A DNA stretch of 55,992 nt, taken from contig JAHFED010000044.1 of the NCBI GenBank assembly GCA_023248635.1, forward strand, positions 1 to 55,992. Reading direction: 5' to 3'. The notes beneath the pieces are model-generated. The model saw only the letters and a program-made list of their open reading frames with translations. It did not search any database and had not been told where the DNA came from. Source of the DNA: Myxococcales bacterium (GTDB lineage: Bacteria > Myxococcota > UBA727 > VGSZ01). The first letter of the stretch is position 1, and the number at the start of each line of letters is the position of its first letter. Positions 1 through 55,992 of the stretch are shown here, one piece after another. The translations under genes were made by a program, and so were the position numbers.

Positions 1-3000
1 GGCATTCACAGCGTCAGCGGTCGGGCCACCTGCAACGGCTGCGACGTGCACGACAACGTCGGCGACGGGCTGCATTCGAGCAACCGCCTCAACTGCACCG
101 ACTGCGACCTCCGCGACAACGTCGGCGCGGGGCTGCGAGCCGACACCAGCAGCGGCGTCGAGGCCTCTTGCTCGCGCTGCACCATCGTCGACAACGGCGT
201 CGGCGTGGAAGTCGTCGACGGCGCCGACCTCGTGCTCGCAGACGGCTTTGTGGGCGTGAACCCCGATGGATCACCGGGACCAAACGACGGGGGTCCCCAA
301 ATCCAAGCGGCCCACGCTTCGATCAGCGTCGCGAACACCCACCTTCGAGGAACGGGCGAGGGCCCTGTCGTCCGCGTCGCGGCGTGCACCCTGAATGTCG
401 ACTCCAACTCGCGCGTGGAAAACGGCGACGTCGGCATCGAGGCGACCGATGGGTCCTTCTCTCTGGCTGCCACGGTCTGCAACGTCGGCACTGGCTATCT
501 GGTGGTCGGAAGTCCCCTCGAGCTGGATGGGCGCATGGCCAATGAGCCGGGTTGTGACGGCCGGGCCCTCGATGTGGGCGTCGATGCCACGTCGAACGAC
601 GTCAGCAGCAGCGGACTCGTCGTCGACGCCGGCGTGTCGGCAGTAGTGCTGCGCAATTCGGGACACACCACGGTCGCGCTGTCTGGCCTCGACCTCTCGG
701 CGCCCTTTGCGTTCAGCGCCGACGGCTTTGTTGGCGGCTCGGTCACGCTCGGCGGCAAGGCCCGCGGCCGGGTCGAGCTCGCCAATGTCACCCTCGACGA
801 GATCCAGGTGGGCTCTGCGTCTGAGCCCTTCGCCGTCCGAGACGCGACCGGCGTCGGCTTCAGCCTCAACGCCCTCAGCCCCCTCACCAACCTGGCGGTC
901 AGCGCCGACGGCTGTTCAGGGCGAGGCATCGACATCGACCTCAACACCCTCGGCGGTGGTGGCGCTGGGCCCAACAGCAGCGCCTTCCTGGTCTTGAACG
1001 CCACCAACAACGACGCCGACGGCGTCGGCATCCTCGTCAAAGCCGACGTCGTCAGCCTCAGCGGCTCTGCGGGTGGCAATCTCGGGCGGGGCTTCGATCT
1101 CGACGTCGGTCCCGGCCCCTTGCGCGGGGAGCTCGCGCTCAGCGACCTCGTGCTCATCGACAACGGCGACGACGGCCTCCGCCTGCTCGGCTCGGGCTCG
1201 GGCACGCTCAAGGGCGTCTCGGCCTTCGGCAACGGCGGGGCTGGGCTTCGGGTCGGCGGTGCCATCGATCTTGACGTGGGCGCAGCCGACATCGGCGACG
1301 TCAACGACGCCGGCCTCGGTTTGACGGCTGCCAATGTGGGTGCCGGAATCGTCGTCGGCGAGGACGCGAGCGTCGTGCTGGGGCTCGATCGCCGCTTGCG
1401 GCGCCGTGAGCTGCCCGACGTGCCGACGCGGGTGGGGCGCAACGTCGGTGGCGGCGTCCTGGTTGAGGGCCAGGCCTTGGTCGACGTGGCCCCGGGATTC
1501 TCCTCTTTTGCGGTGCCGCTCGGCATCGACTACGGCGACGACGGCCGCACGCCCAACGACGTCGGCGACGCCGATCAGGCACCGAACACGCCCTTCATCA
1601 GCCGCATCGATCGGGTCGCCGACGGCTTCGTCGTGCGTGGTTTCGTGCGGCCCGATGCCAACGTGATGTTCTTCAGCGCCGATCGCAATGACAGCGATGC
1701 CGCGCCCTTTTCCTTCCTCGGAGAAGCACGAGAGGGCTCCCTGGGCGACGTCGACGCCGCCGTTGGCGACTACGACGATGCCGAACGCGGCAGCGAGCGG
1801 GGGGTGGCGGCTTTCGCCTTTCGCTTTTCTGGGGCAGCGGCAGAGCTGCCCCTGGGAGCCGGCCCGCTCGTCGCCATCGCCTCCCTCGACGGGCGGGCGT
1901 CGGAGCCCAGCCCCTCCTTCGTGCTCGACGGGTGTGCGCGCAGCGACGACGACCCCGAGTGCGACTTCGATCGCGACGGCCTGACGACCCTCGTAGAGGC
2001 GACACGCGGCACCAGTCCGTTCTCTGCCGATACCGACGGCGACGGCGTGTCAGACGGCGGCGAAGGGACCCTCGACTTCGACGACGACGGCGTCATCGAC
2101 GCCCTCGAGAGCGATCGCCACGACCTCGATCTTGACGGCCTGTCCGAGCAGCGTGACCGCGACGACGTCGACCCCTGCGTGCCTTCGACCCTGAGCCTGC
2201 GCTGCGATGAAGACGGCGACGGTCTCAGCGGCGTCGACGAGGATCTCTTCGGCACCGATCGCCGGCGCGCCGACAGCGACGGCGACGGCCTGCCCGACGG
2301 CATCGAAGCCCGCAGCGACCAAGACGGCGACGGCATCAACGACGCCCTCGAGTCCCTCTCCCTCGATGGCGATGGCGACGGAATCTCCGACCAGGACGAT
2401 CGCGAGGTCGTGCCCTTCGCCTGCGGCGGCCTGCCGACGATCCGCGGCGTGGTCACCATCGATGACGACGACGATGTCGCGGCTCTGCAGGGTACCGGCT
2501 GCATCGTCGGCAGCTTGGTTGTGCGCGGGGGCGAGCCGGCCGGCCCGCTGCTGCTTCCCGCGCTGCGCTTCGTTACCGGCGTCATCGTCGTCGAAGGCAC
2601 CACCGTTGATGCGCTGGCGCTGCCGCTGCTGAGCCAAGCCGGATCCATCGACGTTGCCGACAACGACCTCCTGCTCTCATTGCAGTTGCCCCTGCTGGGA
2701 CTGGTGCGCGGGGACGTCGTCGTCGCCGGCAATCCCTTGTTGACGTCGCTGGTGATCGAGGGCGCCCTGGGCAACATCCTTGGCGACCTCGTCATCGACG
2801 ACTGCGACGCGCTGACCAGTCTCTCGTTGTCTAAGGTGCAGAATGTCGGCGGCGATCTGATCATCACCGACAACGGCGCGCTCGTTGCCGTCTCGATGCC
2901 TCGGCTGCAAAATGTGGGCGGCGAGCTCTTCGTCGACGTAGCCGACGGCCCTGCCGTGTGCTTGCGCCCCGGTTGCGACTTCGACGGCGACTCGATCCTC

Positions 3001-4608
3001 GATGCCGTCGAACGCACGCGCGGCACCCAAGTCAGAGACACCGACAGCGATGGCGACGGACGCGCGGACAACGTCGAAGGTGCCAGCAACCTCGACGGTG
3101 ACCTGCTCATCGACGCCCTGGAAAACAACGACACCGACGCCGACGACGACGGCCACACTGCCCAGCTCGACGCCGACGACAACGACGCCTGCGTGCCCGA
3201 CGCCGCCCTCGTCCTCTGCGACTCCGATGCCGACGGGGTGGCCGACGGCACCGAGCTCTTGAGAGGCACCAATCCGGCGAGCCCCGACAGCGACGGCGAT
3301 GGCAAGGGCGATGCCCTCGAAGCCGGCACCGACACCGATGGTGACGGCGCCATCGACGCCCTTGAGAGCGACGACGTCGACAACGATGGCGACGGCAGAA
3401 GCGTCGAACGCGACGACGACGACAACGACCCCTGCAGCCCAGACCCCGATAGCGACGCCTGCGACCGCGACGATGACGGCCTCTCCGACAGCGATGAGCG
3501 CGCTCAGGGCACCGACCCCACCGCGAGCGACAGCGATCTCGATGGCGTGGCCGACGGCGACGAACCCGGCGACAGCGACGGCGACGGCGCGATCGATGCC
3601 TTGGAATCGTCCACCGGCGACGACGACGGCGACGGCATCTTTGACCAGAGCGACCGCGACGACGACGACCCCTGTGCCCCCAATCCGCTGGCCAAGGCCT
3701 GTCTTGATGCGCGCGCGCCTCCGGCTCCCCCCCGCGACTGCAGCGGCCTTCAGACCGTGGGCGGCGACATCATCCTGCTCAGCGACGACGACGTGGCGGC
3801 CTTCGTCGCCACGGAAGTGCAGTGCATCGTCGGCAACCTCGTCATCGGCGGCGACGTCACCAGCGCCGAGCTGGCGCGCCTCATTGTCGTCACCGGCGAC
3901 GTCACCGTGCGCGACGCCGACGCCCTCACGAGCCTCAGCCTGCCCGCCCTCGCAAACGCAGGATCTGTCGATGTCGAAGGCAACACCCTGCTGGTCGAGT
4001 TTTCCGCGCCAGCGCTCGGGAGCGTCGAAGGCGACCTGGTGTTCGCGGGCAACGACGCCCTGACGGGGCTCGCGCTGCCCGCCCTCACGACCATCGAGGG
4101 CGATGTGCGCGTCGAGGATTGTGACGCCCTTGCCGACATTGACCTACCTGCACTGAAGGACGTCGGCGGCGGCCTCGATGCGAGCGCGAGCGGCGACATC
4201 GACCTTGGCTCTCTCGAGAGCGTCGGCGGCGATCTCGCGGTGTCGACCCCCGATGGCAGCGTCGACGTCTCGTCCCTCGACGACGTGGGGGGAGCAGTGA
4301 CCATTGTCGCGAGCTCCATCACAGCTCCGGAGGGCCAGGTCTGTGGTGCCGAGGGCTGCGCGACCCTGTGCGGCGACGGCATCAAGGCCGGCAGCGAGCA
4401 GTGCGACGACGCCAACGACGACGACGGCGACGGCTGTTCCGCCACGTGCACGGCGGAGGCGGGCTTCGTCTGCACCGACACGGGTTGCTTCGACCTCGAC
4501 GACGCGGGTCCCAGGGTGGCGGCGACGTGTGGCGCGGGCCAGGCCCAAAGCCTTGCGGCGCTGGCCGTCGTCTTGCTGCTGCTGCCCCGTCGTCGACCCC
4601 GACGCTGA
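1..4608 (+). CDS. Giant cell-surface protein, 5'-truncated: beta-helix, TSP3 calcium repeats, Cys-rich repeat, MYXO-CTERM-like tail
   Basis: The frame is open from base 1, so the true start lies upstream; 1535 codons are visible. Residues 1 to about 640 are short Asn/Asp/Gly repeats (DNVGDGL, DNGDDGLRL) typical of right-handed parallel beta-helices. Two cassettes follow. Each has Asp-rich DxDxDG thrombospondin-3-type calcium repeats (about 645-815 and 990-1235) and then a leucine-rich stretch with GDLVIDDCDALTSLSL-type units resembling receptor L-domains (about 830-985 and 1243-1440). A Myxococcus-type Cys-rich repeat (CGDGIKAGSEQCDD, about 1447-1497) precedes a hydrophobic helix and an Arg-rich end, consistent with MYXO-CTERM-like sorting and surface display. 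The role is probably adhesion or matrix formation; ligand unknown. The downstream gene is a paralogue with the same domain order. Confidence 0.85.
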   Translation, partial: GIHSVSGRATCNGCDVHDNVGDGLHSSNRLNCTDCDLRDNVGAGLRADTSSGVEASCSRCTIVDNGVGVEVVDGADLVLADGFVGVNPDGSPGPNDGGPQIQAAHASISVANTHLRGTGEGPVVRVAACTLNVDSNSRVENGDVGIEATDGSFSLAATVCNVGTGYLVVGSPLELDGRMANEPGCDGRALDVGVDATSNDVSSSGLVVDAGVSAVVLRNSGHTTVALSGLDLSAPFAFSADGFVGGSVTLGGKARGRVELANVTLDEIQVGSASEPFAVRDATGVGFSLNALSPLTNLAVSADGCSGRGIDIDLNTLGGGGAGPNSSAFLVLNATNNDADGVGILVKADVVSLSGSAGGNLGRGFDLDVGPGPLRGELALSDLVLIDNGDDGLRLLGSGSGTLKGVSAFGNGGAGLRVGGAIDLDVGAADIGDVNDAGLGLTAANVGAGIVVGEDASVVLGLDRRLRRRELPDVPTRVGRNVGGGVLVEGQALVDVAPGFSSFAVPLGIDYGDDGRTPNDVGDADQAPNTPFISRIDRVADGFVVRGFVRPDANVMFFSADRNDSDAAPFSFLGEAREGSLGDVDAAVGDYDDAERGSERGVAAFAFRFSGAAAELPLGAGPLVAIASLDGRASEPSPSFVLDGCARSDDDPECDFDRDGLTTLVEATRGTSPFSADTDGDGVSDGGEGTLDFDDDGVIDALESDRHDLDLDGLSEQRDRDDVDPCVPSTLSLRCDEDGDGLSGVDEDLFGTDRRRADSDGDGLPDGIEARSDQDGDGINDALESLSLDGDGDGISDQDDREVVPFACGGLPTIRGVVTIDDDDDVAALQGTGCIVGSLVVRGGEPAGPLLLPALRFVTGVIVVEGTTVDALALPLLSQAGSIDVADNDLLLSLQLPLLGLVRGDVVVAGNPLLTSLVIEGALGNILGDLVIDDCDALTSLSLSKVQNVGGDLIITDNGALVAVSMPRLQNVGGELFVDVADGPAVCLRPGCDFDGDSILDAVERTRGTQVRDTDSDGDGRADNVEGASNLDGDLLIDALENNDTDADDDGHTAQLDADDNDACVPDAALVLCDSDADGVADGTELLRGTNPASPDSDGDGKGDALEAGTDTDGDGAIDALESDDVDNDGDGRSVERDDDDNDPCSPDPDSDACDRDDDGLSDSDERAQGTDPTASDSDLDGVADGDEPGDSDGDGAIDALESSTGDDDGDGIFDQSDRDDDDPCAPNPLAKACLDARAPPAPPRDCSGLQTVGGDIILLSDDDVAAFVATEVQCIVGNLVIGGDVTSAELARLIVVTGDVTVRDADALTSLSLPALANAGSVDVEGNTLLVEFSAPALGSVEGDLVFAGNDALTGLALPALTTIEGDVRVEDCDALADIDLPALKDVGGGLDASASGDIDLGSLESVGGDLAVSTPDGSVDVSSLDDVGGAVTIVASSITAPEGQVCGAEGCATLCGDGIKAGSEQCDDANDDDGDGCSATCTAEAGFVCTDTGCFDLDDAGPRVAATCGAGQAQSLAALAVVLLLLPRRRPRR

Positions 4609-4658
4609 GCCTCCGCCCCCGTTCGCGCGCTGCTCGAATTGGCGCGCTACAACAGGGA

Positions 4659-7600
4659 ATGCTCATCCTCGTCGCCGCCGCGCTCGTCAGCACCACGACT
4701 TTTGTCGTCAACACGACCGACAACATCGACGAAGACACCGCCGACGCCTGCACGGTGGCCCATCCGCATTGCTCCTTCGCCGAGGCCGTGCGTCTGAGCA
4801 CCGACGTCGACGACGACGTCGAAATCCAGGTGCTGCCCGGGGGCGGCGGCGTCATCTCGTTTGGCGGCCTCAATCTGAGCCGGACGGGGGTCAGCGGCAA
4901 CCTGACCATCGATGGCACCGGGGCCCTGGGCTTTGCTGTCGGGACCCCGTCGGTGGAGCTGAACGGTCCGCTGGGCCTGAGCCACACCGGCTCCAGCGCG
5001 GTCATTGCCGTGCGCGGCTTCGCGTTCACGGGCCAACTCAACCTGGGGGAGTCGGGGTCTTCGCTGAGCTACGACATCTCCGACTGCACCTTCGGCCGAG
5101 GGCTCGATGGCCTGGCGGTGCCGGGCTTCATTGGGATCAACGTCAGCGGCGGCGGCGGGGTTGCCGACCTCGCTCTGACCCGCGTCGACATCATCAGCCA
5201 GGTGGCCTTTGGCGCCGAGCTCTCTGACCTGAGAGACGTCAGCTTCGTCGACGTCAATCTCGGCGTGTCTGGCGATCTCGTTGCCGGCAACAACATTGGC
5301 ATCCGCACCCTCGGCATCACGGGCTCCCTCACCTGGGACGGCGGCGTCATCGTCGACAGCATCGACCGAAGCTTCCTGATTCAGGGCGGGCCCACGACCG
5401 CGGCGTTCAGCAACTTCACCGTCGGGGCCTTGGCCGACGGCACCCCCGCGCCGAACCAGGGCACCGGGCTGCCGCTTTCGGGCATCGACCTGAGCACGCT
5501 CACGAACGTCACCGTTGTCAACAGCGCCGACGTCGGCTTGAGCGGCGCCTTCACCGCATCCAGCAACGTCTTTGTCGGCGTGCTCCCCGACGGGACCCCC
5601 GGCCCAAACCTCGGCGGCGGGGTCGACGGATCGATCACCTGCAACGGTTGCGTCATCGCCCACAATGGCGGCGGAGGCGCGGGCACGCTCGCGGGCAACG
5701 GCAACAATGTGCACGACAACGGTGCGGGTGTCGGCAACCTCAACGGCGACGACAATCTGATCCACGACAACCTTGGCTTCGGCGCGGTCACCGTCACCGG
5801 CAACGGCAACAACATCAGTGACAACGGCGGCAACGGCGTCGATGGCGCCGTCACCGGCGACGACAATGTCATCAGCGGCAACGGCGGGCGCGGGGTGGGG
5901 GCGCTCAACGGCAACGACAACCTCGTCACCGACAATCTCACGGGCGCCTCGTCGGTCGCTGGCCAGCGCAACACCGTCACCCTGAACCACGGCATCGGTG
6001 TCAATGGCGGCATCACCGGCAACGATCACCGCGTCAGCGACAACGAAGGCGATGGCATTCACGGCGCTGTCTCCTGCTCCGGCTGTGTCATCGAGGACAA
6101 CCGCGGCCACGGCGTCGTCGGTGACGCGGGCACCGGGTGCACGGGCTGCGACCTCCTCGCCAACGACGGCGACGGGCTGCGCTCCGACACCAGCAGCCAG
6201 ATCCTCTGCTCCGGCTGCGAGATCGCCGACAACGGCGGCGACGGCATCCGCGGGGTTCGCGGCGATGCCGTCGGCGTGGATTGCGATGTGCACGACAATG
6301 CCAATGGGCTGCACGGCGACGGCGCACCGGCCCTCTGCACCAACTGCCAGGTGCACGACAACACCGACGACGGCGTGCGCATCGAAGTCGGCGGCGCGGC
6401 CACATGCACGACGTGCACCATCGTCGACAACGGCGGCGGCATCGGCGGCGCGGGCGGTGGCCTCGCACTGGCCAGCAGCTTCGTCGGCGCGCATGCCGAC
6501 GGATCCACGGGACCCAACGGCAACGGTCCCCAGATCGAGCTGACCAACACCGACGCCACCGTCAGCGGCTCCCGCGTGCGGGGCTCCGGCGCGGGAGCCG
6601 TCATCAACGTCGACGGCGGCAGCTTTCAGGCGGATTTGGAATCGCGCTTCGACAACGGCGACATCGCCGTGCAGGCCGACGACAGCTCGGTGTCGAGCTT
6701 TGCGACCGTCTGCGACGTCGGCACGGGCTACGTCGCATCGGGAGGTTCCCTCACCATCGGCGGCCGCGTCGCCAACGAGGAGGGCTGCGACAGCCGCGTT
6801 CTCGCCGTCGGCGTCGACGCTTCGTGCGACGTGAGCGCCGACAACCTCGTGGTCGAAGCCGCCCTGTCCGCGCTGTCCATTCACGACGTCGACATCGTCA
6901 ACGTCGCCCTCTTTGAGATCTCCCTTCTCGCACCCGCCGCCCTCTCCATCCAGCGCGGGGCCAGCGGTGGCTCGGTGCAGATGACGGGGCAGGCCGAAGG
7001 TCGAGTGGTGATCGACGACGTCGTTCTTGACGAGCTGCGCGCGGGCTCGGCCCGGCGGTCCTCGCTCAAGACCAACGCCGAGCCGCAGCGTGTGCTCGCT
7101 GCCGCTGACGACCCTGCCGGGAACGACGTGCAGATCGCACCTTTCCTGGTACGCGACGCCGTCGGCACGGGTTTCCGCGTCGGCAACGCCCGCGTGGGGG
7201 TGAGCAGCCTGGCCGTGAGCGCCGAGTCCTGTTCGGGCCGGGGCATTGACCTCGACATCCAAAGTTCCGCGGGTGGCAGCGGGCTGGGCGCCCTCGAAGC
7301 CAAGCCCAACGAAGCCGTGATGGTTTTGACGCCGAGCTCAAACGGTTCAGACGGCGCCGTCGTCGTGATCAGTGTCGATTCGCTGTCCCTGAACGGCGCC
7401 GCCACCGGCAATGTGGGCAGCGGCTTCATCCTCGATGTGAGTCCGGGTGCGGGCGGCGGCGCCCTGTCGCTGGGCGAAATCGTGGTGGCCCTCGACGGCA
7501 AAGATGTGCTCCGCACCAACGATGCGAGCGAGAACGCCGAAGAAACGCTGCTTGGTCTCTCGGCCGTCGACAACGGCGGCGACGGCCTTCGGATCTTGGG

Positions 7601-10600
7601 CTCCAGCGCGGGAGCTCTCAGGGCCTTCTCCTCCTTCGGCAATGGCGGCGACGGGCTGCAGATCGGTGGCTCCATCGGCCTCGACGTTGCGGCCGCCGAT
7701 GTCGGCGACGTGCTGGATGTGAACCTCGGTGCCACCGCACCCAATAACGGTGCGGGCATCGTCGCCGAAGACGACGCCACGGTGGCCCTCGGGCTCGATC
7801 GCAGGCTGCGACGCGCCGAACTGACGACACAACCCGCGCGGGTGGGGCACAACGATGGCGGCGGCGTCCTGGTCAGAGGCAATGCCCTTGTCGACGTCGC
7901 TCCGGGCTTCGCGGCCTTCGACGTCCCCTTCGGCATCGACTACGACGACGACGGCCGCACCGCCAACGACATCGGCGATGAGGATCATGCTCTCAACGCT
8001 CCCTTCATCGCCCGCGTCGATCGCGCGGGCGCGGATTTCGTGGTGCATGGCTTCGCGCCGACCCTGGCCAACGTGATGTTCTTCATCGCCGATCGCAGCG
8101 AAGGAGACGCCGCCCCCTTTGCCTTCTTGGGCGAGGCCAGCGAGGGCTCCATCGGCGACACCGACCCGGGAACGGGCGACTACGACGACGACCAGCGCGG
8201 CTCCGACCGCGACGCCGCCGCCTTCAGTTTTCGCTTTTCCTCCGCTCGCGGGGCCGTCCAGCTGCCGTTGGGTGCCGTGCCCCTGGTCGCCATCGCCTCG
8301 GTCCGCGGGCGCGCGTCTGAACCCAGCACGTCGTTCTTCCTCGACGCCTGCTCACGCAGCGACGAAGACCCGGACTGCGACTTCGACCGCGACGGCCTGA
8401 CCAATGCCGAAGAAGCCGCAATCGGCACGAGCCATCTCAACGCCGACACCGACGGTGACGACCTGAGCGACCGCGCCGAGGGCAGCGCGGACTCCGACGA
8501 CGACGGCATCATCGATGCCCTCGAGAGCAACCAACGCGACCTCGACAGAGACGAGCTGCCCGAGCAGCGTGATGCCGACGACCTCGATCCCTGCGTGCCC
8601 TCCACCGCCAGCCCGCGCTGCGACGACGACGGCGATGGCCTCAGCTCCGCCGATGAGCTGGTCTTTGGCACCGATCCCACCAAAGCCGACAGCGACGGCG
8701 ACGGCCTGCCCGACGGCATCGAGGCCCGCAGTGACACCGACGACGACGGCATCAGCGACGCGCTGGAATCGCTCTCCTTCGACGGCGACGGCGACGGCGT
8801 CTCCGACCAATTCGATCGCGAGGTGGTGCCCTTTGCTTGCATCGGCCTGCCGACCCTCCGCGGCGTGGTCACCATCGACGACGATGCTGACCTCGCGGCC
8901 CTGCAGGGCACCGGCTGCATCGTCGGCAGTCTCGTGCTGCGCGGCGGTGACCGGGCCGGCCCGCTCGCGCTCCCCGCACTGCGCGTCGTCACCGGCGCCA
9001 TCGTGTGTGAGGGCACCCCCCTCACCGAGCTGCAGTTGCCCTTGCTCGGCCAAGCGGGCCTGGTCGCCATCTCGGACAACGCGGGCCTGGTCGCGGTGCA
9101 GTTGCCGCTGCTGGGTTTGGTGCGCGGCGACGTCGTCATCGCCGGCAACCCTTCGCTTTCCTCCGTCGTCGTCGACGGCGCGCTGGGCAACATCCAGGGT
9201 GATCTGGTCATCGACGATTGTGACGCTCTCACATCGGTGTCGTTGCCCAAGGTGCAGAGCGTCGGCGGCGATCTGATCATCGATGACTGCGACGCCCTCA
9301 CGTCCGTCACGATGCCGAGGCTGCAGAGCGTCGGGGGCACCGTGATCGTCGAGGGCGCCGACGGGGCGGTGGTGTGCCTGCGCGAGGGCTGTGACTTCGA
9401 CGGCGATTCCGTACCCGATGCCCTCGAGCTCGCCCGGGGGACCAACCCGCGCGACATCGACAGCGACGGCGACGGACGCTCAGACGGCGTCGAAGGCGAC
9501 GCCGATCTCGATCACGACGGCACCATCGATGGGTTGGAGAACGACGACGACGACGACGACGACGACGGCGTACCAGCTCCCCGCGACGCCAATGACGACG
9601 ACGCCTGCGTTCCCGATGTCACCCTCTCTGCCTGCGATCACGACGACGACGGCGTCGCCGACAGCATCGAGATCGCGCGCGGCACCAACCCCCTCGCGCC
9701 CGACAGCGACGGCGACGGCAAGGGCGATGCACTTGAGGGTGACGACGACAGCGACGGCGACGGTGACCTCGATGCCCGCGAGCGCGACGACGTCGATTTC
9801 GACGGCGATGGCCGCAGCGCCGAACGAGACGAAGACGATGGCGACGCCTGCTCTCCCGATCCCGACGGCGGTGCCTGCGACAGCGACGACGACGGCGTCT
9901 CCGACCGCGAGGAGGTCGATCAAGGCACGGCCCCCACCGCCAGCGACACCGATCAAGACGGCGTGCCCGACGGTGCCGAACGTGGTGATTCCGACGGTGA
10001 TGGAATTGTCGACGCCTTGGAGTCCGCCAGCGGCGATGCCGACGACGACGGCACCAGCGACCAAGGTGATCGTGCTGACAATGACCCCTGCGCCCCCAAC
10101 CCACTGGCCAGCGCCTGCCTCGACGCGCGCGCGCCCGCGGCACCCCCGCGCGCCTGCGCCGCGCTCGAGACTGCGGGTGGCGATGTCGTCCTCCTCGACG
10201 ACGACGACGTGGCCGCCTTCCTCGCCAATGGCATTCAGTGCATCGCTGGCAACCTGGTGGTCGGCGGCGGCGTCACCAACCTCGACCTCGGCGGACTCGT
10301 CATCGTCACCGGTGACGTCATCGTGCGCGACGCGGATGCGCTGACGAGCATCGCCTTTCCCGATCTGTCCTCCGCTGGCTCCTTCGACGTCGAAGCCAAC
10401 GATGCGCTCTTGAGCTTCCAAGCACCCCTGCTCGGCAGCGTCGACGGCGACCTGGTGTTCGCCAACTGTGATGCCCTGCCCGAGCTCACCCTGCCCGCCC
10501 TCGCGAGCATCGACGGCGACGTACGCGTGGCCGACAACGACGCCCTCGGCAACATCAGTCTCGAAGCCTTGGTCGACGTCGACGGCGACGTCGACCTGGC

Positions 10601-11075
10601 CGCCAACGGCGACGTCGACCTCTCGAGCCTGGAAAACGTAGGCGGCGACCTTGCCGTCATGACCCCCGAGGGCTCCGTCGACATCTCGGCCCTCGAAGAC
10701 GTCGGCGGCGAGCTCGTCATCGATGCCAACGCAGTGGCGGCCCCGGCTGGCCAGAACTGTGGCACCAACGGATGCACGACCGTCTGCGGCGACAGCGTGG
10801 CTGCAGGCCTTGAGGAATGCGACGACGGCAACAGCGACGACGGCGACGGCTGTTCAACGAGCTGCACGATCGAGCCGGGCTTCATCTGCACCGACGACGG
10901 CTGCTTTGACCTCGACCAGCAGCTCGAAGGAGTGGCCGGCACCTGCGCCGCCCTCGCCACGCGGGACAGCGCCGCGTTCGGCCTCTTGCTCCTGGGGCTG
11001 TGGGCCCGCCGCCGCTCCCCGGGCCGGGCCGGGCGAAGTTCGCGCGGCCATCCACGAGGACAACCGACTGGCTGA
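4659..11075 (+). CDS. Giant cell-surface protein, paralogue of the preceding gene, with CSLREA-like N-terminus
   Basis: The frame is open further upstream, but that part overlaps the previous gene out of frame and is nonsense. ATG 4659 gives a short hydrophobic leader (MLILVAAALVSTTTFVV) and then VNTTDN...HCSFAEAV, a variant of the CSLREA motif that begins many secreted beta-helix proteins. The product is 2138 residues. A beta-helix with NGNN/DDNLIHDN-type repeats occupies about residues 20-1100. Two cassettes of TSP3-type Asp repeats plus L-domain-like leucine repeats follow (about 1230-2020), then a Cys-rich repeat (CGDSVAAGLEECDDG) and a hydrophobic segment with Arg residues. Unlike its neighbour it has about 20 extra residues after the Arg cluster. 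It matches gene 1 almost segment by segment, indicating tandem duplication. Probably a calcium-stabilised adhesin. The start has only a weak GGGA just upstream. Confidence 0.82.
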   Translation: MLILVAAALVSTTTFVVNTTDNIDEDTADACTVAHPHCSFAEAVRLSTDVDDDVEIQVLPGGGGVISFGGLNLSRTGVSGNLTIDGTGALGFAVGTPSVELNGPLGLSHTGSSAVIAVRGFAFTGQLNLGESGSSLSYDISDCTFGRGLDGLAVPGFIGINVSGGGGVADLALTRVDIISQVAFGAELSDLRDVSFVDVNLGVSGDLVAGNNIGIRTLGITGSLTWDGGVIVDSIDRSFLIQGGPTTAAFSNFTVGALADGTPAPNQGTGLPLSGIDLSTLTNVTVVNSADVGLSGAFTASSNVFVGVLPDGTPGPNLGGGVDGSITCNGCVIAHNGGGGAGTLAGNGNNVHDNGAGVGNLNGDDNLIHDNLGFGAVTVTGNGNNISDNGGNGVDGAVTGDDNVISGNGGRGVGALNGNDNLVTDNLTGASSVAGQRNTVTLNHGIGVNGGITGNDHRVSDNEGDGIHGAVSCSGCVIEDNRGHGVVGDAGTGCTGCDLLANDGDGLRSDTSSQILCSGCEIADNGGDGIRGVRGDAVGVDCDVHDNANGLHGDGAPALCTNCQVHDNTDDGVRIEVGGAATCTTCTIVDNGGGIGGAGGGLALASSFVGAHADGSTGPNGNGPQIELTNTDATVSGSRVRGSGAGAVINVDGGSFQADLESRFDNGDIAVQADDSSVSSFATVCDVGTGYVASGGSLTIGGRVANEEGCDSRVLAVGVDASCDVSADNLVVEAALSALSIHDVDIVNVALFEISLLAPAALSIQRGASGGSVQMTGQAEGRVVIDDVVLDELRAGSARRSSLKTNAEPQRVLAAADDPAGNDVQIAPFLVRDAVGTGFRVGNARVGVSSLAVSAESCSGRGIDLDIQSSAGGSGLGALEAKPNEAVMVLTPSSNGSDGAVVVISVDSLSLNGAATGNVGSGFILDVSPGAGGGALSLGEIVVALDGKDVLRTNDASENAEETLLGLSAVDNGGDGLRILGSSAGALRAFSSFGNGGDGLQIGGSIGLDVAAADVGDVLDVNLGATAPNNGAGIVAEDDATVALGLDRRLRRAELTTQPARVGHNDGGGVLVRGNALVDVAPGFAAFDVPFGIDYDDDGRTANDIGDEDHALNAPFIARVDRAGADFVVHGFAPTLANVMFFIADRSEGDAAPFAFLGEASEGSIGDTDPGTGDYDDDQRGSDRDAAAFSFRFSSARGAVQLPLGAVPLVAIASVRGRASEPSTSFFLDACSRSDEDPDCDFDRDGLTNAEEAAIGTSHLNADTDGDDLSDRAEGSADSDDDGIIDALESNQRDLDRDELPEQRDADDLDPCVPSTASPRCDDDGDGLSSADELVFGTDPTKADSDGDGLPDGIEARSDTDDDGISDALESLSFDGDGDGVSDQFDREVVPFACIGLPTLRGVVTIDDDADLAALQGTGCIVGSLVLRGGDRAGPLALPALRVVTGAIVCEGTPLTELQLPLLGQAGLVAISDNAGLVAVQLPLLGLVRGDVVIAGNPSLSSVVVDGALGNIQGDLVIDDCDALTSVSLPKVQSVGGDLIIDDCDALTSVTMPRLQSVGGTVIVEGADGAVVCLREGCDFDGDSVPDALELARGTNPRDIDSDGDGRSDGVEGDADLDHDGTIDGLENDDDDDDDDGVPAPRDANDDDACVPDVTLSACDHDDDGVADSIEIARGTNPLAPDSDGDGKGDALEGDDDSDGDGDLDARERDDVDFDGDGRSAERDEDDGDACSPDPDGGACDSDDDGVSDREEVDQGTAPTASDTDQDGVPDGAERGDSDGDGIVDALESASGDADDDGTSDQGDRADNDPCAPNPLASACLDARAPAAPPRACAALETAGGDVVLLDDDDVAAFLANGIQCIAGNLVVGGGVTNLDLGGLVIVTGDVIVRDADALTSIAFPDLSSAGSFDVEANDALLSFQAPLLGSVDGDLVFANCDALPELTLPALASIDGDVRVADNDALGNISLEALVDVDGDVDLAANGDVDLSSLENVGGDLAVMTPEGSVDISALEDVGGELVIDANAVAAPAGQNCGTNGCTTVCGDSVAAGLEECDDGNSDDGDGCSTSCTIEPGFICTDDGCFDLDQQLEGVAGTCAALATRDSAAFGLLLLGLWARRRSPGRAGRSSRGHPRGQPTG
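9541..9567 (+). repeat. (ACG)9 trinucleotide run encoding poly-Asp
   Basis: Nine perfect ACG units lie inside the second TSP3 region of the surface-protein gene and encode a run of eight aspartates. Such a run is prone to slippage in whole codons, so it could vary in length without breaking the frame. It may simply reflect Asp-rich calcium-binding coding sequence. Confidence 0.8.
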
Positions 11076-11078
11076 GCT

Positions 11079-11122
11079 CTCGGCCCTCAGGCCGGGCGGC
11101 CCTGACGCCGAGGGCTCGTTTT
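11079..11122 (+). terminator. Probable rho-independent terminator after the surface-protein genes
   Basis: CTCGGC (11079-11084) pairs with GCCGAG (11107-11112), and the interior TCAGGCC/GGCCCTGA adds a second stem with one bulge. Four T residues follow at 11119-11122. It sits 3 bases after the stop of the giant gene and separates it from the transporter operon. The T-run is short. Confidence 0.55.
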
Positions 11123-11143
11123 CCCTCTGCCGGTTAGGCGATG

Positions 11144-11166
11144 CGCTCCTGACGCTGTAAGGAGCG
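11144..11166 (+). promoter_or_regulatory. Hairpin sequestering the Shine-Dalgarno of the NCS1 transporter gene
   Basis: CGCTCCT (11144-11150) is perfectly complementary to AGGAGCG (11160-11166), with a 9-base loop. The second arm is the ribosome binding site of the transporter whose ATG is at 11170. Pairing would hide it, so translation may depend on unfolding or a ligand. No known riboswitch class was recognised. Confidence 0.45.
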
Positions 11167-11169
11167 GCC

Positions 11170-12609
11170 ATGAGCGACGCCGACAACGACCTGAGCAATG
11201 CGGATCTCGCGCCGACCACGCTGGAACGCCGCACCTGGAACCTCTGGCACATCGCCGCCCTCTGGGTGGGCATGGCCGTGTGCATCCCGACCTACACCTT
11301 GGCCTCGGGTCTCGTCGACAAAGGTTGGACCTGGCAGGCCGCCGTCGCCTCGGTGACCCTGGGGAACTTCGTGGTGCTCGTGCCCATGGTGCTCAACGCC
11401 CACGCCGGCACGCGCTACGGCATCCCTTTTCCAGTGCTGGTGCGCTCGAGCTTTGGCACCCGCGGCGCGAACCTCCCGGCCTTGATGCGTGCCTTCGTCG
11501 CCTGCGGCTGGTTTGGCATCAACACCTACATCGGCGGCGCGGCCCTCGCGCAGATGGTGCGCGTGGTCTTCATGGACGGCGTCGGCGGCACCGAGCGCTT
11601 GCCCGTGCTCGGCATCTCGGGGCTCGAGCTCGTGTGCTTCTTGCTGTTTTGGGCCCTGCAGATCGGCATCCTCTTGAAGGGCATCGACAGCATCAAGATG
11701 CTCGAGACCTGGTCTGCGCCCTTTCTCTTGCTCATCGGTGTGGCTTTGCTCGCCTGGGCCGTCGACGCCGCCGGCTCCTTCTCGCGTCTGCTGGAAAACC
11801 CTCAGCCAAGAGACGGCGTCGTCGTCGCTGGCGTGGGGGCGGTGCTCGGCGCGGGCTTGACGACGGCGGTGAGCTTCTGGGGAACCCTGGCGCTGAACAT
11901 CCCCGATTTCTCACGCTTCGCGCGCACGCAGAGGGATCAAATCATCGGTCAAGCTTTGGGCTTGCCCGCCACCATGGCCTTCTTCGCCTTCATCGGCGCC
12001 GTCGTTACCAACGCGACCTTCATCGTCTTTGGCATGCGCATCTCCGATCCCGTGCAACTGCTCGGCAGGATCGGCGGCACGGGCACCACGCTCATCGCCA
12101 TGCTCGCCCTGCTCATCGCCACCCTTACAACCAACGTCGCCGCCAACATCGTCGGCCCGGCCAATGACTTCTCCAACGTCAACCCCAAAAAGATATCGTT
12201 CAAGATGGGCTGCGTGATCACTGCGATTGTCGGTCTGGTGATCATGCCCTGGCGATTGTACAACGACGCCGCTGCCTATCTGTTCACGTGGCTCCTCGGT
12301 TATGGCGCATTGTTGGGCAGCGTCGGCGGCGTGATGATCGCCGATTATTATTTCATTCAAAAGCGCGACCTCGACGTCGACCAGCTCTATAAGAGAGATG
12401 GCAAATACCAGTACACCAAAGGCTGGAACCCCATCGCCGTCGTCGCTTTGTTTGCGGGCATTACGCCCAACCTGCCGGGCTTTCTCTCGGCGCTGGGGCT
12501 GATCAAGGTCGGCGATCCCTGGACCTCTATCTACGACTGGGCCTGGTTCGTCGCCTTCTTCATCGCCGCGGGCGTGCATCTGGTGGGCACGCGGCTGCGG
12601 GGTCGTTGA
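11170..12609 (+). CDS. NCS1-family nucleobase/allantoin/hydantoin:cation symporter
   Basis: The 479-residue protein is strongly hydrophobic, with about 12 membrane segments, the usual size for NCS1 (PucI/Mhp1/CodB-like) transporters. The N-terminus ERRTWNLWHIAALWVGM, the GTRYGIPFPVLVRSSFG segment after helix 2, and WFGINTYIGG in the third helix region are family hallmarks. It would import purine- or pyrimidine-related bases, allantoin or hydantoins with a cation across the inner membrane; the substrate cannot be fixed by eye. AAGGAG lies 5 bases before the ATG. The stop TGA (12607-12609) shares a base with the ATG of the GHKL gene, so the two are probably co-translated although no functional link is known. 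A stretch near 12180-12420 is visibly less GC-rich than its surroundings. Confidence 0.9.
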   Translation: MSDADNDLSNADLAPTTLERRTWNLWHIAALWVGMAVCIPTYTLASGLVDKGWTWQAAVASVTLGNFVVLVPMVLNAHAGTRYGIPFPVLVRSSFGTRGANLPALMRAFVACGWFGINTYIGGAALAQMVRVVFMDGVGGTERLPVLGISGLELVCFLLFWALQIGILLKGIDSIKMLETWSAPFLLLIGVALLAWAVDAAGSFSRLLENPQPRDGVVVAGVGAVLGAGLTTAVSFWGTLALNIPDFSRFARTQRDQIIGQALGLPATMAFFAFIGAVVTNATFIVFGMRISDPVQLLGRIGGTGTTLIAMLALLIATLTTNVAANIVGPANDFSNVNPKKISFKMGCVITAIVGLVIMPWRLYNDAAAYLFTWLLGYGALLGSVGGVMIADYYFIQKRDLDVDQLYKRDGKYQYTKGWNPIAVVALFAGITPNLPGFLSALGLIKVGDPWTSIYDWAWFVAFFIAAGVHLVGTRLRGR

Positions 12610-14186
12610 TGGACGTCCTGCAGACGCTGGTCGCGCAATTCACCGATCCCTTCGCCTGCTTGCGCGAGCTGATCCAAAACGCTCTCGATGCCGGTTCTGA
12701 CGTCGTCGAAGTGAGCACCAGCGTCGACGGCAAAGGCGCTGACGCCTCTTATGTGCTCGAGGTGCAAGACCACGGCTCGGGCATGGACCGGGCCATCATC
12801 GACAGCCAGCTCACCCGCCTGTTTTCGTCGTCGAAGGATGGGGACCTCACCAAGATCGGCAAATTCGGCGTCGGCTTCGTCTCCGTCTTCGCCCTCGATC
12901 CCGTCGCTGTGTGCGTCGACACCGCCAAGGCCGGTGAACGCTGGCGCGTGGTCTTCGGCCGCGACCGCTCCTTCACGCGCGTGCGGCTCGACGACCCCAT
13001 CGAGGGCACCCGCGTGCGCATCTTTCTCGACGATGCCGGCGTGAAACGCCACGGCCCCGGCTGGGACGCCGTCGTCGTCAAAGCCCGCCAGGCGGTGAGC
13101 CACTGGTGTCGCCACGTCGAAAAGGAGCTGCTCTTTGACGGCCACGCGATCAACCGCCCCCTGGGCCTGCCCGAGCACGCGCTCACCGTGACCCGCGACG
13201 ACGGCGCCGGTACCGTCGTCGTCGCCGGCATCCCCCCCTCCGGCTCTCTCTCGACCATCGGCTTTTACAACAAGGGCCTGACCCTCCTCGAGGCCACGGC
13301 CTGGGACGACGTTCCCGCCGACGTCTCGGTGCGCATCTCGTCACGCTGGCTCGAGCACACCCTCACCCGCGACTCCGTGGTGCGCGACGACCGCTACCTC
13401 AAGGCCATGAAGATGGTGCGCTCCGTCGTCGACGACGACCTCTTGCCCCGGGCTCTGGACGTGCTCGAGGGCAGCGACGATCCCCTGGTGCGCGGCCCCC
13501 TGATCGCTTGGCTGCGCGCCCGCCTCAAGGACAAGAAGCTCAAGAAGCGCCCCCTCTTTCGCGGCGTCGGCGGCGCGCGCTTCTCCGTCGACGATGTCGT
13601 CAAACGCGGCTGCTCGGTGGTGGCTCTCGACGACGCGACCGGTGCTGCGGTTGCTGCTGCTGCGGCGGCGGCGGGTCAGCTGGTGTTGGCCGTGAATCCG
13701 GCGCGCTGGGCATCGGATGCCGACGACCTCAGCCAGCTCTGCGGGATCCCCACCCCAGCGCTGCTCACCGTCTATTTGGCCGCCGTCGACGTCGACGCTG
13801 AGCTCGCCCCCCGTGCCGCGCGCCTCGCCGATCTCACCCGGACCTTGCTGCAGGAGGCTCGGCTCTTGAAGGGCACCAGCATCTCCCTGGCGCGTGTGGT
13901 CGGCGCCGGCGGCGGCGGCATTGCCTTCAGCGGCGCCGGCGAAGGCAAGCTCTTGCTGGTGCCCGCCAAAGCCGCAGCACACACATTGAAAGCGCGCCTC
14001 GTTGTCGACGTCGCCCACCCCGACGTCGGCGCGTTGCTGACCTTGGCCGCGAGAGACACGCCGCTGGCGGCCTTTCTCCTCGCCAAGCTGCTCCTGCCCA
14101 TTCCCCTGGGGGCCGCCCCCGACAGCGCCCTCGCCCTGGCGGCGCTGCGGCTGCGTGAGAGCTCCGACCAAGCGGTGGCCCCGTGA
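12609..14186 (+). CDS. Hsp90-like GHKL ATPase
   Basis: From ATG 12609 (TTG 12606 is an in-frame alternative) the product has 525 residues. The N-terminal GHKL nucleotide-binding fold is complete: N-box E20-LIQ-N24-AL-D27, G1 box D54-HGSG, and G2 box GKFGVGF at 84-90. A middle region (about residues 170-280) contains YNKGLTLLE and SSRWLEHTLTRDSVVRDD, recalling the S5-fold middle domain of HtpG/Hsp90, where the end of the domain contacts the ATPase site. Length is shorter than HtpG (about 620) and no typical Hsp90 C-terminal dimerisation domain was recognised. It overlaps the next gene by GTGA, so the 1554-residue protein is a likely partner. An ATP-driven conformational machine, chaperone-like or MutL/MORC-like, is the best description; substrate unknown. 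Confidence 0.75.
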   Translation: MDVLQTLVAQFTDPFACLRELIQNALDAGSDVVEVSTSVDGKGADASYVLEVQDHGSGMDRAIIDSQLTRLFSSSKDGDLTKIGKFGVGFVSVFALDPVAVCVDTAKAGERWRVVFGRDRSFTRVRLDDPIEGTRVRIFLDDAGVKRHGPGWDAVVVKARQAVSHWCRHVEKELLFDGHAINRPLGLPEHALTVTRDDGAGTVVVAGIPPSGSLSTIGFYNKGLTLLEATAWDDVPADVSVRISSRWLEHTLTRDSVVRDDRYLKAMKMVRSVVDDDLLPRALDVLEGSDDPLVRGPLIAWLRARLKDKKLKKRPLFRGVGGARFSVDDVVKRGCSVVALDDATGAAVAAAAAAAGQLVLAVNPARWASDADDLSQLCGIPTPALLTVYLAAVDVDAELAPRAARLADLTRTLLQEARLLKGTSISLARVVGAGGGGIAFSGAGEGKLLLVPAKAAAHTLKARLVVDVAHPDVGALLTLAARDTPLAAFLLAKLLLPIPLGAAPDSALALAALRLRESSDQAVAP

Positions 14187-17100
14187 GCGACGTCATCAGC
14201 CAACTCATCGGCGGCGGCGTCGTCGACTCCCGCGGCGTCTTCACCGTCGACGCCAAGAAGGCCCAAGAAAAGCTCGAGCGCTTCCGCCTGGCCGACCCCC
14301 TGGGCTACGTCGTCGAGCTGGTGCAGGCCGCTGGGCTGTGTGGCGCCACCTTCGTCGACGTCGAAGTCACGGCTTCGCTCTTTCGCCTGCGCTTCGATGG
14401 CCGGGCCTTCGGCGCCAGCGATCTCCAAGACCTCGAGAGCGCCGTGCTGGTGCGCAACGATCTCGACCACCCCGCGCGGCAGCAACTGGCCCTCGGGGTC
14501 TCGGCCGCGCGGGCCCTCGATCCCCGCTTCGTCAGTGTGCAAAGTGAAACAACGAAGCTGCTCCTCGACGACGAAGGCTCCTCCCACCTCGGCGACCAGC
14601 CCGCCCTCGAGTCTCCCTTCACCACCCAGATCGAAGTGCAGGAGGCCTTCCGCATTGGCCACTTCGTCGAGTTCTTCCAGGGCGCGTTCGGCATGCAGAA
14701 GGAAGAGCGGCTGCTCGCGGAGCGCTGCCGACACGCGCGCTTCACGGTCTCGGTCAATGGCGTCGTCGTCAGCCACAAGCCGCCTCCGACGGACGTGCAG
14801 ATCGACGTCATCGAAGACGGCTTCGTCGGCTCCTTTGGCTATCGCTTTGGGTCCTTTCTCCCCGGGCGCCTCATGATCCTACGCGCTGGGGTCGTGCAGG
14901 AATCGGTGCTCTTCGTCGACGAAGGGGCCTGTGCCGGATTGCCGGTTCCCCGAGGTTTCGTCGCCGTCGTCGACGCTCCGCACCTGCCCCGCGACGCCTC
15001 GTTCAGCCGCTTCATCCGCAACGACGCCTTCAACGCACTGGTGCGCAGCGCCCTCAAGCGAGCGGCACCCGCCGCCCAACAACTGCTGCGCGCCGGCGAC
15101 GACGGCTCGGGGCGCAGACCGGCCGCTTTGGCCGTCCCTGACGATCACCACCTCTGGGCCCACGACGTCGTCCGCGATGTGCTTGCCTCCTTGGGGGCTC
15201 CTGCGCGCACCAGCACCAACAAGCAGATCGCCGCCCTGCGCTCGCTGCCGCTGTTCACCGATGCCCTCGGTGCGCCCCTCACCTTTGATGCGATCCTCGA
15301 GGACATGAGGCGCCACGGTCACGCCGCCACCGTGGCCGCCAAGCGCACGGCCCTGCACCTGAAGCCGCCGCGACCCGTGCTCCTCGTCGACGAGGTGGTC
15401 GAGCAGTGGATGGCCCGCCTGGGCGTGCCCCTCAAAGACATCACCACGGCCGTCGACGAAGCCGACAAAAGGGAGCTCAGCCAGACCCGCTTCCGCGCCC
15501 GACGCACGCTCTGCAACCTGCCGACGTCGGCCTCCTTCGCCGCCCAGGTCCGCTTCGATGCTTCAGAAAACGAACGCGGCGTCATCGGCTTTCGCAGCGG
15601 CGGTGCTGAACCGGCGCAGATCATCGTCGTCGTCGACGGCTGCGAGTTGGCCCACCTCTCGGTGCCCTTCGTGGTTCCGGGCCTCAGCATCGTCGTCGAG
15701 GGAGCCTTCACGCCCACCTTCAACTACGACGACGTCGTCAGAAATGCGGCCCTCTCCAAGGCTCTGGTGCGGGCGGCGGCGGCCATTCCCCTGCTCTTTG
15801 ATGGCCTGCGCCGGGCTCCTGGGCGTCACCGCGAGGCCTTGGTCGCCTGTCTCGCCCTCTACCTCGACGGCAGCGCCCTGGCCGCGGCCCTGCTCGAGGC
15901 AGCCGGCTGCCCCAAGCACCCCGTCAACCTCGAGACCCTCAGCCTCGATCACCCCGCCGCCACCGCCCGCCTCTTCACCACCATGGGACGAGACGAGGTC
16001 TCGCTCGAAGAGCTGACGAAAGACCAAGGCCCCATCGGCGTCGTCGGCGTCGACGTCATCAACTTCACGCCCTCGGTGCGCCCCACCCTGCGGGCGGGTG
16101 AGGTGCTGCGCGCGGTGTTGCGCAAGGTGGTGCCCCATCGCCCCCTCATTTCAATGAACGACGAAGCGCTCCAGGCGCGCCGGCGCCAGGAGCTGCGCGA
16201 CCGCAACCCCGAGACCCTGGCCATTGCCGACGTCAGCGCTCGGGTCGCCGTCTCGACGCGCCTGGAGGTTGCTGGCTCGGTCAAGCCCGTGCCCACCGTC
16301 GTCACCGGCTTCGTCGGTCATCGACCAGGCGGAGCGCGCGCCAAGCTCGAGCTGGCGGTCTATTGCGAGGGCCGCCGCCTGCAGGTCGCGAAGCTGGCCG
16401 CGCCCGTGTCGGGCCTGATTGCGGCGCTCAACGACGACCGGCTCGAGCTCACCGGCAAGCTGCAACCCCACGGCAGCATCGATCACCTCGTGGGCGCGGC
16501 CCTGGCAGCGGTGCCCAAGCTCATGGCCGCGCTCGCCGATCCCTGGCCCCTCGCCGTCGACGTCGTCAGCTGCTTGCTCCCCACCGATCAACACCGCCAA
16601 GCCCTCGCGCGCCTGCAGGCAAACCTCCCCCCCAAAGAGGTCGGACCGGCCTGGACAGAGGTGCTCTTGCTCTCGGCGGAGTCCTCGCCCAACAGCGACG
16701 GCGACGTCGCTGCGGCCCTGGAGCTGGTGTTGGCCGAAGGAGCCGTGCCCACCGTCGATCGGGTCGCCGAAGTCGTCGGCGGCAAGAAGAAGAAGGCCAC
16801 CACCGACGCCCGCGTCGACTTCTTGGGGAGCGCGCTGGGATCGCCAGGCTTGGTCGACGAGGGCCCCTTGCTGACGCGCGTGCTCGAGGTCTTTGGCATC
16901 GATGAATTCGTCGTCGCGCGACTCGATGGATCGACGACGACGCTCGCGGAGCTGCTGACCCAAGGGGTGGCGCGCTCGGTGTCCCAGGCCGCCCCGATGG
17001 TGAAGGGCTTCGGCGACGTCGTGGTGTTGTCGACGTCGGCAGCGGCCGTGATGGCCCGGCTCCGCGAGCTCCCGATCGAAGATGCCAGCGCCGCCCTGGC

Positions 17101-18847
17101 CGAGGCCGCCGCACGCCTGGCCTTCGAGCAGAAGCAGAACGTCGCCGCCGTCATCGACGCCGACGTCGCCACTCTCGTTCGCACCCGCATCGACGACGAT
17201 GGCCTGCACGGTGAGGTCGCCCTCTTGCCCGGCGCGGCGGCGCTGAAGCCCGCTGCCGAGTTGGTGCTGCTGCACAAAGGCAAGCACCTCGCGCGCGTTG
17301 CGGTGGGGCAGTTCGTAGGCATGGCCCTTTTGGCCGTCGTCGACGCCGACGACGTCACCCCCACGGGCAACTTCGACGGCGTCGAACACGATGCCAAGCT
17401 CACCCGGGTCATCGAGCGTCTGCGCGCCGCGCGCGACGAGCTGGTCGCTGACCTCGTCGACGACGTGCAAAAGGCCGGCGCCAGCGAGAAGGTCTCGGTG
17501 CGGGCCCGTCTGCTCGAGCGCCTGCGCATCTCCCACACCGACAAACGCAAGGCGATGCCGAAGACGGGGCTGGCCGCGCGCATCGCCGACCTGGCGTTTT
17601 TCCCCACCGTCGTTGGCGTCGATATTCCCTTGCGCGATCAAGGCGGCGATGACGACTGCGTGCGCTTCTTGTCGGCGCCCGTGCGCTCCGAAGACGTGCC
17701 CCCGGGATTCGACGACGTCGTGATCATTCAAAGGGCCGCCGAGCGCGAGCTGATGGACAAGATCCTCGAGATCGACGACGTCGAAAAGAGCTTCGCCGCG
17801 GCGGCGCGCCTGCACGAGACCCGCAAACGGCTGCCCGCGCTCTGCTTCGACATCGTCGAGGACGTGCTGGTGCAGCACACGACCCACATCGGCAAAGCCC
17901 AGCTGCGCATGGGGCTGCCGCGCACCCATCCCGACCACACGCGTCTGCAAATGCGCGTGGGCCACGACGGGCTGCTGGTCGAGTCGCTTGGGGCGCCGCT
18001 GGTGCCCTGCAACGGCGTGCTCAGCGGCGAAAACGTCGTCGCCAAGGACCTGCGCAGTGCCCGCGTCGACGACAAGCTGCTGCAGAGCATCGCGCGCGAA
18101 AGCGCGGTGCTGTGGGGCAAGGCCATCGATGTCTTCAACAAGGGGGAGAGCAACGACGACGATCACCGTGCCCTGCGCGCCTGGTTGCACCACGGTGCGC
18201 TGCGCTTCGTGAACCAAGACGCGGGGAAAGTGCCCGGCTGGCTGACGGCTCTGCGTCTTCGCTTGCTGGATGTCCGGGTGCTGCCCCTCGACGGCGCCTT
18301 CATCTCCTTGAACACCGCCATCCAAGAGCAGCCGCCGGCGCTGGCGAAGCTCCTACGTCAACACGCATTGGTGCGGCTGCCGCCACCTGTCGCAGTCGCT
18401 GCGAGCGAAGCGCCCGTCGACGTTCCTGAGCCCGTGTATCTGCAGCAGCCCCTGCCCCCGCCGCCGCCCCCCGTCCAGGCGGCACCCGAGCCCGCGCCCG
18501 CGCCGCCTTCGGACCACGAGCTCCTCGAGCAGCGCCTGGTGCAAATCATCGCCGTCGTGCGGGAGCGCTCGAAGGGTCTCACCAGCGACCTCGAGCTCAA
18601 CCGCCTCGTCATCGCCAACGCCCGAGGCAAAGTTGCGGCGCGCGTCGACAAGAGCAACAACCGCGTCGTCGTCGATCTCGACCATCCCCTGAGTCGCGCC
18701 GCCCTGCAGAGCGCACCCGCGCTGGCGATGTTGGCCAGTCTGGTCGTCACCCGCATCAACGACCGGCTGGAGTCCGTCAGCGACGACGACGAACGTCGCT
18801 TCCTCTCGAGCTTGATCGCTCACGCCCGCACCCTCGAGGCAGGCTGA
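14183..18847 (+). CDS. 1554-residue partner: degenerate GHKL-like domain plus repeated Hsp90-middle-domain-like units
   Basis: GTG start overlaps the upstream stop (GTGA), implying coupled synthesis. Residues 1-200 resemble the neighbouring GHKL ATPase but lack key residues: E45 of the N-box is kept, the catalytic-loop Asn is A49, and the Asp-x-Gly-x-Gly box is FDGRAFG (71-77). Five divergent units then recur at about 206-301, 460-543, 706-786, 1001-1091 and 1240-1317. Their pattern is a Gly-rich start, a strand with 'Y/L-x-x-G-R/K-x-L', a central 'GL-x-A-V-V-D-A', then 'F-x-x-V-x-x-D-A-x-L' and a basic helix. The same pattern occurs in the ATPase middle domain. A Pro-rich linker (about 1418-1443) leads to a roughly 110-residue C-terminal domain. 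No known family was recognised overall, and function is unknown. Confidence 0.7.
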   Translation: MSDVISQLIGGGVVDSRGVFTVDAKKAQEKLERFRLADPLGYVVELVQAAGLCGATFVDVEVTASLFRLRFDGRAFGASDLQDLESAVLVRNDLDHPARQQLALGVSAARALDPRFVSVQSETTKLLLDDEGSSHLGDQPALESPFTTQIEVQEAFRIGHFVEFFQGAFGMQKEERLLAERCRHARFTVSVNGVVVSHKPPPTDVQIDVIEDGFVGSFGYRFGSFLPGRLMILRAGVVQESVLFVDEGACAGLPVPRGFVAVVDAPHLPRDASFSRFIRNDAFNALVRSALKRAAPAAQQLLRAGDDGSGRRPAALAVPDDHHLWAHDVVRDVLASLGAPARTSTNKQIAALRSLPLFTDALGAPLTFDAILEDMRRHGHAATVAAKRTALHLKPPRPVLLVDEVVEQWMARLGVPLKDITTAVDEADKRELSQTRFRARRTLCNLPTSASFAAQVRFDASENERGVIGFRSGGAEPAQIIVVVDGCELAHLSVPFVVPGLSIVVEGAFTPTFNYDDVVRNAALSKALVRAAAAIPLLFDGLRRAPGRHREALVACLALYLDGSALAAALLEAAGCPKHPVNLETLSLDHPAATARLFTTMGRDEVSLEELTKDQGPIGVVGVDVINFTPSVRPTLRAGEVLRAVLRKVVPHRPLISMNDEALQARRRQELRDRNPETLAIADVSARVAVSTRLEVAGSVKPVPTVVTGFVGHRPGGARAKLELAVYCEGRRLQVAKLAAPVSGLIAALNDDRLELTGKLQPHGSIDHLVGAALAAVPKLMAALADPWPLAVDVVSCLLPTDQHRQALARLQANLPPKEVGPAWTEVLLLSAESSPNSDGDVAAALELVLAEGAVPTVDRVAEVVGGKKKKATTDARVDFLGSALGSPGLVDEGPLLTRVLEVFGIDEFVVARLDGSTTTLAELLTQGVARSVSQAAPMVKGFGDVVVLSTSAAAVMARLRELPIEDASAALAEAAARLAFEQKQNVAAVIDADVATLVRTRIDDDGLHGEVALLPGAAALKPAAELVLLHKGKHLARVAVGQFVGMALLAVVDADDVTPTGNFDGVEHDAKLTRVIERLRAARDELVADLVDDVQKAGASEKVSVRARLLERLRISHTDKRKAMPKTGLAARIADLAFFPTVVGVDIPLRDQGGDDDCVRFLSAPVRSEDVPPGFDDVVIIQRAAERELMDKILEIDDVEKSFAAAARLHETRKRLPALCFDIVEDVLVQHTTHIGKAQLRMGLPRTHPDHTRLQMRVGHDGLLVESLGAPLVPCNGVLSGENVVAKDLRSARVDDKLLQSIARESAVLWGKAIDVFNKGESNDDDHRALRAWLHHGALRFVNQDAGKVPGWLTALRLRLLDVRVLPLDGAFISLNTAIQEQPPALAKLLRQHALVRLPPPVAVAASEAPVDVPEPVYLQQPLPPPPPPVQAAPEPAPAPPSDHELLEQRLVQIIAVVRERSKGLTSDLELNRLVIANARGKVAARVDKSNNRVVVDLDHPLSRAALQSAPALAMLASLVVTRINDRLESVSDDDERRFLSSLIAHARTLEAG

Positions 18848-18872
18848 TCGACTGGTCGCTTCGGGTCGCTTC

Positions 18873-19352
18873 TAATCCCTGGATGCAGTTGAGTTTGCAC
18901 TCAACTGAACCCAGGGATTGTGTTTCAAAGGGGGCTGCGCCCCCTCCCGTCGTCGAGGAAGTCGCCGACGGGGCCCTCCCCATCCGTGGTCGCTCCGCTC
19001 CCGAAGATGCAGATTCAACTGATCTCTGGGATTAATCCCTGGATGCAGTTGAGTTTGCACTCAACTGAACCCAGGGATTGTGTTTCAAAGGGGGCTGCGC
19101 CCCCTCCCGTCGGCGAGCAAGTCGCCGACGGGGCCCTCCCCATCCGTGGTCGCTCCGCTCCCGAAGATGCAGATTCAACTGATCTCTGGGATTAATCCCT
19201 GGATTCAGTTGAGTTTGCACTCAACTGAACCCAGGGATTGTGTTTCAAAGGGGGCTGCGCCCCCTCCCGTCGTCGGGCAAGTCGCCGACGGGGCCCTCCC
19301 CATCCGTGGTCGCTCCGCTCCCGAAGATGCAGATTCAACTGATCTCTGGGAT
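18873..19352 (+). repeat. Three tandem 160-bp repeats with multiple hairpins
   Basis: Copies span 18873-19032, 19033-19192 and 19193-19352, each exactly 160 bp and nearly identical. Each begins with a long inverted repeat: AATCCCTGG and CAGTTGAGT pair with ACTCAACTG and CCAGGGATT around a TTGC loop; copy 3 has only one mismatch in about 21 pairs. Next come AGGGGGC-tgc-GCCCCCT and a CCCGTCGGCGA/TCGCCGACGGG stem, perfect in copy 2 and mismatched in copies 1 and 3. A third related arm (ATTCAACTG...GGGAT) closes each unit and can pair with the next copy. Since 160 is not a multiple of three, short open frames shift between copies, so coding is unlikely. It resembles a REP/BIME-like or structured-RNA array. 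It fills most of the gap 18848-19441; nothing else was seen there. Confidence 0.9.
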
Positions 19353-19441
19353 TAGGTGACGCGGGCGCGGGCGGTCACATAGAAGCGACCCTGCGCGACT
19401 GATTCACGACGACGGAGTCCTTTTTCTTCTTCGGAGCACTC

Positions 19442-20872
19442 ATGGCCTTTGGCGAACAACCCAAGCGCTCGCGCGCGCCCCTGCTTTTGGCCATGCTCGT
19501 GCTGCTGGGTGTGCTGGGCGGCGTCTACGCCATCTGGAGCGCGGGCAGAGTCGGTGGCGAACCCGAGATCGTCGTCGACGCTCCTGCAGCCGTGGGAATG
19601 CGCGCGGCCTTTGCCGTCGTCGTCAAGGAGCCCGTGCGGGGCATCGTCGACGTCGTCGTCACCCTCGAGGGTGCGGGGCTGTCCCAACGCACCTTGGGCG
19701 AGGTGCACATCACTCCCCCGAGCTCCGCGCGCGCCGAGCCCGAGCAGACCGAAGCCCGCATCGACGTCGTCATCGGCAAGGCGGTGCAGCCCGAGCTCAA
19801 GGAAGGGACCTTGAAGCTGACGGTGACAGCGACACGGGTGGGATCGTGGTTGCGCCATGCCGAGCCCGTGAGCGTGGAGAAGAGCATCGTCGTGAGGCTC
19901 GCACCGCCGACGGTGACGCCGATGTCGTCCTTTGTGCACGTGGCCCAGGGCGGCAGCGAGGTCATCGTCTACGAGGTTGGCGCCACCAGCAACAACGATG
20001 GCGTCGTCGTCACCAGGCCCTCGGGGGTCGCTTGGACCTTCCGCGGTGCTCCCTTGCCGGGGGCCCCCGCCACGCGCCACTTCGCCTTCTTCGCTCTGCC
20101 CTACGACGACACCGGCCCCGAGGCCGACGTCAAAGCCCGGGTCTTGCTTTTTGCCGAAGACGAGCTCGGCAACAGGGCCACGGCGCCCTTCGTCCACAAG
20201 TTCATCCCGCGTCCCATGGGCACCGACACCATCGAGCTCAAGGATCCCTTTCTGCAGAAGGTCACCACCGAGATCTTCGGCCAGACACCGGCCTTGCAAA
20301 AGACCGGCGTGCTCCTCGACGACTACCTCGTGCTGAACCGCAGCCTGCGCCAGACCAACAACGCCTTCCTCGTCGAGCTCGCGCAAAAGAGTCCGTCAAA
20401 GTTCGTTTGGACCCAGAGCTTCCAACCCTTCGCCGACGCCGCCATCAAGGGCGCCTTCGCCGACCGCCGCACCTACACCCGCGACGGCGTCACCGTCGAC
20501 ACGCAGGATCACCTCGGCTTCGATCTCGCCCGGGTGGAGCGGACGCCGGTCAACGCCGGCAACGACGGCATCACGGCCTTCGCCGGCTACTTCGGCATCT
20601 ACGGCAACTGCGTGATCCTCGATCACGGCTTCGGCCTGATGACGCTCTACGCGCACATGTCGGCGCTGAACGTCAAGGCCGGCGACGTCGTCACGCGTGG
20701 TCAGATCCTTGGGCTCACCGGGGCCACCGGCCTCGCGGGCGGCGACCACTTGCACTTCACCACCCTGGTCGGCGGCTACGCGGTCAACCCCATCGAGTGG
20801 TGGGACAGCCATTGGATCAAAGACCGCGTCAAGCTCAAGCTCGGCGACGCCCTGCCCTTCGCCGACAAGTAG
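19442..20872 (+). CDS. Membrane-anchored M23 (LytM-type) peptidoglycan endopeptidase
   Basis: The 476-residue protein has a short cytoplasmic basic N-terminus and one hydrophobic segment (residues 13-35) acting as an uncleaved anchor. A beta-rich extracytoplasmic region precedes a C-terminal M23 domain (about 350-460). The zinc ligands are present: H357 and D361 in HLGFD, a catalytic His in YAHMS (about 405), and H436 and H438 in HLHF. The expected activity is cleavage of peptide cross-links in the cell wall. A GGAG lies upstream of the ATG. It precedes pth by only 10 bases, so the two are probably co-transcribed. Confidence 0.88.
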   Translation: MAFGEQPKRSRAPLLLAMLVLLGVLGGVYAIWSAGRVGGEPEIVVDAPAAVGMRAAFAVVVKEPVRGIVDVVVTLEGAGLSQRTLGEVHITPPSSARAEPEQTEARIDVVIGKAVQPELKEGTLKLTVTATRVGSWLRHAEPVSVEKSIVVRLAPPTVTPMSSFVHVAQGGSEVIVYEVGATSNNDGVVVTRPSGVAWTFRGAPLPGAPATRHFAFFALPYDDTGPEADVKARVLLFAEDELGNRATAPFVHKFIPRPMGTDTIELKDPFLQKVTTEIFGQTPALQKTGVLLDDYLVLNRSLRQTNNAFLVELAQKSPSKFVWTQSFQPFADAAIKGAFADRRTYTRDGVTVDTQDHLGFDLARVERTPVNAGNDGITAFAGYFGIYGNCVILDHGFGLMTLYAHMSALNVKAGDVVTRGQILGLTGATGLAGGDHLHFTTLVGGYAVNPIEWWDSHWIKDRVKLKLGDALPFADK

Positions 20873-20882
20873 GGAGCAGAAC

Positions 20883-21479
20883 GTGTGGCTCATCGCCGGC
20901 CTCGGGAACCCGGGCAAGGAATACGAAAACACGCGGCACAACATCGGCTTTCACGTCGTCGACGTCTTGGCACGCCGCCACCGCATCTCCTTCGCGCACA
21001 AGTTCAAGGGCGAGCTGGGCCAGGGCACCATCGCGGGTGAACCTGTTGTCTTGTTGAAGCCTCAAACTTTCATGAATCTTTCTGGACAATCCGTGCAGCC
21101 GACCATGGCCTTCTTCAAGGTGCCGCTGCTCCACATCGTCGTCGTGCACGACGACCTCGATCTGGAGCTGGGCCAGATCAAGCTCAAGACCGGCGGATCT
21201 CCGGGCGGCCACAATGGTCTGAAATCAATCGATCAGTGTATTGGCCCCAATTACCATCGCATCCGCGCCGGCATCGGGCACCCGCGCTCCAAGGTCCCCG
21301 AAGGCGCAGCCAAAGACCGCGGCGGCGTCGTCGGCCACGTGCTGGCGCCTTTTCGCGGCAAGGACCTAGAGGAAGCCCAGATCCTTGTCGAGCACTGTGC
21401 CGATGCCGCAGAGATGCTGCTGCGCGATGGGCTCGAGAAAACCCAGCTGAAGTACCACTCGCTCAAGCCGCGGATCTGA
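20883..21479 (+). CDS. pth: Peptidyl-tRNA hydrolase
   Basis: Translation starts at GTG 20883, just after AGGGAG and 10 bases past the M23 stop; a longer open frame upstream overlaps that gene and is spurious. The 198-residue size fits bacterial Pth. Conserved active-site residues are visible: N9 in GLGNP, the catalytic H19 in TRHNIGF, N65 in FMNLSG, D90 in HDDLDL, and N111 in GGHNGL. The enzyme releases tRNA from peptidyl-tRNAs dropped by ribosomes, an essential cytoplasmic salvage reaction. Part of the gene (about 21055-21090) has unusually AT-rich wobble bases. Confidence 0.97.
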   Translation: MWLIAGLGNPGKEYENTRHNIGFHVVDVLARRHRISFAHKFKGELGQGTIAGEPVVLLKPQTFMNLSGQSVQPTMAFFKVPLLHIVVVHDDLDLELGQIKLKTGGSPGGHNGLKSIDQCIGPNYHRIRAGIGHPRSKVPEGAAKDRGGVVGHVLAPFRGKDLEEAQILVEHCADAAEMLLRDGLEKTQLKYHSLKPRI

Positions 21480-21584
21480 ACCGGTCAGAAAAAGTGCCCT
21501 GATCCCCGTGGCTTAGGAGTTTTCTCCGCCCGGGCAGAACTGGCTTGGCCCCCGCGCGTTTCAGGGAGAACCAACGGAGCCGCC

Positions 21585-22520
21585 ATGCAGAAACGCCTCG
21601 CCCTCGTCGTCGCCGCCTTCTTTTTCCTGGTCGGGCCCGCAGCCCAAGCCGGTGCGGCCTACAACAAAGCCGCCGGACAAAGCGCGCCCGCCGCCGCCAT
21701 CGTCATCGACGACGTGCGCAAGGCCGATGGCAGCATCGAGCACGTGCAGCGCGAGGTCAAAGGACCAGTCGCCAGAGACAGCTACGGCAACGCGCAGGGC
21801 AACCAATACGACCTCGCCGTCGACGGCGCCTTCGAGGGCCAGACCGTCGCCGTGCTGCAGCTCTACACCGGCTTCGATTTCTCGCTCCCCCGCGCGGCCC
21901 TGAAGGAGAAGGGCTTCTCGGTCTACCGCTGGATCGCGAACCCTCCTTCGCCCACAGAGCTCGAGGAGAAGCTGCAGAAGGCCAACCAATTCTGGCTCAT
22001 CTCTGACAGCGCACCCCGCTTGAGCCCCGAGCACATCGCCGTCATCAAGCGCTACTTCGACGCCGGGCACGGGGTCTACATCTGGGGCGACAACCTCCCC
22101 TACTACGCCGACGCCAACGCCCTCGGCACGGCTCTCCTCGGCGTCGAGATGACCGGCGACGTCCCCGGCGGCCAGGCGGTCGGCATGCAAAAGGCGCCAA
22201 ACAAGATGGGCGTGCGTCCCAACCACCTGCTCACCACCGGCATCGAGACGGTCTACGAGGGCGTGACCATCGCCACCATCAACACCAACCAGATCCTCAC
22301 GCCCATCATCTGGGGCAGCGCCGACAACATCGTCACGTCGGTGTTCGAGAAGGACAACAAGCGCGCCATCTTCGACGGTGGTTTCACGCGGCTCTACATT
22401 GGTTGGGAAACCGCCGGTACCGCCCGCTACATCAAGAACGCTGCCGCCTGGCTCGCCAACGTCGAACGCTTCGGCGACGACGTCACCGCTGCTGTGCCGA
22501 CCGCCAAACCCAAGACCTGA
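21585..22520 (+). CDS. Exported protein with a GATase/ThuA-like fold region, function unknown
   Basis: The 311-residue product starts with a clear Sec signal peptide (KR followed by a hydrophobic core, likely cleavage after AQA near residue 22). The mature part has alternating strand/helix patterns such as VAVLQLYTG, FWLISDSA and HGVYIWGDN, suggesting a flavodoxin-like or class I glutamine-amidotransferase-like fold, but no catalytic Cys-His-Glu triad is evident. No family is recognised with certainty. A CGGAG ribosome site precedes ATG 21585. It stands between pth and an S46 peptidase and has its own downstream terminator-like hairpin, so it may be a single transcription unit in the periplasm or outside the cell. 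Confidence 0.7.
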   Translation: MQKRLALVVAAFFFLVGPAAQAGAAYNKAAGQSAPAAAIVIDDVRKADGSIEHVQREVKGPVARDSYGNAQGNQYDLAVDGAFEGQTVAVLQLYTGFDFSLPRAALKEKGFSVYRWIANPPSPTELEEKLQKANQFWLISDSAPRLSPEHIAVIKRYFDAGHGVYIWGDNLPYYADANALGTALLGVEMTGDVPGGQAVGMQKAPNKMGVRPNHLLTTGIETVYEGVTIATINTNQILTPIIWGSADNIVTSVFEKDNKRAIFDGGFTRLYIGWETAGTARYIKNAAAWLANVERFGDDVTAAVPTAKPKT

Positions 22521-22547
22521 AGCGCGCCCATCCCCGCTTGCTCGAGG

Positions 22548-22568
22548 CCGGCGCTGCGGCGCCGTTTT
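22548..22568 (+). terminator. Terminator-like hairpin after the exported protein
   Basis: CGGCGC (22549-22554) and GCGCCG (22559-22564) form a 6-bp stem with a TGCG loop, followed directly by four T residues (22565-22568). It lies 28 bases after the stop codon. The short T-run keeps confidence moderate. Confidence 0.5.
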
Positions 22569-22660
22569 CGCGTTCACCCGCGACCTCGAGAAGGGTGTCG
22601 ACGCCGAGAGGCTCTGTTCGGCGAAGCAGATGTGGCGTAGCGACATCGGCGGAGGTTCTG

Positions 22661-24796
22661 ATGCGCTGCTCCGCTCTTGCATCCGTCGCCGTCGTCGCCC
22701 TTGTGGCTGGCTCGTCCCGGCCGGTCATCGCCGACGAAGGCATGTGGACGTTCAATAATTTTCCCGCCGACAAGGTGGCCTCGAAGTACGGCTTCAAGCC
22801 AGACGCCGCTTGGCTCGATCGGGTGCGCCTCGGGTCGGCGCGGCTGGCGCAGGGGTGCTCCGCGAGCTTTGTGTCCCCCGATGGCTTGGTGATGACCAAC
22901 CACCACTGTGCCCACCAGTGCATCCAGGAGCTGAGCACCAAGACCAAGGACTATGTGAAGGAGGGGTTCACGGCCAAGGGCATCGCCGCCGAGCCGAAAT
23001 GCCCCGCTCTCGAGGTCAACCAGCTCACCGACATCAGCGATGTCACCGCGCGCATGAACGCCGCCACCGCCGGCAAGACGGGACCGGCCTACATCGAGGC
23101 CCAGAAGGCCGAGACCGCGAAGATCACCAAGGAGTGCTCCACCAGCGATCGAATCCGTTGCGACGTCGTCAGCCTCTACAAGGGGGGCAAATATGACCTC
23201 TACAAATACCAGCGTTATCAAGATGTTCGATTGGTCTTCGCACCCGAGCTCTCGATTGCCTTCTTCGGCGGCGATCCCGACAATTTCAACTTTCCACGTT
23301 ATGACCTCGATGTTTCCTTCATTCGCGTCTATGAAAACGGCAAGCCCGCCGCGACGCCGGCGTACTTCCCTTTCGCCAAGACGCCCACCAAAAAGGGCGA
23401 TCTGACCTTTGTATCTGGGCACCCGGGCAACACCAGCCGCGAAGACACCGTCAGCGAGCTCGCCTTCGAGAGGGACTTCAGCCAACCCGCGCGCCTCTTG
23501 CGCCTCGCCGAGATGCGCGGACAGCTCACGCAGTTCGGCACCAAGGGCGCGGAGCAGCGGCGCGTCTCCGAGTCGTATTTGTTTTATGTCGAAAACTCCT
23601 ACAAGGCGCGACTTGGCAGAGAGTCCGCCCTGACCGACAAGACCTTCTTCGAGTCCAAGATCAAGGCACAGACCGATCTGATCAATTCCATCAAGGACGC
23701 CCCGAAGAAGCAGGATACGCTCACCGCCATCGCGAACATCGACCACGCCATGACCCGGGCCAAGGAGATCTGGCCGGCCTTCATCAACCTCGAAGTGGGC
23801 TGGGCCTTTCCCTCCGACACCTTCGACATCGCCCGAGCTCTGGTCCGCGCCGGCGACGAGCTCCCGCTGCCCAACGAGAAGCGCCTCAAGGAGTTCACCG
23901 ACGCCGCCCTGCCCGGTACCTGGCAGGAGCTGGGTTCGACGGCGCCGATCTATGCCGACTTCGAGATCCTCAAGCTCACCTTTGGTTTGACCAAGATGCG
24001 GGAGCTGCTCACCGCCGACGATCCGCTGGTGAAAAAAATCCTCGGCAAAAAGTCGCCCGAGACGCTCGCCACCGAGCTCATCAAGGGCAGCAAGCTCGCC
24101 GACGTCAAAGCACGGCGCGGCTATCTCAAATACGCAGACGTGCTCGACGAAAAGACGAAGAAGAAAGTCTCCGAGAAGATCGTCGGCGTCGACAAAGCCG
24201 CCATCGACAAGAGCTCCGATCCCATGATCGTCTTCGCCCGCCTCGTCGACGCCGACGCCCGACGCCTGCGCAAGACCTTTGAAGACGAGGTCGACAGCGT
24301 CGTCGATCAGTCGGGCGAGGTGATCGCCAAGGCCCGCTTCGCCGCCTACGGCACCACCATCTACCCCGACGCCACCTTCACGCTGCGCCTCTCCTACGGC
24401 GCCGTCGAAGGCTGGAAGGAGCGCGGCGCCGAGGTCAACCCCATCACCACCATCGCCGGCGCCTTCGAGCGTCACACCGGCCAAGACCCCTTCAAGCTCC
24501 CCTCGTCGTGGCTCAAGGCCCAGAGCAAGCTCGACCTCACCAAGCCCATGAACATCGCCACGACCAACGACATCATCGGCGGAAATTCCGGTTCACCCGT
24601 TATCAACAAAGACGCCGAAGTCGTCGGCCTGATCTTCGACGGCAACATCCACAGCCTGGGCGGCGACTACGGCTTCAACCCCGCCGACAACCGCGCCGTC
24701 GCCGTGCACACTGCGGCCATTCTCGAGGCCATCGACAAGGTCTACGGCGCGAAAGCGCTGGCCGAGGAGCTCGGCGGGAAGCGTCCAGCCCTCTGA
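22661..24796 (+). CDS. S46-family dipeptidyl-peptidase, DPP7-like
   Basis: ATG 22661 follows GGAGG with good spacing and yields 711 residues, the normal S46 length. A signal peptide ends near VIA-D25, so the enzyme acts in the periplasm or at the surface. The chymotrypsin-like triad is visible: TNHHC at 79-83 (His), an Asp in the DNFNFPRYDLD region, and S643 in GGNSGSP. The residue that in characterised DPP7/DPP11 enzymes decides substrate preference is Gly here (G661 in FDGN). This fits the DPP7 type, which prefers hydrophobic residues at P1, rather than the Arg of acidic-specific DPP11. The role is release of dipeptides from oligopeptides for nutrition. AT-rich patches occur near 23190-23350 and 23570-23600. 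Confidence 0.93.
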   Translation: MRCSALASVAVVALVAGSSRPVIADEGMWTFNNFPADKVASKYGFKPDAAWLDRVRLGSARLAQGCSASFVSPDGLVMTNHHCAHQCIQELSTKTKDYVKEGFTAKGIAAEPKCPALEVNQLTDISDVTARMNAATAGKTGPAYIEAQKAETAKITKECSTSDRIRCDVVSLYKGGKYDLYKYQRYQDVRLVFAPELSIAFFGGDPDNFNFPRYDLDVSFIRVYENGKPAATPAYFPFAKTPTKKGDLTFVSGHPGNTSREDTVSELAFERDFSQPARLLRLAEMRGQLTQFGTKGAEQRRVSESYLFYVENSYKARLGRESALTDKTFFESKIKAQTDLINSIKDAPKKQDTLTAIANIDHAMTRAKEIWPAFINLEVGWAFPSDTFDIARALVRAGDELPLPNEKRLKEFTDAALPGTWQELGSTAPIYADFEILKLTFGLTKMRELLTADDPLVKKILGKKSPETLATELIKGSKLADVKARRGYLKYADVLDEKTKKKVSEKIVGVDKAAIDKSSDPMIVFARLVDADARRLRKTFEDEVDSVVDQSGEVIAKARFAAYGTTIYPDATFTLRLSYGAVEGWKERGAEVNPITTIAGAFERHTGQDPFKLPSSWLKAQSKLDLTKPMNIATTNDIIGGNSGSPVINKDAEVVGLIFDGNIHSLGGDYGFNPADNRAVAVHTAAILEAIDKVYGAKALAEELGGKRPAL

Positions 24797-24830
24797 AAGA
24801 CCTCGAGTCTGCACAGATGATTCGAGTCCT

Positions 24831-24860
24831 AGAAAGAGGCGCTCATCGGCGCCTCTTTCT
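24831..24860 (+). terminator. Strong rho-independent-type hairpin after the S46 peptidase
   Basis: AGAAAGAGGCGC (24831-24842) is perfectly complementary to GCGCCTCTTTCT (24849-24860), with a 6-base loop. The built-in A/T ends (AGAAAGA and TCTTTCT) make it work as a terminator on the plus strand and possibly both strands. It isolates the S46 gene from the TetR operon. The rest of 24861-25041 shows nothing else. Confidence 0.8.
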
Positions 24861-25041
24861 ATCCTGAGCGCGGGCGATCTTCGGCGAGCGCCATCGTTGC
24901 GATCTCGATCTCGAGGGGCGCCCATGCACGCTCCATCAGTCAGGAGCGCAGGCCGCAGCCCACGACGAGCAGCCTGCGGCACACCTCCTTGCGACCCGCG
25001 CCAACATCGGTCATCCACGACGACGACGGCACAATGCCCGG

Positions 25042-25917
25042 ATGGACGGTGGAGCGATGGTCGAGCCCAAGAACAACCCGTCGCGGCCGCGCGACGCTGC
25101 GCCTGTGGTGCGCCCCTCGATTCGCGCTGCCAAAGCGCCCGTGTTTGAGCCGCGGCCCAAAAAGACCCACGCCCCTCGGCGCTCTGTCGGCGATCGAGCG
25201 AAGGTCGCGGCGGCGAGACCCAAGCCCACCGAGCGACCCGGTCAGCCCGGTGGACGCCGCGACACCAACCGCAAAGAGCGCACCAAGGGACTCACCGACG
25301 CCGCCCTCGTGCTCTTTCTCGAACGGGGCATCGAGGCCGTCACCATCGAAGACATCACCGACGGCGCTGGCGTCGCCAAAGGGAGCTTCTACCGCTACTT
25401 CGACGACAAGAGCGCGCTGGTCGAGAGCATGTTTCAGCCCCTGTCGCTCGCAGTGCAGGAGAGCTTCGACAACAGCTTGAAGGCCGTCGAACTCGCCCAG
25501 AGCCGCGCCGACGTCGCCGCCTCCTACGAGGTGCTCTCCAGTGGTCTGATGCTGATGATCCTCAACCACGCCGACACAGCGCTGCTTTATTTGCAGGAGA
25601 ACCGGGGCACGGCGCGCGGTGCGCGGGCGCCCGTGATCAAGCTCGCCAATCTGATGTCCGCCAAGGCCGTTGAACACACCGCGCGGGTCCGCGCGCATGG
25701 CCTCTTGAAGCCCTTCCCCGCCGAGCTCTCGACTCTGGCTGTGATCGGCGCGGCGGAGCGACTGCTCTATGCCGTGCTCTCGGGCCAGCTTGAGGGCGAA
25801 CCGCTTGAGGTGCCTGGACAGCTGATCGCGCTCATCCTCGATGGCATCCGTGCGCCTGACGACGCCCTCTCTGACGACGTCGTCGTTGGCGCGGCCCCCT
25901 CCGTCGATCGAGGGTAG
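25042..25917 (+). CDS. TetR-family transcriptional regulator with long basic N-terminal extension
   Basis: The 291-residue protein has a typical TetR DNA-binding domain at about residues 78-132: a first helix ALVLFLERGIE, then VTIEDITDGAGVAKGSFYRYF, the recognition-helix signature. The C-terminal ligand-binding half is helical and unassigned. The first 70 residues are Pro/Arg/Lys-rich and probably disordered, unusual for TetR. ATG 25057, preceded by GGTGGAG, is an alternative start that removes only five residues. The stop is 3 bases before the next gene, so it probably autoregulates the downstream VWA/MoxR operon; its ligand is unknown. Confidence 0.85.
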   Translation: MDGGAMVEPKNNPSRPRDAAPVVRPSIRAAKAPVFEPRPKKTHAPRRSVGDRAKVAAARPKPTERPGQPGGRRDTNRKERTKGLTDAALVLFLERGIEAVTIEDITDGAGVAKGSFYRYFDDKSALVESMFQPLSLAVQESFDNSLKAVELAQSRADVAASYEVLSSGLMLMILNHADTALLYLQENRGTARGARAPVIKLANLMSAKAVEHTARVRAHGLLKPFPAELSTLAVIGAAERLLYAVLSGQLEGEPLEVPGQLIALILDGIRAPDDALSDDVVVGAAPSVDRG

Positions 25918-25920
25918 GCC

Positions 25921-26142
25921 GTGCGCATCACCGAGTTTCGCGTCAAAGAGACCAGCACCGTCACCGATGAGGTGCTGACCGCGCTCATCAATCATGAGAC
26001 CCGCGCGGGGTGGGTCTACGACGGCATGACCTTCGTGCCCAACGAGGCGAGCAAGAGGCCGCGCATGGCCTTCGTGATCTTCACGCGAGAAATCGAGGTC
26101 GACGAACCGCAACTGCCTTCATCCGACCCGCCGAAGTCATGA
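25921..26142 (+). CDS. Small conserved-type protein, DUF4177-like
   Basis: This 73-residue protein starts at GTG 25921, 3 bases after the TetR stop, and its stop overlaps the next start as ATGA. The pattern VTDEVLTALINHETRAGWVYDG...FVIFTR resembles DUF4177-type proteins, in which a helix ends with 'GW' followed by a beta hairpin. No catalytic motif is seen. The tight packing argues that it is a real member of the operon and not a chance frame. Confidence 0.65.
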   Translation: MRITEFRVKETSTVTDEVLTALINHETRAGWVYDGMTFVPNEASKRPRMAFVIFTREIEVDEPQLPSSDPPKS

Positions 26143-26696
26143 GCGCTCATCGGCCGGATCTCACCACGGCCCTGGAGCACCTGCTCCGAGAGATGGTTGA
26201 GCACAGCCCGCCCCTCCAGCGGGTCGACGTCGACGCCCTCGCGCTTGTCACGGTCTCGGCGCACGGGCTGGCGGCGGCGTCGGTGCGGGAGCTCGATGGC
26301 TGTGCCCGTTCGGTGGTCCTCGGTGGCCATCGACGTCGCATCGAGCTCGCTTTGCGCCCGCCGTTCTTTTTGGCAGGCGATGCCCCAGCGCGACTCGCGA
26401 CGCTGGCCCACGAGCTGCTGCACATCGACGGACCCCGGCTGCGCGCTGAGAATCTGCACGGCAAGAAGAGTCATCGCGCGCTCGAGCAGGAGGCCCGCGC
26501 TCTCGCCAAAGACCTGCTCCCGCGCCTGCCGGCCCGCGCCTTGTTGTGTCTGGCCCACCACGGCGAAGTGATGCTGCGCGCGTGGCGACACCGACCCACG
26601 GAGGCCACCAAGCGCCGCGCCTTCGACGACGACGACGTCTACCTGCAACCGCAGATCTTGCTCACCCCTGCTGATCGACGCGGAGGTTGGTGGTGA
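26139..26696 (+). CDS. Putative zinc-metallopeptidase-like protein with HExxH motif
   Basis: ATG 26139 overlaps the previous stop (ATGA), giving 185 residues; the open frame continues upstream but overlaps that gene. A helix LATLAHELLHID at about 86-97 contains HExxH, as in SprT-like and DUF2201-type metallopeptidase domains. Additional His residues follow (NLHGKKSH, LAHHGE) that could supply the third zinc ligand. No signal peptide is present, so it is cytoplasmic. It overlaps the next gene by GTGA. In context it probably works with the VWA/MoxR pair; proteolytic activity is not proven. Confidence 0.7.
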   Translation: MSAHRPDLTTALEHLLREMVEHSPPLQRVDVDALALVTVSAHGLAAASVRELDGCARSVVLGGHRRRIELALRPPFFLAGDAPARLATLAHELLHIDGPRLRAENLHGKKSHRALEQEARALAKDLLPRLPARALLCLAHHGEVMLRAWRHRPTEATKRRAFDDDDVYLQPQILLTPADRRGGWW

Positions 26697-29600
26697 GCCT
26701 GCTCGATGATCTGGCCGAGGCTGGGGGGCTCGCGCCGCCCAGCGCCCAGGGCCCCGTGGCCCAGCGACTGCCCTTGCTGCCCATCGCCCATCGGCTGCTC
26801 AGGCCCGAGGGCGTCGGCGTCGACCCGTCCCTGCGGCCCGATCCTGCGCTGCGCGTCCAGTGTTGCCAGGTGCTCGCTGGAGCTGTGGGGCGCGCGAGCA
26901 TCGAAGCCCTGGTGGCCGCCCTCGACGATCGCAACCACCTGGTGCGGGAAGCCGCCGTGCAAGCGCTGTCGACGTCGGCGGCCCACCCCGGTCATGGCCT
27001 GCGCCTCGTGCACGCTGCTGCTCACGCGCGCGCCGATGTGCGCCGCGCGGCCTTGGGGCTCGATGCGTTGCCGGCGTCGTTGTTGACCTTGCTGCTGGCA
27101 GATCCCCGGCTCCGCGACGACGCGCGCGTGCGCTTGGTGCAGCGAGCCGCCCGCGAGCCCGCTCTCGGGGCCGCGATCATCAGAGGCAGGCGTCAAGGCC
27201 TCATCGACGACGACGACGCCCGCGCGGCCCTGCTGGCCCTGCCCTGGTCCCAGGCCGGGCTGATCTTGCGCGCGCTGCCCATGGCCCAGGCCCCCGACGC
27301 CGCCGTCGCCGCCTCCGCCCCGGCCTTGCTGCAACACGCCACGAGCGGCTTCGACGACGCCCTCGTCGACGTCGTTGGGTTGATCGGCGGCGATGAGAAA
27401 GTGGCCGAGGCCTTGGCTTCCGCCGCGAGACGTCGCGCCCTCGACGAAGGCGATCTGCTGCGCCTGGCCGTCGCCGTCGCCATCGCTGCGTTGACCACGC
27501 CCGCGGGGATGTCGGCGCGCCTTTTCGCTGTGGCTGCGGTGGGCGCGCCCGTGGTGCTGGCCCTCGAGGGCATCGAGCTCTCGATGCGCAAGGCTGCGGC
27601 CCGCCTTCTGGTCGACGTCGCTGTGCCGCGACACGAGGATCCACTCGCGCTGTTGGCGCAGGATCCGGTGTTGTTGCAAGGCACCGACTACGACGTCGAC
27701 GCCGTCGCTGGGGTGCTGTGTCTGTGCACGGAGCGTGGGTACGAGCGCCTGGCAGCGGCCCTGTCCATCGACAAGCTGGCCCGATCTTTTTCGACGTGCC
27801 CGACGCCGACACTCCTGTCGACACCGCCGTCGCAGGCCTCGGATCGACGCGACTATCTCGAGGTCATCGAGCAGGTGCTGAGACACTGGCGCCTGGCACC
27901 ACCCTCGGCGGCCGTCATCGCCGACGTCGCCATTGCCCTGCCCTTCGATGGCCGTCGCCTGCTCGATGCGCTGGGGAGCCTTGGCGCTGGCACCGTGCTG
28001 GCCGTCTTGACCGCCATCGTCGATCGCGAAGGCACCGAGCGTCCGGTCGACGAAAAGCGTCTGAACCGCACCGCCGAAATCCTGTGTTGCCAGCTGGACA
28101 TTCCGGCGGCGGCTGGCCTGTTCCGCGTTGTGGCGACGTCGCAGCGAGGCCGCGGGGCACGTGCCGTGGTGCGGGGCCTCTGCAGTCACCTCGCCATCAC
28201 CGCCATCGCCGACATCGTCGACGGCATGCTCGAGACCCATCGATCCGCTCTCCTGCCCTTGCTCCTCGATGAGTGCCGGCCTGTCTCTGATGGCCTGTCG
28301 GGGGTGCACCTGCGACCGCGCTCGGCGACGCTGGGAGCGCTGCGAGCCCGCGACGGCGGCGACCCCAGGGTGCTGACGCCCGACGAGGGCAGGGTGTTGT
28401 CGGTGCTCGCCGATGGCCACCTCCCGGCGGCGCTCTTGCAAGCCACCGTCGCTGGCGCGATCCGCGGCGTCGCTGACGTTGTGCTCTCGAGGCGCTCGGT
28501 GCCCCGCAACGTCGACGTCGCCGCCGCCATCCTCGCGTCCCACGATCCGATTTCGACGACGGGACGCGCGCTGGCCGTGACCTTGGGCGGACCAACCAAC
28601 ACCGAGCGCGAAGCGTTGATGACGGCGTTGCGCACCCACTTTGCCAGCTCGGCCTTGCCACTGGCCGCGCGGCTCTTCCTCATCGACGACGACGACCACG
28701 CCCTGCGTCTCGAGCGCGACGTACTCACCGCCCCTGGCGGCATGAAGGCCATGATCGAATTGGCCCTCGCCTTGCCTGCTCCCCTGGATGCCGCGCTGTG
28801 GCGTGCCCTGGCGTCGATCCTCCGCCAAGCCCGCTACGCCGACGCCGACGTCTACGGCCGCCTGCTCGACGCCAGAGCGGTGGCCTTGCTGCTCGATCTG
28901 CAACGCAACGACGCAGGGCTCCTCCCCCACGAGCCCCACGCCCGTGCCGCCGCCGACGAGCTGCTCCAGCACGCCGCCCCCGCGCTGGCAAAGGCCGCGC
29001 CGGCGACCACGTTGACGGCGCCACCCTCCCCGTCGACGCACCGCTGGGCCGACGCCCTCTTGGCCGAGCAGCCCGACGCGCTGGTGGCCTTGCTCAAGAC
29101 GCTCGACCTCGACCAACAGGAGCGACTGATCGCCAGCGCGCTGTTGTGGGGCGTCGTGTCCACCGATCGCCTGCTCTTCCTGCTGTCGCGCACCAGCCGG
29201 GTCAGGTCCACGCCCCTGGTGCTCGAAGCCCTGCGCGTCGTCGACGGCGCCGCCGCATTGACGCCCCTGGTGCGGCTCGTGCCATTGCGTCTGACGACGT
29301 TGTCCGCGGTGGAGCGCCTGCGCGATCTCTTCTCTTGGGGCGCGCGCCAAAGCGTGGTCATCGTGGGGCGCACCCTGGGCATGAGCCTGATCGGGGACGG
29401 GCTCGGCTACACGCGCCTCAAGGGCCACCGCGTCTTTGTGAATCCGCTGCCGCTGCTGATGGGCGAAGAGGGGGGCGTCGACGTCGTCAAGGGGCTGATC
29501 GTCCACGAGCTTGGCCACCACCGCTACCACGCCAGCGACGACGCCCTGCTCGTGTGGGAACAGGCGCGCACCGAACGGCTGCACAAGCTGCTGAACCTCG

Positions 29601-31018
29601 TCGCCGACGAACACCTCGAGCGCAATCTGCGCGCACGCAGCGCCCGCTTCGGCGATCCCCTTAAGGTCCTCGCGGCCCACGCCTTCCAGCACATGCAGAA
29701 AGAGGTCGACGTCGACGTCGTCGTGCAGGCCATGGGAGCGCGGGCGTTCGCCGTGCTGTCGGCCAAGAGATTGGGGGTCGCGCGCCGGCCGGGTGCCGTG
29801 GGCCTCGACATCGGCAGCGCGCTCTCGGTGCTCGAGAAGCTCGGCAGCTCCTTTTCGCGTTTCATGCGAGCACTGCGCATGGGTCTGGGGGACCGCTACG
29901 ACGATGACAAAGTGCGCCAGGCGTTGGCCCTCTTTGGCAGCGCCGGGCCGCGCTCTGGCCGCGCGCACGGCACCCCTTTCCGCAGCAGCACCATGGCCGA
30001 GCTGATGAACATCGCCCGCCGCCTGCGCGAGATCTTCGCCGACGAAACGCGTCTGCTCGATGCCTTCGACCTCCACCAACTCACCGAGGGCAGCCCCGAC
30101 GAGATCGTCGGCGACGGCGGCGTCGACATCGACGAGCTCGGTCGAGCGGTGGCCGAGCCCAAGGCGCGCACCCGCGTAAAGAGCAAGCCCTCGGCAGCCC
30201 GGGGACGACGGATGAGTGCGGGTCGGGTGCTCAACGATTCCGACGACGACGACTACGAGCCCATCACCCACATCGAGCGCGTCGGCTTCGATGCCGCCGC
30301 ACACCGAATCTTGGCAGATCGGGTGCGTCGCATCTCCCAACGCCTGCGTCAGACGCTGCTGCAGCTCGGCAGGAACCTGGTCATCGAAAGGAGGCGCCTC
30401 AGCGGTCGTCGGGTCGACAAGACGGCCTTGCTGGGCGCGGTCCTGCGCGGGGATCCGCGCCTGCTGGTGAGTCGACGCACGCTGCCGGCGGCCGATCTCT
30501 TCCTCGCGGTGATCATCGACTGCTCGGGGTCGATGGAGGGCGACAACCTCGAGAGAGCGCGCCTCTTTGCGGCCGTGATCGCGGAGGCTGCCCGAGGGCT
30601 GCGCGGCGTCGACGCTCGCTTCTTCGGCTTTACCGACGAGACCCTCTTCGATGCTGGCGATGCCCGACGCTGCGCGGTCTCTTCTTTGGTGTCTGACGGC
30701 GGCAACAACGACGCCGCTGCCCTCTTTCACGTCGCCCAGGTCGCGCGACGATCACGCCGACGCACCCGCCTCCTGGTGATGATCAGCGACGGTTCGCCGA
30801 CAGAATGTTCGGTGACCGCGCTCTCGAACCTGGTGGTGCGCCTGACCCGCCAAGGTTTCCTCTGTGCGCAAGTCGCCGTCGAAGAGCTCGAGGACATCTG
30901 CTTTCCCCACCACCTGCTCCTTGACAGCGACGACCTCGACGGAGCCGTGAAAGGCTTCGCCGCCGTCGTCGAACGGCTCGTGCTCTTGGGCACCGGCCGA
31001 CCTTCCCAACCCAGATGA
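26693..31018 (+). CDS. Large HEAT-like/HExxH/VWA protein, CobT-like C-terminus
   Basis: GTG 26693 is preferred over TTG 26687 because GGAGG lies 6 bases upstream and it forms a GTGA overlap. The product has 1441 residues. The N-terminal several hundred residues are Ala/Leu-rich helices with HEAT-like periodicity (for example LVAALDDRNHLVREAAVQAL). A zinc-protease-like helix VHELGHH is centred at about residue 937. The C-terminal von Willebrand A domain (about 1270-1441) has an intact MIDAS: D1276-CSGSM, a Thr in FGFTDE, and ISDGSP near 1365, similar to CobT. VWA proteins with this arrangement act as adaptors for the MoxR-type AAA+ ATPase, which is the next gene. The target is unknown. The combination of all three modules in one chain is unusual. 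Confidence 0.8.
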   Translation: MSLLDDLAEAGGLAPPSAQGPVAQRLPLLPIAHRLLRPEGVGVDPSLRPDPALRVQCCQVLAGAVGRASIEALVAALDDRNHLVREAAVQALSTSAAHPGHGLRLVHAAAHARADVRRAALGLDALPASLLTLLLADPRLRDDARVRLVQRAAREPALGAAIIRGRRQGLIDDDDARAALLALPWSQAGLILRALPMAQAPDAAVAASAPALLQHATSGFDDALVDVVGLIGGDEKVAEALASAARRRALDEGDLLRLAVAVAIAALTTPAGMSARLFAVAAVGAPVVLALEGIELSMRKAAARLLVDVAVPRHEDPLALLAQDPVLLQGTDYDVDAVAGVLCLCTERGYERLAAALSIDKLARSFSTCPTPTLLSTPPSQASDRRDYLEVIEQVLRHWRLAPPSAAVIADVAIALPFDGRRLLDALGSLGAGTVLAVLTAIVDREGTERPVDEKRLNRTAEILCCQLDIPAAAGLFRVVATSQRGRGARAVVRGLCSHLAITAIADIVDGMLETHRSALLPLLLDECRPVSDGLSGVHLRPRSATLGALRARDGGDPRVLTPDEGRVLSVLADGHLPAALLQATVAGAIRGVADVVLSRRSVPRNVDVAAAILASHDPISTTGRALAVTLGGPTNTEREALMTALRTHFASSALPLAARLFLIDDDDHALRLERDVLTAPGGMKAMIELALALPAPLDAALWRALASILRQARYADADVYGRLLDARAVALLLDLQRNDAGLLPHEPHARAAADELLQHAAPALAKAAPATTLTAPPSPSTHRWADALLAEQPDALVALLKTLDLDQQERLIASALLWGVVSTDRLLFLLSRTSRVRSTPLVLEALRVVDGAAALTPLVRLVPLRLTTLSAVERLRDLFSWGARQSVVIVGRTLGMSLIGDGLGYTRLKGHRVFVNPLPLLMGEEGGVDVVKGLIVHELGHHRYHASDDALLVWEQARTERLHKLLNLVADEHLERNLRARSARFGDPLKVLAAHAFQHMQKEVDVDVVVQAMGARAFAVLSAKRLGVARRPGAVGLDIGSALSVLEKLGSSFSRFMRALRMGLGDRYDDDKVRQALALFGSAGPRSGRAHGTPFRSSTMAELMNIARRLREIFADETRLLDAFDLHQLTEGSPDEIVGDGGVDIDELGRAVAEPKARTRVKSKPSAARGRRMSAGRVLNDSDDDDYEPITHIERVGFDAAAHRILADRVRRISQRLRQTLLQLGRNLVIERRRLSGRRVDKTALLGAVLRGDPRLLVSRRTLPAADLFLAVIIDCSGSMEGDNLERARLFAAVIAEAARGLRGVDARFFGFTDETLFDAGDARRCAVSSLVSDGGNNDAAALFHVAQVARRSRRRTRLLVMISDGSPTECSVTALSNLVVRLTRQGFLCAQVAVEELEDICFPHHLLLDSDDLDGAVKGFAAVVERLVLLGTGRPSQPR

Positions 31019-31033
31019 GATAGAGGACAGAGC

Positions 31034-32143
31034 ATGAGCGGACGCTGGAAGGTCGAAGAGCTGAACGTCGGCGGCGTGCACGAGGCGACGTTCTATCCAA
31101 ATCCCGTCGCCGATTCGGGCTTTCGCTTTCGCGCCACCCACCTCGACGGCAAGCGCGCGCCCAAGGTGGTGCTGTGCAACGACGAACGCATCCCGCCCGG
31201 CACCCCCTGCCAGGTGCGCATCACGGTGATGACCCGTCCCGACCGCACCGATCGCGGCGTCGTCGAGGTCGAATTGGTCAAGGCGCTGCCCTTCCGCCTC
31301 GAAGGAGTGTGGCTCGATCCCATCGTGTCGAAGAAGCTGCAGATCCTGCTCGAGAGCGGCTTGAACGTGCTGCTCGACGGGCCCCAGGGATGCGGCAAGA
31401 CCGTCATCGCCAAAGCCATCGCCAAAGCCCTGGGCCTGGAGTTCGTCTTCTTCAACTGCGCCGCCGTCGTCGAAGCCACCGATTTTCTGGCCACGGTGCA
31501 GGTGCGAGCGTCGTCGACGGGGGCACCGGTCACCGACTTCGTGAAGACGGATTTCCTCGCCGCCCTCGAGCGCGCCTCCACCGAGCCGCACCGACGTTTC
31601 TTGGTGTTCCTCGACGAGCTCAACCGCTGCCAGGAGACCGCCCGCAACGTCTTGATGCCCGCGCTCGACGCCTCCCGCCGGGTCTACAACCCCATCACCA
31701 ACGGCTTCTTGCCCATCCCCGACAACGTGCAGTTCATCGCCGCCGTCAACCGCGGCAGCGAGTTCTCCGGCACCTTCGGCATCGACGCCGCCCAGCTCGA
31801 TCGTTTCGCGCCCATCCACATGAGCTACCCGCCGCCCAGCGAAGAAGTGAAGCTGCTGAGCAACCGCCACCCCGAAGTCCAAAAGAAGCTCGTCGAGACC
31901 GTCGTCGCCGTCGCCGACAAAGTGCGGATGAGTCCCGAGCTGTCGTCGGGCCTCTCGGTGCGCGCCACCGATGAGGTCTGCATCGTGCTCAAGCACCCGC
32001 TGATGGAAGGCAACGAGCGCGCGCTGCTCGCCGAAGTGCTCAAGAGTAGCTTCTGCGGACGCTTCCCCGGTCGCCCCGAGGACCCCGGCAGCGACGCTGG
32101 CATCGTGTGGGCCATCGTCGAAGCGGCTTTGTCCGAGAGTTGA
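31034..32143 (+). CDS. MoxR/CobS-type AAA+ ATPase
   Basis: The 369-residue ATPase has Walker A GPQGCGKT at about 116-123, Walker B VFLDELN at about 190-196 and sensor-1 AAVNRG near 238; an Arg follows in QLDRFA. This matches the AAA_5/MoxR clade. The first 90 residues form a beta-rich extension (VEELNVGGV...FRFRATH) not typical of the core family. The gene starts 15 bases after the VWA gene. MoxR-type ATPases pair with VWA proteins to remodel or load metal into target proteins (CobS/CobT, NorQ/NorD, RavA/ViaA are established examples). The target of this pair is unknown. Confidence 0.88.
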   Translation: MSGRWKVEELNVGGVHEATFYPNPVADSGFRFRATHLDGKRAPKVVLCNDERIPPGTPCQVRITVMTRPDRTDRGVVEVELVKALPFRLEGVWLDPIVSKKLQILLESGLNVLLDGPQGCGKTVIAKAIAKALGLEFVFFNCAAVVEATDFLATVQVRASSTGAPVTDFVKTDFLAALERASTEPHRRFLVFLDELNRCQETARNVLMPALDASRRVYNPITNGFLPIPDNVQFIAAVNRGSEFSGTFGIDAAQLDRFAPIHMSYPPPSEEVKLLSNRHPEVQKKLVETVVAVADKVRMSPELSSGLSVRATDEVCIVLKHPLMEGNERALLAEVLKSSFCGRFPGRPEDPGSDAGIVWAIVEAALSES

Positions 32144-32158
32144 GCGGCGTTCGTCCCA

Positions 32159-32185
32159 CCGGGATCGCGCCGAAGGCGATCCTGG
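32159..32185. terminator. Convergent hairpin between MoxR gene and minus-strand regulator
   Basis: CCGGGATCGC (32159-32168) pairs with GCGATCCTGG (32176-32185) with one G-T wobble and a 7-base loop. It occupies the whole gap between two converging genes and could terminate both, though no clear T-run follows on either side. Confidence 0.5.
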
Positions 32186-34111
32186 TTAAATCGACTTCAG
32201 CGCGCGCTGCACGTCGGCGTCGCGCGGCGCCCGACGCGCACACTCGGTGAGCATCTGCCGCGCTTGGTCTTTGTCGCCGTCGATGAGCGCCAGCAACCCC
32301 AGGTAGTACAAGGGCCGTACGGCCTGCGGATGACGACGAGCGGCGTCGTAGAGCAGGGCCACACCTCGATCGCGCTCGCCCATGAGCACCGCCAGGTGAC
32401 CGCGCAGGGCCATGGCTTCGATGTCGTCGGGATTGGCGACGCTGAATTCGCCGAGCATGCTGGCGGCGTCGGCGAGGGCGCCGGAGTCCACGAGCATTTG
32501 GACCTCGAGCAGCGTTCGGGTCGGCGTCGGCGGACGGACTGAGGGCAGCAGCGGGACCACGATGTGCCCGAGGTCGGCGTCGTAGGTCTTGCGCCGTCGT
32601 TCGTCGGAGAAGACGAAGTTGTGCTCTTCGAGCAGCGTCCAAAGCTCGCGCGCCGATGATCCCGCGGGACCAAGGTTGGTGTTTTTCAGCGTGTCCCGCC
32701 CAACCGCGGCCTCGAGCGCGTGCAGACCCTCGAGCACGGCGGCGGTCGGCGTCGTGTGGGGCACGTCCAAGAGTTGGTAGACCGAGGCCCGCCGGGCCTT
32801 GAGCAGCACCCGGGCCACCGCAGCGACGGCGTCGTCGTCGACGAGCCCCCCGGTTCCGCGGGACGTCTTCACGGCCCGGGGCACGCTTCGAGGATCCGCC
32901 GGCGGATCGAGCTGCGCGCGCAAGAGCCCGGCGAACCACAAGGCCCAGATTTCGACGGCGTCGGCGATGGCAGCGACTTCGCCGATGGTGGAGACGCGCT
33001 CGAGCAAGAGCTGCGGCAGCGAAGACATGCGCCGCAGGCGCGCGAAGCCCACCAAGCCGGAATCGAAGTCCGCGGTGCGTTCCAGCAGTTCGCTCGCACG
33101 CGTCACGGCGAAGGCGTCGGCCTCTTTGCGGTGGCTGGGCTCCAAGGCAAAGCGCAGCAACACTTCGACGACGTCGAGGGCGTGGGCAGCGAGGGGTTCG
33201 GCGGCGTCTTCGCCTTCGACGAGGTCGACCTTTCCTTTCCACACCAGCGCCCGCCGCACGCGCGCATGGACCTGCAAATCCACCAGCCCCAGGGCTTCGG
33301 TGGCGGTGACGAAACCCAGAGCCAGCAGGGCTTCGGCGACGCGTTCGCGGGTTTGCGACAAGCGGTCGTCGAGGGCCCGCGCTTGGGCGTCGGTCAAGCG
33401 GCCCTGGCGACGCAACCACTCGCCCAGCGCGTGCTCGCGGAGGTTGTCGCCGGCGCCCACCACGATGCCGCGCATGTAGGCGACCTTCAGCTCGTTTTCC
33501 CCATCAGCGAAGCGCAATACGCCATCGAAGCGCTCACGAGCAGCCAGCAACAAGACGGCGGCGACGTCGGTGGGGGTCTTGACCTCGGTTGCTTCGAGCT
33601 TGCGCGGCTTCTCTGCCGGAGCTCGCTCCTCGAAGACCGGAGTGGGTGGACGAGAGGAAGTCCCCTTGGAGGCAGCAGGGGTCGGCGGCGTCGACGCCGG
33701 CGACGCCGGGGCGTCCGTCGGCACGGGGATGCCCTTGGCCCGCGCGCCGAGCTCTCGCAGCTTTTCGCGCAGCTCGTTGAGAACGAAGGGCTTGGTGAAA
33801 TAGGCGTCGGCACCGGTGCTGAACGCGTGGTTGCGGGCAGCGGCGCCGCGGAAGGCCGCGCTCATCAGCACCAGGCCGGGCTTTTTGCCGTGGGGAAGAG
33901 CCCGGATGGCGGTGCACACCTCGTAGCCGTTCTTGCGAGGCAGCAGGCCACCAGTCAGCACCACGTCGAAGACGTCGACGTCGGCCCGGGTGAAGGCCAG
34001 GATGCCGTCTTCGCCGTCGCGCACGGCGGTGACCAGGAACCCGTGGCGCTCGAGGTAGCGCCCGAGCAGGGTGGCAAGCTCGGTGTCGTCTTCGATGATC
34101 AAGAGGCGCAC
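32186..34111 (-). CDS. Pseudo-receiver / PATAN (DUF4388) / J-like / TPR protein
   Basis: The 641-residue cytoplasmic protein starts with a GTG. Residues 1-120 look like a response-regulator receiver: acidic pocket E7-D8-D9, S84 and K107 in YFTKPF are present. However, the position of the phospho-acceptor Asp, expected in the strand before 'P58', is Gly (TGGLLP, G54). After a Pro/Ala linker, about 165-330 match PATAN/DUF4388 (for example GVLRFADGENELKVAYMRGIVVGA). Around 440-530 a J-domain-like region (YQLLDVPHTT...DERRRKTYDADLG) lacks the HPD tripeptide. The C-terminus (about 535-641) has TPR units. Such proteins are common in Myxococcota signalling and motility. Probably a phosphorylation-independent scaffold. 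Confidence 0.82.
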   Translation of the reverse strand: MRLLIIEDDTELATLLGRYLERHGFLVTAVRDGEDGILAFTRADVDVFDVVLTGGLLPRKNGYEVCTAIRALPHGKKPGLVLMSAAFRGAAARNHAFSTGADAYFTKPFVLNELREKLRELGARAKGIPVPTDAPASPASTPPTPAASKGTSSRPPTPVFEERAPAEKPRKLEATEVKTPTDVAAVLLLAARERFDGVLRFADGENELKVAYMRGIVVGAGDNLREHALGEWLRRQGRLTDAQARALDDRLSQTRERVAEALLALGFVTATEALGLVDLQVHARVRRALVWKGKVDLVEGEDAAEPLAAHALDVVEVLLRFALEPSHRKEADAFAVTRASELLERTADFDSGLVGFARLRRMSSLPQLLLERVSTIGEVAAIADAVEIWALWFAGLLRAQLDPPADPRSVPRAVKTSRGTGGLVDDDAVAAVARVLLKARRASVYQLLDVPHTTPTAAVLEGLHALEAAVGRDTLKNTNLGPAGSSARELWTLLEEHNFVFSDERRRKTYDADLGHIVVPLLPSVRPPTPTRTLLEVQMLVDSGALADAASMLGEFSVANPDDIEAMALRGHLAVLMGERDRGVALLYDAARRHPQAVRPLYYLGLLALIDGDKDQARQMLTECARRAPRDADVQRALKSI

Positions 34112-34421
34112 GGGGCCGAAGCTAGCACCGGTCTGGTCCAGTGGCGCTGTCTGGACTCGTCAAAAACGGCCGGGCGGCTGGCGCCGGGAACCACCCAACG
34201 TCGGATGCGCCGGCGAGCAGAACCACGGGGCCGGGGGCTTTGTCGTCGTGGGACCTCTGCCATCGCGCGTGCGGGGCGAGCCAGTCGGGCGTGAAGCCCC
34301 GCGGGGGGCGTGGCATACTCGACGGGTCGCGCAGAGTCGCTTCTCTGTGACTGCCCGCTTCTGCGTCAGCGAGAAGCGGCCCGAAGCGGCCCACGGATCG
34401 CGTGCACGGGAGGGAACGGCA
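34112..34421. other. Divergent intergenic region
   Basis: These 310 bases separate the divergent minus-strand regulator and plus-strand CAP lipoprotein. Apart from the promoter candidate at 34291-34319, no gene, repeat or clear hairpin was seen. Open frames crossing it lack a ribosome site and sensible composition. Confidence 0.6.
34291..34319 (+). promoter_or_regulatory. Candidate sigma-70-type promoter for the CAP lipoprotein gene
   Basis: GTGAAG (34291-34296) and CATACT (34314-34319) are 17 bases apart, and TG at 34311-34312 gives an extended -10 element. It lies about 100 bases before the ATG at 34422 in an otherwise very GC-rich gap. Motif matches are partial, so this is a suggestion. 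Confidence 0.4.
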
Positions 34422-35006
34422 ATGAACCTCGATGTCTCGACCCAAGAGCCCGACCCGCGCCGCCTCCGGCTTCTCGTTGCGCTGGCGGGCGCCGCGCTCT
34501 GGCTGGCGGCCTGTGCCTTGGAGGCCCCCGCCCCGCCGGGGCGGCGCCCCAGCGACCTCGACGTCGACGCGTTCGAGCAGGGCCTGCTCGATGCCCACGA
34601 CGCAGCCCGCGACGCAGCCGTCCCTACTCCCCCCGCACCCCTGCCCGCCATGAGCTGGGACGATGGCGTCGCCGCGGTGGCCCAGGAGTGGGCCGAGGGC
34701 TGCATCTTTCAGCACCGGCAGCCCAACGACTTCGGCGAAAACCTCGCGCTCTTCTCCGACACCGAGGTCGCCCCCAACGTCGTCGTCGAGCTCTGGGCCA
34801 GCGAGGCGCCCGACTACGACTACGGCGCCAACGACTGCACCCCCGGCGCCCAATGCGGGCACTACACCCAAATCGTGTGGAGCGACTCCACCCGGCTCGG
34901 CTGCGGCGTGGCCATTTGTGACGACGTCGAAGGTTTCGGGCCAGGTGCCCTGTGGGTCTGCAACTACGATCCCCCAGGCAACTTCGTAGGCGAGCGCCCC
35001 TACTGA
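34422..35006 (+). CDS. CAP (SCP/PR-1) family lipoprotein
   Basis: ATG 34422 follows GGGAGGGAA. The 194-residue product has a signal peptide ending in a lipobox LAAC, so it is lipid-anchored in the envelope. The rest is a CAP domain: an early helix LLDAHDAARDA, a His in the QHRQPNDFGENLAL segment (H...GENL), and the signature CGHYTQIVW followed by GCGVAIC. Six or more cysteines suggest disulfides. Bacterial CAP proteins are exported and some bind lipids or have been proposed as proteases; the role here is unknown. Length is compact but covers the full CAP core. Confidence 0.9.
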   Translation: MNLDVSTQEPDPRRLRLLVALAGAALWLAACALEAPAPPGRRPSDLDVDAFEQGLLDAHDAARDAAVPTPPAPLPAMSWDDGVAAVAQEWAEGCIFQHRQPNDFGENLALFSDTEVAPNVVVELWASEAPDYDYGANDCTPGAQCGHYTQIVWSDSTRLGCGVAICDDVEGFGPGALWVCNYDPPGNFVGERPY

Positions 35007-35018
35007 TGAATTCCCGTC

Positions 35019-35047
35019 TTGACGAACGATGACTGCACAGTCACTAT
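35019..35047 (+). promoter_or_regulatory. Candidate promoter with operator-like inverted repeat
   Basis: TTGACG (35019-35024) and CACTAT (35042-35047) are separated by exactly 17 bases, a sigma-70-like arrangement. Between them lies TGACTG-ca-CAGTCA (35030-35043), a perfect 6-2-6 inverted repeat overlapping the -10 element, where a dimeric repressor could bind. The fatty-acid-hydroxylase-like gene starts at 35090 after AGGAG. Confidence 0.5.
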
Positions 35048-35089
35048 TCATTCAGAGCCCCAGCCCGCCCAGGGCGCAGGAGAGAAACA

Positions 35090-35722
35090 ATGATCGGCAT
35101 CCCGCTCGGCATCGCCTACGCCAACACCTTCGAGTGGCTCATCCACAAGCACCTCTTGCATGGCTTGGGACGCGACAAGAAATCGTTCTGGGCATTCCAT
35201 TTTCACGAGCATCACAACAAAGCCCGCAAGCACGATATGCTCGACGATCAATATCGCGACCCGCTGTGGAAATCTTTGGCGAAGGGCGAAATCAACGCCA
35301 AGACCAAAGAGGCCTTGGGGCTGATCTTCGCCGGCGCTCTCCACGCGCCTTTGCTCCCCGTCGCACCGTTCTTCACGGTGACCGTGTGGGCCTGCGCCGC
35401 CAACTACTACCGCGTGCACAAGAAGGCGCACCTCGATCCCGCCTGGGCCAAAGAGCATCTTCCTTGGCATGTGGATCACCACATGGGTAGAAATCAAGAC
35501 TCCAATTGGTGCGTCACCTGGCCCATGATGGATTGGATCCTAAATACGCGCGAGAAGTACGTCGGCACGGAGGTGTACGCCAAGGACGAGGCCAAGAAGG
35601 CCAGCAGGATGGCGTCGTCGTCGTCGTCGCCAACCGCGGTAACGGCACCCACGACCACCGAATCCACGGCGTCCCCGGGGCTCGGCATCGGCGGGCCGTC
35701 CACGGAGCCTTTCGCCGCCTGA
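35090..35722 (+). CDS. Fatty acid hydroxylase/sterol desaturase superfamily-like membrane protein
   Basis: The 210-residue protein carries the His clusters of the di-iron membrane hydroxylase family: HKHLLH (19-24), HFHEHHNKARKH (37-48), and later HLPWHVDHH near 125-133. Hydrophobic stretches lie near the N-terminus and around residues 80-105. Enzymes of this family insert oxygen into lipids or carotenoids at the membrane; the substrate here is not evident. The last 35 residues are a Ser/Thr/Pro-rich tail without similarity. AGGAG precedes the ATG. Codon third positions are AT-rich near 35160-35290 and 35470-35550 compared with flanking genes. Confidence 0.75.
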   Translation: MIGIPLGIAYANTFEWLIHKHLLHGLGRDKKSFWAFHFHEHHNKARKHDMLDDQYRDPLWKSLAKGEINAKTKEALGLIFAGALHAPLLPVAPFFTVTVWACAANYYRVHKKAHLDPAWAKEHLPWHVDHHMGRNQDSNWCVTWPMMDWILNTREKYVGTEVYAKDEAKKASRMASSSSSPTAVTAPTTTESTASPGLGIGGPSTEPFAA

Positions 35723-35743
35723 GAGACGCAGTACCGTCGAAGG

Positions 35744-36514
35744 GTGGACCTCACCCAAGCCCTGATCGTCGTCGTCGGCAGCTTTGGGGTGGGCGTGCTG
35801 GGGGGCCTGTTGGGCGTCGGCGGCGGCGTCTTTCTGGTGCCTTTTCTCGTGTTCTTCGACGTGGCCACGCCCAAGATGGCGGTGGCCATCTCTCTGTGTT
35901 GCGTGATCTGCACGAGCGCCGCTGCCGCCTTGGTCACGGGCCGGGCTGGGAGCGAGGGGCTCGCGCGCCTGTCGACGGCCTTGAAGCTGGAGCCCGCCCT
36001 GGTCGCCGGCGCGGTCTTGGCCAGCTTGCTCGGCCGCCGCTTTGACGACGGCGCGCTGCTCATCGGCTTTGGGATCTTGATCCTCTTGGTCGCCGCGCTC
36101 ATCCGCCTGCGGCGTCGTTTTTCCGCCGTCGACGACGCGCCCTGGTCCCCCACGCGCCTCGCTGCGGTCATGGTGCTGGCGTTCTTGTCGGGAGGAGCCA
36201 GCGGCCTCTTCGGCGTCGGCGGCGGCGTCTTGGTGGTGCCGACCCTGGTTCTGGTGGGGAGGTGGCCCCTGAAGGCGGCGGCGGCGACGTCGTCGTTGTG
36301 CCTCATGACCAGTGCTGCGGCGGGGGCGGCGGTGCACCACGCCCACGCGCCCTTGCCGGTCGACGTCGTCGCTGCGGTCATGTTCGGGGTCTTACCGGGC
36401 GGAGCCCTCGGAGCGCGGCTGCAACGGATCGCCAGCGAAGCCGTGGTTGAGGCCGTGTTCACGGGCCTCGCCGTCGTCGTCGCCGGCCTCTCGGTGTGGC
36501 GGGGATTGCAGTGA
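35744..36514 (+). CDS. TauE/SafE-family sulfite/sulfonate exporter
   Basis: The 256-residue integral membrane protein starts at GTG 35744. It has the internal duplication typical of TauE/SafE (former DUF81): a GLLGVGGGVFLVP motif near residues 21-33 and GLFGVGGGVLVVP near 156-168, each after a transmembrane helix. About seven helices are predicted by eye. These proteins export small anions such as sulfite, sulfoacetate or related C2-sulfonates. It overlaps the next gene by GTGA; a DUF1634-like protein in this position is a recurring neighbour. Confidence 0.9.
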   Translation: MDLTQALIVVVGSFGVGVLGGLLGVGGGVFLVPFLVFFDVATPKMAVAISLCCVICTSAAAALVTGRAGSEGLARLSTALKLEPALVAGAVLASLLGRRFDDGALLIGFGILILLVAALIRLRRRFSAVDDAPWSPTRLAAVMVLAFLSGGASGLFGVGGGVLVVPTLVLVGRWPLKAAAATSSLCLMTSAAAGAAVHHAHAPLPVDVVAAVMFGVLPGGALGARLQRIASEAVVEAVFTGLAVVVAGLSVWRGLQ

Positions 36515-36789
36515 GCGGCGCGCCCTCTCCCCAGGCGATGGATCCCGGCGCCCTCCGACGCATCACCACGCTCACGGCCCTCGCCGCTGCCTTTGCCGGC
36601 CTGGTGCTCTTGGGCGCCCACTTTTGTCCTGCGCTCGCGACGCCCGGACTGGTGGTGCTCTTTGGCGTGCCCCTGGTCCGCAACCTCGCCGTCGTCGTCT
36701 GGGCCCGGGGCATCGATCGTTGGCTGGGAATGCTCGGAGCCCTCATCGTCACCGTCGTCGTCGGCGGCGCGCTGTGGGGATCTGGCTGA
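36511..36789 (+). CDS. Small membrane protein, DUF1634-like
   Basis: GTG 36511 overlaps the exporter stop (GTGA), giving 92 residues with about three hydrophobic helices. The pattern of a first helix, a 'PGLVVLFGVPLVRN' turn with Pro and Arg, and a last helix matches DUF1634 proteins, which are often encoded next to TauE/SafE exporters. It is likely an accessory subunit; no enzymatic motif is present. Confidence 0.7.
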   Translation: MSGAPSPQAMDPGALRRITTLTALAAAFAGLVLLGAHFCPALATPGLVVLFGVPLVRNLAVVVWARGIDRWLGMLGALIVTVVVGGALWGSG

Positions 36790-36807
36790 TCTCGCGTGTG
36801 GGATGAC

Positions 36808-38040
36808 TCAGAATTCGCAGTCGGGGGGCACCACCAGCTCGCAGGCGACGGGATCGTTGCTCGCGCAGCCCGGAAAAGGATCAGCGGGCTCGCACAGGCA
36901 ATCCTGATCGAGGTCGGTCCCAAGCCCCGGCCCCCGACAGCCCGCGGGCTCATCCACATCGAGCTGGCCATCGCCGTCGTCGTCGTCGTCGTCGTCGACG
37001 TTCTTGCCATCGCCATCGCAGTCGTCTTTGCCGTCGAACTGGCGGCAGCCAAACACGGGCTGGGTCTCGATGGGCACCAGACGACCCACCCCAGGAACTG
37101 CGACGGCGCGGAGCAAGCTGCCTCCAAGGCCTCCATCGAGAGCAACCGAGACATCGAAGACGCCGAGCGGGAGGTCGACGGCCGTGATCGGCCCAGTGAT
37201 GGCTCCCACGAGGGCAGCGTCGACGTCGACGATGGACTGGGGGGCCACGAACACGGCTTCGCCGGTCGCCCGCTCGAGCTCGTCGACCTCCCCGCCGAGC
37301 TCGATCTCGCCTTGGACGCTCGCCTGTGCTTGCGCCAAGACCAGCTCGACAGCAGCAGCCTCGCCCGAGCTCACGACCGCGTCGACGACGGCGACGGCAC
37401 TGACATCTCGGCTCGCAGCGATCATCTGCTGCTGCGGCTCCGTCGAGCTTGGCCGTGGCCAGGAAAAAGCAGCGACCTTGACCGGCCCCGCGGCGACATC
37501 AGGCACCACAAAGGACCCGTCGACGCCGACGCCTGCGCTCGCTTCGACGACGCCATCGACGCTGCGGGGCTCGAGGCGGCCCAGCAGCACCTCGCGAAAG
37601 ACCACGACGCGGCAGAGCTCGAGCGCGCAGCCGGCCACCGATCCCGTCAGCGATCCAGTCGCGGTGACGACGACGTCACCGAGCACATCGGCGGTGAGCC
37701 GGCTCACCGGGGCAGAGAAGCTCGGGGTGAACTCCGCCCGCACGATGCCGCCCGTGCTGACGATGGCCGCCCGATCCATCGAGCCGTCAGCGTCGTCGTC
37801 GACGGCCACCCGCAGCAATTGGTCGCCAGGGGAGAGGGAGTCGACCTCGACCAGGCCCTTGTCGTTCGAGGTGCTGACGCGCGCGACGCCATCGACCGAC
37901 ACCACGGCCCCCGCCACGGGCGAGCCGACACCGTCGACGACGCGGAAGTGGATCACGCCTTCGCCGAGCCCGCGGGTGCGCTCCAGCTCGAAGCACGAGA
38001 CCGACCAGAGGCAGGCGAAGACGACGACGGCGACGCGCAT
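36808..38040 (-). CDS. Exported lipoprotein with carboxypeptidase-regulatory-like domain and Asp-rich C-terminus
   Basis: ATG at 38040 (a TTG at 38043 is less likely) gives 410 residues; GGGGAG lies upstream. A signal peptide ends in the lipobox SVSC. Residues about 30-110 form a beta-sandwich of the CarboxypepD_reg type (VVDGVGSPVAGAVVSVDGVARVSTSN). Further beta-rich modules follow, for example GVGVDGSFVVPDVAAG. The C-terminal 70 residues contain a poly-Asp, calcium-binding-like stretch and eight or so cysteines. It is probably a surface lipoprotein of structural type; no enzyme motif is seen. Confidence 0.7.
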   Translation of the reverse strand: MRVAVVVFACLWSVSCFELERTRGLGEGVIHFRVVDGVGSPVAGAVVSVDGVARVSTSNDKGLVEVDSLSPGDQLLRVAVDDDADGSMDRAAIVSTGGIVRAEFTPSFSAPVSRLTADVLGDVVVTATGSLTGSVAGCALELCRVVVFREVLLGRLEPRSVDGVVEASAGVGVDGSFVVPDVAAGPVKVAAFSWPRPSSTEPQQQMIAASRDVSAVAVVDAVVSSGEAAAVELVLAQAQASVQGEIELGGEVDELERATGEAVFVAPQSIVDVDAALVGAITGPITAVDLPLGVFDVSVALDGGLGGSLLRAVAVPGVGRLVPIETQPVFGCRQFDGKDDCDGDGKNVDDDDDDDGDGQLDVDEPAGCRGPGLGTDLDQDCLCEPADPFPGCASNDPVACELVVPPDCEF

Positions 38041-38171
38041 CAAAGGGTTCTCCCCGACGTCGCCGCCGCGGTCAACGCACAGGGAGCTGGCGCAGCTTGC
38101 AACGCGGCCCGCGCGCGGGGTACCCGAGCCCGGGCGTGTGACATGCTGGGGCGCGAGATGAGGGGACGACC

Positions 38172-38516
38172 GTGAACAACCCTGAAGCGACGACGACGAT
38201 CACCGATGAGAGCTTGGGGCGCCGACTGCGCGAGGCCTGGCACCGCACCGTCGGCACCTGGGCTACCGACGAAAAGGGCACCGCCAGCCTCGTGTCGCGC
38301 TTGGTGGGTTTTGGCACCTTGTCCAGCGACGAAGCCAAGCGGGTGCTCGCCGACGCCAAGAAGCGCGTCGAAGAAAACAAGAGCGAGCTCGATCGCCGCG
38401 TCGACGACTCGCTGCAAAAGGCCAGCGCCTTGTTCGGCGGTGAGCAACGCGAGGTGAAGAAGCTCGAAGAGCGCCTGACCGAGCTCGAGGCCCGCTTGAA
38501 GGCCCTCGACGCGTGA
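38172..38516 (+). CDS. Small coiled-coil protein, phasin-like
   Basis: GTG 38172, preceded by GAGGGG, gives 114 residues. The second half (about 60-112) is a heptad-rich, charged coiled coil ending in KKLEERLTELEARLKALDA. The region LVGFGTLSSDEAKRVLADAKKRVEENK resembles the 'G-L/T-x-x-E-E-A' motif of phasin-like PHA-granule or helical accessory proteins, but the match is weak. Cytoplasmic. It lies 4 bases before truD and may be co-transcribed with it. Confidence 0.6.
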   Translation: MNNPEATTTITDESLGRRLREAWHRTVGTWATDEKGTASLVSRLVGFGTLSSDEAKRVLADAKKRVEENKSELDRRVDDSLQKASALFGGEQREVKKLEERLTELEARLKALDA

Positions 38517-38520
38517 TGGC

Positions 38521-39675
38521 TTGACGTCGACCCCTGTGGCTGAGGGCCCCCTGCCTGCGTTCCTGTCGCGGCCCCTGCCGGGCTTTGGGGAGCAGCCCTC
38601 CGCGCGCCTCCTCCCTGATCCGCCCGCCGGAGCTCCCGTGCTCTTTCGCGGCGCCGACGACGGCTTCGTCGTCGACGAGGTGCCTGCCTATCTGCCCAGC
38701 GGCACCGGCGAGCACCTCTACTTGCACATCCAAAAGCGCGGCATCTCGACGCCGGAGGTCTGGAAGCGCCTGCGCTCGGCCTTTGGAGTGAAAGAGATCG
38801 AGATGGGCACCGCGGGTCAGAAGGATGCGCGGGGCGTCACCTCTCAATGGATCTCGGTGCCCGCACGCCTCGTCGAGCCCCGGTTGCTCGAGGTCGAAGC
38901 GGCCCTCGGCGTCACCCTGCTCGAAGCCAAACGCCACAACAACAAGCTGCGACTGGGGCACTTGCGCGGCAACCGTTTCACCTGCCGGCTCGACGACGTC
39001 GGCGACGACGACGTCGTGGTCTTGCGCTCGCGGGCTCAGCTTCTGGCCGCCGGCGGCTGTCCGAACCTCTTTGGGGCCCAGCGCTTTGGCCACGACGACC
39101 GTGCCCTGCGCGATGCGGAGCGCTTTCTGGCGCGGCCTCGCTTTGCCAAGACCAAACGCGAACAGTTCTGGGTGAGCGCGCTGCAGTCGGTGATCTTCAA
39201 CGTGTGGCTGGCGGCCCGCGTCGACGACGGAACCTGGTGCTCCGCCGTCGACGGCGACGTGCTCGAGAAGCGCAGCGGCGCTCCCTTTGAATGCACCGAG
39301 CCCCTGGTCGATGGCGCGCGGGCAGCCTCTGGCGAGGTATCCCCCACGGGGCCGATGTACGGGCGCGCGATGCGGTGTGCACAACGCGACGCCCTGACAC
39401 GGGAGTCGCGATCGCTCGCCGACCTCGGCGTTTCACGCGACGCGTTGTTGGCCCACCCGGCGTTCCCCAGCGGCACCAGACGCAGCGCCAGACTGTGGGC
39501 CGAAGACGTCGTCGTCGAGGCCGGCGTCGGCGCTTGCTCGGTGTCATTCACTTTGCCTGCGGGCAGCTATGCGTCCGTTTTTCTTCGGGAACTTGTAGGG
39601 CCACGGCTGCGGGATCTCTTCTTCGATCCTCCCTCGACACCCACGCTCGACGAGCGCGTAGCCGACGACGGCTGA
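38521..39675 (+). CDS. truD: tRNA pseudouridine(13) synthase TruD
   Basis: The 384-residue protein has the TruD catalytic signature TAGQKDARG with the nucleophilic D102, and the family motifs NNKLRLGHLRGNRF (about 140-153) and PNLFGAQRFG (about 180-189). The later insertion domain and SYASVFLRELV near the C-terminus also match. TruD converts U13 of tRNA-Glu to pseudouridine. The start is TTG 38521, or possibly the GTG five codons later; no strong ribosome site precedes either. The first 35 residues are Pro-rich and poorly conserved. Confidence 0.92.
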   Translation: MTSTPVAEGPLPAFLSRPLPGFGEQPSARLLPDPPAGAPVLFRGADDGFVVDEVPAYLPSGTGEHLYLHIQKRGISTPEVWKRLRSAFGVKEIEMGTAGQKDARGVTSQWISVPARLVEPRLLEVEAALGVTLLEAKRHNNKLRLGHLRGNRFTCRLDDVGDDDVVVLRSRAQLLAAGGCPNLFGAQRFGHDDRALRDAERFLARPRFAKTKREQFWVSALQSVIFNVWLAARVDDGTWCSAVDGDVLEKRSGAPFECTEPLVDGARAASGEVSPTGPMYGRAMRCAQRDALTRESRSLADLGVSRDALLAHPAFPSGTRRSARLWAEDVVVEAGVGACSVSFTLPAGSYASVFLRELVGPRLRDLFFDPPSTPTLDERVADDG

Positions 39676-39750
39676 TCCGTTCGCTGCTGCTGGCAACGTG
39701 CGCCATGCCACACACGGCGGCGTGCATGCGCGGCGTGGCCGACTTCTTGC

Positions 39751-39775
39751 GGAGACACCTCCGTCCCATGGAGGT
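39751..39775 (+). promoter_or_regulatory. Competing hairpins at the sigma-factor ribosome binding site
   Basis: The Shine-Dalgarno GGAGGT (39770-39775) is fully complementary to ACCTCC (39757-39762), forming a 6-bp stem with a 7-base loop just before ATG 39781. GGAG at 39751-39754 can pair instead with CTCC (39759-39762), freeing the site. This is a possible on/off switch for translation of the sigma factor. Confidence 0.45.
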
Positions 39776-39780
39776 CCCGC

Positions 39781-41094
39781 ATGTCGCGCAGGCAGGTCTC
39801 GGTGATCGACGTCGATGCTGTCCAGAGTCTGGTGGGCGATCGAGCGCCGCTGGCGGTGGTGGCGGTCGGCGACAAGAGACGGACCCCGACCCCTGTGCGG
39901 GCCAACAGCAAAAAAGCGCGCGATGTGCTGCCGCTGCCTGGGTCCCGCGGCAAAGGACGGCGCGGCAAGAAGAGCGGCGACGAAAACCTGTCCGATTATT
40001 TGTCGTCGTTGGGTCGCATCCCGCTGCTGACCGCCGAAGACGAAGTCCGCCTCGCGAGCACCCTGCTCGCGGCCGAGGTCTCGTGTTGGAGCCAATTATT
40101 GCGCGTCGCCGACGCCGTGGCTGCGGTGCGAGAGAGCGAGCTGTGTGGCGAGAGCCTGCCCTTGCAGATCGTGCTCGATCGCATCGGACCCGGCCTCTCG
40201 ACCCTGCGCGGCGCCCACGACGACGACGTCAGCGCTGCTGCGGATTTGTTGCGCCAGCTCGATGATGAAAGGCGGCTCGTCGACGCTGTCATCGCCGTCG
40301 TCGACGACGCCTCTGCCAAGGGTCGGGTCGCGGTTTCCTTGGTGACGATGGTGAAACGGGATCGCAAGCGCGCGCTCGACATCCGCAACGCCTTCGTGCG
40401 GGCCAACCTGCGGCTGGTGGTGAGCGTCGCCCGGCGTTTTCACCACTACCGCTTGCCGCTTATCGATTTGATTCAGGAAGGCAACCTCGGCCTCATCAAG
40501 AGCGTGCACCGCTTCGACCACAAGAAGGGCTTTCGTTTCTCGACCTATGCGCACTGGTGGATACGCCAGGCCATCGAGCGCGCAATCATGAACAAGGGTG
40601 CGCAAGTGCGGTTGCCGGTGCACGTCTTCGACGCCCGCCGCGAGGTCGCCAAGGTCACCCGCGACCTCACGCACTCGCTCGGCCGGGAGCCCGATCTCGG
40701 CGAAGTCGCCCAGGCGTTGCACACGCCTCTCGAGAAGCTGACCGAGGTGCTGGCGGCGGTGCCGCGCGAGCCGCAGTCCCTCGACGACCCCATCGGCGAC
40801 GACGAAGATCGCACCCTCGCCGACGCCATCGCCTCCGACGGCGCCCTGCCCGATGAGCAGGTCATCTGCCTCGATGAAGAGACGCGGGTGAAGAGGCTGC
40901 TGCAGAAGCTCACGCCGATGGAGATCGACATCATCACGCGACGCTACGGGCTCGGATCCGACGACGACGAAACCCTCGAAGAGATCGGCAAGACCTATCA
41001 GCTGTCTCGAGAGCGGGTGCGGCAGATTCAGGTGCAGGGGCTAAAGAAGATCCAGACCCACGTCGAGCACCAACCTCGCGCGCTGGTGCACTGA
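39781..41094 (+). CDS. RNA polymerase sigma-70 family factor, group 1/2 type
   Basis: The 437-residue protein has all conserved regions of a primary-like sigma factor. Region 1.2 is SDYLSSLGRIPLLTAEDEV (about 70-88). Region 2 (about 202-275) contains RNAFVRANLRLVVSVARR, DLIQEGNLGLIKSV, and the -10 recognition helix FSTYAHWWIRQAI. Region 3 has the VRLP start. Region 4 (about 372-430) contains LEEIGKTYQLSRERVRQI for -35 contact. The first 65 residues are basic and short, lacking the long acidic region 1.1 of RpoD. It therefore is probably an RpoS- or HrdB-like group 2 factor; the exact group needs a phylogeny. A ribosome-site hairpin precedes it. Confidence 0.9.
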   Translation: MSRRQVSVIDVDAVQSLVGDRAPLAVVAVGDKRRTPTPVRANSKKARDVLPLPGSRGKGRRGKKSGDENLSDYLSSLGRIPLLTAEDEVRLASTLLAAEVSCWSQLLRVADAVAAVRESELCGESLPLQIVLDRIGPGLSTLRGAHDDDVSAAADLLRQLDDERRLVDAVIAVVDDASAKGRVAVSLVTMVKRDRKRALDIRNAFVRANLRLVVSVARRFHHYRLPLIDLIQEGNLGLIKSVHRFDHKKGFRFSTYAHWWIRQAIERAIMNKGAQVRLPVHVFDARREVAKVTRDLTHSLGREPDLGEVAQALHTPLEKLTEVLAAVPREPQSLDDPIGDDEDRTLADAIASDGALPDEQVICLDEETRVKRLLQKLTPMEIDIITRRYGLGSDDDETLEEIGKTYQLSRERVRQIQVQGLKKIQTHVEHQPRALVH

Positions 41095-41104
41095 GTTTTT
41101 TTTT
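41067..41104 (+). terminator. Terminator overlapping the end of the sigma-factor gene
   Basis: GCACCA (41067-41072) and TGGTGC (41084-41089) form a 6-bp stem inside the last codons, and nine T residues follow at 41096-41104, the longest T-run seen in the window. The stem is short but the T-tract makes termination likely, ahead of the converging J-domain gene. Confidence 0.6.
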
Positions 41105-41132
41105 CTGAGGGTCCGAGGGCCCGACCGCACGC

Positions 41133-42431
41133 TCAGCGTTTCTTCAGCAGCTTGTCCAAGAGCCCCTTCTTGCCTTCCTCGGCTTTGTTGCGGTTGGCGG
41201 CGATGCGCATCTCTCGCTGGGCGTCGGTGTGCTGGGGGTTGTAGCTGAGCGCCTCCTCGAAGCGCTTGGTGGCAGCAGCCTCTTCGCCGGAGTCCTTGAG
41301 CACGCGTCCGAGGCGATAGGCGGCTTCGGCGGTCTTGAATTTCTTCAGGACCTCTTCGAGGCGTCGTCGTGCGTCGGCGGTGCGGTGCTCCTCGGCGTGG
41401 TCGGGATTGAGATAGATGCACCACGCCAGAGCGACGAGGATGAGGGGCTCCTCGGGGTCAAAGAGCGACGCCTGTCGGTAGTGCATCTCGGCGGTCTTGT
41501 AGTCCTTCTTTTTGAAGTAGCTCTCGGCCATGGTGTAGGCCTGCCGCGCCTCGTTGGGGCGACGAGCTCGGGACTCCGGCGTCGCTGGCCCCGAGGCCTT
41601 GGCGAGCGCGGCAAGCTCGCGGTCGTAGCGCGAGCGGGTCTCTTGGTTGCCGAGGGTTTTGTAGGCGTCGCCGAGGCGCTTGAACAAGGCGTCGACGAAG
41701 CCGAGGGTCTCGGGATCGTCGGCGAGGGGTGTGCCAGAGAGGCGATCGGGGTGGTATTCGCGGGCCAGCGTCACGTAGGCATTGCGAATGGCGCTGTCGT
41801 TGGCGCTCTCGGGGACGCACAGAAATTGGTAGTGGCTCACCGTCGACAGCGACGACGCCACTGCTGCGAGCTGGTCTTTGAGCTTCTTGTCGACGGCGTT
41901 GAGGGTGAGTTTCCCAGGCTTTTGTTTGGTGGGTGCTGCGCTTGGCTCGGGCACCGGCGCTTCCTGGGGCGGCGCCGGCGCCGGCGCCACGGGCACCGGA
42001 GCTGAGATGTCGGGGCGAAAGACACGGGCCTGCAGCCCTCCGCGGGGGCGCCAGTCTTTGCCTTCCAATTCCGCGCGCAGCCTCCGGACCTCGGCGGGAA
42101 CCAGGGCCTTGGCCTCTTCCGCTTCGACCATATCGACGACGTCGGCCGCGACCAGGCCGCGCAGCACCGCGCGCAGGTCGTCGATGGGGAGCAGGCCGCA
42201 TTGTTCGAGATCGCTGTAGCGGCGCGCGAGGCGCAGCAGGCGCCAGAGGATCTTCTCGTCGTCGCTGAGCTCGAAGAGGGTCTCGATGTCCTTGGCGGCA
42301 GCCGCGGGCGACGTCCGCAGGGCTCGACCGCCGACGCGAGCGCCCCAGGCGAGGTTGCCCTGCTTGTCCTCCGCAGAGCGGTGTTTGCGATACGCGCTCG
42401 CCTGCTCGTTCGACGCCATCCCGCCGACCAT
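41133..42431 (-). CDS. J-domain (DnaJ-like) protein with C-terminal TPR repeats
   Basis: The 432-residue protein starts at ATG 42431 or at the in-frame ATG 42419. Residues about 45-125 resemble a helical PATAN-associated region. A Pro/Ala linker follows, then a complete J domain (about 198-270) with HYQFLCVPESA, the HPD tripeptide in EYHPDRL, and YKTLGNQETRSRYD. The C-terminal 140 residues contain TPR units (AYTMAESYFKKKDYKTAEMHYRQA and others). The HPD motif indicates it can stimulate an Hsp70 ATPase. It is related in layout to the minus-strand regulator at 32186-34111, whose J region has lost HPD. Confidence 0.87.
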   Translation of the reverse strand: MVGGMASNEQASAYRKHRSAEDKQGNLAWGARVGGRALRTSPAAAAKDIETLFELSDDEKILWRLLRLARRYSDLEQCGLLPIDDLRAVLRGLVAADVVDMVEAEEAKALVPAEVRRLRAELEGKDWRPRGGLQARVFRPDISAPVPVAPAPAPPQEAPVPEPSAAPTKQKPGKLTLNAVDKKLKDQLAAVASSLSTVSHYQFLCVPESANDSAIRNAYVTLAREYHPDRLSGTPLADDPETLGFVDALFKRLGDAYKTLGNQETRSRYDRELAALAKASGPATPESRARRPNEARQAYTMAESYFKKKDYKTAEMHYRQASLFDPEEPLILVALAWCIYLNPDHAEEHRTADARRRLEEVLKKFKTAEAAYRLGRVLKDSGEEAAATKRFEEALSYNPQHTDAQREMRIAANRNKAEEGKKGLLDKLLKKR

Positions 42432-42494
42432 AGCCGCACTGCACCCGTCGACGGCAACTTGTGACGTTGCAGTGTCAGGCCCGGCGTGACGTCG

Positions 42495-44636
42495 TCAGAG
42501 CAGGGCCTTTGCCTCCAGCGCGCGCACGCGGTCGCGCAACGCCGCCGCCCGCTCGAACTCGAGGTCCATGGCGGCCTGGCGCATCTCTTTGCGCAGAGCA
42601 TCGAGGCGCACGGGGATCTGGGAGGGTTCGACGTCGTCGTCGCTGCTGCTCTTCTTCTTTTTTCCTCGGGTCTTCGTCGCGCCCGGGTGGGTCTCGCCGC
42701 TGCGGGCGAGCTTGGTGACATCGAGAAAGTCACCGTCGGCGTAGGCGCCTTCGGGGTCGAGCTCGCGCAAGGGTTTGACGATGGTCGTGGGCGTGATGCC
42801 GTGGGCCAGGTTGTGGGCCAGCTGGATGGTGCGACGTCGGCTGGTCTCGTCGACGGCCTTCTTGATCGAGTCCGTCATGCGGTCGGCATAGAGGATGACC
42901 CGGCCTTCGGCGTTGCGCGCGGCGCGACCGATGGTCTGGATGAGCCCCGTGGCTGCGCGCAAGAAGCCCTCCTTGTCGGCGTCAAGGATGCACACGAGCG
43001 CAACCTCAGGGAGATCGAGGCCCTCGCGCAGCAGGTTGATGCCGACGAGGACGTCGTAGTCGCCGCGCCGCAGGGCCGCGAGGATCTCGATGCGTTCGAG
43101 GGTGTCGATGTCGGAGTGCAGGTAGCGAGCGCGAATGCCGATCTCGAGCAGGTACTCGGTGAGATCCTCCGACATGCGCTTGGTCAGCGTGGTGACGAGG
43201 ACGCGCCAGCCTTTTTCGACGGTCAGCTTGATCTCGTTGATGGTGTCGTCGACCTGGCTCTGCACGGGACGGATCTCGATGACCGGATCCACGAGTCCTG
43301 TGGGACGAATGAGTTGCTCGACGATGACGCCCTCGGACTGATCGATCTCGTACTCTGCCGGCGTCGCCGAGATGTAGACCGTCTGGTGCAGATGCTGTTC
43401 AAATTCGCTGAATTTCAAAGGACGATTGTCCATGGCTGATTCGAGGCGAAAACCATATCTGACAAGAGTCTCTTTGCGGCTGCGGTCGCCGAAGTACATG
43501 CCGCGCACCTGGGGCACGGTCTGGTGACTCTCGTCGATCACCATGAGGAAATCGCGCGGAAAATAGTCCATCAACGTCGGCGGCGGATCGCCCGCGGTGC
43601 GGCCGGTGAGGTGGCGGGAGTAGTTCTCGATGCCTTTGCAGGAGCCGGTGGCCTCGAGCATTTCGAGGTCATAGAGGGTGCGTTGCTCCAGACGCTGGGC
43701 TTCCAGGAGCAGATTATTTCCGCGAAGATCTTGCAATCGATGCAACAGCTCAGTGCGTATCGAATCGAGGGCCTTCTTACGCCGCGCGCTGTCGGTGGCG
43801 TAATGGGATGCCGGCCAGATGGTGACCGCGTTGACCTCGCCGTTGATGCGCCCGCGCAGGGGATCGACGATCTGGATGCGTTCGACATCGTCGCCGAAGA
43901 AGGAGATGCGCAGGGCTTCTTCTTCTTCGTGGGCCGGGAACACTTCGACGACGTCGCCCCGGACCCGGAAGGTGCCACGCGCGAAGCTGACGTCGTTGCG
44001 CTCGAACTGGCTCTCGACCAGCTGCCGCAGGAACACATCGCGTCCGAGCTTGCGACCCACCTCGACGTAGGCGGTCATCTCCTTGTACGACTCGCGGGAT
44101 CCGATGCCGTAGATGCAGGAGACCGAGGCCACGATGACGACGTCGTTGCGCTCGAGCAGCGCCCGGGTCGCCGAGTGCCGCATGCGATCGATCGTGTCGT
44201 TGATCAGGGAGTCCTTCTCGATATAGGTATCAGATGAAGGAACGTACGCCTCCGGTTGAAAATAATCGTAATATGAAACGAAGTACTCCACCGCGTTGGT
44301 GGGGAAAAAGCCCTTGATCTCCTGGTAAAGCTGGGCCGCCAGGGTCTTGTTGTGGGCCAGCAGCAAGGTCGGTCGGTTGAGCTGGGCGATGACGTTGGCC
44401 ATCGTGAAGGTCTTGCCCGAGCCCGTGACACCGAGAAGCACCTGACCCGGCAGGCCACGCTTCAGGCCGTCGCTGAGCTTCTCGATGGCCGCCGGCTGAT
44501 CCCCGCGGGGCACGTAGTCGGCGACGAGCTCGAACTTGCGGTCGGGCTGGCGCACGCCGACGCGCCGCTCTTGCTCCACAATGAACTGCGCCTTTTCCGT
44601 CTGCGACATGTCGCCGAGGGTCGTGGGATCGGTCAT
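42495..44636 (-). CDS. uvrB: UvrABC excinuclease subunit B
   Basis: ATG 44636 gives 713 residues (E. coli UvrB has 673); nine codons upstream are open but lack a good start. Visible motifs are Walker A GVTGSGKT, the beta-hairpin region [20 protein letters not shown] used to probe damaged DNA, DESHQ in the DEAD-like box, helicase motifs including [19 protein letters not shown], and the C-terminal UVR domain ([22 protein letters not shown]). A basic/acidic linker with [10 protein letters not shown] before the UVR domain explains the extra length. UvrB verifies lesions with UvrA and recruits UvrC in nucleotide excision repair. Segments near 43430-43480, 43700-43760 and 44215-44290 are AT-rich at wobble positions. 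Confidence 0.97.
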
Positions 44637-44672
44637 GCCCGCTCTTAACGTCGGCGGCAGCACTTGTCTTTG

Positions 44673-45101
44673 TCAGCGCGTGCGCTCCATGAGGCGCTGG
44701 AACACATGGTCCCCCAGAGCCTCGCGCATGAGGACCTCGACGAAGCCCTCGAATTGGCGCTTCTGGGCGTCATCGGCGTAGAGAAAGCGGATGCCCATGC
44801 CGTGCTCCGACGTCGTCGAAATGCCGGCGGGTGGCGGAGTGTCGCTGCTGAAAATCCAGGCGACGCTGCCGCGCAAGGTGAAGGGCTCCTCACGGGCCGG
44901 CACGAAGAGCTTGAAAACGAAATCTGTACCGACCCGCAGCGGTCGTTCCGTCTTGATGAAGGTGCCTCCTTTGCTGATATTTTTCGTATAATCAGAGAAG
45001 AAGGCGTTCATCTTCTTGTATTCAACTTTGAGCTCGATGGGAGCCCGGACGTGCTCGCGACCTTCGCCCTTGCCACCACCACCATCTGGACCGTTGGTCA
45101 T
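44673..45101 (-). CDS. PilZ-domain protein
   Basis: The 142-residue cytoplasmic protein is a single PilZ domain. After a Gly-rich start it shows REHVRAPI (the RxxxR-type c-di-GMP binding motif region) and DYTKNISKGGTFI (the D/N-x-S-x-x-G motif), then the beta-barrel strand LRGSVAWIF and GMGIRF. Both ligand motifs are present, so binding of cyclic di-GMP is plausible. PilZ proteins of this single-domain type are numerous in Myxococcota and affect motility and polysaccharide production. It diverges from the membrane peptidase gene at 45176. Confidence 0.88.
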   Translation of the reverse strand: MTNGPDGGGGKGEGREHVRAPIELKVEYKKMNAFFSDYTKNISKGGTFIKTERPLRVGTDFVFKLFVPAREEPFTLRGSVAWIFSSDTPPPAGISTTSEHGMGIRFLYADDAQKRQFEGFVEVLMREALGDHVFQRLMERTR

Positions 45102-45175
45102 GCCCTGAGGATGCCCGAGCGCGCCCCAAGAGGCGAAAACTCAACAGTCCGGCCACCTCCGTCTATGGTTCGGAC

Positions 45176-47629
45176 ATGTTGCCGCGCGGCGCCGTGTCGC
45201 TGGGGATCGCCTTCGTCGTCGTCGTCATCGCCGCCGTCGTCTGCGGCCGCGTCCCCTTGCTCGCAAACGCCGGGCCTGAAAGCGGCATGGTCCTCGCCGT
45301 CGTCGGAGGAACGACCCTCGCCCTCGCCCAGTCCCGCCGCGGAGCCGCCAAAGAAAACAGCGGCTTCTTCGGCGACTGGTTGATCGGGGTCGTCGTCGCT
45401 GGGCTCTTCGTGTTGGTGTTCCTGATCAGCACCGCCATCGGGGGCGCGGTGTCGCCGACCTGCTCGGCGAGCGGCGGTCGCCTCCCGATGCTCGTGCTCT
45501 CGGTGCCCGTGCTCTTGTTGCAAGCCGCCGTCGGCAGCGCCGTCGGCAGGTCCGTTGGACGACGTGGCCTGGCGCTGCTGGCGTGCCTGCTGCTGGAGTT
45601 GGCCATCGCTGCGACCTTGGTCGTGGACTTTTTTCGCGAGCCCGGCTTCCGAGCAGCCTCGCATTTCTTCGTCGTCGTCAGCGGCGATCTTCTGCGCGGC
45701 GCCAGCTTGCCGGTCGCTGCCATTGGCTTTCGCTGCGCGACGCTGCTGTTGTGCGCCGTCGTGCTCTGTGCCGGTGCAGCTCTCTGGCCGGCGCAGAGAA
45801 AATCCGGGCTCGGGATCAGCCAGCCGACGACGTGGCCGTTGTGGGCTGCGGCGCTGGTGCTCGGTCTGCTCTTTTTTGGAGCGCACCGGCAGTCCCGGCG
45901 CGCGCTCTCGCCGTCGCGGCAGGAGATGGAAGAGGCCTACTCCCTGGTGAAGCGCCGCGGGCCGCTGGTGGTGCACGCCGATCCCCTCGAATCCACGCCC
46001 CGCGACGTCGACGGCTTGCTGGCCGAGGGCACCTTGTGGTTCGAGCGTCTCGAGAGTCGCTTGGGCCCCGTGTCGCACGACGATATCCACATCTGGCTGC
46101 ACGCTTCGCGCGAGGCCCAGGCGCACTGGACGGGTGCCTCCCACGTCGACTTCGCGCTGCCGTGGCGCAGAGAGGCCCACATCTCGTCAGACACGCTGCC
46201 CCACCACTCCCTGGGACACGAGCTCGCCCACGTCGTCGTCGGCGAAAAAAGCGACACCCTCTTCAAGGTACCCACGCGCTTTTGGGTGTTGCACAACCCC
46301 GCCGTCACCGAAGGCGTGGCCATGGCGCTCACCCCTGAGCTCGTCGTCGACTCCGGCCTGACCCTGCGCGAACAAGCAGCGGCCATGCGTCGGGCTGGAC
46401 GCGCCCCCGACTTGCGCGCCCTCTTTTCCCACACCCGCTTCTTCGCCGAGGAGCCGGGACGCGCCTACGTGGCCGCCGGCGCACTGGTCGAACAGATCGT
46501 GGCCGACGCTGGCGAAGAAGGACCCGCTGTGCTCGCTCGGCTCTACCGCGGAGATGGAGCCCTCGAATCCGTCGTCGTCGACGTCGACGATCTCATTGCT
46601 CGCCACACCGCGGCCCTGGATCGCACGCCCCTCGCCGACGACGCCCTCGCCTTCGCCGCGGCGCGCTTCTCGCGCGCCAGCATCCTCGAGCAAACGTGCG
46701 ATCCCGACGCCCGCGCCGAGGCAGTGCAGGTGCGCAGCCTCGCCCGCACCGGACACCTGGCGGCAGCCCTCGAGCAGGTGGCTCGCCTCGAAGGCGACGA
46801 CGGAGACGACGTCGCCGACGGCACCCTGAGCGATCTCCTCGCCGATGCCCGCGGCGTCGATGACCAGGTGGGCGCCATCTCCCTGTTGCGGGCTCTGGTG
46901 TCTGCCTCACCCGGTCCGGGGGAGCGTGCCCTGCGCGAGTTTGCCCTCGGCAGCGAGCTGTGGCGTCAAGGCCAAGAGCGCGAGGCCGTCGCCGTCTGGG
47001 AGCAAATCGACGTCGACAAAGCCGAAAATGACCTGCAGCGGCAGATTCGCGCGGCGACCCTCTTCGGCCAAACCGCACTGCGTCTGTACGACCAGGCCCT
47101 GATCTCCCGCGCGGCCCTGGCCTTTTTCGTCGAGTCGTCGCCCGCACGAGACGGCTCCCGCCTCGCTTTCGCCGCCGCTGTCGGTGCCCCTCGCGTTCCC
47201 AGCGTCGAACCCCAACCAGCCCTCGCCCTGGCACCCGAACCGCAGGGACAAGAGCCCGCCGACGTCGTCGCCCTCGGCCGCTACATCCTCGCGCGGCAGT
47301 TGCTCCTGACGGGCGCACTGGGCGACGCCGTCGGGCTGCTGCGTCCTGTGGTCGATGGTGGATTGCTCGCGGCGCCGTTTCAGCAGCAGGCCTTGCTCGT
47401 GCTGGGCACAGCGCTGGTGCGTTCGGGCAAACCCGAAGACGCGGAGGGACTCTTCGTCGTCGCCGCCTCCGCCGCATCCCGCCCCGCCGATCGCCTTTTT
47501 TTCCGCGATCGGGCTGAGCGTGCCGCTCGCGCCGCCCGCGCCCCTCCCGCCCCAGCGGTGTCGACGACGGAGTCAGATCCTGCCTCGGGCGATCGGCTGC
47601 TGCTGGGCGTTGGCGCCGCCGGCCTGTGA
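45176..47629 (+). CDS. Polytopic membrane protein with gluzincin (peptidase MA-like) domain and TPR-like C-terminus
   Basis: The 817-residue protein has about seven transmembrane helices within residues 1-235 (for example LIGVVVAGLFVLVFLISTAIGG). A soluble domain follows, with H348-E-L-A-H352 and a downstream glutamate E379 in TEGVAM. This is the HExxH...E zinc arrangement of gluzincins such as the peptidase MA family. Residues about 490-800 are Ala/Leu/Arg-rich helical repeats like TPRs. The combination suggests a membrane protease or sensor with a protein-binding tail on one side of the membrane. Specific function is unknown. It converges on the flagellin gene with a 4-base gap, so no terminator space exists between them. 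Confidence 0.72.
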   Translation: MLPRGAVSLGIAFVVVVIAAVVCGRVPLLANAGPESGMVLAVVGGTTLALAQSRRGAAKENSGFFGDWLIGVVVAGLFVLVFLISTAIGGAVSPTCSASGGRLPMLVLSVPVLLLQAAVGSAVGRSVGRRGLALLACLLLELAIAATLVVDFFREPGFRAASHFFVVVSGDLLRGASLPVAAIGFRCATLLLCAVVLCAGAALWPAQRKSGLGISQPTTWPLWAAALVLGLLFFGAHRQSRRALSPSRQEMEEAYSLVKRRGPLVVHADPLESTPRDVDGLLAEGTLWFERLESRLGPVSHDDIHIWLHASREAQAHWTGASHVDFALPWRREAHISSDTLPHHSLGHELAHVVVGEKSDTLFKVPTRFWVLHNPAVTEGVAMALTPELVVDSGLTLREQAAAMRRAGRAPDLRALFSHTRFFAEEPGRAYVAAGALVEQIVADAGEEGPAVLARLYRGDGALESVVVDVDDLIARHTAALDRTPLADDALAFAAARFSRASILEQTCDPDARAEAVQVRSLARTGHLAAALEQVARLEGDDGDDVADGTLSDLLADARGVDDQVGAISLLRALVSASPGPGERALREFALGSELWRQGQEREAVAVWEQIDVDKAENDLQRQIRAATLFGQTALRLYDQALISRAALAFFVESSPARDGSRLAFAAAVGAPRVPSVEPQPALALAPEPQGQEPADVVALGRYILARQLLLTGALGDAVGLLRPVVDGGLLAAPFQQQALLVLGTALVRSGKPEDAEGLFVVAASAASRPADRLFFRDRAERAARAARAPPAPAVSTTESDPASGDRLLLGVGAAGL

Positions 47630-47633
47630 AGCG

Positions 47634-48497
47634 TCAGAAGTCGAGGAGCTTCAGAACCAGCTGCTGCTGCTGGTTTGCCTGAGCCAGCACGGAGATCGCG
47701 GCCTGCTGCAGGATGCTGGCCCTGGCCGCCGTGGCCGTCTCTTCGGCGAAGTCGACATCGCGAACCCGACTCAGGGCCGACGTCGCCTCCTCCGTCGCCG
47801 TGGCGATGGTCGACGACGCCGACGCGAGGCGGTTGGCAACAGCGCCGAGGGTCGCCCGAAAGGTCGAGACGTCGTTGATGGCGGCGTCGATGACGGCGAG
47901 GGCCGACGCGGATTGCGCAGCCGAGGTCTCGAGATTGAGGGGGCCGCCCACCGCGATCTCGGTGATGTTGTTGGAGCCGTTGCCGAGCTGGAGCGCGTCG
48001 ACGTTCATGGCTGTCGTGTCGAGGGTGATGAAATCGTTGGGGGAGCCGCGGATCCCGACCTGGAAGGTCTGGGGGCTCGCAGCACCGAAGATCGCGGCGC
48101 CGTTGAACTCAGTGGTGGCGTCGATGCGGTCGAGCTCGGCGATGAGCTCGTTGGCTTCCACCTGCAGGAAGGCGCGATCCTCGTTGGTCAACCCGTCCGA
48201 CGACGACTGCAGCGCCAGCTCTCGCAGACGCGTGAGGATGTTGGAGCTCTCGTTCAAGGCCGCTTCGGCGGTCTGGGCCACCGAGAGCCCATCGGCGGCG
48301 TTGCGGCCGGCCTGCAGAAAGCTGCGAATCTGCGCGTTGAGGTTGGTGGCCACGCCCAGCCCGGCTGCGTCGTCGGAGGCGCGGGTGATGCGCAGGCCGC
48401 TCGAGAGCTTGGCCAGCGAATTCTCGAAGCTCGCCGTCGCCACGTTTAAGCTTCGCTGCGCTTGGAGCGATGGGATGTTGGTGCGAATCGACAGCAT
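47634..48497 (-). CDS. fliC: Flagellin
   Basis: The 287-residue protein has the classic flagellin ends. The N-terminal D0/D1 region carries SLQAQRSLNVATASFENSLAKL and SSGLRITRASDDAAGLG. The C-terminal helix region carries AQSASALAVIDAAINDVSTFRATLGA and ILQQAAISVLAQANQQQQLVLKLL. The variable D2/D3 domains are essentially absent, so this is a minimal filament protein. A strong AAGGAG lies 6-7 bases before the ATG. It is polymerised into the flagellar filament after export by the flagellar type III system. No other flagellar gene is within the window, which is unusual for flagellin loci. Confidence 0.95.
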   Translation of the reverse strand: MLSIRTNIPSLQAQRSLNVATASFENSLAKLSSGLRITRASDDAAGLGVATNLNAQIRSFLQAGRNAADGLSVAQTAEAALNESSNILTRLRELALQSSSDGLTNEDRAFLQVEANELIAELDRIDATTEFNGAAIFGAASPQTFQVGIRGSPNDFITLDTTAMNVDALQLGNGSNNITEIAVGGPLNLETSAAQSASALAVIDAAINDVSTFRATLGAVANRLASASSTIATATEEATSALSRVRDVDFAEETATAARASILQQAAISVLAQANQQQQLVLKLLDF

Positions 48498-48702
48498 CGG
48501 TTCTCCTTTCCGCCGGCGTCGGAGCGGGGCTGCCGCTCACTAGGCCGATTTCGGCGGCCCCGCATCGGCTCTGCTTCCTTCCCTTCGACGGCCTGCTTCG
48601 GCCACACCGGGCTCCTTTGCTTGGGACAGGGTGCGCCTGAATGTGTACCAAACCGCGATCGCGGCAGCCGTGGGGGTGTCCCAATATCGCCCACCCTTAC
48701 CC

Positions 48703-48907
48703 GCGCTTCGCGTCGGTGAATTCATCGCCGCCAGGCGATGAACCTGTAGACAATTCACCGACAGCGCTTCGCGTGTCGGTGAATTCCCCCGACGAAACGT
48801 CTCAGTAGAAGTGCTGGCGGCTCAGAAGGTCGCCTCAAATGCGACGCAAGACTCTCAGCAGCGTCGTATGGACCCCGCAGAAGAACGGGGTCGAGGTCAT
48901 GTTTTTT
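48703..48907 (+). ncRNA. Candidate structured RNA or mobile-element remnant
   Basis: The region 48498-48930 has no convincing gene. Within it, sequence A (GTCGGTGAATT, 48712-48722) is repeated as C (48775-48785), and between them lies B (AATTCACCGAC, 48752-48762), complementary to both. A 9-bp stem (TTCATCGCC/GGCGATGAA, 48721-48742) sits between A and B. Further stems follow: GACG/CGTC (48791-48801), GGCGGCT/GGTCGCC (48816-48834), TGCGACGC/GCGTCGTA (48840-48868), and GACCCCG/CGGGGTC (48871-48892). Six T residues end it at 48902-48907. It may be a plus-strand RNA with a terminator. Alternatively it may be an inverted-repeat end of an IS200/IS605-like element, but no transposase is present. Confidence 0.4.
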
Positions 48908-48930
48908 GATCGGCCTCGGCGTGATCCTGG

Positions 48931-50217
48931 TTAGTTCACGCAGCTCGCGAAGGCCGCCGAAATGTAACCGCGCAGGGCTCCCTGCTGTACTTCGTGCCAG
49001 CTCTGGTTCCCGCGCACCTCTTGCCCGACCGCAGTGGACAAGCGCCCGACGACGGCGCCGTTGGCGATGGTGCCCCGGGGGGCCTGCTGCGTCGACGCCG
49101 ACGGCCTGACGTTCAGGGGCGCTCCATCGGTCTGGACTCGCACCTGGGTACAAGTGGGTGGGGGCGCCGGCGGCGGCGTTGCGACGGGGGTGACGCGGAG
49201 GCCATCGAAGGTGACCTGGCGGCCGAGGGAGCCGTGCTCGCCGGTGTTGTCGTCGAGGCGCACCTGCTGGCCTTCGCCGACGGCGAAGTCGAAGACACCC
49301 AGGGAGCGGAAGTTGCCCGCTGCCGTCAGATCGAGAGTGATCAAATCGGTACGCCCGTTGTGACGGATGGAGTACTTGGCCTGTCGCGAACTGGCGTAGT
49401 CGCGGTTGATGTAGGCCTCCAGACGGTAGGGACCGGGCTGCTGCACTTTGATCCACCAGACGCCGAAGTTGTCCGGGGCGGGGCTGGCGGTGACGCCGGT
49501 CCAAATGAGGTCGCCATCGTGGCCGGCGTCGCCGACGGAGCGGAGGTATTGGCTTGGTCCCCCCGGGGTGAAGCAGTTGTCGCCGTCGTCGATGATGCCG
49601 CCAGCGGCGGGGAGGGCCGCGCAGTCGGTGGGCGCGACGTTGGTGGGCGCGGGCACGTGGCCACAGGGTCCTTCGAAGTCGCCGGCGGCGCCCCACCACT
49701 CCCAGTGCCAGGTCTCAGAGGGCACCGTGCGCGAGAAGCCGAAGCGGCCGCCGTTGCGGTTCAGCCACGTCAGCACCCCGCTCTCAGCGGTGTTGAGATC
49801 GAGGGCATGACCCGATTGGTGGTTGGAGTAGCCGGGCGCTGCCGCGAGGTTGCAGGAGTTGCAGTTGCAGTCGACGTAGCAGCCGTAGAGGTAGTCCTGC
49901 TCGTCGTTGGTGCGAAAGCCCGACACCACGCGCAGGTTGACGCCGTCGCGGCGAGCAGCGTCTTGCAAGGCGATGTAGGCGTTGGCGGTGTCGACTTCGA
50001 CCGGCTTGGCATCGACACGGACGACGCTGATGGCGAAGCGAGCTCCCTGGCGGTAACCACTGTCGGCGCGCTCGGTGCAGTCGTAGACGCCCTGCTCTTC
50101 GAGATTTGCGTAGTCGTCGACGGGCTCGAAGTGGTCGGCGCCGTCGTCGAGCTCGTGCTCGCAGGCGCCCAAGGCCACGCTGAAAAAAAAGAGGGCGACG
50201 AGTTGTTGGGTTCGCAT
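48931..50217 (-). CDS. M15 (VanY-type) D,D-carboxypeptidase lipoprotein with SH3 domain
   Basis: ATG 50217 gives 428 residues and a signal peptide with lipobox LGAC (C19). The M15/VanY domain follows (about 60-190), with VVSGFRTNDEQ, the zinc motif SNHQSGHALDL, and WHWEWWG supplying the catalytic Glu and third ligand. A Cys-rich insertion (CYVDCNCNSC) lies inside it. Residues about 215-345 form a beta-sandwich of the golvesin/CBM-like kind. The C-terminus is an SH3-type wall-binding domain (LNVRPSASTQ...WHEVQQG). The enzyme should trim terminal D-alanine from peptidoglycan in the envelope, or act on foreign walls. Confidence 0.88.
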   Translation of the reverse strand: MRTQQLVALFFFSVALGACEHELDDGADHFEPVDDYANLEEQGVYDCTERADSGYRQGARFAISVVRVDAKPVEVDTANAYIALQDAARRDGVNLRVVSGFRTNDEQDYLYGCYVDCNCNSCNLAAAPGYSNHQSGHALDLNTAESGVLTWLNRNGGRFGFSRTVPSETWHWEWWGAAGDFEGPCGHVPAPTNVAPTDCAALPAAGGIIDDGDNCFTPGGPSQYLRSVGDAGHDGDLIWTGVTASPAPDNFGVWWIKVQQPGPYRLEAYINRDYASSRQAKYSIRHNGRTDLITLDLTAAGNFRSLGVFDFAVGEGQQVRLDDNTGEHGSLGRQVTFDGLRVTPVATPPPAPPPTCTQVRVQTDGAPLNVRPSASTQQAPRGTIANGAVVGRLSTAVGQEVRGNQSWHEVQQGALRGYISAAFASCVN

Positions 50218-50319
50218 CGCTGAGCACGGTGCCTGGGCGCCGTCGCCTTGCTCATCCACCAAACTACGTTGGATGTCCCACGCCGCATCCGCCCCTTGGC
50301 CGAGAGGTGGGGCTCTCCC

Positions 50320-51960
50320 CTACTTCTTCGGCTCGGCGGGTTGGCGGGCCTCGAAGTGCAGCTCGCTCGCGCCGATTTGAATCTTGTCGCCGGGTCCCAC
50401 GATCTGGGGCGCGCCCACGCGCTGGCCGTTGACGAAGGTGCCGTTGGTGGCTTTGAGATCGACGACGACGACCTTGCCGTCGCGGGCCACGATGCGGGTG
50501 TGGCGCTTGGAGATGTTGCCGAGGGCCAAGACGATGTCATTGCCCGGCACCCTGCCGATGGTCAGCTCACCAGCCAGCGGAACGACGACGTCGGCGTGGC
50601 CTGGCTGCCGCACCACGATGTTGCCGATGACTTGTTGATCGACCACGCCCGCCATCAGGGCCCGCGAGCTTTGGGACTGGGCTTTGACGTCGGCGGCGTG
50701 CTTGCTGCCCTGGGCCAGATCGACACCGAGGTTGGTCGAGCGGAACTCCATGTACTGCTGCGCCGAAGGCCGGGTCTCGTAGGCCTGAATCTCATCGAGC
50801 AATTGTTCGACGGCTTCGCTCACCGAGCCGCCATCCATCTTTGCGTAGCCCGGCAGCGCCTCGAGATCTTTGACGACGGCGCGGAGCACGGCGGCGGCGG
50901 CGTCGAAGCGTCCTTGATCCGCCTGGTGTCGGGCGGAGGCGCGTTTGATCTCGGCTCCGGCGAGAGCGACCAAGCGTTGGGCGCCGGGGTTCACCGACCC
51001 TTCCCCGTGGACGACGTCGACGACGAGGGCGGCCTCGACGTTGTGGATGGCGGCTGCGCCGGCTCTTCGGTAGCGCACCTGCACCGACAAAGGCTTGGTG
51101 CGACCGGCTTCGCTGCCAGCGTCGATGCGCAAGCGCACGATCGTGGTGTGGGTCTGTTCGGAGCGCAGATCGGGGCGGGGCACCACCAAACCGTTGGCCG
51201 AGACGCGCACTTTGCCCGCGGCGAGGACCTCGAGGATCTCGGTGCCTTCGCTCGGCAGCAGCACCAGCTCGACGCCGTCGACGACGACGTCGCCTTGGGC
51301 TCCCAGTGCCCGGGCGAACTCGACTTGGGCGTCTTGGGGATCGGGGATGTACCAATACTGACCGCCACCGGCCCGCGCGACGCCGTCGAGGAGATCAGCG
51401 TTGTGGTTGGGTCCATAGCCCAGCGTCGTCGTCGACACGTTTGGTCTCAGCCCCAGGGCCACCGCAGCCAAGCTCTCTGTGCTCGCGCCATCGGTGGGGG
51501 CGCCGTCGGTGAGCAGCAGCACCACTTGTCGCTCGTTGTCGCCGCGCGGTCCGAGGGCGCTGGCGCCTTGTTGCAGGCCGCGGGTCATGCCGGTGCCGCC
51601 CAGCGCTTGCACGCCCTGCAGCCGCCGCTTCAGGTGAGCCTTGTGGCCCGGTGTCAAGGGCCCGCGCTCAGAGACGACGACGGGGTTGTCGGCGAAGGCG
51701 ACGATGCTGACCTGATCGTTGGGCGCCAAGAGCTCGATGAGGCGTTCGACGCTGTCTTTCACCTGGGCGATGGGATCGCCCCGCATGGAGCCCGAGGCGT
51801 CGAGCACGAAGGCCACCGAGAGCGCGGGGCGCGGGCCCCCGACGGCGTCGCCGGCGGCCCGCAGACTGATCACGACGGCCAGCTCGGTGGTCACACCCAA
51901 AGGGATGCCGGCGCGCTCGGCGCTGACGTCGGCAGAGAGCAGGGGGGTGCGGTCGTCCAT
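50320..51960 (-). CDS. VWA domain protein with C-terminal FHA domain
   Basis: ATG 51960 is chosen because GGAGG lies just upstream; the open frame extends a further 39 codons. The 546-residue product has a VWA domain (about 40-230) with an intact MIDAS: DASGSMRG, a Thr in GGTGMTRG, and TDGAPTDG. A middle beta/helix region (about 230-440) resembles the inter-alpha-trypsin-inhibitor-type VWA proteins of bacteria. The last 90 residues are a complete FHA domain (GRVPGND, KRHTRI, NGTFVNG) that would bind a phosphothreonine peptide. No signal peptide; cytoplasmic. It probably works with a Ser/Thr kinase, none of which is in the window. Confidence 0.88.
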   Translation of the reverse strand: MDDRTPLLSADVSAERAGIPLGVTTELAVVISLRAAGDAVGGPRPALSVAFVLDASGSMRGDPIAQVKDSVERLIELLAPNDQVSIVAFADNPVVVSERGPLTPGHKAHLKRRLQGVQALGGTGMTRGLQQGASALGPRGDNERQVVLLLTDGAPTDGASTESLAAVALGLRPNVSTTTLGYGPNHNADLLDGVARAGGGQYWYIPDPQDAQVEFARALGAQGDVVVDGVELVLLPSEGTEILEVLAAGKVRVSANGLVVPRPDLRSEQTHTTIVRLRIDAGSEAGRTKPLSVQVRYRRAGAAAIHNVEAALVVDVVHGEGSVNPGAQRLVALAGAEIKRASARHQADQGRFDAAAAVLRAVVKDLEALPGYAKMDGGSVSEAVEQLLDEIQAYETRPSAQQYMEFRSTNLGVDLAQGSKHAADVKAQSQSSRALMAGVVDQQVIGNIVVRQPGHADVVVPLAGELTIGRVPGNDIVLALGNISKRHTRIVARDGKVVVVDLKATNGTFVNGQRVGAPQIVGPGDKIQIGASELHFEARQPAEPKK

Positions 51961-52042
51961 CGATGCCTCCAAGGGCCAAGGGTACGGGTCGCCATTGCGC
52001 CTGTGAGTGCCCGCAGCACTCTGAGACGCTGTATGAGGCCCC

Positions 52043-52528
52043 ATGAGCACCTCCGCAGCTGTCGTCGGCATTGTCATGGGCTCGGCCAGCGATGGGCCGA
52101 CGATGGAAAAGGCCGCCGACGTCTTGCGCCTCTTGCAGGTTCCTCATGAAAGCCGTGTGGTCTCCGCGCACCGCATGCCCGACGCGATGTTTCGCTACGC
52201 CGAAGAAGCCGAAGCCCGGGGCCTCAAGGTCATCATCGCCGGCGCCGGCGGGGCGGCCCATTTGCCGGGCATGTTGGCGGCGAAGACGTCGCTGCCGGTG
52301 CTGGGGGTGCCCGTGCAATCCAAAGCCTTGAACGGCTTGGATTCGCTCTTGTCCATCGTGCAGATGCCAGGGGGAATTCCCGTCGCCACCTTGGCCATCG
52401 GCGAGGCCGGCGCCAAAAACGCTGGCCTCTTTGCCTGCGCGATCCTGGCGTTGGCTGATCCCACCCTGCGTGAGCGGCTGATCGCCTTCCGGCGGCAACA
52501 GACCGACGACGCGGCTGCGGGCCGCTGA
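52043..52528 (+). CDS. purE: N5-carboxyaminoimidazole ribonucleotide mutase
   Basis: The 161-residue protein is a class I PurE with GIVMGSASD (12-20 region), SAHRMPD, and [12 protein letters not shown], which together form the substrate-binding site and include the catalytic His. It interconverts N5-CAIR and CAIR in de novo purine synthesis in the cytoplasm. It is not adjacent to purK here. It diverges from the VWA-FHA gene across an 82-base gap. Confidence 0.96.
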
Positions 52529-52724
52529 CGACGAGCCCGCGCCGCCGTTGCGTCGAGCCAGCACGAACGCGTCCGGTAGGTGGCACCCAGGTCGGGGGCT
52601 TCGGTCGAAAGGCTGAACCGCGCTCGAAGAATCCCATCGTCGGACAAGACGAGGTGCCAGTGCGTTGATTTCGCCGACAACCCACCCACTGCTGACGTCC
52701 CAGCAGCCCCCCCGGGAGGATTCC

Positions 52725-54137
52725 ATGACGGTGAGTGGTGTAGCCGATTCGACGTCAGCAACGGTTCAGGCCCAGCGCCGGCAGCAGGAAACGCAGCAGA
52801 CCGCGGCCCCTCCGCCGCAAACGCCGACGACCGACGTGCACTCGGTCGGCGCCACCCCGCCCACCGTCGACGTCGGCGCCGCTCAAGAGCGCAACGAAGT
52901 CGCTGGGCAGAAATGGGACGACTTTCGCGGCACCGGCGCCAAGATCGACGCCGCCCGGCACCTCGACGACAAGGACCACGACAGCCTCTACGCCCAGCCG
53001 CACACCGATGGTGCCGGGGCCAAAGTCAAAACGCCCACAGCCAACGCCGATCTCCCCAGCGCAGGTGCGGCCGCATCCATCGTCGGCGGCGTCGCCACCG
53101 TCGACGCCAGCCCCGCCACTGCGGCCGCAGTCACGGCTTCGCCCCCCACCAAAGCAGCCGCCACCGCCGCCGACGCCAAAACGACAGCGCCGGCGCCCTC
53201 CGCGACCCCGACGGAAAAGGCGGCGGCGAAACCGACGGCGGAGCCTCCTGCGCAAAAAGCCACCAAGCCGCCGGCGCCGTCTCCGGCGGCAGCGACGACG
53301 CCGGCGGCGAAAACGGGCCTGGCCAAGACCCTCGAGGACCATCCCAGAATCAAGACCAACCAGGACCTGATCAACCACTACTACCGGCACGGTGGTGGCA
53401 CCTGGGAAGGCGCTTCGCGGCTGGCAAGAAGCGAAGGCGCCTCGCTGACCCAGATGGCGCGCAACCGCCGCAAATCGCCCGTCCCCGCGGCCCCGCCGAA
53501 GACCTCGACCGATGCCGCCACGATGAAGACGGCCCCTGCCGCACCGACCACGAACGCCCCGGCAACGTCGACGACCAAGCCTTTGGCGCCGCCGACGAAG
53601 GCCCCAGCGGATTCGAGCTCAAGGGTCGGTGCTGACAGCCACGCGACCAAGGCGGCGAGCCCAGCGCCCAAGCCCGAGGGCGTCGGTCGCTCGATGCGCA
53701 CTTTCCGCGACGTCGATCAGGCCAAGCTCGAGGCGGCGTTGCCCGACAACGCCAAGCACCTCGCCAGGGCCTTCATCGAAGAGGGGCGCAAGAACAACCT
53801 CGACCCCGTCGTCCTCGCTGCCATCTCCAAGTTCGAGACCGGCAACTTCAGCAGTCGAGCGTTCAAGCACAAGAACAATGCCATGGGGATCTCGAACAGG
53901 CATGGCCCGACGATGCAGGAGTCTGCTGAAGCCAGCATCGCGAAGATGGCGACCTCCCTCGCCAACCCCGACGGCTACTACGGCGGCAAGGACACGATCG
54001 GCGAGGTCGCCGGCGTCTACGCACCTGAGGACGCTGAAAACGATCCGAACGGCACCAACAACCAATGGGGGGGCAGCGTCGCCCGCATCGCTGATCAGCT
54101 CGACTCCAAGGTCCGTCCCACAGCGGCGTCGAGATAG
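52725..54137 (+). CDS. Signal-less glycan hydrolase (GH73/lysozyme-like) with distinctive N-terminal module
   Basis: ATG 52725 follows GGGAGGA; upstream codons in the same frame are not needed. The 470-residue protein has no Sec signal. The first 80 residues contain ATPPTVDVGAAQERN and AGQKWDDFRGTGAKIDAA, a segment shared with the truncated gene at 55750. Residues about 85-215 and 245-320 are Ala/Pro/Thr/Lys-rich linkers, around a LysM-like middle region (NHYYRHGGGTWEGASRLA, about 220-260). The C-terminal domain (about 330-470) resembles bacterial glucosaminidases/muramidases: LDPVVLAAISKFETG supplies a catalytic Glu, followed by FKHKNNAMGIS. It likely hydrolyses peptidoglycan glycans after export by a non-Sec route. 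Confidence 0.78.
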   Translation: MTVSGVADSTSATVQAQRRQQETQQTAAPPPQTPTTDVHSVGATPPTVDVGAAQERNEVAGQKWDDFRGTGAKIDAARHLDDKDHDSLYAQPHTDGAGAKVKTPTANADLPSAGAAASIVGGVATVDASPATAAAVTASPPTKAAATAADAKTTAPAPSATPTEKAAAKPTAEPPAQKATKPPAPSPAAATTPAAKTGLAKTLEDHPRIKTNQDLINHYYRHGGGTWEGASRLARSEGASLTQMARNRRKSPVPAAPPKTSTDAATMKTAPAAPTTNAPATSTTKPLAPPTKAPADSSSRVGADSHATKAASPAPKPEGVGRSMRTFRDVDQAKLEAALPDNAKHLARAFIEEGRKNNLDPVVLAAISKFETGNFSSRAFKHKNNAMGISNRHGPTMQESAEASIAKMATSLANPDGYYGGKDTIGEVAGVYAPEDAENDPNGTNNQWGGSVARIADQLDSKVRPTAASR

Positions 54138-54154
54138 GAGCGTTCGACCGCCCC

Positions 54155-54220
54155 GCGCTGGTCGCGGGAGCCGCGGCCAGCGCTGACTGCGGGGTCCGTC
54201 CTCCTCGTCGCGCAGGACGG
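54155..54220. terminator. Two strong hairpins between converging genes
   Basis: GCGCTGG-T-CGCGG (54155-54167) pairs with CCGCG-G-CCAGCGC (54171-54183), a 13-bp stem with one G-T wobble and a 3-base loop. CCGTCCT (54196-54202) pairs with AGGACGG (54214-54220). They lie between the converging glycan hydrolase and protease genes and probably terminate both; neither has a T-run. Confidence 0.45.
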
Positions 54221-54266
54221 GCTCGCGCTCAACGCTTCAGCGCGCCTTCGACGGGCTGGCGCTTGG

Positions 54267-55328
54267 TCAGCTCATCGTCTTGCGGGGGCGTCGTCGGGCG
54301 GGGCGCAGCGCGCCCACCACGATCAGACCGGAGAACAGGGTCGGGGCGGCGGCGTCGGCTGCAGCACAACCCGCGCTCGGGCCGGCGGCGTCGAGCGCTC
54401 TCTCATCCTCCGCGCTCTGGTCGTCATCGGGCGCCAGATCGTCGGGCGTCGGATCATCCGGCGTCGGATCATCGGGCGTCGGATCGGCGTCATCGTCGTC
54501 ATCGATCGGTGGACCGTCGTCGTCATCGTCGCCGTCATCGATCGGCGGGCCGTCGTCGCCGTCGCCCGCACCATCGTCGGCCTCGTCGTGCTCCGCGATG
54601 TGCTCCTCGAGGAAGGTGACGAAGGAGTCAATGCGCGTGTTGGCGTTGAACCCGTCGCAGTCCTCGCTCTCGGACCACGAATCCACGCCGACGATGGTCT
54701 CCACGCCCTCGATGGTCATCAGCGCCGGGCCGCCGGAATCGCCGAAGCATTGGTTGTGGGCGCGCTCGCCGGCGTAGACCCAATCCTCGTCGAAATCGAT
54801 CAACGGGGCGCTGGCCATGCGCTTGCGACCAAAGCCCTGGGTCGGAGATTCGACGGTGTTGTCGCCGTAACCGACGATGCGGACGGGCTGGTCCACGAGA
54901 TCGTTGGTCAATGCTGTGCGCTGGTAGGGGATCGGCTCGACGTCGAAGGGCTCCGCGAGGATCAGCACCGCCATGTCGGCAGCGCCGCCGTCGTAGAGAG
55001 GGTGAACGTGGCTCGCGACCGCATCTATGATCTCACCCCCATCGCGGTCGTCGTCGTTGGGACCGGTGAAGATCGCGAAGGGACCGCCCTCGATGCAGTG
55101 GCCGGCGGTCAATACCACGTGGGGTGACACCAGAGATCCCGTGCAGATTCCCTGGTCGTCAGCGAGCACCTCGACGATGGCAGGGTCGCCGTTGTCGTTG
55201 ACGCCGCCGACGATGGGTGCCCGTTTCACGGTGGTGTTTGTGCTCCAAGCTGTAACGCCACCGCTGCCACAGCCGGCGGTGAGCCCCCAGGCGGCGATTG
55301 CGCAGGACACAGACGCGCGGCGGATCAT
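54267..55328 (-). CDS. Trypsin-like (S1) serine protease with MYXO-CTERM-like tail
   Basis: ATG 55328, preceded by AGAGG, gives 353 residues. A signal peptide with a lipobox-like TAGC is followed by the S1 domain beginning at IVGG. The triad is complete: TAGHC (His), ADMAVLIL (Asp) and FGDSGGPA (Ser). A long acidic spacer (Asp/Pro runs such as PDDPTPDDP, about residues 250-300) separates the protease from the C-terminal tail. The tail is a Cys-containing segment, a hydrophobic stretch (FSGLIVVGAL) and an Arg-rich end, as in MYXO-CTERM sorting signals, so the protease is probably displayed or released at the cell surface. Confidence 0.88.
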   Translation of the reverse strand: MIRRASVSCAIAAWGLTAGCGSGGVTAWSTNTTVKRAPIVGGVNDNGDPAIVEVLADDQGICTGSLVSPHVVLTAGHCIEGGPFAIFTGPNDDDRDGGEIIDAVASHVHPLYDGGAADMAVLILAEPFDVEPIPYQRTALTNDLVDQPVRIVGYGDNTVESPTQGFGRKRMASAPLIDFDEDWVYAGERAHNQCFGDSGGPALMTIEGVETIVGVDSWSESEDCDGFNANTRIDSFVTFLEEHIAEHDEADDGAGDGDDGPPIDDGDDDDDGPPIDDDDDADPTPDDPTPDDPTPDDLAPDDDQSAEDERALDAAGPSAGCAAADAAAPTLFSGLIVVGALRPARRRPRKTMS

Positions 55329-55749
55329 GTCGACCTCTTCTCGTTTTTTGTGCCGAGCCAGCAGCACCACGCTGCGCGCCGCAGCATGCCGGCGTCCCTC
55401 ATCCCCAGAGCTCCCCCCGCTGACGGAGCTCCGGAGCTGCGCGCGTCCTCCCCTTGCCGAAGGCGCGAACAGGGAGAAGCGAAGGTCGCCCAGGGCCTGA
55501 CACGAACACCACGTCGTTCAGGACCTGCGGCGAGCTCGATGGCTCGATGGGTTGCGCTCGACCCAATGGCAACACGTCCGGATCCCATCCTGGTACGGCG
55601 TTGAGGCGTCGTCGTCGCCCACCCATCGGCGCGGCGGCCGATGCTCTGGAGCAGCGTGGGGTGCGGTCTCATCATCGAGATGAACGAGAGGCGGCCTGCC
55701 AGATCAGGCCGACAAGGGCTGTACACGGGTCACACAAACGAGGTGTTCT
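55329..55749. other. Intergenic region with no recognised gene
   Basis: These 421 bases separate the minus-strand protease from the plus-strand gene at 55750. Open frames here, such as one of 133 codons on the minus strand, have Arg/Ala-rich nonsense-like composition and no ribosome site. No repeat or clear terminator was seen. It should contain the promoters of both flanking genes. Confidence 0.6.
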
Positions 55750-55992
55750 ATGTGCGGTAGCGCCAGCGTTACTTCGTCTCCTCCTCCAGCGACGTACAAC
55801 CGCGATGTCCAGCGCGCGGCAGATGCCCACCCGCCAGCGGCCCCCGCGCTCCCACCCTGCGCTCCGCCGGCGGCAACGCCCCCTGTCGACGTCCACGCTG
55901 CGTGCGCGAACAACGCCGCCAAGGCGGGACAGTGGCAGGGCTTCTGCGGTACCGAGAAGAAGGTCGACGCCGCCGCGCTGCCACCGAGCTGC
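55750..55992 (+). CDS. Truncated gene sharing the N-terminal module of the glycan hydrolase
   Basis: The frame is open from ATG 55750 to the window end (81 codons), so the 3' part is missing. GAGG at 55738-55742 is a suitable ribosome site. There is no signal peptide; the start is MCGSASVTSSPPPATYN, a Pro/Ala-rich segment follows, and then ATPPVDVHAACANN and AGQWQGFCGTEKKVDAAAL. The latter lines up with residues 45-80 of the protein at 52725: ATPP, VDV-x-AA, N, AGQ, W/F, GT, K-V/I-DAA. Six Cys residues in 81 distinguish it. The function of the missing part is unknown. Probably the same export or targeting route as the hydrolase. Confidence 0.65.
   Translation, partial: MCGSASVTSSPPPATYNRDVQRAADAHPPAAPALPPCAPPAATPPVDVHAACANNAAKAGQWQGFCGTEKKVDAAALPPSC

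What the first reader, a model, noticed from the sequence alone, without database searches (positions are those of the whole stretch)
52725..55992. Shared N-terminal module on two signal-less proteins, one a glycan hydrolase
Seen: residues about 45-80 of the hydrolase at 52725 and of the truncated protein at 55750 share ATPP, VDV-x-AA, N, AGQ, an aromatic-x-x-F, GT, and K-(I/V)-DAA at matching distance from the start. Both then diverge, and neither has a Sec signal. Inference: this is a leader or chaperone-binding module for a non-Sec export system (type III/flagellar, type VI, contractile injection or similar) that carries different effector domains. The window does not show the export apparatus.
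Basis: partly seen in the sequence, partly recalled or inferred. Interest (0 to 1): 0.75.

Follow-up and report, generated by a model that had tools for sequence, protein, structure and literature searches.

The report
Modular signal-less cell-wall hydrolases in Myxococcota
Two neighbouring proteins of this myxococcotal bacterium share a real N-terminal module, and the complete one belongs to a scattered family of cell-wall-cutting enzymes without export signals that are tied together by a small, previously uncatalogued helical domain, making them candidates for the still-unknown lytic effectors of predatory bacteria.

Summary
The N-terminal match between the 52725 hydrolase and the truncated 55750 protein is far above shuffled sequence (score 92; best of 3,000 shuffles 72). 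A third copy lies on another contig (C48), on a CHAP hydrolase, so it is neither composition nor a purely local duplication. The module (two predicted helices, aa 10-25 and 50-67) was found only in this genus: three genes here and a weaker one in one sister genome.

It has no Pfam, PHROG or PDB match. It is on four genes here, in 14 of 195 Myxococcota genomes and in two further named Myxococcota assemblies. It sits beside glucosaminidase, CHAP, M23, transglycosylase, chitosanase, phage-lysozyme, GH5 or C39 domains, sometimes in tandem. None of 22 intact N-termini looks like a Sec signal.

A dedicated export machine is not shown. The genome has no T6SS or contractile sheath gene by the marker tested and one orphan type III export-gate gene; the type III gate gene is no commoner in carriers. 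Best reading: signal-less, wall-targeted lytic enzymes delivered by an unidentified non-Sec route, with the NQDL domain more likely a targeting domain than an export tag.

The parts
52725..54137 (+). 470-aa signal-less modular hydrolase: N-module, Ala/Pro/Thr linker, NQDL domain, linker, glucosaminidase-like domain
   Evidence: ORF; GGGAGG at 52714-52719 before the ATG; layout from the AF2 model and linker composition, 65-66% A/P/T/S
52752..52799 (+). N-module helix 1 (aa 10-25)
   Evidence: AF2 helix, pLDDT about 82 in the block
52851..52955 (+). N-module core (aa 43-77), with helix 2 (aa 50-67) and the WDDFRGT motif
   Evidence: shared with C72b and C48; helix 2 pLDDT about 89
53316..53477 (+). 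NQDL domain (aa 198-251), new four-helix domain
   Evidence: 59-76% identical among four genes of this genome; AF2 pLDDT 95.8, pTM 0.80; no Pfam, PHROG or PDB match
53766..54098 (+). glucosaminidase-like (GH73) catalytic domain (aa 348-458)
   Evidence: PF01832 E 1.9e-4, below the curated cut-off; PDB 8yxk phage cell wall hydrolase E 3e-4
53835..53837 (+). candidate catalytic glutamate E371, in FETGN
   Evidence: aligned with HETGN of 8yxk; position
55750..55992 (+). 5' part (81 aa) of a second N-module gene, cut by the contig end
   Evidence: GAGGTG at 55740-55745
55873..55974 (+). N-module core of the second protein (aa 42-75)
   Evidence: alignment to C72a and C48, scores 92 and 141

Best explanation
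The 52725 protein, and probably the 55750 one, belongs to a scattered, domain-shuffling family of signal-less cell-wall hydrolases of Myxococcota. SHOWN: N-terminal two-helix module, long disordered Ala/Pro/Thr linker, one compact four-helix NQDL domain, second linker, exchangeable hydrolase domain; no Sec-like N-terminus. INFERRED: the enzyme is made and stored in the cytoplasm, where it is harmless because its substrate is outside. It leaves by a route other than Sec (contact-dependent export, or release on lysis). The NQDL domain then holds it on the wall or on a surface partner while the C-terminal domain cuts peptidoglycan of prey or competitors. The genus-specific N-module is the likeliest part to choose the route or bind a partner or chaperone, but nothing here shows that.
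For: NQDL is on four unlinked genes of this genome, in 14 of 195 Myxococcota genomes and in two named Myxococcota MAGs, under purifying selection (59-76% aa identity with four-fold sites at 43-58%). Partner domains are nearly all lytic: glucosaminidase, CHAP, M23+LysM, Phage_lysozyme2+LysM+PG_binding_1+CHAP, SLT_2, GH46, GH5, C39. Zero of 22 intact N-termini has a strong hydrophobic stretch, against 61 of 184 neighbouring genes. Tandem copies (three in L039, two in L040, L041, L036 and L091) and positions from N-terminal to C-terminal fit a binding or targeting domain. N-module copies in three own genes, with helices in the AF2 model.
Against: No export machine is linked by gene order. FHIPEP is in 13 of 14 NQDL genomes but also in 149 of 181 others, so there is no association, and G012 with three NQDL genes lacks FHIPEP, TssC and sheath (82% complete). 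No binding or secretion data exist. In Myxococcaceae-like genomes the partner is a C39-type peptidase, not obviously a wall enzyme, and two proteins (L032, L079) are little more than the domain. The glucosaminidase match is below Pfam's cut-off and its part of the AF2 model is mostly low-confidence.
Confidence: 0.45

Rival explanations
1. Dedicated effectors: the N-module and/or the NQDL domain is the recognition tag of a specific machine, such as the needle-less type III-like system (T3SS*) of predatory myxobacteria or a type IV system, working as XVIPCD does for the Xanthomonas T4SS.
For: No Sec signal in any intact carrier; one shared domain on many enzyme types scattered over the genome. 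An orphan FHIPEP gene beside lexA-like and ABC-transporter-like genes is kept in this genome and the sister genome G185. Published: M. xanthus T3SS* mutants kill prey but fail to lyse it, and its effectors are unknown (PMC10433427).
Against: NQDL occurs in tandem and at any position, unusual for a tag; no co-occurrence with FHIPEP beyond its base rate; G012 carries three NQDL genes without FHIPEP; no adjacent immunity or chaperone gene was seen; the N-module is genus-limited.
Confidence: 0.25
2. Cytoplasmic autolysins or endolysin-like enzymes with no export: released when the producer lyses, or acting on its own wall after membrane permeabilisation, derived by shuffling of phage lysin parts.
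For: Endolysin-like make-up without signal peptides; the C48 CHAP domain matches cyanophage tail and endolysin proteins (33-39% identity); C48 matches phrog_37890; the window catalytic domain is nearest a phage cell wall hydrolase.
Against: No NQDL relative in viral contigs or close match in phages; no holin or phage genes recognised next to these genes; conservation across several families argues for a chromosomal function.
Confidence: 0.22
3. Two-step secretion without a signal peptide, as for M. xanthus PopC, which reaches the periplasm by an unknown step and leaves with the help of the TonB-dependent transporter Oar.
For: PopC precedent: featureless N-terminal part plus a C-terminal hydrolase, no signal peptide (PMC6434023).
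Against: No sequence link to PopC was tested; an active wall hydrolase passing through its own periplasm would be risky.
Confidence: 0.06
4. Composition effect or purely local duplication.
For: The two window genes are about 1.6 kb apart and Ala/Pro-rich.
Against: Shuffle tests; better match on another contig; helices with pLDDT 82-89.
Confidence: 0.02

Closest known systems
X-T4SS effectors with the XVIPCD domain (Xanthomonas, Stenotrophomonas)
   Same: One shared domain on antibacterial proteins with varied enzymatic parts that often target the cell envelope; effectors scattered over the genome
   Different: XVIPCD is C-terminal and binds VirD4; effectors sit with immunity genes (PMC6759196). 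NQDL is 54 aa, found at any position and in tandem, with no immunity gene seen.
T3SS*/Kil contact-dependent killing machinery of Myxococcus xanthus
   Same: Same phylum; prey lysis needs T3SS*, and its effectors are unknown (PMC10433427); unassigned wall hydrolases fit the gap
   Different: No experimental or gene-order link; NQDL presence does not follow FHIPEP presence
Modular phage endolysins and bacterial PG hydrolases with wall-binding repeats (LysM, PG_binding_1, SH3b)
   Same: Catalytic domain plus small, sometimes tandem non-catalytic domain; no signal peptide; some carriers also hold LysM or PG_binding_1
   Different: NQDL is not any known binding domain by sequence, is chromosomal, and was not found in phage sequence
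eCIS cargo with N-terminal loading peptides (Photorhabdus PVC)
   Same: N-terminal segment in front of varied cargo (PMC11495950)
   Different: No contractile sheath gene in this genome; the AF2 model puts much of this module in two helices
PopC of M. xanthus
   Same: Signal-less hydrolase of the same phylum with an uncharacterised N-terminal part, secreted all the same (PMC6434023)
   Different: Subtilisin protease; no NQDL link tested

Membership tests
T6SS or eCIS effector | Contractile apparatus (TssC/VipB or sheath) in the genome | tested here: not met
   PF05943 and PF04984: no match in G000, 96.7% complete; controls rang
T3SS/flagellar substrate | Type III export gate in the genome | tested here: met
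   One FHIPEP gene, E 1.9e-237, at C49; orphan, not in a flagellar or sct cluster
T3SS/flagellar substrate | Genomic association of carriers with the export gate | tested here: inconclusive
   13 of 14 NQDL genomes versus 149 of 181 others have FHIPEP; no enrichment
T3SS/flagellar substrate | Secretion through the machine | not testable with these tools
   Needs mutants and secretion assays
X-T4SS effector (XVIPCD) | Domain at the C-terminus | tested here: not met
   NQDL is central in the window protein and tandem or at other positions elsewhere
X-T4SS effector (XVIPCD) | Sequence match to a described secretion domain | tested here: not met
   No Pfam family fits the domain
X-T4SS effector (XVIPCD) | VirB/VirD4 T4SS in the genome | not tested
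GH73 glucosaminidase (PF01832) | Score over the curated cut-off | tested here: not met
   22.6 bits against 30.2, E 1.9e-4
GH73 glucosaminidase (PF01832) | Catalytic Glu in the expected place | tested here: met
   FETGN (E371) aligns with HETGN of PDB 8yxk; activity not tested
Known wall-binding domains (LysM, PG_binding, SH3b) | Sequence match | tested here: not met
   No such match to 18 NQDL domains in Pfam
Known wall-binding domains (LysM, PG_binding, SH3b) | Fold match | tested here: inconclusive
   No Foldseek match at E 0.001; best Z 2.1, Fis-like helices

The most novel reading that the evidence does not exclude
The NQDL domain, with lineage-specific N-terminal modules, marks the missing lytic effectors of a contact-dependent, non-Sec killing machine of Myxococcota (T3SS* or an undescribed one), so that the effector set can be read from the genome by one domain search.
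Probability: 0.2. Interest if true: 0.85.

Novelty: new variant of a known kind. Interest (0 to 1): 0.5.

Why it matters
How myxobacteria lyse prey at contact is open: the T3SS* system is needed for lysis, but its effectors are unknown. A domain that picks out signal-less wall hydrolases gives a short, testable candidate list in sequenced myxobacteria, probably including culturable ones. The domain also appears to be an undescribed family that could be added to Pfam.

Tried and rejected
Composition effect and local duplication: rejected by shuffles and the C48 copy. Broad spread of the N-module: outside the genus the best hit was E 3.4e-4 and the rest of a long weak list about 0.004 or worse, read as low-complexity chance; the G185 copy itself is marginal pairwise (1 of 3,000 shuffles reaches its score with C72a; its scores with C72b and C48 are within chance), and its strong E-value is circular because it was in the model. 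T6SS and contractile injection: markers absent. FHIPEP co-occurrence: no signal. Phage or plasmid origin of NQDL: none found. Fold relatives of NQDL: none convincing. Myxococcaceae-type NQDL proteins share a D-x-F-E motif near aa 40; an HMM search for other carriers gave no significant ones beyond the seeds apart from one E 0.001 hit in a frame with a stop, and an FE..L(S/T)GG DNA pattern gave hits that look mostly like the ABC-transporter LSGG motif, so no link to the N-module is claimed. Continuation of the second gene: contig ends; C15 also starts inside an NQDL gene, but no overlap joins the two.

Full report
WHAT WAS CHECKED. The window is the whole of contig C72 of a 6.53-Mb, 135-contig genome (96.7% complete), so the second gene is cut by the contig end and cannot be extended. 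All motif elements listed are present, in order, at aa 43-77 and 42-75. The alignment score of 92 exceeds every one of 3,000 block shuffles that keep local Ala/Pro content (maximum 72; similar). Searching the genome with the first 92 residues returns the second protein (E 0.0014) and, better, a gene at C48:508-1500 (E 8.5e-9). C48 scores 132 and 141 against the two window proteins, shuffle maxima 79 and 81.

A SECOND, STRONGER SHARED DOMAIN. The C48 protein (330 aa, MCSSNGLSS..., CHAP hydrolase by PF05257, E 3.8e-5, just under its cut-off) shares with the window hydrolase not only the N-module but the block GLxKTLxDxPxIKTNQxLINHYYxxGGGTWEGASRLA. Searching that block from the window protein alone finds four genes in this genome: C72 (glucosaminidase), C35 (8e-22), C48 (2e-21) and C15 (6e-19). 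C35 has a C-terminal part with no Pfam family; C15 has a long N-terminal part without Pfam family, cut by its contig end. Amino-acid identity among the four is 59-76% while four-fold degenerate sites agree only 43-58% of the time: old duplication under purifying selection.

SPREAD AND PARTNERS. A profile of the four finds relatives in six other genomes, best E 6.5e-20, of which the last two were at E 9e-4; a profile of 18 domains finds 14 of 195 Myxococcota genomes, and a scan of the named genome collection adds MAG.451 and KLAP109. Seed members score high by construction, but new genomes came in at E 9e-19 to 3e-7 (G066, G069, G080, G085, G090, G127, G151). Partner domains: glucosaminidase; CHAP; LysM+M23; LysM+CHAP+PG_binding_1+Phage_lysozyme2; PG_binding_1; GH46 chitosanase; SLT_2; GH5 cellulase; and, in family f18, Peptidase_C39_2. 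The domain occurs two or three times in tandem in five loci (L039, L040, L041, L036, L091), at the C-terminus (G187), in the centre, or nearly alone (L032, L079). It has no Pfam, PHROG or PDB sequence match, no relative in viral contigs or plasmids and only chance-level hits in phages.

STRUCTURE. AlphaFold2 gives the domain as four short helices with pLDDT 95.8 and pTM 0.80; no Foldseek match in PDB or viral models passes E 0.001, and the best re-aligned chains are helix-turn-helix-like at Z 2.1, so no function can be read from the fold. The full window protein model shows two N-module helices (aa 10-25 and 50-67; block pLDDT about 82 and 89), a disordered linker (about aa 71-174 below 50), the NQDL domain (about 97), a second disordered linker, and a helical C-terminal domain that is only partly confident. 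The C-terminal domain matches PF01832 below its cut-off and a solved phage cell wall hydrolase with the Glu of (F/H)ETGN conserved.

NO SEC SIGNAL. With a hydropathy test over the first 35 residues from each start, 0 of 22 intact carriers reach the level that 61 of 184 neighbouring genes reach, once internal starts and an upstream simple repeat in L040 are set aside. This is a crude test, not SignalP, and C35 has an Ala/Val-rich stretch at about aa 28-45.

WHICH EXPORT ROUTE. The genome has no TssC/VipB and no contractile sheath. It has one FHIPEP gene, at C49 among lexA-like and ABC-transporter-like genes; the sister genome G185 has a similar arrangement plus a second FHIPEP gene inside a flagellar cluster. 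Neighbours of NQDL genes in the loci examined show no export cluster recognisable to me and no conserved partner gene (most neighbours were judged by eye, not by a family search). FHIPEP is in 162 of 195 genomes, 13 of the 14 carriers, so co-occurrence says nothing; G012 has three NQDL genes and none of the three markers, but is 82% complete. A T4SS was not tested.

MECHANISM. Shown: shared modules, exchangeable lytic domains, no Sec-like signal, scattered genes, purifying selection. Inferred: storage in the cytoplasm, release by a non-Sec route, targeting by NQDL, lysis of another cell's wall. I prefer targeting over export tag for NQDL because it is repeated in tandem and has no fixed position; the N-module, N-terminal and present once, is the better candidate for route selection, but only within this genus. 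Literature precedents: XVIPCD effectors of the X-T4SS (PMC6759196), signal-less PopC (PMC6434023), and the unidentified T3SS* effectors needed for prey lysis in M. xanthus (PMC10433427).

VERDICT. Observation confirmed; interpretation partly supported. The important element is the NQDL domain, an uncatalogued marker of signal-less lytic enzymes in Myxococcota.

Noticed in passing
window 47634-48497 (-): A complete flagellin (both Flagellin_N and Flagellin_C) stands alone, and the only FHIPEP gene found in the genome is not in a flagellar cluster; either flagellar genes fell in assembly gaps or the flagellin is orphaned.
   Followed up: partly
window 54267-55370 (-): Trypsin-like protease between the two N-module genes, with an Asp/Pro-rich repeat tail and a C-terminal Cys, hydrophobic stretch and Arg-rich end resembling a MYXO-CTERM sorting signal; it does have a Sec-type start, unlike its neighbours.
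   Followed up: no
window 48931-50262 (-): VanY-type D-Ala-D-Ala carboxypeptidase with Golvesin_C-like and SH3-like parts and a lipoprotein-like signal: an ordinary secreted wall enzyme near the signal-less one.
   Followed up: partly
window 12606-14186 and 14183-18847 (+): Overlapping gene pair: an HSP90/sacsin-like ATPase-domain protein followed by a 1554-aa protein with no significant Pfam domain.
   Followed up: no
L013:1-150 (C48 start): Tandem copies of a GC-rich unit containing a palindrome (TTTGCGCCGTGCCAACGGCGCAAAGCAGGAAGCCC) just upstream of the C48 CHAP hydrolase.
   Followed up: no
L080, L081, L083, L084, L033: Myxococcaceae-type C39 peptidases with an NQDL domain share a D-x-F-E motif in otherwise divergent, disordered N-termini; L129 and L137 carry RSTFE and GDSFE in other apparently signal-less proteins. 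Possible short linear motif, not proven.
   Followed up: partly
L035 (G187:C107): A decayed NQDL copy interrupted by a stop codon, seemingly a pseudogene.
   Followed up: no
L026/L021 (C15 end): C15 ends inside an NQDL gene whose 5' part is missing, and C72 ends inside an N-module gene whose 3' part is missing; orientations would fit one gene across a gap, but no overlap supports it.
   Followed up: partly
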